Below are positions 1-29,172 of a stretch of DNA of 29,172 nt, piece after piece. The DNA comes from a virus. Positions within the stretch are counted from its first letter, which is position 1, and each line of letters opens with the position of its first letter. The notes beneath the pieces were generated by a model. It worked only from the letters and a program-made list of their open reading frames with translations. It was not told the origin of the DNA and searched no databases. The translations under genes were made by a program, and so were the position numbers. The DNA is taken from the IMG/VR virus record IMGVR_UViG_3300007960_000128, positions 1 to 29,172 of that record. One strand, written 5' to 3'.

Positions 1-865
1 CCTTCTCAATGTTCCCAACCGAAAGGTCAAGAGTTTGTAACTCATCGTTGCTAAAAGCCTTAACAACGGGTAGGTCGGAAGCACGGGGCTTACCGCCGTC
101 AATTACTACACGGTCAGCAGGCTCACCGATTTCAACACCGGCTCCATCAAGAGTCGAAACAACGGCTTTTTGCTCTTCATCGGAGTAAGCCATCATTTCT
201 TCTTCATACTCTTGGGTTTCCATTTCGTCCACCATCATTTCTTCTTCTTCCTTACGGAGAGTGTTCACTTCGGCAAGAAGTGAATCCAATTCCGCTAGTG
301 CTTTCTCTAACTTATCAGTCATGTTTTTTCCCTCTTTTTCTTGTTTAAGGATGTCAAATTTTGCTTCTGGGTTAATACCTTTTTCACAAATAGTGACTTC
401 GTGTAGTTCTAATTTTGAAATTTCGTTATATTGTCCTAATTCAGAATTTGATTTTTTAACTTTCTGTAGTGCTTGTCCACCAATGCTAAATGAACGAAGA
501 GAACCTTTTCTAATCCCTCTATTGATTTCCTTTGCTTTTTCGATATCATCACGGAGTTTAATCACAACAAAAAAGCCAACATCATCAACTTCTGTTTTCC
601 ATAGTCTTCCTGACTTATCACGGTAAGAATCAACTACTTCTCCGACTTGAACATTTGAATGGTTAGTCATTACGTTTCTGAAAGACTTTTGTTCCATGAA
701 TTTCTTAACTGCTTCGTTAAGTGCTTTGAGTGTAATTAAGTCGTTCTGCTTATCAACGATTTCAATGCTCGCATATCCGCCAATCATTAAGTCGTCGTTT
801 CCTTTGAGAATCATAAAGTCTCCATCATCACCGTTGGTCTGAAGGAGGGTCTGCATTCCTCTCAT
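1..865 (-). CDS. XkdF-like prohead serine protease, C-terminal part off the window
   Basis: The frame is open from ATG 865 to the left edge, 288 codons, with no stop, so the gene is partial. The first 175 residues look like an XkdF-type phage serine protease of the HK97 prohead protease group: the IGGYASIEIVD strand (residues 28-38), a candidate catalytic histidine in VMTNHSNVQVGEV (H69), and a candidate serine in GSLRSFSIGG (S125 or S127). Next come LELHEVTICEKGINPEAKF and a charged, coiled-coil-like stretch (residues 183-235) that could act as scaffold. Such enzymes cleave scaffold and capsid precursors during head maturation. The start is chosen for the AGGAG about ten bases upstream; a second in-frame Met is three codons later. 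It follows the ligase gene in the late operon, and the capsid gene would be expected beyond the edge. Family assignment is from remembered motifs, not a search. Confidence 0.82.
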   Translation of the reverse strand, partial: MRGMQTLLQTNGDDGDFMILKGNDDLMIGGYASIEIVDKQNDLITLKALNEAVKKFMEQKSFRNVMTNHSNVQVGEVVDSYRDKSGRLWKTEVDDVGFFVVIKLRDDIEKAKEINRGIRKGSLRSFSIGGQALQKVKKSNSELGQYNEISKLELHEVTICEKGINPEAKFDILKQEKEGKNMTDKLEKALAELDSLLAEVNTLRKEEEEMMVDEMETQEYEEEMMAYSDEEQKAVVSTLDGAGVEIGEPADRVVIDGGKPRASDLPVVKAFSNDELQTLDLSVGNIEK

Positions 866-902
866 GTTCTTCCATCTCCTTAGGGTATATAATGACCTCG
901 CT

Positions 903-3401
903 TCAAGCCTCAGGAATGGTTAAGGAATTATACCTGTCCTCGTAAATGTTCCATTTGCCTTCGTCACCTTCTTTATCAGCCGGTGTCTGCTTAAAGCCTG
1001 TCCATGCAAGCCACATCTTTTTGCCCTTAACAGGAACAACTCTTAGATGCATCTTAGTTTCAAATTTATTTCCTTTTAAGAAATATTCGTGATAGCCATC
1101 TCTTTGAATGCCTAACTTGATATCGCCGTAATCAATTACCTTACCTCGGCTCTTTGTCTTAGCAACCATAGCAGGATATTTTCCTGCCTTCCCAAATAAA
1201 TCAAATAGCGCATCTTCAGAATCTAATTCAATATACCAAATCAAATTCTCATCACCCAATTTAATACTTAAATCTAGATTATCATCATCTCTTAAGTAAA
1301 TTTTGAACTTACCATCTAAATATTCTTCAGGAGTTTTGTAGTCTGCTTTGACTACCTTATCTCCTTCAGCATAGATTTTCTTTTCTTCACGGTCATAGGA
1401 AATGCCATCTCTTTCCTGCGCCCAATCAAGTAATTTAGTTTCCTTACTTTCTAAGATATCTTCATATTCAGATACCGTTTTCTTCAAGAAGTTATGTAAT
1501 TGTTTAATTGTCTTTGGTCCATTCTCTTGAAGGTAGTTGATAATTGCAGTAGCCAAAACTCCTTGTTTTGTTTTCATAATTTCTTCTGCTTGAGACTTCC
1601 ACATATCTAAATCAGCAATAGCATTTTTAGACATTAAGTTGTCTTCTTCAAATCCATAAATATTGAATCCGTTCATAGAAGATTTAATGATAAGTGTAGC
1701 CTCTCCATGAATGAAATCAGTAACCTTGATTCCTTTTTCAAATGCAGACACGTCATAATTCAAAGACTTCTTGGTGTCTTTCGATAACATCTCTAAAGTA
1801 ATAACCTTGTCTGGTTCTTCAACTTCAGGAATTTCAATTACCTTTGCTGAATAAACGGTAAATCTATCATCGGAGGGCTTCACTTCGTCCACTTTCACGC
1901 GGATAATGTCACCTAACTTAGCAGAAATTTTCGTGTTAAGAGCCTTCCCTACGTCCATATAGGTCCGACCGTCTATTTCCTTGAAGTATTTCCCTTCACC
2001 TTCTGTTGGCCCTGCTCCGAGGGTGTAAGAGTATAGATTGCTGTTGGTCTTCTTCACATCAAGAACGATGAGGTCAAGGTCCACGAATTTTTTCCACTTA
2101 ATCCACTTTGGATTCTTACGTGTTCCAATGTAATATGTTGAAGTTGCATCCTTAATGACTACACCTTCAGATGTTGGCATTTCCATAATTTCCTTTGCAT
2201 AGGCTTCAATATCTTTAATATTGTCAGCCGTTCTAGTATCTTTCTTTGAAGGGAATGCTACTGCTTCAGAAGAGTTAGCAGAATAGTTATTGAATAAAAT
2301 AGTCATTCTATCTTCCAATGGTTCTTCAACAAGGTCGCGGGATTCATGACGCATAATATCAAATACGTGCGCTCTCAATTTAGCATCGGGATATTTACCC
2401 TTAAATATGTGAGCGATTGTATCTGCTCTATGGAGAGGTTCGTCACCATCAAAAAGAATAAGTTCAGCATCAAGAATACAGTCCCCGTATTGCTTTTGCT
2501 TCATTTCTTCAACTTGCTCTTTGCATTTTGAAGTAATATCCTTTTCATTATATGAATAAATTTTGATGTTGTTATCAATCTTATGAATTTGAATTCTCAT
2601 ACCATCGTATTTTTCTTGAATAATCCAATCTCCACTAAAGCCACGGAGTTCATTCAAATCTTCAATGTCAAAAATTCTATACATTGGTTTATTTGGAATC
2701 AAGAAATCAGACTGAGCCTTTTCTTCTTCAGACTTAGTTTCTGCTTTCTCAATTTCTTGAACATCTTCCCATTCCTCTTCTTTGTGTTGTGAGAGATAAA
2801 ACATCTCTAACATATCAAATGCTTCATCAACTGCGGCTTCGACCTTCTTTGAGTCCTTTCCATCACCGTATTGCTCGATGATATACAGGGCTATGTCGTC
2901 TGCTTCCAAGTCAAGGCCGTGGAAGCCTGCGGTAATTTCGTCCGGTTCCATGTCTTTAATCTTCCAGACTTTCTCAGGAAGCGCGTTTTTAGAATCTCTT
3001 AAAGCATAATGGACAAACTTAGCCATCGTTTCAGGTTCTCCGAGTAATACTTCTAAAACCTTATCCTTATATTTTCTAACAAAGGGGTCATTAGACTCAT
3101 CAGCAGAAAGTCTCATAGTTTTGACACTTTCATATACACGGCTAGCAATTTGAGAGGTCGGGTCTGCTGCCTCTTTATTTTCTAACTCGTTCTTATTAAT
3201 ATAGTCTTCAAGAATACTTCCTAGTGCATTTGTCTTAGAATAGGCAGAGCGTAAATCTTCGATGGCTTTTCGCCAACGTCCACCGTATTCTTTAGGGTCT
3301 TCCCTTGCAGAAAGATACGCTACGCGAGTCTTCTCAAATAAGCGAATAATCTCCTCAGATGGAGATTCTTCTTTATCAAGAAGAAGAGGCATGTAAATCA
3401 C
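903..3401 (-). CDS. Large ATP-dependent DNA ligase with LigD-phosphoesterase-like C-terminal domain
   Basis: 832 aa. The nucleotidyltransferase core is clear: motif I EKYDGMR with lysine K264 as the likely AMP acceptor, DCILDAELILFD (motif III), TSEGVVIKD (motif IV) and PKWIKWKK (motif V), then an OB-fold region ending near VYSAKVIEIP. Residues 1-235 form an unknown, highly charged helical extension. After the OB fold there is a winged-helix-like stretch (GPKTIKQLHNFLKK) and a final 130 residues whose pattern (LDLSIKLGDENLIWYIEL, then YFLKGNKFETKMHLRVV and MWLAWTG) resembles the LigD 3'-phosphoesterase fold. The family's HxxRLHxD catalytic segment is not visible, so that domain may be inactive. 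Most viral ligases are far smaller. It sits inside the virion-gene operon beside the prohead protease, which is unusual. The start may be the GTG at 3401 or the ATG three codons on. Ligase call is strong; the tail is inference. Confidence 0.9.
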   Translation of the reverse strand: MIYMPLLLDKEESPSEEIIRLFEKTRVAYLSAREDPKEYGGRWRKAIEDLRSAYSKTNALGSILEDYINKNELENKEAADPTSQIASRVYESVKTMRLSADESNDPFVRKYKDKVLEVLLGEPETMAKFVHYALRDSKNALPEKVWKIKDMEPDEITAGFHGLDLEADDIALYIIEQYGDGKDSKKVEAAVDEAFDMLEMFYLSQHKEEEWEDVQEIEKAETKSEEEKAQSDFLIPNKPMYRIFDIEDLNELRGFSGDWIIQEKYDGMRIQIHKIDNNIKIYSYNEKDITSKCKEQVEEMKQKQYGDCILDAELILFDGDEPLHRADTIAHIFKGKYPDAKLRAHVFDIMRHESRDLVEEPLEDRMTILFNNYSANSSEAVAFPSKKDTRTADNIKDIEAYAKEIMEMPTSEGVVIKDATSTYYIGTRKNPKWIKWKKFVDLDLIVLDVKKTNSNLYSYTLGAGPTEGEGKYFKEIDGRTYMDVGKALNTKISAKLGDIIRVKVDEVKPSDDRFTVYSAKVIEIPEVEEPDKVITLEMLSKDTKKSLNYDVSAFEKGIKVTDFIHGEATLIIKSSMNGFNIYGFEEDNLMSKNAIADLDMWKSQAEEIMKTKQGVLATAIINYLQENGPKTIKQLHNFLKKTVSEYEDILESKETKLLDWAQERDGISYDREEKKIYAEGDKVVKADYKTPEEYLDGKFKIYLRDDDNLDLSIKLGDENLIWYIELDSEDALFDLFGKAGKYPAMVAKTKSRGKVIDYGDIKLGIQRDGYHEYFLKGNKFETKMHLRVVPVKGKKMWLAWTGFKQTPADKEGDEGKWNIYEDRYNSLTIPEA

Positions 3402-3409
3402 ATAAATAG

Positions 3410-3892
3410 TTAGTCAAGAACGAGTTTTTCATCAGTTCTACTAATGCCGGTTCTATCTCCAGAATCACCATATTTTAGGTTTTCATGCTCAATTTCCTTT
3501 GCCATTTCAATAAGTTTGACTAATTGCGTTACATTGCTATTGTCTTTGAAATCAGGGTCATTGCTAAGGTTTTTAACATACATACTCATTGTATTAATAA
3601 GTCCACGCAGACCTCCGTATGCATAAGGATAACCTGCGTGTTCTCTAGGTGGCCCGCTAAACTTGGCTTTCTTTACTTGTGCGCCACCAAGTCCAAATCC
3701 TTCTTCTTTTTGCATATCAATTTTGCTAGTATCATTCTGAGCCTTTGGCCGTTTAACCTTTTCCATTTCACCGCCATGTTCAACATCAATTACTTGAGTT
3801 GGTTCACGTTGGCTTAATGCTTCTTTTACCTTACGGGCTTTTTCAATAGCGAGGCTAACTAATCTTTCTTCAGGTGTAACTTTTTCAGGCAT
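3410..3892 (-). CDS. Hypothetical charged protein
   Basis: 160 aa from the ATG at 3892, preferred over an upstream in-frame GTG because GAGGTGA sits just before it and overlaps the stop of the preceding gene (TAA within GGTGAGTAAA). Lysine- and glutamate-rich helical N-terminus, a Gly/Pro/Tyr-rich middle (GYPYAYGGLRG) and a helical end. No family recognised. It belongs to a run of small genes between the 682-aa protein and the ligase, and lacks the WxxIL tag of other operon members. A head-completion or internal virion role is possible from position only. Confidence 0.75.
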   Translation of the reverse strand: MPEKVTPEERLVSLAIEKARKVKEALSQREPTQVIDVEHGGEMEKVKRPKAQNDTSKIDMQKEEGFGLGGAQVKKAKFSGPPREHAGYPYAYGGLRGLINTMSMYVKNLSNDPDFKDNSNVTQLVKLIEMAKEIEHENLKYGDSGDRTGISRTDEKLVLD

Positions 3893-3893
3893 T

Positions 3894-4331
3894 TTACTCA
3901 CCTCTTAACTGTCTTCTCCATCTAGAATCTGTTTCTTCAAATTCTGGAGATGATGCTCGTCTTTGGACATATTCTCTATCTTCTCTAGACCACTCAGCAA
4001 GTTTCTCTAATATTTTTGTTATTTGTTTAAAGGATGCAGAATTCTTAATTTCAGGATGTTCTTTGGTAAGGTCAGGCATAGCGTGAGCAAGGTCATTTAT
4101 TGCAATGTTTAATGTTTGCCATGCATCCGTCAATAATGGGTGGTTTGCTGGTCCCTGTTTTGGCGGATTGATGCCTCGTGGTTTCCCCCCTTTATATTTA
4201 GGAAGACCTGTTTTTCTATCTTTTTCTTGGTCTGCTGCTAAATTTGTTTTAGGGTCAATTGGATGCCAACTAGATTCATTTCCTTGCAGTTCACCTTTTT
4301 CATCATATTTAACCAATTTACTCACCGCCAA
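3894..4331 (-). CDS. Hypothetical protein, virion operon
   Basis: 145 aa. The longest frame starts at a TTG; a GTG two codons later is an equal candidate and no good ribosome binding site separates them. The first 65 residues are rich in Gly, Pro and Lys (GGKPRGINPPKQGP) and look disordered; the rest is helical with many charged residues. It overlaps its neighbours on both sides, consistent with translational coupling. No family recognised. Confidence 0.68.
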   Translation of the reverse strand: MAVSKLVKYDEKGELQGNESSWHPIDPKTNLAADQEKDRKTGLPKYKGGKPRGINPPKQGPANHPLLTDAWQTLNIAINDLAHAMPDLTKEHPEIKNSASFKQITKILEKLAEWSREDREYVQRRASSPEFEETDSRWRRQLRGE

Positions 4332-4542
4332 GTCTCTTTACAGTTTCATGGATTTCAGACCATTCCATGTTAGATACATCAGGAACTCCCGTTGACTTCT
4401 TGATGTTCATAGAAGGAGAAGGGCTTTCAACGACAACAAATCCAGACTTCATAAGGAGATTATCGTTATTATAAACTGCTCTTTCAAGAGACTCAATCTT
4501 TGCAGTAAGAGCCTTTAGAATTTCTAATACATCTTCATTCAT
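4318..4542 (-). CDS. Small coiled-coil protein
   Basis: 74 aa from the ATG at 4542, chosen because AAAGGTGATAAAG lies directly upstream; the longer frame to 4581 overlaps the previous gene and precedes this site. The N-terminus (MNEDVLEILKALTAKIESL) is an amphipathic coiled coil. The C-terminus ends MEWSEIHETVKRLGGE, a weak echo of the W-x-x-I-x-x-K peptide seen elsewhere in the operon; I do not count it as a clear member. Function unknown. Confidence 0.68.
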   Translation of the reverse strand: MNEDVLEILKALTAKIESLERAVYNNDNLLMKSGFVVVESPSPSMNIKKSTGVPDVSNMEWSEIHETVKRLGGE

Positions 4543-4903
4543 CTTTATCACCTTTCTTTTTAACAGGATAAACCAAATCATCTAATTGACGATAGAGTAA
4601 CTCATACTCCTTACGGAGTTTGCTAGCCGTCGCCACAATATCAATGTTCCTATCATCCATTGATTTCATTTTCTTATTAAGGGACTTGTCTGCTTTGACT
4701 AACTCTAAATCCTTCAGCAACTCAATAAGGTCGCCTAATTTGGTAAAGTCCTGACCGAAAAACTCAGAGGGTTCAGCGGCACTCAATACCTTCTTTAATC
4801 TCTTTCTTTGTTTTTCATCGAGGCTATCTAGAAGACCTTTAGTTGATTTGCTTTCAGCCTTATAGATGAAGTTTTCACCATCACCGTAATAGTCCCACGT
4901 CAT
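4535..4903 (-). CDS. Hypothetical helical protein
   Basis: 122 aa, starting at an ATGA overlap with the stop of the 682-aa gene. It begins MTWDYYGDGENF, sharing Met-Thr-Trp with the tagged proteins but not the following hydrophobic/Lys pattern, so it is a doubtful or decayed tag carrier. The rest is helical and strongly charged (DEKQRKRLKKVLS, EYELLYRQLDDLVYP). No family recognised. Confidence 0.7.
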   Translation of the reverse strand: MTWDYYGDGENFIYKAESKSTKGLLDSLDEKQRKRLKKVLSAAEPSEFFGQDFTKLGDLIELLKDLELVKADKSLNKKMKSMDDRNIDIVATASKLRKEYELLYRQLDDLVYPVKKKGDKDE

Positions 4904-6948
4904 TCTTCTTCACCTTCTCCTGTTTCTTCAATAATACGGTCTAACTGAGTCATTAACTTACCGTAATATGTTAAGTATTTTTTAAGGGCAAGAGCGTCTT
5001 CATAACTTGACTTAATGTCTTCGTTATCTAAATCAGTTGGCTCTATTTCATTTCTAATTAGTTGCTCAAAGACACCATCAATGGCGTCCTTTTCCTTAAG
5101 AATTTCTTCGTCCATATCATCAATATAATCATCTAAGATTTCCTTTGCTAATTCCATTTGCTCTTCTAGGATATCTTGCCTTTCATTAGTAAATTCTTGA
5201 ATTTCCTTCAACTTAGACTGAATGTTTTCTGATGAAAGCATTCCCATAATAGATTCAAGGTATTCCAACTCTTCCATGAAGTTAGTGAAATTTTTCATTA
5301 ATTTGTTGAGTCGGTTCTCTCTATCGAGAACAAGGTCATCTTTCATAGAATCTAATCTATCCATTAGTTTCATGTAGCGTTCATTATATTTCTTATCAAC
5401 AATTGCTTGAGTTAATGGTTGAGTCCCTACTGCGTCCACTTTCATACGGACTCTTCTGTTGTAAGGAATAGAAACAGTCCCTCTCTTTGCTTCTTCAATA
5501 TTTCTTTGAATAACAGCACGTCTTTCTTCAAGAGACATTTCCTCAAACTTATCATCAAGAATTTCTTTAAGTAATTCTTTCAAATCGTTTTCAAAAGCAG
5601 AATATCGAGCCTTCATTTTCTTAGAGTAGGGAATAGCACCAGAATTGTCTTCAATGACTTCCTTGAAAGAATTCAATCTGTTTCCAAAAGCAATCCTTAT
5701 TCTGCTTTGCTCCTTTTGTTTACTTCTAACTTCCTTTACACGTTCACGTCTAATAGAAGAAAGGTTTGATTTAGCAGAAGAAGTTAGTCGAGTAAGATTT
5801 ACTCCCGGAATTTTTCTTTTAATACCTAAGGCTTCCCTTGCATATTTAACAAGGTCTAATACTTCATCATCATATCCGTCAATTTTTCTAAGCAATGACT
5901 TAATACCGCTTAGATATTTACTGTAAAGCCTACTGTTGGGATTAATTTTGCCGGGAGTTTTAACTAAACGACCGCTGACAATTTCCCCATTGGAAATTTT
6001 ACCCGAAAAGGTATATTGAAGTAATTCATCAGCATTTCCTTTAATAAGAAGGCTTAAGAAATGGAATTTTAGTTCTGGAGTGTCTGATAAAATTTTAGAG
6101 AAGACCTCATATTTTTCAACATCAGACATATCTTTTCTTAATGACTTAAATGAATCATTAATTGATTCTAATAGAAGCATATTGCCTTCAGGAACGGCCA
6201 TAATGCTTTCCATTTCAGGTTGAATTTCAGGAGTTTCTCTTGCTGTTTCTTCACCCTTGGAACCCAATTCCTTTCTTCTTTGTGCTCTATATTTTTTATT
6301 ATTATCATAGAAAGCAGTAAACGCATTTTCAATACCTTCTGCTAGGTTTTTCAATTTAACATCTTTTGGATTTTTCCTAAGAGCAGATTGCATCATCATA
6401 TCAATTTGCTGCTGCCCTTCTCTAACTCTTCCTAAATGACTGTTCCAAAAGTGCTGTTCTTCAGTATATTCGCCAAACTTTACATACGAAAGAACATCTA
6501 TTTTCCTACTACCATATTTAGGCTCAATAGCCTTATTAACTTCCCCTAATATATCATTGAGGTATTTTGTAGCATTTTCCTCGTTACCATCGAAATATCG
6601 TTTAAGTGCCTCTACTGCTTCCTCTTTAGTCTTTTCTCCACTTTTAATATACTTAGCCCAATATTTAGCAGACTCTCTTAATCCGTGTTTACTTGTATAT
6701 CTTAAGTCAAAGGTTTGCCCGGTTTTAGGAACATCTTTAAGACTTGGAGGTGTTTGGGTAGTGCGAGGTTGAATTTCCTTAGGATTAAACCAAGCCTCAT
6801 ATTCCTGAGCATTGATAATGATTCTATTCTTTCCTTCCTGATATTCGCTAAGTTTTGAAAGTCTATCATATTCTCTCTTTGCGAGAATGAATTTAGCAAC
6901 ATCATCAAGCGTTTTACCGCTTGCTTTGGTAAGAAGGTCTTTCCACAT
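4900..6948 (-). CDS. Large helical virion-operon protein with N-terminal WxxLL tag
   Basis: 682 aa, immediately after two small genes that follow the portal. It begins MWKDLLTKASGK, a member of the short Trp peptide described for this operon, preceded by GAGGTGATTTCCG. Residues 1-170 hold a mixed domain; from about 240 on the protein is almost entirely charged helix and coiled coil (SLEERRAVIQRNIEEAKRG, many EEL and DDE stretches). No enzyme motif is visible. Position between portal and protease would suit a scaffold, internal head protein or head-completion factor. It has no transmembrane segments, which argues against a classical tape-measure protein. Real gene, function unknown. Confidence 0.8.
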   Translation of the reverse strand: MWKDLLTKASGKTLDDVAKFILAKREYDRLSKLSEYQEGKNRIIINAQEYEAWFNPKEIQPRTTQTPPSLKDVPKTGQTFDLRYTSKHGLRESAKYWAKYIKSGEKTKEEAVEALKRYFDGNEENATKYLNDILGEVNKAIEPKYGSRKIDVLSYVKFGEYTEEQHFWNSHLGRVREGQQQIDMMMQSALRKNPKDVKLKNLAEGIENAFTAFYDNNKKYRAQRRKELGSKGEETARETPEIQPEMESIMAVPEGNMLLLESINDSFKSLRKDMSDVEKYEVFSKILSDTPELKFHFLSLLIKGNADELLQYTFSGKISNGEIVSGRLVKTPGKINPNSRLYSKYLSGIKSLLRKIDGYDDEVLDLVKYAREALGIKRKIPGVNLTRLTSSAKSNLSSIRRERVKEVRSKQKEQSRIRIAFGNRLNSFKEVIEDNSGAIPYSKKMKARYSAFENDLKELLKEILDDKFEEMSLEERRAVIQRNIEEAKRGTVSIPYNRRVRMKVDAVGTQPLTQAIVDKKYNERYMKLMDRLDSMKDDLVLDRENRLNKLMKNFTNFMEELEYLESIMGMLSSENIQSKLKEIQEFTNERQDILEEQMELAKEILDDYIDDMDEEILKEKDAIDGVFEQLIRNEIEPTDLDNEDIKSSYEDALALKKYLTYYGKLMTQLDRIIEETGEGEEE

Positions 6949-6959
6949 CGGAAATCACC

Positions 6960-7184
6960 TCAAAAGGGAATATTCTCTTTCTTACCGCGACGATGTGAAG
7001 GAAGCAATACTGCATCAGGAGAATCCCTTGAAGTCGGGATAGCCTTATGCGAAGTATCAGTTGGGACGCCCATTGAGAAGTCACGATTCTTTTCAATTCG
7101 GCGTTCATCAATAGCGGTCTGCGCTCTAACTTGTGCTAACTCCTTTCGGAGTCTAATCTCTTTTTGTTTTAAGTCTTCGGTCAT
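6960..7184 (-). CDS. Small hypothetical protein
   Basis: 74 aa with TGATATT before the ATG. The N-terminal half (KQKEIRLRKELAQVRAQT) is a coiled coil; the second half is basic and Ser/Pro-rich and looks unstructured. It sits between the tagged 96-aa protein and the 682-aa protein, with 4- and 11-base gaps. No family recognised. Confidence 0.68.
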   Translation of the reverse strand: MTEDLKQKEIRLRKELAQVRAQTAIDERRIEKNRDFSMGVPTDTSHKAIPTSRDSPDAVLLPSHRRGKKENIPF

Positions 7185-7188
7185 AATA

Positions 7189-7479
7189 TCACATCATCCG
7201 TATTGCTTCATCAACTGCTTCTTGGTTGTATTCGGGGTTCTCATAATCCATAAATAACACAATGTTTGGTTCTCCATTCCTGCTTCTTAAATCATATTTT
7301 TCAGCAATCTTTATTAAAGTATCATATTCAGGTTGATATTTGTAAGGTTTCTCAAAAAAACCAAATATATCATCATCATCAATTAATTTACCCAAGTATT
7401 TCAAAACCTGTCCAAGAGAAATTAAAACATCAGGAGTTCCCGGTAGTTTTTCTGCTTTTAGTAGTTTATCTTTCCACAT
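7189..7479 (-). CDS. Small WxxxLLK-tagged protein downstream of portal
   Basis: 96 aa. The start is the ATG at 7479, overlapping the last base of the portal stop codon, with AGGAGG about eight bases upstream. It begins MWKDKLLKAEKLPGTPD, a one-residue-longer variant of the operon's Trp tag and close to the MWKDLLTKAS of the next large protein. The rest is a compact acidic domain (KYDLRSRNGEPNIVLFMDYENPEY). No known family. Confidence 0.75.
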   Translation of the reverse strand: MWKDKLLKAEKLPGTPDVLISLGQVLKYLGKLIDDDDIFGFFEKPYKYQPEYDTLIKIAEKYDLRSRNGEPNIVLFMDYENPEYNQEAVDEAIRMM

Positions 7480-9125
7480 CAAGGAATCCTCCTTTCACTT
7501 CTTCTATCAACATTTTGATTACCCGCATCTTCAGGTAATCCTGTGAATCTCTTATCCGGTCCCACGCTGTTCCGTGCTTTATTCCTTGTGGCCGGTGGGT
7601 TCTCTTGGGGCTTAGAAGTTCCACCCTCAAGCATTGTTCTCTGCATTTCATCAAGGTCGCGTTGGTCTAAATTAGAACCTGCTAATGGGTCAGTTTTTGC
7701 TCCTTCTTCACCTTTAGTTTGTTCTTCGGGTTTTGGCTCAGGTGGAGGTTTCTTAAAAGTAAATTGTCCGTCTTCGTCCATATCAACTTCAAAGCCAATA
7801 TTTTTCATAGAAGCGGCAAGGTTAATTTCTAATTCACGCTTTCTAAGAACAGCAATTTCATCTTCCTCCTCGGATGGAGGTAGTTTAAGTTTCCAATCTG
7901 TAATACCGAATTGCTTAACTAAATATGGAAAAACGTAGTCATTATACACACGTTGCGCCATTTGAACTGCACGGTTAGTAACGAGAATTTGCATACCTTC
8001 GTTGTTAAGCCCACCGCTTGTTGTGTTATCAGCCATAAAGACTTTGCTTACACCATAGAAAGCGGAAATTCTGTCGCGTAAGTCGTCCTTTACTGCGACA
8101 TAATCCATTTCTTTTAGACTATCCATGAACTTAATCCACTCAACTGCTCCCTTTCCACTTTCTGCTTCAATCCCCATTACAGGAATAAAGTGAGGGTCGG
8201 CTTCCATCTTTTCCTTTACTGAACGCCAAAAAGAACGCATGGAGTCCATGTTTCTAGTTTGAACAGCAAGAAGACCGCGAGGCATACGACTCTTAGTGTA
8301 AGAAGAATTGACGTAATTCTCCATAGCAATAAGGGTCATAATCAAATTATAAAGAGTAAGAATAGGAGACATACCATACAAACGAGATGGGCTGTATTTA
8401 CTGAAATGAAGCACTTCACCTTCTAAGAAATGTTGGTCTTCTCCGTGCGCTCTATTTACATAATGAACGGGAAGTAATACTCCACCACAGGCTTCGCAAT
8501 TCTCATGTGGTTCTGTTGATAACATACTTCTATGATTAACACAGGTAAAACCCTTTGTTCCTCGAATCCCATCTTCATCGGAATAAATGTGCATAGTTAC
8601 AGGGTCGCCACGATACATTTCTTTAATACGATGCATTCGGATTTTACCGTTACCGTCAATAAAGTATTCCTTAACAAGAACGATATATGCGTCGTCCATA
8701 ATGTTGAGGTCGTCCTCTAATTCCTTGAGAACATCAATGAATAATTGTTCTGCTTTGTTAATGTAACCATCCAAGAATTCTTCAGCATAAATAAGTTGCT
8801 TAGGGTCAGGTTTTTCCAATTCCATAGCACCACACCTAGCACATTCTTCAACGGGCTTTTGGTGTTCCTTATTGCAACTTTTACATCTGGCTTCGTATGC
8901 TTTCTCCCAAAGATATCCTCTTCGGAAGACTTCTTGTTTTAATTGAGTTGTGCAGGTTCTAACAATTACTGATTGTTGATGAAGAGCATAAATAATAGGG
9001 GCCGTCATCATGTGTTGATAATGGCGTTCCTGAATGCCCATGTTAAAAACTTGCCTATCGGCAGGTTTGGGTGTTTGTCTCCTAAACAAATTAGTTACGG
9101 AGAATCGGCGGGGAGCGTCAGCCAT
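7479..9125 (-). CDS. Portal protein with two zinc-finger-like inserts
   Basis: 548 aa. Layout and motifs fit a phage portal, the dodecameric ring through which DNA enters the head: an N-terminal helical entry, a central core (EVLHFSKYSPSRLYGMSPI, then TLIAMENYVNSSYTKSRMPRG), the clip/stem region, then KVFMADNTTSGGLNNEG typical of portal wing segments, and a Pro/Glu-rich tail from about 450. Two cysteine clusters are inserted: CKSC and CARC (C81, C84, C95, C98), and CVNH with CEAC (C195, H198, C210, C213). Each could bind one zinc ion. It lies downstream of TerL, the usual order. The start has no strong ribosome binding site and overlaps the preceding small gene, so coupling is likely. Confidence 0.88.
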   Translation of the reverse strand: MADAPRRFSVTNLFRRQTPKPADRQVFNMGIQERHYQHMMTAPIIYALHQQSVIVRTCTTQLKQEVFRRGYLWEKAYEARCKSCNKEHQKPVEECARCGAMELEKPDPKQLIYAEEFLDGYINKAEQLFIDVLKELEDDLNIMDDAYIVLVKEYFIDGNGKIRMHRIKEMYRGDPVTMHIYSDEDGIRGTKGFTCVNHRSMLSTEPHENCEACGGVLLPVHYVNRAHGEDQHFLEGEVLHFSKYSPSRLYGMSPILTLYNLIMTLIAMENYVNSSYTKSRMPRGLLAVQTRNMDSMRSFWRSVKEKMEADPHFIPVMGIEAESGKGAVEWIKFMDSLKEMDYVAVKDDLRDRISAFYGVSKVFMADNTTSGGLNNEGMQILVTNRAVQMAQRVYNDYVFPYLVKQFGITDWKLKLPPSEEEDEIAVLRKRELEINLAASMKNIGFEVDMDEDGQFTFKKPPPEPKPEEQTKGEEGAKTDPLAGSNLDQRDLDEMQRTMLEGGTSKPQENPPATRNKARNSVGPDKRFTGLPEDAGNQNVDRRSERRIP

Positions 9126-9306
9126 TTCTGAACCACCGCCTGAACCACCATTTGACCCGCCGTATATAGACGTTCTGCATCTTCTTCATAGGTTGAGGTT
9201 TTCCGTATTTTATCCAACACTTACGACAAAAACCGTGGGGATAACCACGATATGTAGCCATTGCATTATAACAGCAATGTCTGTATTTCCAATCGGGATT
9301 AGGCAT
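9118..9306 (-). CDS. Cys-rich mini-protein
   Basis: 62 aa squeezed between the LAGLIDADG gene and the portal gene, overlapping both. It contains HCC (residues 10-12), H24, and CRKC (27-30), a plausible single zinc site, followed by a very basic, aromatic C-terminus (KWWFRRWFRNG). It starts PDWKYRH, which shares only the Trp with the tag motif. The overlaps suggest coupled translation. Function unknown; the same gene order in related genomes would confirm it is real. Confidence 0.62.
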   Translation of the reverse strand: MPNPDWKYRHCCYNAMATYRGYPHGFCRKCWIKYGKPQPMKKMQNVYIRRVKWWFRRWFRNG

Positions 9307-10894
9307 AACGGAACCCCTTTTCTAATTTTTCTTTGACTCCTTCGCTTTTTCGGAACGACCTAAGTTGGTTCCTATATTTAGTGAGCAAATCTCTAATAAT
9401 TTCGCTAGCAGATTTAGAGTTGAATCTATCATTAATCTTCCTTTCAAATTCTCTTACTGCTTCGTCAGGTAATTTTCTTAAGTCAGGATAAGTTTGTTCA
9501 AGACCTACTCTATCAAATTTAATAATAGTTCCAATACCTTCCAATTCATCCATCATAGACATTTTACTGTTGGCTTGAAATTTGGAAATATCATCAACAT
9601 AAATACCTTCTTTTGCAAAATCAAACCCAACGTGGTCTTTATGGTTCTCCCACTTCATTAACTTGAAGATTTCATCACAACGCTCTTTATACCAAGACTG
9701 AGATTTATGAGATTTCTTCATACGAACTAATTCAAGAAGTAATTCTGCATTACCTTTCTTCATTCTAAAATGAGGAAGACACTTAGTTAAAAGATTATAC
9801 ACATCATCTTGAGAATAGAAGTTAAGACGGTTCACGGGTCGGGTATCTTGTGGTGATTTTTGGTCTAAGTGAAGACGACCAAATCCAATGCTCTTATACA
9901 TTTCTTGCATAAAAGCCTTTCCTCTTTCGCCCGTAGCAATAAGACCAACGCGAGGATTATGGCTTCTATCCATAGTAATGTAACCATCTGAATCAATAAA
10001 GGCAGCCGTATATGCCCAAATGTTTTTCTTAATTTCCGAAGAAAATTTATATAAAGAACCATTGCTGTTAACTACATCTAATTTTCTAACAAGTTGAGAA
10101 ATAGATGAAGGGCTTGATGATTTATATAAAACACTAGGCATTGAATCATGAATTTGACCTGCACTAATTCCGGGAGAATCACATACTGCCTTTAAAATAA
10201 AGTCTTCGATTCTTTCCTTCTTAGACTTGGTAATTGATTGGTCTGAAATTTTAGCAATGCAATCTCTAAACTCTTTCTTTGCAACTTTCATAGTTTTCTG
10301 AAGAGAAGCGAAGTCTTTACCATAAGCCATATCTTTTTGATTTTGTTCTGCTTCCCAATACTTGCATAGAGAATCTACTACTTCTCGACGCATTTCCTTG
10401 TCTTTCATCTTATACAACTTGTGTAAGTCCTTTTCATTAAATCTCATTTTTATAAGAGCAGAGCGGTATGGGCTAACCCAATAAATTGAATCAATACACT
10501 TGCTGATGTGGTCTGAGTATGCTTCAATAAGAGTATCAATAGATTTACTCATTTTGTCTCTATCGTCCCCTTTCAACGCTCTTCTTGCTTTTCTGAGACT
10601 CTTAATCAAATCAGGGACAGTTTGCTCCTTGACAATGTATTCCTTTGGAAACACGTCTAGGTATTTTCTTGCTTGTGTAGCGTTGATACTTAAATCATTA
10701 GATAACTTGTTAATTTCTTCTAATTCGGAAAAAACAGGTCCAATGTTAAGAGAAGTAGCAATAGTGTCTGACATATTAAATTCAACACCTAAGACCCTTT
10801 TGGCCTCATCCTTAACTTCTTCTTCATCGTCTTTCAATTCGGCTAGCCTGTTCATCGTTTCCGATGCTTGTCTATATTCATCTGCTGTCGGCAT
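9299..10894 (-). CDS. Helical/winged-helix protein fused to a LAGLIDADG endonuclease domain
   Basis: 531 aa with AGGAGG upstream. Residues 1-220 are charged helices. Residues 225-285 look like a winged helix (ISAGQIHDSMPSVL, SSISQLVRKLDVV). Residues 293-415 match a single LAGLIDADG unit: YTAAFIDSDGYI with the motif's acidic residues, GLIATGERGKAFMQEMYKSI, then a helical second half. One motif implies a dimer. The last 110 residues are helical again. It sits between TerL-side genes and the portal and is not inserted in another gene, so it is not an intein or intron-encoded product by what is visible. It may be a free-standing homing endonuclease or a nuclease used in packaging. The domain call is fairly firm; the role is not. 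Confidence 0.82.
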   Translation of the reverse strand: MPTADEYRQASETMNRLAELKDDEEEVKDEAKRVLGVEFNMSDTIATSLNIGPVFSELEEINKLSNDLSINATQARKYLDVFPKEYIVKEQTVPDLIKSLRKARRALKGDDRDKMSKSIDTLIEAYSDHISKCIDSIYWVSPYRSALIKMRFNEKDLHKLYKMKDKEMRREVVDSLCKYWEAEQNQKDMAYGKDFASLQKTMKVAKKEFRDCIAKISDQSITKSKKERIEDFILKAVCDSPGISAGQIHDSMPSVLYKSSSPSSISQLVRKLDVVNSNGSLYKFSSEIKKNIWAYTAAFIDSDGYITMDRSHNPRVGLIATGERGKAFMQEMYKSIGFGRLHLDQKSPQDTRPVNRLNFYSQDDVYNLLTKCLPHFRMKKGNAELLLELVRMKKSHKSQSWYKERCDEIFKLMKWENHKDHVGFDFAKEGIYVDDISKFQANSKMSMMDELEGIGTIIKFDRVGLEQTYPDLRKLPDEAVREFERKINDRFNSKSASEIIRDLLTKYRNQLRSFRKSEGVKEKLEKGFRYA

Positions 10895-11678
10895 TTTTCT
10901 TCCTCCTTAACTGTTCTTTCCATTCTGAACGATATCTTTCAGTTCCGGCAGTTGTTGGGTCCATCTCATTAGGTAAATAATCCAAATCTAATACTCTTAC
11001 TATTTTGTCTGATAAGTCATGATTTTGCTCTATTAATTCTAATATTTCCTTTCTAGGTGCATATAAAACCTTAACTATTTCAACATCAAAATCCTGAATG
11101 ATTACTCCACCGTCAATGTCCCAAGTTCTATGCCAATAAATATAATAATTCGGCCACGGTCTTTCTGTTTTATTTTTATCTTTATCTTTAAAAGCCTGCC
11201 ATTTAGGATGGTCTTTTGGGATTTCATGACCAACGGTGTTTGACATTCGTCCTAACCTAAAAGCATCTAAATCTATAATTCCATATTCTAAAGCAACTTT
11301 ATTCCAATCAATATCATAAATTGTGCGTCCATCAATAATTCCAAATTTTAATGTAAAATCTATTAATTTATCTATAGTATCAATTCTATAAGAATGTAAA
11401 ACAGGTCTTTTAATTTCATATAAATGTTTAGTGGCAGGTTCTCTTATCTTTGCCGCCCCTTCCAAAAAATTCCATTCAGACCAAGATAAATCAGCGTCAG
11501 GATGAGAATACCAAAAACCTCCTCTTGGCTTAAAGTTAGTCCCTAAATCACTTGGCACTCTGAATTCTTTATGTATAATTGCTCTTTCTAAAGATAATGT
11601 AGATAAAACAATTAAGTTATTAGGATTAGCACTAGATACTAATTTTTTGTAATTTGGGATGAACATTTTCTTAACCAT
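10878..11678 (-). CDS. 266-aa protein, possible toxin/ADP-ribosyltransferase-like phage family
   Basis: 266 aa, 21 bases after the TerL stop. Near residue 51 it reads KPRGGFWYSHPDADLSWSEW, and further on DIDWNKVALEYGIIDLDAF and YYIYWHRTWDIDGG. This Gly-Phe-Trp-Ser, Trp...Glu-Trp, and late Trp-Asp pattern recalls a family of small phage proteins sometimes suspected of an ADP-ribosyltransferase-like fold; I know the pattern from memory only and cannot show catalytic residues. An enzyme packaged with or modifying virion or host proteins is possible. It ends overlapping the LAGLIDADG gene. Confidence 0.78.
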   Translation of the reverse strand: MVKKMFIPNYKKLVSSANPNNLIVLSTLSLERAIIHKEFRVPSDLGTNFKPRGGFWYSHPDADLSWSEWNFLEGAAKIREPATKHLYEIKRPVLHSYRIDTIDKLIDFTLKFGIIDGRTIYDIDWNKVALEYGIIDLDAFRLGRMSNTVGHEIPKDHPKWQAFKDKDKNKTERPWPNYYIYWHRTWDIDGGVIIQDFDVEIVKVLYAPRKEILELIEQNHDLSDKIVRVLDLDYLPNEMDPTTAGTERYRSEWKEQLRRKKNADSR

Positions 11679-11699
11679 GACCTTACCCCCATTACTCCC

Positions 11700-13127
11700 T
11701 CAAAAATTAAGACCTATGAAGCCCCGTTGTGGACGCGGTGTAGCCGTCGGACTGTTGCCGAATATGTCTAAGTCGTCGAGCAGAATGAAGGCTTCTGAGG
11801 CTTGATATGTGGCTGCATTCGCTAAGGCAAGACTCATCACCATATCGTCATGCGCCCCGATGCCTTCAAACTTGCCGGAGTCCGTAATAGCAAACATAGA
11901 CAATTCTTCGATTAGAGTAGAAGTAACTCTTCTGCTCTCTTCATTGCCATATGGGAAATGTAACTTCTTATTTTCAATGGTCATCTGTAAGTTGAGAATA
12001 ATCTCTTGCTTCTTACGTCTAGTGGTATTAAAGTCGTGAACATTAATATCTGCAACTTGTCGTAACTCCTGAGTAAATGACTTTGCGAAAGTGTTAGTTT
12101 CAAAAAGAACAACTTCAGGACGAAACATTGAGTTAATGAGTTTAACCTTCTGAATGTTCTCTCTAAACTCTACATTCTTAGAACGGTCAATATATACGAT
12201 GCTCTTATTTTCATTCTCGTCCATTTCAAGAACAGTAATTACGTTATAGTCACCATCTGTTGAAATTGCAGGGTCAACCCCTACATAGTATTTGTATCCT
12301 TCTCTTTTAAGTGGTTTCAAAATTAAATCTTTATTCTTAGCAAGGTCTAGATATTCTGGATTAAATAGGCTCATACCTGTTGAAATAGGAACACACAAGT
12401 ATTCTCTTGTGAACTTCAATGTTCCAATTTCAGACTTACGAGCCATGAGAGCATCGTAATTCCAACGCTCAGGCCACAAGGGTTCATTGAGAGAATTTAA
12501 ACATGGGTAGGTTCTAACAGTATAGGCTTCATTTTCAGCCAACTGTTGATAAATGTCAGTATAACTGAAAGGTGTTCCAATTACACGCAAAGATGCGGTG
12601 TGGTGAAGCGTAGGAATCATGTCTCCATAGAACCAATCAGTAACCTTTTGGATAGCGGTCATACTGAATTCTTTTAGAGGGTCGTCAATAATGATTTCTT
12701 GAGGGTGAAGGCCACGAATCTGAGAACCAACAGAACGCTCAAGGATTTGGTTTCCATTTGTGAGGGTAATGTTTCCGATAGCCCAACCGCGAGGAGGTTT
12801 AAATTTTTGAAGATAAGGATGGGTGAAGATTTTATCAATGTCTCTCATGTGAACCATAGTCTGCTTTTGGTTAGACGAAATGTATAGCATTTGATACGGA
12901 GGCTCTTGGAAAACTAAGTTCCATACCACCCAACTGTGCATAAATACAGATTTACCGTGGTCACGAGAACAAATGATAACTGTTCTTTGAGTATCATTCA
13001 TCAAATCATGCCATTCTTGAATGTAAGAAGGGAAATCGAAACCTAAGACCTGTTGAAAGAAATAAGGAAAAGAATTGGCGGATAATTTCATATCCATTGA
13101 TTCTTGTAGGTCAAAAGAGGCTTGCAT
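11700..13127 (-). CDS. terL: Terminase large subunit (TerL)
   Basis: 475 aa, the DNA-packaging motor. ATPase: Walker A-like CSRDHGKS (53-60), Walker B EIIIDD (144-149) and the coupling motif LRVIGTPFSYTD (180-191). RNase H-fold nuclease: YYVGVDPAIS with D285, VVLFETNTFAKS with E343, and GAHDDMVMSLALA with D427/D428, giving the metal-binding acidic triad. Length is normal for the family. It starts six bases after AAGGAGGTAA, a strong ribosome binding site that overlaps the stop of the upstream acetyltransferase-like gene. It would thread DNA through the portal encoded downstream. Confidence 0.96.
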   Translation of the reverse strand: MQASFDLQESMDMKLSANSFPYFFQQVLGFDFPSYIQEWHDLMNDTQRTVIICSRDHGKSVFMHSWVVWNLVFQEPPYQMLYISSNQKQTMVHMRDIDKIFTHPYLQKFKPPRGWAIGNITLTNGNQILERSVGSQIRGLHPQEIIIDDPLKEFSMTAIQKVTDWFYGDMIPTLHHTASLRVIGTPFSYTDIYQQLAENEAYTVRTYPCLNSLNEPLWPERWNYDALMARKSEIGTLKFTREYLCVPISTGMSLFNPEYLDLAKNKDLILKPLKREGYKYYVGVDPAISTDGDYNVITVLEMDENENKSIVYIDRSKNVEFRENIQKVKLINSMFRPEVVLFETNTFAKSFTQELRQVADINVHDFNTTRRKKQEIILNLQMTIENKKLHFPYGNEESRRVTSTLIEELSMFAITDSGKFEGIGAHDDMVMSLALANAATYQASEAFILLDDLDIFGNSPTATPRPQRGFIGLNF

Positions 13128-13131
13128 ATTT

Positions 13132-13632
13132 TTACCTCCTTAAAAGAACAAACCAATTTTTAGGCATTAAGAGATACATCTTTCTTAAAACGGTTCCGCC
13201 TCTTTCGTTAGCAACTTCTAATGCAGATTTAATTTCAGTTGGGATATCAGTATCTTGAATAAAGCCATCTTTAATTTGAATTTCTCTAAATCCCATTTTA
13301 TCAAGTAGTTTTTTACCTGCTGGAGAAGCGGCATTCGCTACGATGGGCTTATCGCCATGTGAGTCAATTACGTGTTTTGTTACTAAACTGCCTGCTCCCG
13401 GTTTATAACTCACAGCCCCTAAGGATAAATAAAAGTTATCCATTTCTCCTATTCCATAAGAAGCCACAGGTTTTCCTTCGTCATAAGCAATCCACCATTG
13501 GCCTGAAACTCTTTCAAAAACAGTATCTTTCAAGCCGACGTATCTTTCGGAGCGGGTTTTCCAATCAATCCCTGCATCAGCAAAAATTTTCTTAGTCTCT
13601 TGTTCAGAGAAACTTCTTTCGCTGATATTCAT
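13132..13632 (-). CDS. GNAT-like N-acetyltransferase with C-terminal Trp tag
   Basis: 166 aa just upstream of TerL. The acetyl-CoA-binding region is recognisable: SYKPGAGSLVTKHVID (75-90) in place of the usual Q/RxxGxG/A loop, then ANAASPAGKKLLDKMGFREI (99-118), the classic last-motif pattern of GNAT enzymes. Similar acetyltransferase-like proteins occur in phage structural operons, where their substrate is unknown. The C-terminus is PKNWFVLLRR, matching the operon's Trp tag; its last Arg codons also form part of the AGGAGG that serves TerL. Fold call moderate, substrate unknown. Confidence 0.8.
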   Translation of the reverse strand: MNISERSFSEQETKKIFADAGIDWKTRSERYVGLKDTVFERVSGQWWIAYDEGKPVASYGIGEMDNFYLSLGAVSYKPGAGSLVTKHVIDSHGDKPIVANAASPAGKKLLDKMGFREIQIKDGFIQDTDIPTEIKSALEVANERGGTVLRKMYLLMPKNWFVLLRR

Positions 13633-13636
13633 AAAA

Positions 13637-13990
13637 TCACGACCCCTTACGCCAATTTTTATTCTTTTTCTCTTTAGTCTTGCTTGGACTCCACTTTACT
13701 TTATCAGCCCACCATGCCGCAGACATTTTTCCTCGTTTGATATTCTTAGCATGGCGAGACTTAAATGCTTCTCGCTGTCCTGCTGTCTGATTTGTTTTAA
13801 CGCCTGCTTGACCGAATTTAATGTATTTTCCTTTTCCACCTTCAAAGGCCATAACGTGATGAGATTTACCTGAACCATCATTTAATCTTTGAGGACTATT
13901 TAGTCCTTTGAGTCCCTTTGCCTTGGCTCTTTCTAAAGCCTTTGACCTTTCGCTTTTGGGTTTCTTTTTAAGGACATCTTCCCAACTCAT
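13637..13990 (-). CDS. Basic phage protein, DUF6321-like, with N-terminal SWEDVLK tag
   Basis: 117 aa starting at an ATGA overlap. It begins MSWEDVLKKKPKSERS, a clean example of the tag. The body is strongly basic and contains FKSRHAKNIKRGKMSAAWWA followed by DKVKW, a pattern I associate with small conserved phage proteins annotated as DUF6321/DUF5872; the name is from memory. Such basic proteins could bind DNA inside the capsid. An internal, DNA-associated virion protein is the most economical reading, unproven. Confidence 0.78.
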   Translation of the reverse strand: MSWEDVLKKKPKSERSKALERAKAKGLKGLNSPQRLNDGSGKSHHVMAFEGGKGKYIKFGQAGVKTNQTAGQREAFKSRHAKNIKRGKMSAAWWADKVKWSPSKTKEKKNKNWRKGS

Positions 13991-14217
13991 TGTAATTCCT
14001 CTTGTGTGTTTCTCATTCTTTCTAAAACTGTAACAGCCCTACCCATATCACTAATAGCAGTTGCTAAATCGTTCATTTCCAAAGAATCAAATTCGCTGTT
14101 AGTTTTAGAATCGAAATGTTTAAATTGACTCATAGCCATCTGACTAATTTTTTTCATTTCTTTAATAAAAGAATCAATATCTTCAAAGTCTTCTTTCAAA
14201 ATAATTTTCCAAGTCAT
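13987..14217 (-). CDS. Small TWKIILK-tagged helical protein
   Basis: 76 aa, overlapping both neighbours by four bases. It begins MTWKIILKEDFEDIDSF; the rest is a two-helix acidic domain (SLEMNDLATAISDMGRAVTV). Apart from the tag it shares nothing obvious with other tagged proteins. Function unknown. Confidence 0.77.
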   Translation of the reverse strand: MTWKIILKEDFEDIDSFIKEMKKISQMAMSQFKHFDSKTNSEFDSLEMNDLATAISDMGRAVTVLERMRNTQEELQ

Positions 14218-14747
14218 AGCCCCATCCTCCTTTCTATGTTTCTTTTATTTGAGTATGTTAAATCATATTGTTCTAATGCTTCTTCATTAGTCAGTCCCGT
14301 TTCTTCTAACCATTGTGACCATTCGCTGCTTATAGAAATATTTATCATTGAACCTGACCGATGAATCATATCTTTAGGTAAATTATGTTCGTTCATTCTT
14401 TTAATACTTTCTAATTGAATGTCATTAGTCTCATGTTCTTCCATTAGACTTTCGATTAAGAAATTAGGTAATGCTACTTCATGCTCCTCAACGTAATGAT
14501 AAAGTCCCTCAGGGAAAACGTATTCATAATTGGTTAATTCACCTGAGCCTACTCTTTCTTGACAGATACGGCAAACAGAACTGCCCCTGAAACCTCTGAT
14601 GTAATCCGCGCTCTTCAACCTGTCGGCTACGGAAGCAACGTCATAAGTGGCGGAATTTGGCTTAGGCATTTTAATGTCGTCGTCCCAACTTCCCCAATAG
14701 CCCACTATTTTTAGCGGGGAAGCCTTAACAATATCTTTCCAATTCAG
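14214..14747 (-). CDS. Zinc-finger phage protein with tag read from a probable CTG start
   Basis: 177 aa if it starts at the CTG at 14747. The first ordinary start is the GTG at 14705, but the frame upstream stays open and encodes NWKDIVKASPLKIV, a perfect operon tag, back to the stop of the preceding gene. GGGGG lies about eight bases before the CTG. An ATG at 14752-14750 is in another frame and hits TGA after two codons, so the alternatives are CTG initiation, frameshifting, or an indel. The body has CRIC (C59, C62) and H84/H89 in PEGLYHYVEEHEVALP, a zinc-binding module common in phage proteins of unknown role. Confidence 0.7.
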   Translation of the reverse strand: MNWKDIVKASPLKIVGYWGSWDDDIKMPKPNSATYDVASVADRLKSADYIRGFRGSSVCRICQERVGSGELTNYEYVFPEGLYHYVEEHEVALPNFLIESLMEEHETNDIQLESIKRMNEHNLPKDMIHRSGSMINISISSEWSQWLEETGLTNEEALEQYDLTYSNKRNIERRMGL

Positions 14748-14748
14748 G

Positions 14749-15414
14749 TCATTTCCCCCAAATTTTATTGATTAACTCGCCTGCTTTTGGTAAAGGCTTA
14801 CCGTTATAATCTGTATATCTTTGCCTAGCCATACTAGCATTAATTGGGAAACGAGTCTTTGCTTCTCCTTTGAATCTTTTTTGAACTGCTAATTCCATAA
14901 GAATTAATTCATTACGCAATTTGTTAGTGCTTGCAGTTTGCCCAACCCATTGATATAGTTTCAGTAAATTTTTGTATCTATCTTTTAGAATTCTATTTGG
15001 AAATATAGACTTATCATTAGGGTCTCTTTTTTTAACAGATGGATGTTGTAAATACCTTCCTATTGCATTGAAAACATTATTACCAAATTGTGTTAAATAT
15101 GCTACATATTCAGTATCTTCATGGGTGCTCTCATGATTCGTAAAATATTCATCAAGTCTGGCAAATCCTACATCAGCAGCATGACCGCTTTCATGTGATA
15201 TTAATTTAGTATAAACTCTTGCAATTTCTTCATCTGTTGGTTCTCTTCCTAGAACTTGTCTAAGATTTCTGGCAATATTTGGTAAATTGACCTTTATAGT
15301 ATCAGAAGGTATGTTATAAATAGCCAAAGGCTGACTACTGCCAATTTCTCTATATGCTTCATCAGAATCCACAAAAAGGTCAATATCTACTTTTAATATA
15401 GAAAACCAATTCAT
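14749..15414 (-). CDS. Zincin-like metallopeptidase candidate with NWFSILK tag
   Basis: 221 aa from the ATG at 15414, which has AGGTG seven bases upstream; an in-frame GTG is three codons earlier. It opens MNWFSILKVDIDLF, a clear tag. Residues 74-78 read HESGH within LISHESGHAADVGFARLDEY, the HExxH zinc-binding helix of zincin peptidases. E99 or E102 in ESTHEDTEYVAY could be the third ligand. No signal peptide or membrane segment. It may be a virion-carried protease, for example for cell-envelope or maturation cleavage; the substrate is unknown. HExxH can occur by chance, but the helical context and length fit. Confidence 0.78.
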   Translation of the reverse strand: MNWFSILKVDIDLFVDSDEAYREIGSSQPLAIYNIPSDTIKVNLPNIARNLRQVLGREPTDEEIARVYTKLISHESGHAADVGFARLDEYFTNHESTHEDTEYVAYLTQFGNNVFNAIGRYLQHPSVKKRDPNDKSIFPNRILKDRYKNLLKLYQWVGQTASTNKLRNELILMELAVQKRFKGEAKTRFPINASMARQRYTDYNGKPLPKAGELINKIWGK

Positions 15415-15423
15415 GAGTAACAC

Positions 15424-15696
15424 CTAAGCCATTAATTCTTTTAATTCATCTATTCCTTTTCTATATTCCATGATTGTTTCTCGTTTTTCTTCTTCAGACA
15501 TATTAATGACGCCATCTATTAATCTTATATGTTCTTCAAGACTCCGTATTTCCTGAGCAATATAAGCATGGAGATTACTTCTTTTAACTCCTCGTATAAA
15601 TTCATCGAAGTATTCTTCGTCATACCATTCTAACATAAGTTCCTTGAATTTATCAACTGCCTCTTTTTCAAATTTAAGAACAGTCTTCCAATCCAT
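15424..15696 (-). CDS. DWKTVLK-tagged helical protein, paralogue of the gene at 21083-21340
   Basis: 90 aa, starting after AAAGGTGATTAA. It begins MDWKTVLKFEKEAVDKF and continues as three amphipathic helices. The gene at 21083-21340 has the same start, length and plan (tag, VDKF/VEKF, an EEY motif, a late helical hairpin), and even the same upstream bases GTGATTAA, so the two look like diverged duplicates. Function unknown. Confidence 0.77.
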   Translation of the reverse strand: MDWKTVLKFEKEAVDKFKELMLEWYDEEYFDEFIRGVKRSNLHAYIAQEIRSLEEHIRLIDGVINMSEEEKRETIMEYRKGIDELKELMA

Positions 15697-15700
15697 TTAA

Positions 15701-15976
15701 TCACCTTTGACTGAATTTTTTTCCTGTTGGAACGTGCTGCTTTCCTCGCTTGGTTCCTTCCTTTTTCTTTCTATCTTGATAATCTAATCTGTCTTTAGGA
15801 GTTACCTTATATGTTTTAACGGGCAACATTCTTTTACCTTCAGTTGTTGCAGGTGGGGTCTGACCTTTTTCTTTAGCACGATGTTGTGCTTGACTTCCCC
15901 ATTCCTCTTCCGTCCACCTCTTAAGGTTTTTTTGAGGTTCAGCCATAACCTTTAAGACTTCTTTCCAATCAGTCAC
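15701..15976 (-). CDS. Basic DWKEVLK-tagged protein
   Basis: 91 aa from the GTG at 15976, preferred to the GTG at 15988 because AGGTGGTGG lies at the right distance. It begins MTDWKEVLKVMAEPQ, a clear tag, and is then very basic and probably unstructured (KRWTEEEWGSQAQHRAKEK, GTKRGKQHVPTGKKFSQR). That composition suggests a nucleic-acid-binding internal protein, by inference. Confidence 0.73.
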   Translation of the reverse strand: MTDWKEVLKVMAEPQKNLKRWTEEEWGSQAQHRAKEKGQTPPATTEGKRMLPVKTYKVTPKDRLDYQDRKKKEGTKRGKQHVPTGKKFSQR

Positions 15977-16277
15977 GATAGCCACCACCTGCGCGTTTAT
16001 ATGCCTGTGCTAACATTTGGGCTTTTCGAGCAGACCATTGACCGGGTTTTCCACCCTTTCCTTCTCTTTTTATTTTATTGAAAAGGCGACGACGGAGAGC
16101 AGGCTTCGTGTAATTGCCCGCTGAATTGACCGTGGACTTCTTCTTGAGAACCTCTTCCCACTTCTTAACGTAACCGCTTGCATAGGCAGCAGCCGCTACT
16201 TCTTCCGCCTTTTTACGGGAAGGAAAAGGGCCTTTGCTGCCCCAATACCAACCATCTTTACGTTGCTGAATAGGCAT
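15969..16277 (-). CDS. Basic phage protein with internal KWEEVLK tag
   Basis: 102 aa from the ATG at 16277, which follows GGTGATATT; the longer frame to 16331 overlaps the preceding gene. Three parts: DGWYWGSKGPFPSRKKAEEV (8-27), a short module frequent in phage proteins; the tag peptide at VKKWEEVLKKKST with W40; and a basic C-terminus with GKPGQWSARKAQMLAQAYKR, also widespread in phages, ending GGGYRD. Here the tag sits between two modules rather than at the end, as if the protein were a fusion. Likely an internal or DNA-binding virion protein. Confidence 0.77.
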   Translation of the reverse strand: MPIQQRKDGWYWGSKGPFPSRKKAEEVAAAAYASGYVKKWEEVLKKKSTVNSAGNYTKPALRRRLFNKIKREGKGGKPGQWSARKAQMLAQAYKRAGGGYRD

Positions 16278-16281
16278 AATA

Positions 16282-18579
16282 TCACCGGAAGTGAGCCTTA
16301 ATTTTGTAAACCACTTCAGATGAAACACCATAGTCTAACCCAATAGACTTATACGAATCCTCAGCCTTTACAATGTTTTCAATTTCAAGTGCAGTAAGGT
16401 CGAGATTATCTTCGCTCAGATATTCTTGCATCTTGATAATATCATCAACTTCTTGATATTTCAGATAGGAAATAAATACTTTCTCCCCTTTCATTATTTT
16501 TAACATATCATGTGCTTCTAGTAAAGCCTTGTTTAAGCGAGTAGTTTCTTTCTCACCAATACCCAACGCTCTTCCTAACTCAATGAGTTTCTTAGCATCA
16601 TTTTCATCAACTTGAGCAATCTCCGAACTAATAATTCTTAGCATTGTGCTAAATGCTTCAATATCGGATGGGCGGTCAATCTTCAACTCGTTATAAATAT
16701 CAGCAATGGTTTTGTTAAATTCAGGGTATTTAACATCCTTTGCTGCACTACCAACTTTGCTTAATTGATATCCGATAAGAGAAGCAACTTCCTTTAGGAT
16801 TTTCTTATACTCAGCATCAGATTTACTAAAGCCATAGAATCTAGCCAATTCAATTGCTGCTCTCTTTCCCTTAACTAAGTAATCACTAACAGGTGTCTGG
16901 GAACCTACTGACTTAAACAAATTAAAGAATTGAAGAATGGGAGTAACTGTCCTCCTACGAAGAACTCTCTTACCTGCTCTTCTAGAAGCAAAAGAACCTT
17001 CAAGAGTCTTTGAACTCTTCATTGCATATTTAAATGGATGGTCATGGTAAAATGGAGAAATGTTAATTCTATCTAGAATCGTAAGTGTTTTGAAGAAAGT
17101 TTTCTCAACAAGAGATGAAAGTTTATTCATAAATTCCTGCATCTCACCAGAAAACTCTTTCTGTTTACCTTCAGCAGCAATAGCATAATACTTTCTATCT
17201 AAGAAAGATTCTCTAGTTAACCCCGTTTGACTATCCGGCAAGTTTGCTACTTCAACGCTTCCTCTCTTTTGTGGAGGCTCTTCATATAATGCTTGAACGA
17301 AAGCATCTAAGAAATCAATAGTTTCATTCTCTTTTACGTCCAAGTCATATAATCCCTGAAGATAGCGACTATTAGCCGCATACACAGGCAAGGTATATTC
17401 TTTCGTATAGTCAGAATCATACATTTCTTCAAAATTGTCTTGTATTTCTTCAAAAATCGCTTCGATATTTTCCTTAAACTCAGGGAATTCTTCTGTTCCC
17501 TTTGCTTGTTCTAATGCAGGCTCAATAAACTCTTGCCTAACTAGAGCCAAAACCTTTTCTCTACTTTCTTCTTGGAAAAGAAGACCTTTAATCGCTAAGG
17601 AGTTCAGGTTCGCCCTCAAATGAATAATAGAAAGAGGGTCTAAGGAAATTGAATCGAAGAATTTTTCAACTTCTTTAATGTCTCTCTCAACATCTTCTTC
17701 TAAAGTTGCAATATTTAAACCTAATGAACCCTCTTCTTCATCAAATTCGTCAAAAGCCATTGCTGCACCTAAGTTTGCAGCAATTCTGTCAATAATTGTG
17801 GATGCAGCACCCACTTCATCTAAAGAAGGTATGCTCTTAACGGGATAATCATGCAAAAACTGAATATCTTGAACAAGACTTGCCATCTTCTCAAGATGTT
17901 CATTTCCTGCAATCAATTTTTCATTCTTTTCAAATAGGTCAATGAGTTTATTATAATCCCCTACCATCTTATTAAACTCATCGTAAATTTTCTCTCTCTG
18001 TTCAGGTTTTAATCCTAACTTGAAAGGCTTACGAAGTTGAGGCATAAAGTTGACAATTACAGAAGTTCTAGAAATTCTTTTCTTGTCGTGTAATTCCTTT
18101 GCTTCTTGATATAGACGCTTTACCTTTTTAAGTAAATCAGGTTGAAGGAAGTCTAAGTCAGGAATTTTCTCTAATTTATTCTTAAGAGGGTTGATATTCT
18201 TATTACTTCCAATCTGAATAATTCCTCTGGTAAGGTCTCTAATATCAGATTCCTTAATATTCTCAACAGTATATTTTTCTCCTTGTCGAGAAATATACTG
18301 ATTTAATGAAGCCACGAAATCATCTAACTGCCTAACACCAATGGTTTCAAGACCACCTTCTTCAGTAGTCGCTGCGCCAGAACTTTCTATTGCATCAGCC
18401 AATGCCTTAGATTCTTGCCTTAATTGAGAAGCGTCGTAATTGGCCCTTTCTGAAATAAAATTTCTAAGAAATCTAAGTGCCTTTCTTTCACCTTGCTCTC
18501 CTAGAATTTTAATATATTCTGGAACGATAGAGGACAAATCCTCTTTTCCATATTTTTCTTCAAAATATTCCATGTTCAT
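16282..18579 (-). CDS. Very large helical protein, 765 aa
   Basis: 765 aa, starting at an ATGA overlap with the 609-aa gene. Nearly all helical and charged, with some hydrophobic helical patches (IDRIAANLGAAMAFDEF). A basic segment near residue 520-545 (FASRRAGKRVLRRRTVTPIL) interrupts otherwise acidic sequence. No enzyme motif, membrane segment or tag is visible. With its 609-aa neighbour it fills 4.1 kb upstream of the terminase, where viruses seldom keep genes of this size. Internal head proteins or DNA-ejection proteins are possible; I cannot assign a family. Confidence 0.8.
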   Translation of the reverse strand: MNMEYFEEKYGKEDLSSIVPEYIKILGEQGERKALRFLRNFISERANYDASQLRQESKALADAIESSGAATTEEGGLETIGVRQLDDFVASLNQYISRQGEKYTVENIKESDIRDLTRGIIQIGSNKNINPLKNKLEKIPDLDFLQPDLLKKVKRLYQEAKELHDKKRISRTSVIVNFMPQLRKPFKLGLKPEQREKIYDEFNKMVGDYNKLIDLFEKNEKLIAGNEHLEKMASLVQDIQFLHDYPVKSIPSLDEVGAASTIIDRIAANLGAAMAFDEFDEEEGSLGLNIATLEEDVERDIKEVEKFFDSISLDPLSIIHLRANLNSLAIKGLLFQEESREKVLALVRQEFIEPALEQAKGTEEFPEFKENIEAIFEEIQDNFEEMYDSDYTKEYTLPVYAANSRYLQGLYDLDVKENETIDFLDAFVQALYEEPPQKRGSVEVANLPDSQTGLTRESFLDRKYYAIAAEGKQKEFSGEMQEFMNKLSSLVEKTFFKTLTILDRINISPFYHDHPFKYAMKSSKTLEGSFASRRAGKRVLRRRTVTPILQFFNLFKSVGSQTPVSDYLVKGKRAAIELARFYGFSKSDAEYKKILKEVASLIGYQLSKVGSAAKDVKYPEFNKTIADIYNELKIDRPSDIEAFSTMLRIISSEIAQVDENDAKKLIELGRALGIGEKETTRLNKALLEAHDMLKIMKGEKVFISYLKYQEVDDIIKMQEYLSEDNLDLTALEIENIVKAEDSYKSIGLDYGVSSEVVYKIKAHFR

Positions 18580-20405
18580 TCTTCTACCTCCGTTTCAAGA
18601 TTTAAGATAATTTTGTTCTTAGTCAACATATTAAGAAGTTTCTCATTCGTCATAAGAATGCTCCTTTCTGATGGATTCTTAGAAATTGATTCTAAGTTGT
18701 CTTTTACACCATCCACGAATGCTTCTTTGATTTCGAGTAGTTTCTCAGCCATCTTATCAGCAATTTCCGTAGCCTTCTGTTGCACGGATGGCGACACGAC
18801 CTTTGAACCCTCCCCCATCTCGGTGAATAATTCATCACATTCGTCTTCTGCTCGATAGTCGCTATACTTTTGAACAATCATTGCTAACGTAGCGAAGAAT
18901 CCTGCGGGAGAGGCAATACCTTTCGTCATGTTCTTGCTAGTAATTGCATCTTCAAACTCATCACTTGCTACTAAAATAGGAATAGCGTAACTCAGATTGG
19001 TAATCTGCTCAATTTCATCATCTGATACTTCATCAATATCAAAAGGCTCAACTGATTGATATTCTTCTTCGTATTCTACTTGTTCGTCAGTAAAATAATC
19101 AATAATTGATTCGTTGTAATTTTCGTTTAAGGGGTCAGGGAATCTGATATTAACAATGTAATTATTATCCATTTCTCCCAACACTTTCATTTCAATTCCT
19201 TCTTTATTTACAGTCTCTAGGACTTCTAAAAACATAGGAATGTCTTTTGGATATAGGTATGTTTGAGCATTTCCCTTAGTTTTTCTTCTAACGGTTTCAA
19301 TGAATTTTGCACCAATATCCACTTCTTGTTTACTTTGTTTTGCTTGGACACTAAGAATTTCAGTCAATTTAGGAGAAAGGATATTCCTACGCATCCAATC
19401 TTTCATTTGTTCTTTGTTTATAGAATCATCATAAAAAAGGTTTACGAAAGAAGTAACGAATTTTCCTCTATCGTAAATGTCTTCCAAGCCTTTTCCGTTA
19501 ATTTTTGGAAAAACTACGTCAATAGAATCCTTTACTAACTTCTTGTTGCTCTCAACATCACGCATGAAGTTATACAAGTCTCTATCTTGAACATCTTGGT
19601 TATAGTCGAAATCAACTTCTAACTCGACAGGGATATCAAATTTATATTCAGCATCCATTAGGGCTTGATAGGCAGGGGAATACTCTAAAACCAATTCTGT
19701 TTTTTCCCTAAAAATATTCGCATCTAACATAATAGGAGCGATTTCTTCTTTTTCGCTCTCAGTTAGTTTTTTATCCTGAGCCGCCTTTCCTTCTGCCGTA
19801 TTTAGAAGATATTCTTTAGGCTCAGTTTCATATTTTTTACCTTTCACAGTAAATCTAACAAATCTCTTAAATTTTAAGAAATCAACCTCTTCAGGGAAAG
19901 CCTTTGCTAACCGAATTAAATTAAAAACTGTCTGTTTTCTATCTTTGGCGGGTATTCTACTTAAGGATTTAAACGAAAAGGTAGATTTTTTATAAATTTC
20001 CAATAATTTATCCAAATCTTCCTCTTCTGCTAAATCTTGAACAGAAATTTTAGGCCTTGCGCCAGATTCTTTCAAAAATCCGTAGTAAATTTTAGATTTT
20101 TCGAACAAAAGTTGGTAAATTTCTCTTCTTTGGGCAGTTTTGACACGAACCATACCCATAGATTTACCAACATTTTCCAAAAATTCATCAACGGCTTCCT
20201 CATTTTGAGGATTTTTTTGCCGAATGTATTCTTTTAAGTTAATTTTGAAGCGAACAGGGTCTTCACCCTCTAATGCTTCGGATAAAAATTCCATTTCCTC
20301 TCTTTTTCCAGAGGATTTTTTGCTAGGGTCTTGTCTTTTTGCCCATGCTTCAAGTGCCGTCTTGTTCATAGTCGGCATAAGGTTGAGAGTTTGAAGTAAG
20401 CCCAC
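18576..20405 (-). CDS. Large acidic helical protein, 609 aa
   Basis: 609 aa from a GTG, with GAGGTGATTTGGA just upstream. Helical with acidic stretches (DYFTDEQVEYEEEYQSVEPF). A repeated pattern of short domains is not obvious. No known motif, tag or signal. It overlaps the 765-aa gene by four bases, so the two products are probably made together and may interact. Role unknown. Confidence 0.8.
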   Translation of the reverse strand: MGLLQTLNLMPTMNKTALEAWAKRQDPSKKSSGKREEMEFLSEALEGEDPVRFKINLKEYIRQKNPQNEEAVDEFLENVGKSMGMVRVKTAQRREIYQLLFEKSKIYYGFLKESGARPKISVQDLAEEEDLDKLLEIYKKSTFSFKSLSRIPAKDRKQTVFNLIRLAKAFPEEVDFLKFKRFVRFTVKGKKYETEPKEYLLNTAEGKAAQDKKLTESEKEEIAPIMLDANIFREKTELVLEYSPAYQALMDAEYKFDIPVELEVDFDYNQDVQDRDLYNFMRDVESNKKLVKDSIDVVFPKINGKGLEDIYDRGKFVTSFVNLFYDDSINKEQMKDWMRRNILSPKLTEILSVQAKQSKQEVDIGAKFIETVRRKTKGNAQTYLYPKDIPMFLEVLETVNKEGIEMKVLGEMDNNYIVNIRFPDPLNENYNESIIDYFTDEQVEYEEEYQSVEPFDIDEVSDDEIEQITNLSYAIPILVASDEFEDAITSKNMTKGIASPAGFFATLAMIVQKYSDYRAEDECDELFTEMGEGSKVVSPSVQQKATEIADKMAEKLLEIKEAFVDGVKDNLESISKNPSERSILMTNEKLLNMLTKNKIILNLETEVEE

Positions 20406-20416
20406 TCCAAATCACC

Positions 20417-21073
20417 TCATTGGAGTTCACTTTGGAAACGGTCTTTGATGCGAAGCCAAACTTGTGGGTCAGATTCTGCCAAAACTTCCTGAACAATCTC
20501 CATTTGCTTATGAATTACAGTATGCTCAGTCTTGTTAACAAACTCACCTTTGAATTGCATCAGGTATTTTAGGCTCTCTCGAACCTCTCTTGCTAGTTTG
20601 GTAAGAGAATCAACTACCTTAGGGTCAAAGTCATCTTCAGCGAACACTACGTCTAACGCAGAATCTAACCGTTGGATGTTCTTTGAGAGCATTTCAATCT
20701 CATTTACTTCCTTTTTCGCTATGATAGTGGCCGCAGATTCCTGCACTATCGGCGTCAAGTGGTGCTTCATGTGGCGTTGGACCTGCTGTTTCGTAGTCCC
20801 CAACGCTTGAGAAATCGCTTCAGTTGTGATATTGCCCTCGTTAATCGCAACCTCGTAGTGTTTGCGTAATGGGTCCGTGCATAACGCACAACGGGGATTT
20901 GAACTTGTTTCATACTCTCCCATGTGATTTCTTAAGTGTTGTGCAACAGTTCCGCTTCGCCAATCTTGGTCCCTGTCGAGCGTATTCGGGTCAAGACGAC
21001 CCGTTTCTAATCCGGCCTCCAACGCTTCGCGGTCTTCGTGCATACACAGCCCACAGCGTTTTCTCATAACCAT
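20417..21073 (-). CDS. Candidate small terminase subunit with two CxxC...HxxxH repeats
   Basis: 218 aa. Two similar N-terminal units: CGLC (C7, C10) with AQHLRNH (H46, H50), and CALC (C62, C65) with VQRHMKHH (H101, H104/105). Each could bind zinc, and each contains a helix-turn-helix-like segment (TTEAISQALGTTKQQVQRHM). A long coiled coil follows (VNEIEMLSKNIQRLDSALD) and a short C-terminal domain. DNA-binding head plus oligomerising helices is the usual plan of TerS, which recognises packaging sites for TerL, and no other gene here is a better candidate. It is well upstream of TerL, so this is inference; a transcription regulator is the main alternative. Confidence 0.72.
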   Translation of the reverse strand: MVMRKRCGLCMHEDREALEAGLETGRLDPNTLDRDQDWRSGTVAQHLRNHMGEYETSSNPRCALCTDPLRKHYEVAINEGNITTEAISQALGTTKQQVQRHMKHHLTPIVQESAATIIAKKEVNEIEMLSKNIQRLDSALDVVFAEDDFDPKVVDSLTKLAREVRESLKYLMQFKGEFVNKTEHTVIHKQMEIVQEVLAESDPQVWLRIKDRFQSELQ

Positions 21074-21082
21074 ATCAAAACC

Positions 21083-21340
21083 TCACGCTATAATTTCTTC
21101 AAGAGCAGAAATGTAATCTTGCATATTTTTGAGGTCTTCAGCATTAATACTCATAATGCTAGCCCGTAGATTTGCTAACATTTCTTCTTTTTCTGCCATA
21201 ACTACCCGCATTAAATTTTTAGGAGTTACAGTATTGAACACGTTTTCTGAATACTCCTTCCCCAAAAATTCCTCAGTTACTTTTTTGAATTTTTCTACAT
21301 CTTCTTCTGTAAATGTTTTAAGGATTGTTTTCCAATCCAT
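21083..21340 (-). CDS. DWKTILK-tagged helical protein, paralogue of 15424-15696
   Basis: 85 aa, four bases after the previous stop, with GCGTGATTAA before the ATG. It begins MDWKTILKTFTEEDVEKF, then helices, ending in an acidic helix (NMQDYISALEEIIA). Start region, size and plan match the gene at 15424-15696. The gene just upstream ends with its own tag (KWDDVLRA), so two tag copies lie back to back within about 55 bases. Confidence 0.77.
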   Translation of the reverse strand: MDWKTILKTFTEEDVEKFKKVTEEFLGKEYSENVFNTVTPKNLMRVVMAEKEEMLANLRASIMSINAEDLKNMQDYISALEEIIA

Positions 21341-21344
21341 TTAA

Positions 21345-22358
21345 TCACGCCCTAAGAACATCATCCCATTTCATGACAACTTCTTTCTTAGTCTTGGGAT
21401 TAACAAAATTTTCAGGAACCTTTGGGTTTCTGCTAGCAGCCCGACTAAACAATTCTCTTACGTTCTTCGGGGACAAATCAAAGAAGATTTCATTAATTTC
21501 TCCTTCAATACCAAAAATGCGCTCAACTTCATCGCCTACCTTTCCTGTTACTTCAAAAGGAGTAACTTTCAAGTGTCGAGCAATCTTAGCCGAATCAAGC
21601 GAGTCTTCAGTATAAAACTCTGGATTCTTAAGAATATTGTTAAGATAAGAACCTAAGGTGCTTAATTTTGTCAATTTGTTAATTAGGCCAATATTGGTAA
21701 TAGTTAAGTCCACTTCGGCTTCTTCGATATCTTCGATAGCCTGTTCAATAATGTAGTAAAGACCCGTAATCCCCAAACCTTCTGTTCCTGTTCCAAAGAG
21801 GGCTTGATAGTAAGGAGGGGTTGCACGGTTCTTTTCCCTGCTAGCCCAACTACTCGGAGCAGACCATTCTGCGCCTGTTTTTGCTTTAAATTGAGGAGTT
21901 CTATAGTGACCGTAAATTTCAACCTTCTTACCGCGAGGAACGACCTTCCCGCGAACTTTGGCATAGTCTTCATGTTCTCTAAATAGGGTATTTCTAGGAT
22001 TAAGAGTAGAATCTGCTACTCTAAATTCATCCAATTTTTCAATAAACCTGCGTAATTCCTTAACTTCTTTTGAAGCAGGATATGGTTCTTGTAAAATATC
22101 TGAAATATCATTTAGAAGAATAAATGCTCCGTCTGTTCCATCATTTTTGGATTCACGGCGTCTAACCATATCATTGACGTGTTGGGTAATTTGCTCGTAT
22201 AGGCTACCAGATTCTTCCTTAGTGCCGATATCATCACCACTAAGACTTTCACATTTGTTCTTCCAATTAAGGAAAGGTTGCGAAATTCTTAAATCTTCAA
22301 CGGTAATTTTTACACCGGGAAGAGTCGGGTGGTCAATTGTCTGTTTCTTCTTTACCAT
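21345..22358 (-). CDS. 337-aa virion-operon protein with C-terminal KWDDVLR tag
   Basis: 337 aa, overlapping the upstream gene by 26 bases, with AGAGGGATAAGG before the ATG. Mixed alpha/beta content, with a Trp/Arg-rich central part (GAEWSAPSSWASREKNRATP) and a helical second half. The last residues are VVMKWDDVLRA, the operon tag placed at the C-terminus. No recognised family. One of only two proteins that carry the tag at the end. Confidence 0.77.
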   Translation of the reverse strand: MVKKKQTIDHPTLPGVKITVEDLRISQPFLNWKNKCESLSGDDIGTKEESGSLYEQITQHVNDMVRRRESKNDGTDGAFILLNDISDILQEPYPASKEVKELRRFIEKLDEFRVADSTLNPRNTLFREHEDYAKVRGKVVPRGKKVEIYGHYRTPQFKAKTGAEWSAPSSWASREKNRATPPYYQALFGTGTEGLGITGLYYIIEQAIEDIEEAEVDLTITNIGLINKLTKLSTLGSYLNNILKNPEFYTEDSLDSAKIARHLKVTPFEVTGKVGDEVERIFGIEGEINEIFFDLSPKNVRELFSRAASRNPKVPENFVNPKTKKEVVMKWDDVLRA

Positions 22359-22731
22359 CCTTATCCCTCTTAGAATATCTTAAGTTGTGAATACCGGGCG
22401 TTGTTGAAACTACCGCTCCTGCTCCCTTGAGAGCGTCCTCGTTATTTAACTCTCTGTTGAGGAAGGCATTGACTTGCGTTAGCATTTTATTTAGATTATA
22501 GCCGGAAATTGAAATATTTTTTGAATTGCTAAGAACAACCACCACATGTAACTTTCCGTCATATCCCTGTTTAAGTGTAACTCTTCCCCAATCTGAAACG
22601 AGTTCAAAATCAGGTTCTCCCTTCTTATTTACTCCACCCTTGAAACTACCACCGTAATCGTTTTGGATATTCTCCATAAACTGACGCGGTAAAAGCATCT
22701 TCAGAAGTTCAAACCATTCAGGCACGTTCAC
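22333..22731 (-). CDS. EWFELLK-tagged protein
   Basis: About 132 aa. GGGAGG is followed by two in-frame GTG codons (22731 and 22725); either gives a protein opening with PEWFELLKMLLP, a variant of the operon tag. The longer ATG frame to 22761 lies inside the previous gene. The body looks like a beta-rich domain (GRVTLKQGYDGKLHVVVVL). Start uncertain by two codons. Function unknown. Confidence 0.72.
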   Translation of the reverse strand: MNVPEWFELLKMLLPRQFMENIQNDYGGSFKGGVNKKGEPDFELVSDWGRVTLKQGYDGKLHVVVVLSNSKNISISGYNLNKMLTQVNAFLNRELNNEDALKGAGAVVSTTPGIHNLRYSKRDKDGKEETDN

Positions 22732-23071
22732 ATTCCTCCCAATCATTATAAATTCTTTCAATTTCTTCTTTATTTCTGGGGTTTACACTAGAGTGATTTC
22801 TTGTGTCATACCTTCGTTGAATGAAACTTTTTAACCATTGACAATCTTTGCCATCAATGTGGTTTGCTGCATCTTGACCGTATAATTTAGCACCTGTTCT
22901 TGTTAATAGATAACCTTGACTATTCAATATAAGGTCTTTTAATTGTTCTCTAGCAGTTTCGCAGCAGGAGTCGCCAGATGTTTCAACTTCTGCTACCTTT
23001 TGCTTCGGATTAGCCAATTCGGAAAACATACTATTAGCGGTTTGAATCTTTACGATATCAAACCAAGTCAT
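22718..23071 (-). CDS. TWFDIVK-tagged protein
   Basis: 117 aa with GGTGATATT before the ATG. It begins MTWFDIVKIQTANSMF, a clear tag. It holds a CC pair and one further Cys cluster (GDSCCETAREQLKDLIL, DGKDCQWLKSF) and ends in a charged helix. No family recognised. Confidence 0.77.
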   Translation of the reverse strand: MTWFDIVKIQTANSMFSELANPKQKVAEVETSGDSCCETAREQLKDLILNSQGYLLTRTGAKLYGQDAANHIDGKDCQWLKSFIQRRYDTRNHSSVNPRNKEEIERIYNDWEECERA

Positions 23072-23075
23072 AATA

Positions 23076-23348
23076 TCACCTACGCTTCAAATGGTCTTGA
23101 ACATTCTTAAGAGGGTTTGGAAGGTCCATCTTAGGAGTTCTTCCTGCTTGATTAAGACTACCTAATGCTCTTTCGCCTTCATCCCTAAAAGATTCGCAAC
23201 TTCCCTTTGAGTTGATTTCAACTTCGGGAAGGGTGCATTTTCCACCTGCGTTATAAACACACAATCGCGCCGCGCACTTTGAAACGCGGCACATAGGGGC
23301 TTTTGTGAAACTGTATTCTTTTTGGTTATACCAATCGAAGTCTGTCAT
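23076..23348 (-). CDS. Cys-rich protein resembling DUF1540
   Basis: 90 aa from the ATG at 23348, preceded by GAGGTGAGAATT. Cysteines at 20, 25, 30, 38 and 51 in the order CxxxxCxxxxCxxxxxxxCTL, then a final Cys in GSCESF, recall the small DUF1540 metal-binding module; the name is from memory. The N-terminus, TDFDWYNQKEYSF, looks like a decayed version of the operon tag. Probably binds one metal ion. Role unknown. Confidence 0.75.
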   Translation of the reverse strand: MTDFDWYNQKEYSFTKAPMCRVSKCAARLCVYNAGGKCTLPEVEINSKGSCESFRDEGERALGSLNQAGRTPKMDLPNPLKNVQDHLKRR

Positions 23349-23358
23349 AATTCTCACC

Positions 23359-23688
23359 TCATGCAAACAGATTCACATATTTTGATTTTCTTAACAATTG
23401 ATAAATCTCAGTCACTAACGTGTCAAATGCCTCATTCATCTTTTCATTATAGGGGTCCATCTTAAAATCTAAAATGACTCCATTTTTTGTATCAATGGAA
23501 TAAGACTTAAAAGCATCTTTGTGGCCTTTGGCTAAATCTATAATTTTACCAAAGGTAGAGCCTTTTAAACCGAATCTTAAGTCAGCGGTATTAAACGAGC
23601 CACTTATGAAACTGTTACCATTTTCGCTAATAAAAAATTTCTCGTCTTTAAATTCTTCATTTTTTAATATGATGTTTTTCCAAGTCAT
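23359..23688 (-). CDS. TWKNIILK-tagged protein
   Basis: 109 aa from the ATG at 23688, directly after GGTGATTAAT. It begins MTWKNIILKNEEF, a tag with one extra hydrophobic residue, followed by a small beta-rich domain (SFISGSFNTADLRFGLKG). The leader GGTGATTAATATGACTTGG is almost identical to that of the neighbouring tagged gene at 23953, so the start of the gene, not only the peptide, may have been copied between genes. Confidence 0.76.
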   Translation of the reverse strand: MTWKNIILKNEEFKDEKFFISENGNSFISGSFNTADLRFGLKGSTFGKIIDLAKGHKDAFKSYSIDTKNGVILDFKMDPYNEKMNEAFDTLVTEIYQLLRKSKYVNLFA

Positions 23689-23698
23689 ATTAATCACC

Positions 23699-23953
23699 TT
23701 ATTCTTTTAACATATCACGTAATTCTTCATTATAACCGAGGATTCTATTTAACCCATCAGCAAAGGCTCTGTGTGCAACTCTAGTAAGGTTATCATTTCT
23801 TGCTAATTCTTGAACTGTTTCCAATTCCATAATCTCTTTTAGCAAATCATTAATCATACTTTCAGTAAATCTAGCGGCTTTTTGAGGACTGTGAGTAACT
23901 CTCCCACCCATCCTAAATTTTGGATTTTCTTTAATAACGTCTTCCCAAGTCAT
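23699..23953 (-). CDS. TWEDVIK-tagged helical protein
   Basis: 84 aa from the ATG at 23953 after GGTGACTAAT. Begins MTWEDVIKENPKFRMGG; the remainder is helical (ELETVQELARNDNLTRVAH). Small tagged gene near the head of the operon. A 34-base repeat ends 15 bases upstream of its start. Function unknown. Confidence 0.76.
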   Translation of the reverse strand: MTWEDVIKENPKFRMGGRVTHSPQKAARFTESMINDLLKEIMELETVQELARNDNLTRVAHRAFADGLNRILGYNEELRDMLKE

Positions 23954-23968
23954 ATTAGTCACCTTGTT

Positions 23969-24002
23969 TTTCTCAAAAAAATGGGGCGGAATTTTTTATC
24001 AC
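23969..24002. repeat. 34-base direct repeat, left copy
   Basis: Shares the pattern TTTCTC-A6/7-TGGxGCGGAA-T6/7-xxCAC with 24173-24206. Both lie just upstream of a tagged minus-strand gene (15 and 30 bases before the start codon). In the minus sense each ends in a run of six or seven T, which could end transcription in archaea, but it could equally be a promoter or operator. Confidence 0.6.
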
Positions 24003-24142
24003 AGTTTATCGAGAATGCGAGTTAATTCCATACGAACTTCTCCATGTTCGCCTGTTCTTGCTAGACTAATAATTGCTCTGTCTATGAATTCTTTTGCATC
24101 TAGAAGATGTGTTTCTTGTTTAACAATTTTTTCCCAACTCAT
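23999..24142 (-). CDS. 47-aa SWEKIVK-tagged protein
   Basis: An intact 47-codon frame from the ATG at 24142, with AGGTGAGCAAT upstream, to the TGA at 23999-24001. It reads MSWEKIVKQETHLLDAKEF and then one helix. The tag, ribosome binding site and position at the head of the tagged-gene block all support it, although it is short. It is the first gene of the long minus-strand operon as far as I can see. About 70% of the protein is tag plus a single helix. Confidence 0.75.
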   Translation of the reverse strand: MSWEKIVKQETHLLDAKEFIDRAIISLARTGEHGEVRMELTRILDKL

Positions 24143-24335
24143 ATTGCTCACCTATGCTGTATAATGAAAAAGTTTCTCAAAAAATGGCGCGGAATTTTTT
24201 TGGCACTAGCGTTTATTTTTAAATTTTAATTTATGTATTTCCAGTTTAAAATTTGAATCTTCTAACCTGCGCTTTTTTATTTTAACGAAAAAATGTTAAC
24301 ATTTAAATGTTTAATTTGCAAAGTAAACAATCGAA
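24143..24335. other. A+T-rich intergenic region
   Basis: No gene seen. Holds one 34-base repeat copy, long A/T runs and two overlapping perfect palindromes, AATGTTAACATT (24292-24303) and AACATTTAAATGTT (24298-24311). It is the likely site of the promoter and perhaps an operator for the long minus-strand operon. Confidence 0.5.
24173..24206. repeat. 34-base direct repeat, right copy
   Basis: Same 34-base unit as 23969-24002, differing at a few positions only. A shorter related piece (CAAAATGGCGAGTTTTT, near 24639-24655) precedes the next minus-strand gene, suggesting a shared control element for the head of the late operon. Confidence 0.6.
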
Positions 24336-24641
24336 TCAAAACAATGTTGTTTGAACGGTTTTGGGGTTCATGTAGTCAAGTAATTCTTTTTTGACTGTGT
24401 TTAATTGTTTCTGTATCTCCTTAACGAGTTGTTTGACTTCATCGGATTGCTTGCTATCTTTAGCAGCGTTTCCCTGTATGTCTGCGAGTAATGACTCGAT
24501 AGAGGCAACTACTGCACTAAGATGTTGTTTGACTGAATCTTCAGTAGCCAAATGCTTCCCTCGTATTGTCGTAGTCTTGTAGGGCATATAACCATGCCGG
24601 TAGGCCAAACTATTGCTACCAGATTGACACCAATGGCGCAA
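24336..24641 (-). CDS. Small coiled-coil protein at the operon boundary
   Basis: 101 aa in the longest frame; an ATG at 24587 giving 83 aa (MPYKTTTIRGKHLA) is a better protein start, but neither has a clear ribosome binding site. The second half is a heptad coiled coil (VKQLVKEIQKQLNTVKKELL). It is separated from the tagged block by 190 bases and lacks the tag, so it may be its own transcript, for example a regulator or scaffold-like factor. Function unknown. Confidence 0.6.
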   Translation of the reverse strand: MRHWCQSGSNSLAYRHGYMPYKTTTIRGKHLATEDSVKQHLSAVVASIESLLADIQGNAAKDSKQSDEVKQLVKEIQKQLNTVKKELLDYMNPKTVQTTLF

Positions 24642-24726
24642 AATGGCGAGTTTTTATGTTAATTTAGCATGGTTGAAGTAATAAAATCAACGTTGCAAAA
24701 TAAACATTGAAATAAAAAATTTGGAA

Positions 24727-24763
24727 CAAAGCCATATGGTTGTAACTTTGGTTAATAACCCTA
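24727..24763 (+). promoter_or_regulatory. Composite palindromic promoter element, copy 1
   Basis: CAAAG (24727-24731), CCATATGG (24732-24739), CTTTG (24746-24750), then ACCCTA (24758-24763). Unlike other copies, CAAAG abuts CCATATGG. The box ends 25 bases before the ATG at 24789, which has no Shine-Dalgarno sequence, so a leaderless transcript is likely. Confidence 0.7.
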
Positions 24764-24788
24764 AATCCCTCAAAATAGAGTTTTCAAC

Positions 24789-24983
24789 ATGGAAGAGAAG
24801 CCATATGAGAAAAATCGCGGAACATACTCAGACGGAACGCCTCGTGAAAGGGGCAAATATGAATGCAGCCGTCATCCTGTAATCAGGGGCTATAAATTCA
24901 TGTATGACCGGAATTGGTGCTATGAATGTGTTGCTTTTATGAAAGCGATGGGCTCTGAAGACTTTGAAGGTGATTGGTGCTAA
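24789..24983 (+). CDS. Small Cys-rich protein, probably leaderless
   Basis: 64 aa. Cysteines C26, C44, C47 and C64 with H29 (ECSRH, WCYECVAF, terminal DWC) could form a small zinc site. N-terminal third is charged and probably flexible. No ribosome binding site precedes the ATG; the promoter-like box lies 25 bases upstream, the spacing expected if transcription begins at the start codon. A strong hairpin follows seven bases after the stop. First of the single-gene units of the right-hand module. No family recognised. Confidence 0.75.
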   Translation: MEEKPYEKNRGTYSDGTPRERGKYECSRHPVIRGYKFMYDRNWCYECVAFMKAMGSEDFEGDWC

Positions 24984-24989
24984 ATTAGG

Positions 24990-25022
24990 CACAAGGGCAG
25001 GTTAATCCGTAAGTCCCTTGTG
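24990..25022 (+). terminator. Hairpin after the first accessory gene
   Basis: Perfect 8-base stem CACAAGGG / CCCTTGTG with a 17-base loop, starting seven bases after the stop at 24983. No T-run follows, so it may stabilise or process the 3' end rather than terminate. Confidence 0.5.
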
Positions 25023-25028
25023 GTAATT

Positions 25029-25081
25029 CAAAGCATTACCATATGGTTTGGACTTTGAGTTGAAGAATGAAATAAACCCTA
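25029..25081 (+). promoter_or_regulatory. Composite palindromic promoter element, copy 2
   Basis: CAAAG (25029-25033), CCATATGG (25039-25046), CTTTG (25053-25057), then ACCCTA (25076-25081), 18 bases on instead of 7. It lies upstream of the paralogue gene at 25149, which has a leader and its own ribosome binding site. Confidence 0.68.
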
Positions 25082-25148
25082 TTAGTCCCCAAATTGAAGG
25101 CTTAGTTGTCTCATGGGGAGACAAGACACCAAAACGAGGTGAAACATC

Positions 25149-25634
25149 ATGGAACAAGAAAAGTATGCAAAGAACCTTCAAAAAGTTCGTGCGTGGATGA
25201 ACGAAAACGACGCTGGCGCGATGGCTCAAGTGCTTGAAGCACAAATGGCCCTCCCTGCCGAAACCGAACAAGACCGCGACCGCCTTTGGCAAGCAATCAG
25301 GGCAATTGCAGCAATGCTGCCCAATTCGCCAATCAAGAAGGGCCGTGGTTCTTCCCTGCCTGTTGAGGTCCAAACCCTCATTGATGCCATTTCTCACGAT
25401 TACGGCGTTGAAATGGGTCTGGCGTGGAATGCCGCAGAAAACCGCTATTTGATGCGAAAGCACGGAAAGAGCGGTGGCGGTCTTTTCGCCAATCAGGATG
25501 AAGTCATTGAAACCCATGCGGCGAAAATGGCTTCTGACCTGAAGAAGCGATACAACGACGAAATCTGGGATGGAACCCGCGAAGGGCTGTATTCTCAGAT
25601 TTTCCCCGTTCAGGAGGTGAACGAGGAAGAGTGA
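25149..25634 (+). CDS. Accessory protein, paralogue A
   Basis: 161 aa, ATG preceded by GAGGTGAAACATC. Clearly related to the protein at 26770-27288: both share AWM-x-x-NDAG-x-M, LW-x-AIRAI-x-AMLPN, K-x-GRGS-x-L, a late GK-[ST]-GG and an acidic end (VNEEE here). Helical, without known catalytic motifs or membrane segments. The invariant GRGS and GK-[ST]-GG loops might bind nucleic acid or phosphate. The two genes face each other across a gene-free interval, each with its own promoter element. An unrecognised family, clearly under selection to keep its sequence. Confidence 0.85.
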   Translation: MEQEKYAKNLQKVRAWMNENDAGAMAQVLEAQMALPAETEQDRDRLWQAIRAIAAMLPNSPIKKGRGSSLPVEVQTLIDAISHDYGVEMGLAWNAAENRYLMRKHGKSGGGLFANQDEVIETHAAKMASDLKKRYNDEIWDGTREGLYSQIFPVQEVNEEE

Positions 25635-25663
25635 TTGTGTCAAATCTCCCCATGAGGCCCCAA

Positions 25664-25727
25664 TTTTTCTTAGGCGCATTGACCCCCGTAGGACGGGAAT
25701 GTTCATGTAAGTCGCCAAAAGAAAAAA
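25664..25727. other. Long two-part hairpin in the spacer
   Basis: TTTTTCTTAGGCG (25664-25676) pairs with CGCC plus AAAAGAAAAAA (25713-25727), enclosing a second stem CCCGT / ACGGG (25685-25689 / 25693-25697). It could end transcription in either direction: U-rich on one strand, A-rich on the other. It lies 30 bases after the stop of paralogue A. Confidence 0.5.
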
Positions 25728-25733
25728 TAATAA

Positions 25734-25799
25734 TAGGGTTTCATTTACAATGCAAAGTCCAAACCATATGGTAGCCTACTTTGGCTATTGGCTACCCCA
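25734..25799. promoter_or_regulatory. Composite palindromic promoter element, copy 3, boxes on both sides
   Basis: CAAAG (25753-25757), CCATATGG (25764-25771), CTTTG (25779-25783). A rightward ACCCCA (25794-25799) precedes the gene at 25844; a leftward TAGGGT (25734-25739) points toward 25640, where I see no minus-strand gene. This copy might fire both ways. Confidence 0.62.
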
Positions 25800-25843
25800 T
25801 AAACCGTAATTGTTACCTTTGGGTGTCCAAGGAGGCAAAAAAC

Positions 25844-26149
25844 ATGGTAACAGAACAGAAAATCAGGAACCTGACGAATTGTGGGCTTGTGAGCGTCAAT
25901 CATGCTCTAAAACTCGCAAAAACGCTTGAAAAAGTGACGAAGACAGAAGACCTCAGCGAGAACACCCTAACTGCTCTCATTGACTTGATGCAAGTGGCTG
26001 AACAGACACAGGACGCTTTGCGTCAAACCCAAAAGAAGCGTGATGAATATCATGGTTATTGGCAGAACCAGCGCGACGAATTGAGGCGTTTGCGTGAATG
26101 CCTCGACACCATCAACACGCTGCGAAAGATGATTCACTACGATGAATGA
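25844..26149 (+). CDS. Coiled-coil accessory protein
   Basis: 101 aa from the ATG at 25844, chosen for AAGGAGG eight bases upstream; the longer frame starts inside the promoter element. Helix-rich throughout with a long coiled coil in the second half (LRQTQKKRDEYHGYWQNQRD, RRLRECLDTINTLRKM), preceded by a short helix-turn-helix-like stretch (LTNCGLVSVNHALKLAKTL). Possibly a small DNA-binding or adaptor protein. No family recognised. Confidence 0.78.
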   Translation: MVTEQKIRNLTNCGLVSVNHALKLAKTLEKVTKTEDLSENTLTALIDLMQVAEQTQDALRQTQKKRDEYHGYWQNQRDELRRLRECLDTINTLRKMIHYDE

Positions 26150-26175
26150 GGGGAAAACGGGAACCAATGACCCTT

Positions 26176-26193
26176 CCTGCCCTTAGGGGCAGG
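26176..26193 (+). terminator. G+C-rich hairpin after the coiled-coil gene
   Basis: Seven-base stem CCTGCCC / GGGCAGG with loop TTAG, 26 bases after the stop at 26149. No T-run follows. Confidence 0.5.
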
Positions 26194-26214
26194 GAGGCGA
26201 GGTTCTGCATAAAC

Positions 26215-26268
26215 CAAAGTGCGAACCATATGGTAGTAGTCTTTGAGTTTGTTAAAACGCTACCCCCA
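26215..26268 (+). promoter_or_regulatory. Composite palindromic promoter element, copy 4, facing a gene-free stretch
   Basis: CAAAG (26215-26219), CCATATGG (26226-26233), CTTTG (26241-26245) and a degenerate rightward box TACCCCCA (26261-26268). No convincing plus-strand frame follows in the next 400 bases. Confidence 0.6.
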
Positions 26269-26652
26269 AAATCATCCAATTAAGGATGATTTGCCCCGGC
26301 GGTAGCGCAATTCAGATTTCTATTCAATTCGCTTAATTATTTTAGGGCATCGGCTTAATGGACCAATTATGAGGCCTTTTTTGACGCACTATCCCTAAAC
26401 CATTGGAATAGGGAATCATGGGCCACATAATGTGACTTAGGCATCACCACCAACTCATAATTTATTTCAAGCAATGCGGGGGTGCTTTGCTTAATGTTGC
26501 CTTGTGCTGGGTTAAAGCAGGAGTTTCGACACAACTTCCACGCGCCTCGCTACGTCTGAGGAAAACGGTTATTTTATTTCACCCGTTCAGTCACGAATAC
26601 CGGGGAGGGAATGGAAAATACTAACCATCCCTAACCGGCAGTTAAAGATGAT
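26269..26652. other. Gene-free structured interval, candidate non-coding RNA
   Basis: I see no credible gene on either strand. Visible structure: a perfect 7-base stem ATCATCC / GGATGAT (26271-26290), and a long hairpin from CCGG (26600) to CCGG (26638) with AGGGAATGG pairing to CCATCCCT. It is bounded by two promoter-like elements that point inward, copy 4 from the left and copy 5 from the right. A virus-encoded regulatory RNA, a packaging site or a replication origin are all possible. I could not fold it into a tRNA. Confidence 0.4.
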
Positions 26653-26699
26653 TAAGGTATATTTCATTCAAAGGCCATACCATATGGTTCTAGACTTTG
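26653..26699 (-). promoter_or_regulatory. Composite palindromic promoter element, copy 5
   Basis: CAAAG (26669-26673), CCATATGG (26680-26687), CTTTG (26695-26699) and a leftward box TAAGGT (26653-26658; ACCTTA on the minus strand). It points into the gene-free interval, opposite copy 4. Confidence 0.58.
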
Positions 26700-26720
26700 A
26701 TTGCTTGCAATGAACCCCAA

Positions 26721-26738
26721 TGCCCCCCGAAGGGGGCA
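26721..26738 (-). terminator. Hairpin downstream of paralogue B
   Basis: Stem TGCCCCC / GGGGGCA with a four-base loop, 32 bases past the stop of the minus-strand gene that ends at 26770. Typical of the hairpins that close each unit of this module. Confidence 0.52.
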
Positions 26739-26769
26739 AAGGGGCCAAAGGGGGACACAATCCCGAAAA

Positions 26770-27288
26770 TCACTCCTCTTCATCGCCCTCCGTTTCAGAG
26801 GCCATTGGAGGAATCAGGTTGAGCGGCATTCCGTCTTGAGCGGAGCCATCCCAACGGTCCTCCTTGAGAGCCGTCTTCAGAACACGCGAAACACGCGCTC
26901 CTTCGTTCTTTGCGGCATCTTGAGCCGAAGCGTAAGAACCGCCCGTCTTTCCGTGAGGAAGGACAATTCCCGAAAGAAGAGCCCAATTCGCCTCATAAAA
27001 GCCCGCAAAGGCAGTTTCGACCGCATTCGCCACAGAATCCACAGCGGCCTGAATCTCCGGTGAGAGAGTCGAGCCGCGACCGCGCTTGACAAACGTATTT
27101 GGGAGCATAGCGCCAATGGCGCGAATTGCCGTCCAAAGACGTTCCGCCTCGGTAGGATTTGCGACGTTAGCCGCCAACAGGTCGTTTTGGAGCCTCAAGA
27201 CTTCAGACATACTGCCCGCGTCATTCTGCTCCATCCATGCATTCACCGTTTGGACCTTTGAAGTCCAATATTCTGTATCTTTTTCCAT
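26770..27288 (-). CDS. Accessory protein, paralogue B
   Basis: 172 aa from the ATG at 27288, which has GAGGTGAACATC upstream, nearly the same leader as paralogue A; the longer frame to 27339 starts before this site. It shares NDAG, RLWTAIRAIGAMLPN, KRGRGSTL and GKTGGS with the protein at 25149, and ends in an acidic EGDEEE tail. Between the shared blocks the two have diverged and have insertions, so the duplication is old. Helical, no membrane segment. Unknown family; a dose-related or partner role of the two copies is conceivable. Confidence 0.85.
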   Translation of the reverse strand: MEKDTEYWTSKVQTVNAWMEQNDAGSMSEVLRLQNDLLAANVANPTEAERLWTAIRAIGAMLPNTFVKRGRGSTLSPEIQAAVDSVANAVETAFAGFYEANWALLSGIVLPHGKTGGSYASAQDAAKNEGARVSRVLKTALKEDRWDGSAQDGMPLNLIPPMASETEGDEEE

Positions 27289-27362
27289 GATGTTCACCTC
27301 GTTAGGTTGTGTCTCCGGTTTTGTGTCCCCCTTCGACACCTAAACGACCAAAAGAAGGTATA

Positions 27363-27416
27363 TGGGGTTTATCATTTCATTTAACAAAGCAATAAACCAT
27401 ATGGTTTGATACTTTG
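27363..27416 (-). promoter_or_regulatory. Composite palindromic promoter element, copy 6
   Basis: CAAAG (27385-27389), CCATATGG (27397-27404), CTTTG (27412-27416) and a leftward box TGGGGT (27363-27368; ACCCCA on the minus strand), 16 bases from the palindrome. It serves paralogue B, whose start is 75 bases further on. Confidence 0.68.
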
Positions 27417-27436
27417 GGCTTCAATTACCCGATGAG

Positions 27437-27466
27437 GACGAGAAGGGGCCGCAGCCCCCTCCCGTC
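27437..27466 (-). terminator. Hairpin downstream of the zinc-ribbon gene
   Basis: GGGGC / GCCCC (27445-27458) inside an outer GACG / CGTC pairing, about 43 bases beyond the stop at 27509 in the minus sense. Confidence 0.5.
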
Positions 27467-27508
27467 CGGCCTCGGCGTTTGCCGTGAGTTGTTCCGATTG
27501 CTCGCAAT

Positions 27509-27784
27509 TCAAGCGAGGTCGGCCATTGTGATGCCTTTGTCGGCATAACCGGGCAAGGCGACGATTTTTTTCATGGCCTCGGTGTCGAAGTGGTGCGAAA
27601 TTGACCTAAGCCATTCAATGTCGCAGGTTCGCCGTTCCTCGGCTTTTCGGGCTTTCTCTTCCTCGGACAACGGTTCCTCACCGCATTCCTCGCAAAAAAT
27701 TTCCTCAGGGTCGAAATTGTTGATTACAACCCCTTCAATCACAATGTCGTAGCCGCAATAATTGCAGTATGTCTCGTATTTCAT
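27509..27784 (-). CDS. Zinc-ribbon protein
   Basis: 91 aa, ATG preceded by GAGGTATAACG. CNYC (C7, C10) and CEEC (C31, C34) form a standard four-cysteine zinc ribbon over the first 40 residues. Next is a charged helix (EEEKARKAEERRTCDIEWL), then a small helical C-terminus. Such proteins often bind nucleic acid or RNA polymerase; an early regulator is a fair guess. Promoter element copy 7 lies about 80 bases upstream and a hairpin follows the gene. Confidence 0.8.
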   Translation of the reverse strand: MKYETYCNYCGYDIVIEGVVINNFDPEEIFCEECGEEPLSEEEKARKAEERRTCDIEWLRSISHHFDTEAMKKIVALPGYADKGITMADLA

Positions 27785-27839
27785 CGTTATACCTCATTTT
27801 GTGCCTATTTCAGCACCCATGCCGAATTGTCGGTATTCT

Positions 27840-27882
27840 TACGGTTGTTCAACAAAGATAACAACCATATGGTCTTACTTTG
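27840..27882 (-). promoter_or_regulatory. Composite palindromic promoter element, copy 7
   Basis: CAAAG (27853-27857), CCATATGG (27865-27872), CTTTG (27878-27882), leftward box TACGGT (27840-27845; ACCGTA on the minus strand), seven bases from CAAAG. Serves the zinc-ribbon gene. Confidence 0.66.
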
Positions 27883-27897
27883 GTCTAAATGACCTCG

Positions 27898-27915
27898 CCA
27901 CCCCCTAAAGGGTGG
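27898..27915 (-). terminator. Hairpin downstream of the two-gene unit
   Basis: Stem CCACCC / GGGTGG with a six-base loop, about 20 bases past the stop of the 46-aa gene in the minus sense. Confidence 0.48.
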
Positions 27916-27934
27916 GTCATTGGTCGTTTTGGGC

Positions 27935-28075
27935 TTAACACCGCCTCCCGTTGCACCATCTTTCATCATCTGCTCGCTCATCACACGCTCGCATTTCAGT
28001 CACACCGGAACAAGTCCGGCAGTAACGGATTGACGTTCCGCATCTTTCGCTTTTGCAGTATTTACAGTTGTCCAT
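27935..28075 (-). CDS. 46-aa multi-cysteine protein
   Basis: Complete 46-codon frame, ATG at 28075 to TAA at 27935. GGAGG sits eight bases upstream inside the stop region of the preceding gene, so the two are coupled. Cysteines at 4, 7, 12, 19, 22, 31, 41 and 46 (NCKYC, YCRTC) give eight in 46 residues, enough for two zinc sites. Starts MDNCKYCKSERCG. No family recognised. The only clear two-gene unit in this module. Confidence 0.7.
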   Translation of the reverse strand: MDNCKYCKSERCGTSIRYCRTCSGVTEMRACDERADDERWCNGRRC

Positions 28076-28077
28076 AT

Positions 28078-28287
28078 TCATCCCTCCGCAGGAAAGTTTT
28101 CTGCGTCCTTCTCAATTTGCGCCATAAAACGCTCAGCATCAAAACGCGGGTTGATTTGCTTGCAGGTGTCGCAAAAGGCATAAATCAAATCATAGACCCC
28201 GTAAAGGGTGTATTCTGTGTTAGAGTGCCTCGCCACAATTCGAGCAAAAGACCATGCAAACTTCTCGAAATCCTTTCGGGTCATCAT
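28078..28287 (-). CDS. Small phage-type protein (MTRKDFE...NPRFD), probably leaderless
   Basis: 69 aa. Begins MMTRKDFEKFAWSFARIVA and ends CKQINPRFDAERFMAQIEK, a plan common to many short phage and plasmid proteins of unknown function that open MTRKDY/F and end NPRFD-x-x-RF. No Shine-Dalgarno sequence; the TAGGGT box (ACCCTA on the minus strand) ends exactly 25 bases upstream of ATG 28287, as in two other units. Met 2 at 28284 is an alternative start. Translationally linked to the 46-aa gene downstream. Confidence 0.8.
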   Translation of the reverse strand: MMTRKDFEKFAWSFARIVARHSNTEYTLYGVYDLIYAFCDTCKQINPRFDAERFMAQIEKDAENFPAEG

Positions 28288-28312
28288 ACCCTAAACCGGA
28301 TAATCAGATTCA

Positions 28313-28355
28313 TAGGGTTAGTCAACCAAAGTTGCTACCATATGGTCTTACTTTG
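28313..28355 (-). promoter_or_regulatory. Composite palindromic promoter element, copy 8
   Basis: CAAAG (28327-28331), CCATATGG (28338-28345), CTTTG (28351-28355), leftward box TAGGGT (28313-28318). Box to ATG: 25 bases between. Confidence 0.7.
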
Positions 28356-28362
28356 GGATAGA

Positions 28363-28384
28363 CCCCGAAGGGGGGCTTTCGCCC
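28363..28384 (-). terminator. Double hairpin downstream of the last gene
   Basis: CCCC-GAA-GGGG (28363-28373) directly followed by GGGC-TTTC-GCCC (28373-28384), just past the stop of the minus-strand gene ending at 28392. Confidence 0.5.
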
Positions 28385-28391
28385 TATGACC

Positions 28392-28697
28392 TCAGTAAAA
28401 GACCTGAGGCTCATATTTACCCGTTTCGCGGTTGAAGTGCATCAAAATCACGCTGTCGGGAGTGCTGCAAACCGCCAGAAAAGCGGTCAAAGCAGAAGTA
28501 AGGCCGGTGACGTAAAGGTGCAAAACATCAGCACCGAAAACATCGAGTGCAGCGTTGAAAGCGATGGAAACGCTCCGAAGGTATTCAAAGTCCAAGGGAT
28601 TCTCAATCTCTTGGAAAATGAATTGTTCAACGGGTTGTCCATCGTTGGTCTTGATTTCATGGCGTCCTGCACAAAGCCCCACGGTTGCTACGTTCAT
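28392..28697 (-). CDS. Small alpha/beta protein, unknown, probably leaderless
   Basis: 101 aa. Compact alpha/beta pattern: MNVATVGLCAGRHEI opening, a helix, then LHLYVTGLTSALTAFLAVC (59-77) and ILMHFNRETGKYEPQ (84-98). The second part, strand-helix-strand with TGLT and a hydrophobic helix, recalls small Rossmann-like proteins of the CARF or ring-nuclease kind; that is only an impression and no catalytic residue can be named. No ribosome binding site; the promoter box ends 25 bases before the ATG. Outermost gene of the accessory module. Confidence 0.78.
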   Translation of the reverse strand: MNVATVGLCAGRHEIKTNDGQPVEQFIFQEIENPLDFEYLRSVSIAFNAALDVFGADVLHLYVTGLTSALTAFLAVCSTPDSVILMHFNRETGKYEPQVFY

Positions 28698-28722
28698 GCT
28701 AAAACCCGAAAATCTGTATTCT

Positions 28723-28755
28723 TAGGGTATTTGGACAAAGAACCATACCATATGG
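28723..28755 (-). promoter_or_regulatory. Composite palindromic promoter element, copy 9
   Basis: CAAAG (28736-28740), CCATATGG (28748-28755), leftward box TAGGGT (28723-28728). The right-hand CTTTG is missing, so the outer arm is not needed on the side away from the gene, or the copy is decaying. A weak further copy (CAAAA and TCATATGG, 28831-28854) follows. Confidence 0.66.
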
Positions 28756-28789
28756 AAAGGCGGAATAGAATGAAAGTGGCTTAGATGCT

Positions 28790-29172
28790 CTCCCCTGCCT
28801 ATGTCAGTTTAGGTATGAAATATTATCCTGCAAAATAGACTCCATTTCATATGGGTCGTTTCAATTGCACCTATACCTATGATGTATATTCATATGCTAT
28901 ACCTATAACTATGCAAATTGATGTTTCTAAGGCGGGCAGGGGGGCTAGAATAATAGAAACCGCCCAAAACAGGAGGGTAGTGCAACAGTAGGTAGGAGTT
29001 TCTTCATTATTATATATTTATTATTATTATACTACTACTACTACTACTACACAGGGAGAGAGAAACACAGGGGGGGGGAGAGAGAGAAAAGAAGAGGGGG
29101 GGGGTATAATCATTAGAATGATAATCGAAACGCCTTTCGAGGAGTTTCATGGGGTTAGTGTTGCACTAGCCC
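28790..29172. other. Non-coding low-complexity right end
   Basis: No gene seen. It holds two direct copies of CTATACCTAT (28871-28880 and 28897-28906), an ATT-rich run followed by about seven repeats of the triplet CTA/ACT (near 29030-29051), long G and GA runs (29052-29104), and an inverted repeat TAGTGCAACA (28978-28987) / TGTTGCACTA (29159-29168). It could be a genome terminus, an origin or an assembly edge. Confidence 0.5.

Follow-up and report, generated by a model that had tools for sequence, protein, structure and literature searches.

In Sulfolobus viruses (SIRV2 and Aca8; SMV2), early and anti-defence genes form a regulon with a shared promoter motif that combines a purine-rich BRE with TTTAWATA (PMC11065993). 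The archaeal activators EarA, TFB-RF1, and Ptr2 bind just upstream of the BRE, and direct recruitment of TFB or TBP is their presumed mode of action, with the EarA motif located 9–11 bp upstream of a weak BRE (PMC10665913). The manA RNA (RF01745; Weinberg et al. 2010, PMC2864571) has been described as a riboswitch candidate that occupies the 5′ UTRs of genes from marine bacteria and cyanophages. Magroviruses have genomes of 90–100 kb arranged in two opposite gene clusters and encode PolB, RFC, ligase, TFB, and GroEL (PMC10768690).

The stretch analyzed here (29,172 nt; hereafter the window) is a 29 kb fragment of a magrovirus, a tailed virus of Poseidoniales archaea. Its TerL has relatives that are up to 92% identical, and the complete relatives (G001 and others) encode PolB, RFC/AAA, ATP ligase, Cpn60, and TFB; of 26 near-complete genomes, 24 contain a gene for a TFB-like protein. 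Magroviruses, classified as the order Magrovirales with the named lineages Aoguangviridae and Apasviridae, rank with the most widespread marine viruses of archaea, and we know of none in culture.

The core sequence CCATATGG occurs ten times in the window (at 11947, 24732, 25039, 25764, 26226, 26680, 27397, 27865, 28338, and 28748), with nine of these cores at 24732–28755 compared to the 0.29 expected by shuffling for the whole window. These nine copies had been described in a sequence-only reading and are confirmed, as is its remark that the sole other occurrence, at 11947, lies within TerL and is armless. Eight of the nine module cores are flanked by both CAAAG and CTTTG arms to form a palindrome of 24–32 bp, the right arm being absent from the remaining one. 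The anatomy of the proposed consensus, CAAAG-N6-CCATATGG-N6-CTTTG, is thus correct, but its exact N6 spacing is not, as the spacers are 5–7 bp (0 in one case) and none of the copies matches letter for letter. Adjacent copies are 0.3–0.7 kb apart, one per transcription unit and on either strand (Table 1). The claimed position ahead of each unit is correct for seven copies, all of which have an ORF downstream; the two without a convincing downstream gene (26226 and 26680) flank 0.42 kb that contains no convincing ORF. A 178-nt match to the relative L078 takes in element 4 together with the beginning of the noncoding stretch. We rejected an RNA hairpin as the explanation for the element because the core palindrome has no loop, the spacers are non-complementary, and the element is upstream of the start site.

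Table 1 Features of the right-hand module of the window; distances are from element center to ATG unless stated, and spacers are left/right in bp.
Feature	Positions	Strand	Remarks
Element 1, CAAAG-N0-CCATATGG-N6-CTTTG	24727..24750	.	Serves + gene 24789-24983; 53 nt
BRE/TATA-like box ACCCTAAATC	24758..24767	+	31 nt before ATG 24789
64-aa ORF, probably leaderless	24789..24983	+	
Element 2, spacers 5/6	25029..25057	.	Serves + gene 25149-25634; 106 nt
Box ACCCTATTAG	25076..25085	+	33 nt from element 2 center; about one helical turn beyond leaderless-unit boxes
Family c0 protein, 161 aa	25149..25634	+	Multicopy in relatives
Box ACCCTATTAT, minus side of element 3	25730..25739	-	Unit uncertain; would read antisense to c0 gene
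Element 3, spacers 6/7	25753..25783	.	Box on both sides
Box ACCCCATAAA	25794..25803	+	For + gene 25844-26149
101-aa ORF	25844..26149	+	76 nt from element 3 center to ATG
Element 4, spacers 6/7	26215..26245	.	No convincing downstream ORF on either side; adjoins noncoding stretch
Noncoding stretch from element 4 to element 5	26246..26668	.	One or more candidate ncRNA units; fold z -2.7 (+), -2.3 (-)
Box ACCTTAATCA	26649..26658	-	From element 5 into noncoding stretch
Element 5, spacers 6/7	26669..26699	.	
Family c0 protein, 172 aa	26770..27288	-	AlphaFold model pLDDT 91.5, all-helical
Box ACCCCATATA	27359..27368	-	32 nt from element 6 center
Element 6, spacers 7/7	27385..27416	.	Serves - gene 26770-27288; 112 nt
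91-aa ORF	27509..27784	-	Weak zinc-ribbon similarity
Box ACCGTAAGAA	27836..27845	-	
Element 7, spacers 7/5	27853..27882	.	Serves - gene 27509-27784; 84 nt
69-aa ORF, probably leaderless	28078..28287	-	
Box ACCCTATGAA	28309..28318	-	
Element 8, spacers 6/5	28327..28355	.	Serves - gene 28078-28287; 54 nt
101-aa ORF, probably leaderless	28392..28697	-	
Box ACCCTAAGAA	28719..28728	-	
Element 9, CAAAG-N7-CCATATGG	28736..28755	.	Right arm missing; serves - gene 28392-28697; 54 nt

Absence of the element from homologous modules that keep their genes had been named beforehand as the observation that would speak against a role in the module. When we analyzed 23 relatives that were selected by TerL and contain this genome region, the element was retained at the same place in 22. 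These have 5–13 cores each, or 20 where the record is double-length, and almost all of the cores form a single cluster that separates the two divergent gene arms. The remaining relative, G023, has a variant element, TTACCATATGCTTTGG, at the homologous module with similar spacing to box and ATG, four of its six copies being 44–46 nt before an ATG. Three TerL relatives that lack the cluster (G027, G029, and G031) were not counted as counter-examples because their contigs contain no module marker genes and appear to end before the module. The full pattern was identified in at least 119 IMG/VR stretches. A total of 560 distinct cores were collected, and CCATATGG is followed by T in 89%; across relatives the conserved core is the 10-mer ACCATATGGT. 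TerL-selected loci (1.39 Mb, mostly structural-gene DNA) contain only six cores. We found no description of the motif in magroviruses in the literature searched, the 2017 and 2025 magrovirus papers being outside the search.

The geometry around the element was determined from 313 two-armed elements and the ATGs of ORFs of at least 50 aa. At 50–59 nt from the core center there are 121 ATGs, compared to approximately 19 expected at random positions, and 94% of the ATGs in this class have C or T at −1. An ACC[CT][TC][AT] box is found 3–12 nt past the arm and 29–34 nt (approximately 31) before the ATG; its consensus, ACC(C/T)TATA, is BRE/TATA-like with no purine run ahead, and its reverse complement is almost absent from the same interval. 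A second class of elements has an arm-to-box spacing of 15–19 nt, and 81 of the 313 have no recognized box on either side. An apparent strong helical periodicity of the spacing was not significant once redundancy was removed (Rayleigh p ~0.14 in the non-redundant set). Judged by its sequence, the box with a pyrimidine preceding the ATG corresponds to an archaeal promoter predicted to give leaderless mRNA. The leaders of core genes from the structural and replication arms are G-rich and Shine-Dalgarno-like and have no ACCYTA box.

Structured RNAs are positioned in the same way. Of 44 magrovirus records, 11 contain covariance-model matches to manA; those in G019 (86.1 bits) and G012 (64.4 bits) exceed the gathering score of 55.2 bits, and those in nine further records and L078 are below it. 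The 12 matches have 5′ ends 53.5–57.5 nt (67.5 in one case) from the core center, and all 12 have a box at −28 to −35. For eight of the 12 there is no ORF of at least 45 aa ahead of the next element, which is not the arrangement of a 5′ UTR of a metabolic gene, and these eight look like stand-alone RNAs with their own putative promoter. In the window itself, neither the manA covariance model nor an Rfam search of the module gave a match.

Based on its spacing to the box, the ATGs, and the manA 5′ ends, we conclude, with a probability of roughly 85%, that the element makes up the upstream, regulatory half of a promoter common to all units of the magrovirus accessory module. The sequence-only reading, which had proposed a binding site for a virus-encoded regulator or an unusual promoter, is partly supported, in that the promoter-associated site shared by the whole module is borne out by the fixed spacing. 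This promoter probably serves to activate a set of fast-changing genes and small RNAs jointly. The site CAAAG-N5-8-ACCATATGGT-N5-8-CTTTG would be occupied by a symmetric DNA-binding protein, either a dimer or a tetramer, with the end of the site approximately 3–12 bp upstream of a core promoter containing the ACCYTATA box. Transcription would start approximately 54 nt from the palindrome center, in many cases on the A of the start codon or on the initial base of a structured RNA. Its placement immediately ahead of the BRE, the preferred spacing, and a second spacing class that is longer by about one helical turn suggest that the element is best read as an activator site adjoining TFB/TBP, at which the activator would aid TFB/TBP loading onto a weak BRE. 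We infer that the binding protein is virus-encoded and that expression is early, for host takeover or anti-defence; the module would come on as a single regulon in which each gene has its own promoter.

An operator for a virus-encoded, Aca-like repressor that closes strong early promoters later in infection would also explain a shared palindrome, and inverted repeats common to early and anti-defence promoters of Sulfolobus viruses are read as repressor sites (PMC11065993). Such a regulator could be among the module's own proteins, and the position of the element alone is compatible with it. However, the palindrome is entirely upstream of the BRE/TATA box at a preferred spacing, while occlusion repressors usually overlap the BRE, TATA, or start site. 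The BRE is also not of the strong purine-rich type (PMC11065993), and we consider a repressor rather unlikely. We are similarly doubtful that the palindrome is a site at which the virus exploits a transcription factor of its Poseidoniales host. Such a site would function as soon as infection begins with no need for a viral product, and the element is conserved across diverse magroviruses; but at least 118 scattered stretches in 84,980 bacterial and archaeal species genomes are almost all single-site and, by estimate, near chance, the matches listed are unrelated and nearly all bacterial contigs with none labeled Poseidoniales, and the changed element in G023 is as expected of a co-evolving viral factor.

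Iteron-like replication or partition sites, raised in the sequence-only reading, are disfavored to the point of being very improbable. In the eight genomes examined, the module, situated between two divergent arms, coincides with or adjoins the GC-skew minimum, a minimum confounded by gene orientation, and a replication origin near it is possible. Yet the copies occur once per transcription unit at 0.3–0.7 kb in both orientations and are locked to boxes, ATGs, and RNA 5′ ends, and do not form an array of close tandem direct repeats adjoining a Rep gene; no Rep was identified among the scanned module proteins of the window. We give equally little weight to integron-like recombination or cassette-exchange sites dividing interchangeable units. 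The units are highly variable (100 of the 132 module protein clusters are singletons), and in one virus 14 cores are arrayed along 2.6 kb of mostly noncoding DNA, but recombination does not require sites to keep a preferred distance from a BRE/TATA box and a start codon, and the units are on both strands. Homologous exchange may be assisted by the shared promoters.

As to the regulator, unit proteins are mostly without Pfam or PHROG matches. Peptide patterns identified no relatives of the 161-aa module protein, since module proteins evolve too fast, and its relatives were later recovered by clustering across the relatives' genomes. A TerS-like protein of family c9 (20417–21073) has a weak HTH_20 match but was rejected because its conserved C-terminus resembles the small terminase. 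Family c0 was also set aside: its model is confidently helical, yet Foldseek returned no PDB match at E ≤0.001, VIA-align matches were only middling, and BFVD yielded one unnamed viral protein. Returning to the shared promoter, a tentative extension is a dedicated, virus-specific switch in which a viral DNA-binding protein, possibly with the viral TFB, recognizes the palindrome and ACCYTATA, captured gene and RNA cassettes join the regulon via the one element, and free-standing structured RNAs, manA among them, belong to it. If so, manA would be a virus-encoded trans-acting RNA and not a riboswitch. As a cis-signature of variable-module units, the element allows host-takeover and anti-defence candidates, both genes and RNAs, to be listed across many genomes, predicts where transcription begins with an accuracy of a few bases, and can serve as bait for its regulator.

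The magrovirus module resembles the Sulfolobus-virus regulon in that a variable region holds numerous small single genes, most of them unrelated to one another, under one common regulatory sequence (5–13 elements per magrovirus genome) with a BRE/TATA core, core genes use other promoters, and the motif diverges between virus groups. It differs in host group (magroviruses, marine viruses, and euryarchaea are absent from the text of PMC11065993), in a palindrome wholly upstream of the core promoter, in a weak ACCYTATA that replaces the strong purine-rich BRE and TTTAWATA, and in units that include structured RNAs. With the EarA, TFB-RF1, and Ptr2 sites it shares a preferred spacing just upstream of the BRE (arm to box 3–12 nt, with the second class at 15–19 nt), whereas the predicted magrovirus site is a large, viral palindrome repeated 5–13 times per genome. 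The magrovirus units re-frame the orphan manA family: the RNAs are alike by covariance match, but in magroviruses they mostly have no ORF behind them, in contrast to the described cis-regulatory 5′ UTRs.

The nine palindromic cores that the sequence-only reading had located in the window were confirmed at exactly its positions, the chance expectation for the entire window being 0.29; its claim of near-constant arm and core spacing stood in part, as both CAAAG/CTTTG arms are present on 8 of 9 copies and the spacers differ among copies. The region carrying these elements is the window's sole part with 45–50% GC and single-gene units on both strands. With the two sides of 313 distinct two-armed elements pooled, 121 starts of ORFs of at least 50 aa fell 50–59 nt from an element centre, compared with about 19 for random positions in the same loci. 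In ATG-anchored profiles, C/A-rich bases precede an A/T-rich box that spans −33 to −22, and position −1 to the ATG is C or T in 94%. The box motif, ACC[CT][TC][AT], lies mostly 3–12 nt beyond the arm, with a shoulder at 15–19 nt, and mainly 29–34 nt from the ATG; its reverse complement is nearly absent from the same interval of the 313 elements. Boxes were identified on both sides of 87 elements, one side of 145, and neither side of 81. For the window's probably leaderless genes the box is 22–23 nt from the element centre, and for its two genes of c0, a multicopy protein family of the module, 32–33 nt. In the 77 regions analysed upstream of conserved core genes, a G-rich ribosome-binding signal takes the place of such a box. 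From their sequence, the element-associated signals look like an archaeal promoter, of which BRE/TATA and a pyrimidine-purine start are general features (PMC7289017).

A search for the structured RNA family manA gave matches in 11 of 44 magrovirus records, with two matches exceeding the gathering score, and in 0 of 14 control genomes; a twelfth match lies in L078, a locus from a relative. The manA 5′ end is 53.5–57.5 nt from the element centre in 11 of 12 and 67.5 nt, about one helical turn longer, in one; the box precedes it by 28–35 nt in 12 of 12. Because the manA model contains no promoter information and yet agrees, these ends support the predicted transcription start site. Between manA and the next element there is no ORF of at least 45 aa in 8 of 12, and these units therefore look like RNA genes; the data suggest that magrovirus manA is a stand-alone RNA and not a riboswitch. 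A 0.42 kb noncoding stretch of the window, bordered by elements 26226 and 26680, partially matches L078 and may be an RNA unit; an Rfam search of it returned no match. Another relative's locus, L027, packs 14 CCATATGG cores, most of them armless, into 2.6 kb of largely noncoding DNA in which CCATATGGatgatagtcc recurs. Strong folding (z −3 to −4.4) is predicted for several of its units, and one unit is manA; the locus is a possible array of small-RNA genes. A noncoding stretch of 0.6–0.8 kb, running from the element cluster to the outermost c0 gene in L332, L326, and homologues, is partly conserved among genomes, lies near the GC-skew minimum, and is a candidate replication origin or RNA.

Coordinates of features in the window and in loci of relatives (L)
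Feature	Location	Database family
manA RNA in magrovirus modules	L401-L411, L078:1728-2007, L398:7339-7567	Rfam RF01745
c0 genes of the window	window:25149-25634 (+), window:26770-27288 (-)	
Unit family matching Kyano_Gp96	L035:10612-10902	PF23790; phrog_554
Module of relative G023	L352:4600-8560	
CCATATGG core array	L027:1-2628 (L398:6405-9232)	
Noncoding stretch, cluster to outermost c0 gene	L332:13437-14169, L326:1150-1770	
Protein with ligase core domain	window:903-3401	
Simple repeats at contig end	window:29010-29120	

Scanning 2.9 million viral contigs identified at least 119 stretches carrying the element. Among the matches listed, 84 of 97 stretches with at least 3 cores have recognisable magrovirus genes or c0, and the remaining 13 are pieces of 1–5 kb; in 8 of 10 such pieces searched, the contig encodes a magrovirus PolB relative. 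The sequence-only reading had proposed looking for the palindrome in relatives, and it was indeed found there: among records of at least 60 kb selected by the large-terminase gene (TerL), a sample picked independently of the element, 22 have 5–13 cores, one of these core-rich records having 20 in two clusters (184 kb). Three others have no cluster and no module marker genes were found in them, the contigs apparently stopping short of the module. The TerL-selected loci themselves, 1.39 Mb together, contain only 6 cores. Matches listed from the bacterial and archaeal genome collection are scattered, mostly bacterial, and nearly always single, about the chance level by estimate.

A further TerL-selected record of at least 60 kb, G023, has a single standard core, and six copies of TTACCATATGCTTTGG replace the standard element in its module. 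The distance from TTACCATATGCTTTGG to the ATG is 44–46 nt in four of the six, with a TATA-like stretch between, and box and ATG spacing are similar to those of the standard element. One of these four genes begins like the MRKI... family, which elsewhere follows the standard element. G023 suggests a natural example of regulator and site diverging.

Clustering the 311 downstream proteins (median 98 aa) gave 132 groups, of which 100 have a single member. With 71 members of about 170 aa, c0 is the largest; it was found in 9 of 9 genomes examined, usually in 1–3 copies, and has a conserved WDG and an acidic C-terminus. Its confidently predicted structure is all-helical and had no Foldseek match in the PDB at E 0.001; c0 also matched no PHROG and no named phage. 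One unit family (19 members) matches cyanophage Kyano_Gp96, which suggests genes shared between archaeal viruses and cyanophages; most remaining unit proteins have no Pfam match.

Because the window encodes TerL, portal, and ligase-like genes and has 80 TerL relatives (identity up to 92%), it is placed by sequence among large marine viral contigs of 90–100 kb. Near-complete relatives agree in gene content and two-arm layout with magroviruses as described by the ICTV (PMC10768690): transcription runs one way in the replication arm (PolB, RFC, ATP ligase, chaperonin, TFB-like) and the other way in the structural arm, and the element cluster sits where the two arms meet. The TFB-like protein, with a zinc ribbon and core similarity to TFIIB, is encoded in 24 of 26 near-complete genomes. 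The window's structural arm also encodes an 832-aa protein carrying the core domain of an ATP-dependent DNA ligase; this is an odd location for it, and the domain is additional to the relatives' replication-arm ligase. Simple repeats at the window's end (TAT/TAC triplets, GA-rich stretches, G runs) may form a low-complexity tract at which the assembly broke off. L161 (IMGVR_UViG_3300021958_000021, 184733 bp) carries TerL twice and two clusters of the element on a single contig, as if two magrovirus genomes had been joined.

The predicted protein–DNA site keeps a preferred distance from the BRE and lies wholly on its upstream side. This is the geometry of archaeal activators such as EarA, TFB-RF1, and Ptr2, whose sites are upstream of the BRE and which aid TFB or TBP where promoters are weak (PMC10665913); an activator at the magrovirus element would likewise help TFB or TBP at a weak promoter. 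We infer that the element-binding factor activates transcription, that it more probably comes from the virus than from the host, and that its regulon is early or accessory. The closest known system is the early/anti-defence promoter shared by Sulfolobus viruses (PMC11065993), which follows the same logic but differs in element, position relative to the BRE, host group, and RNA units.
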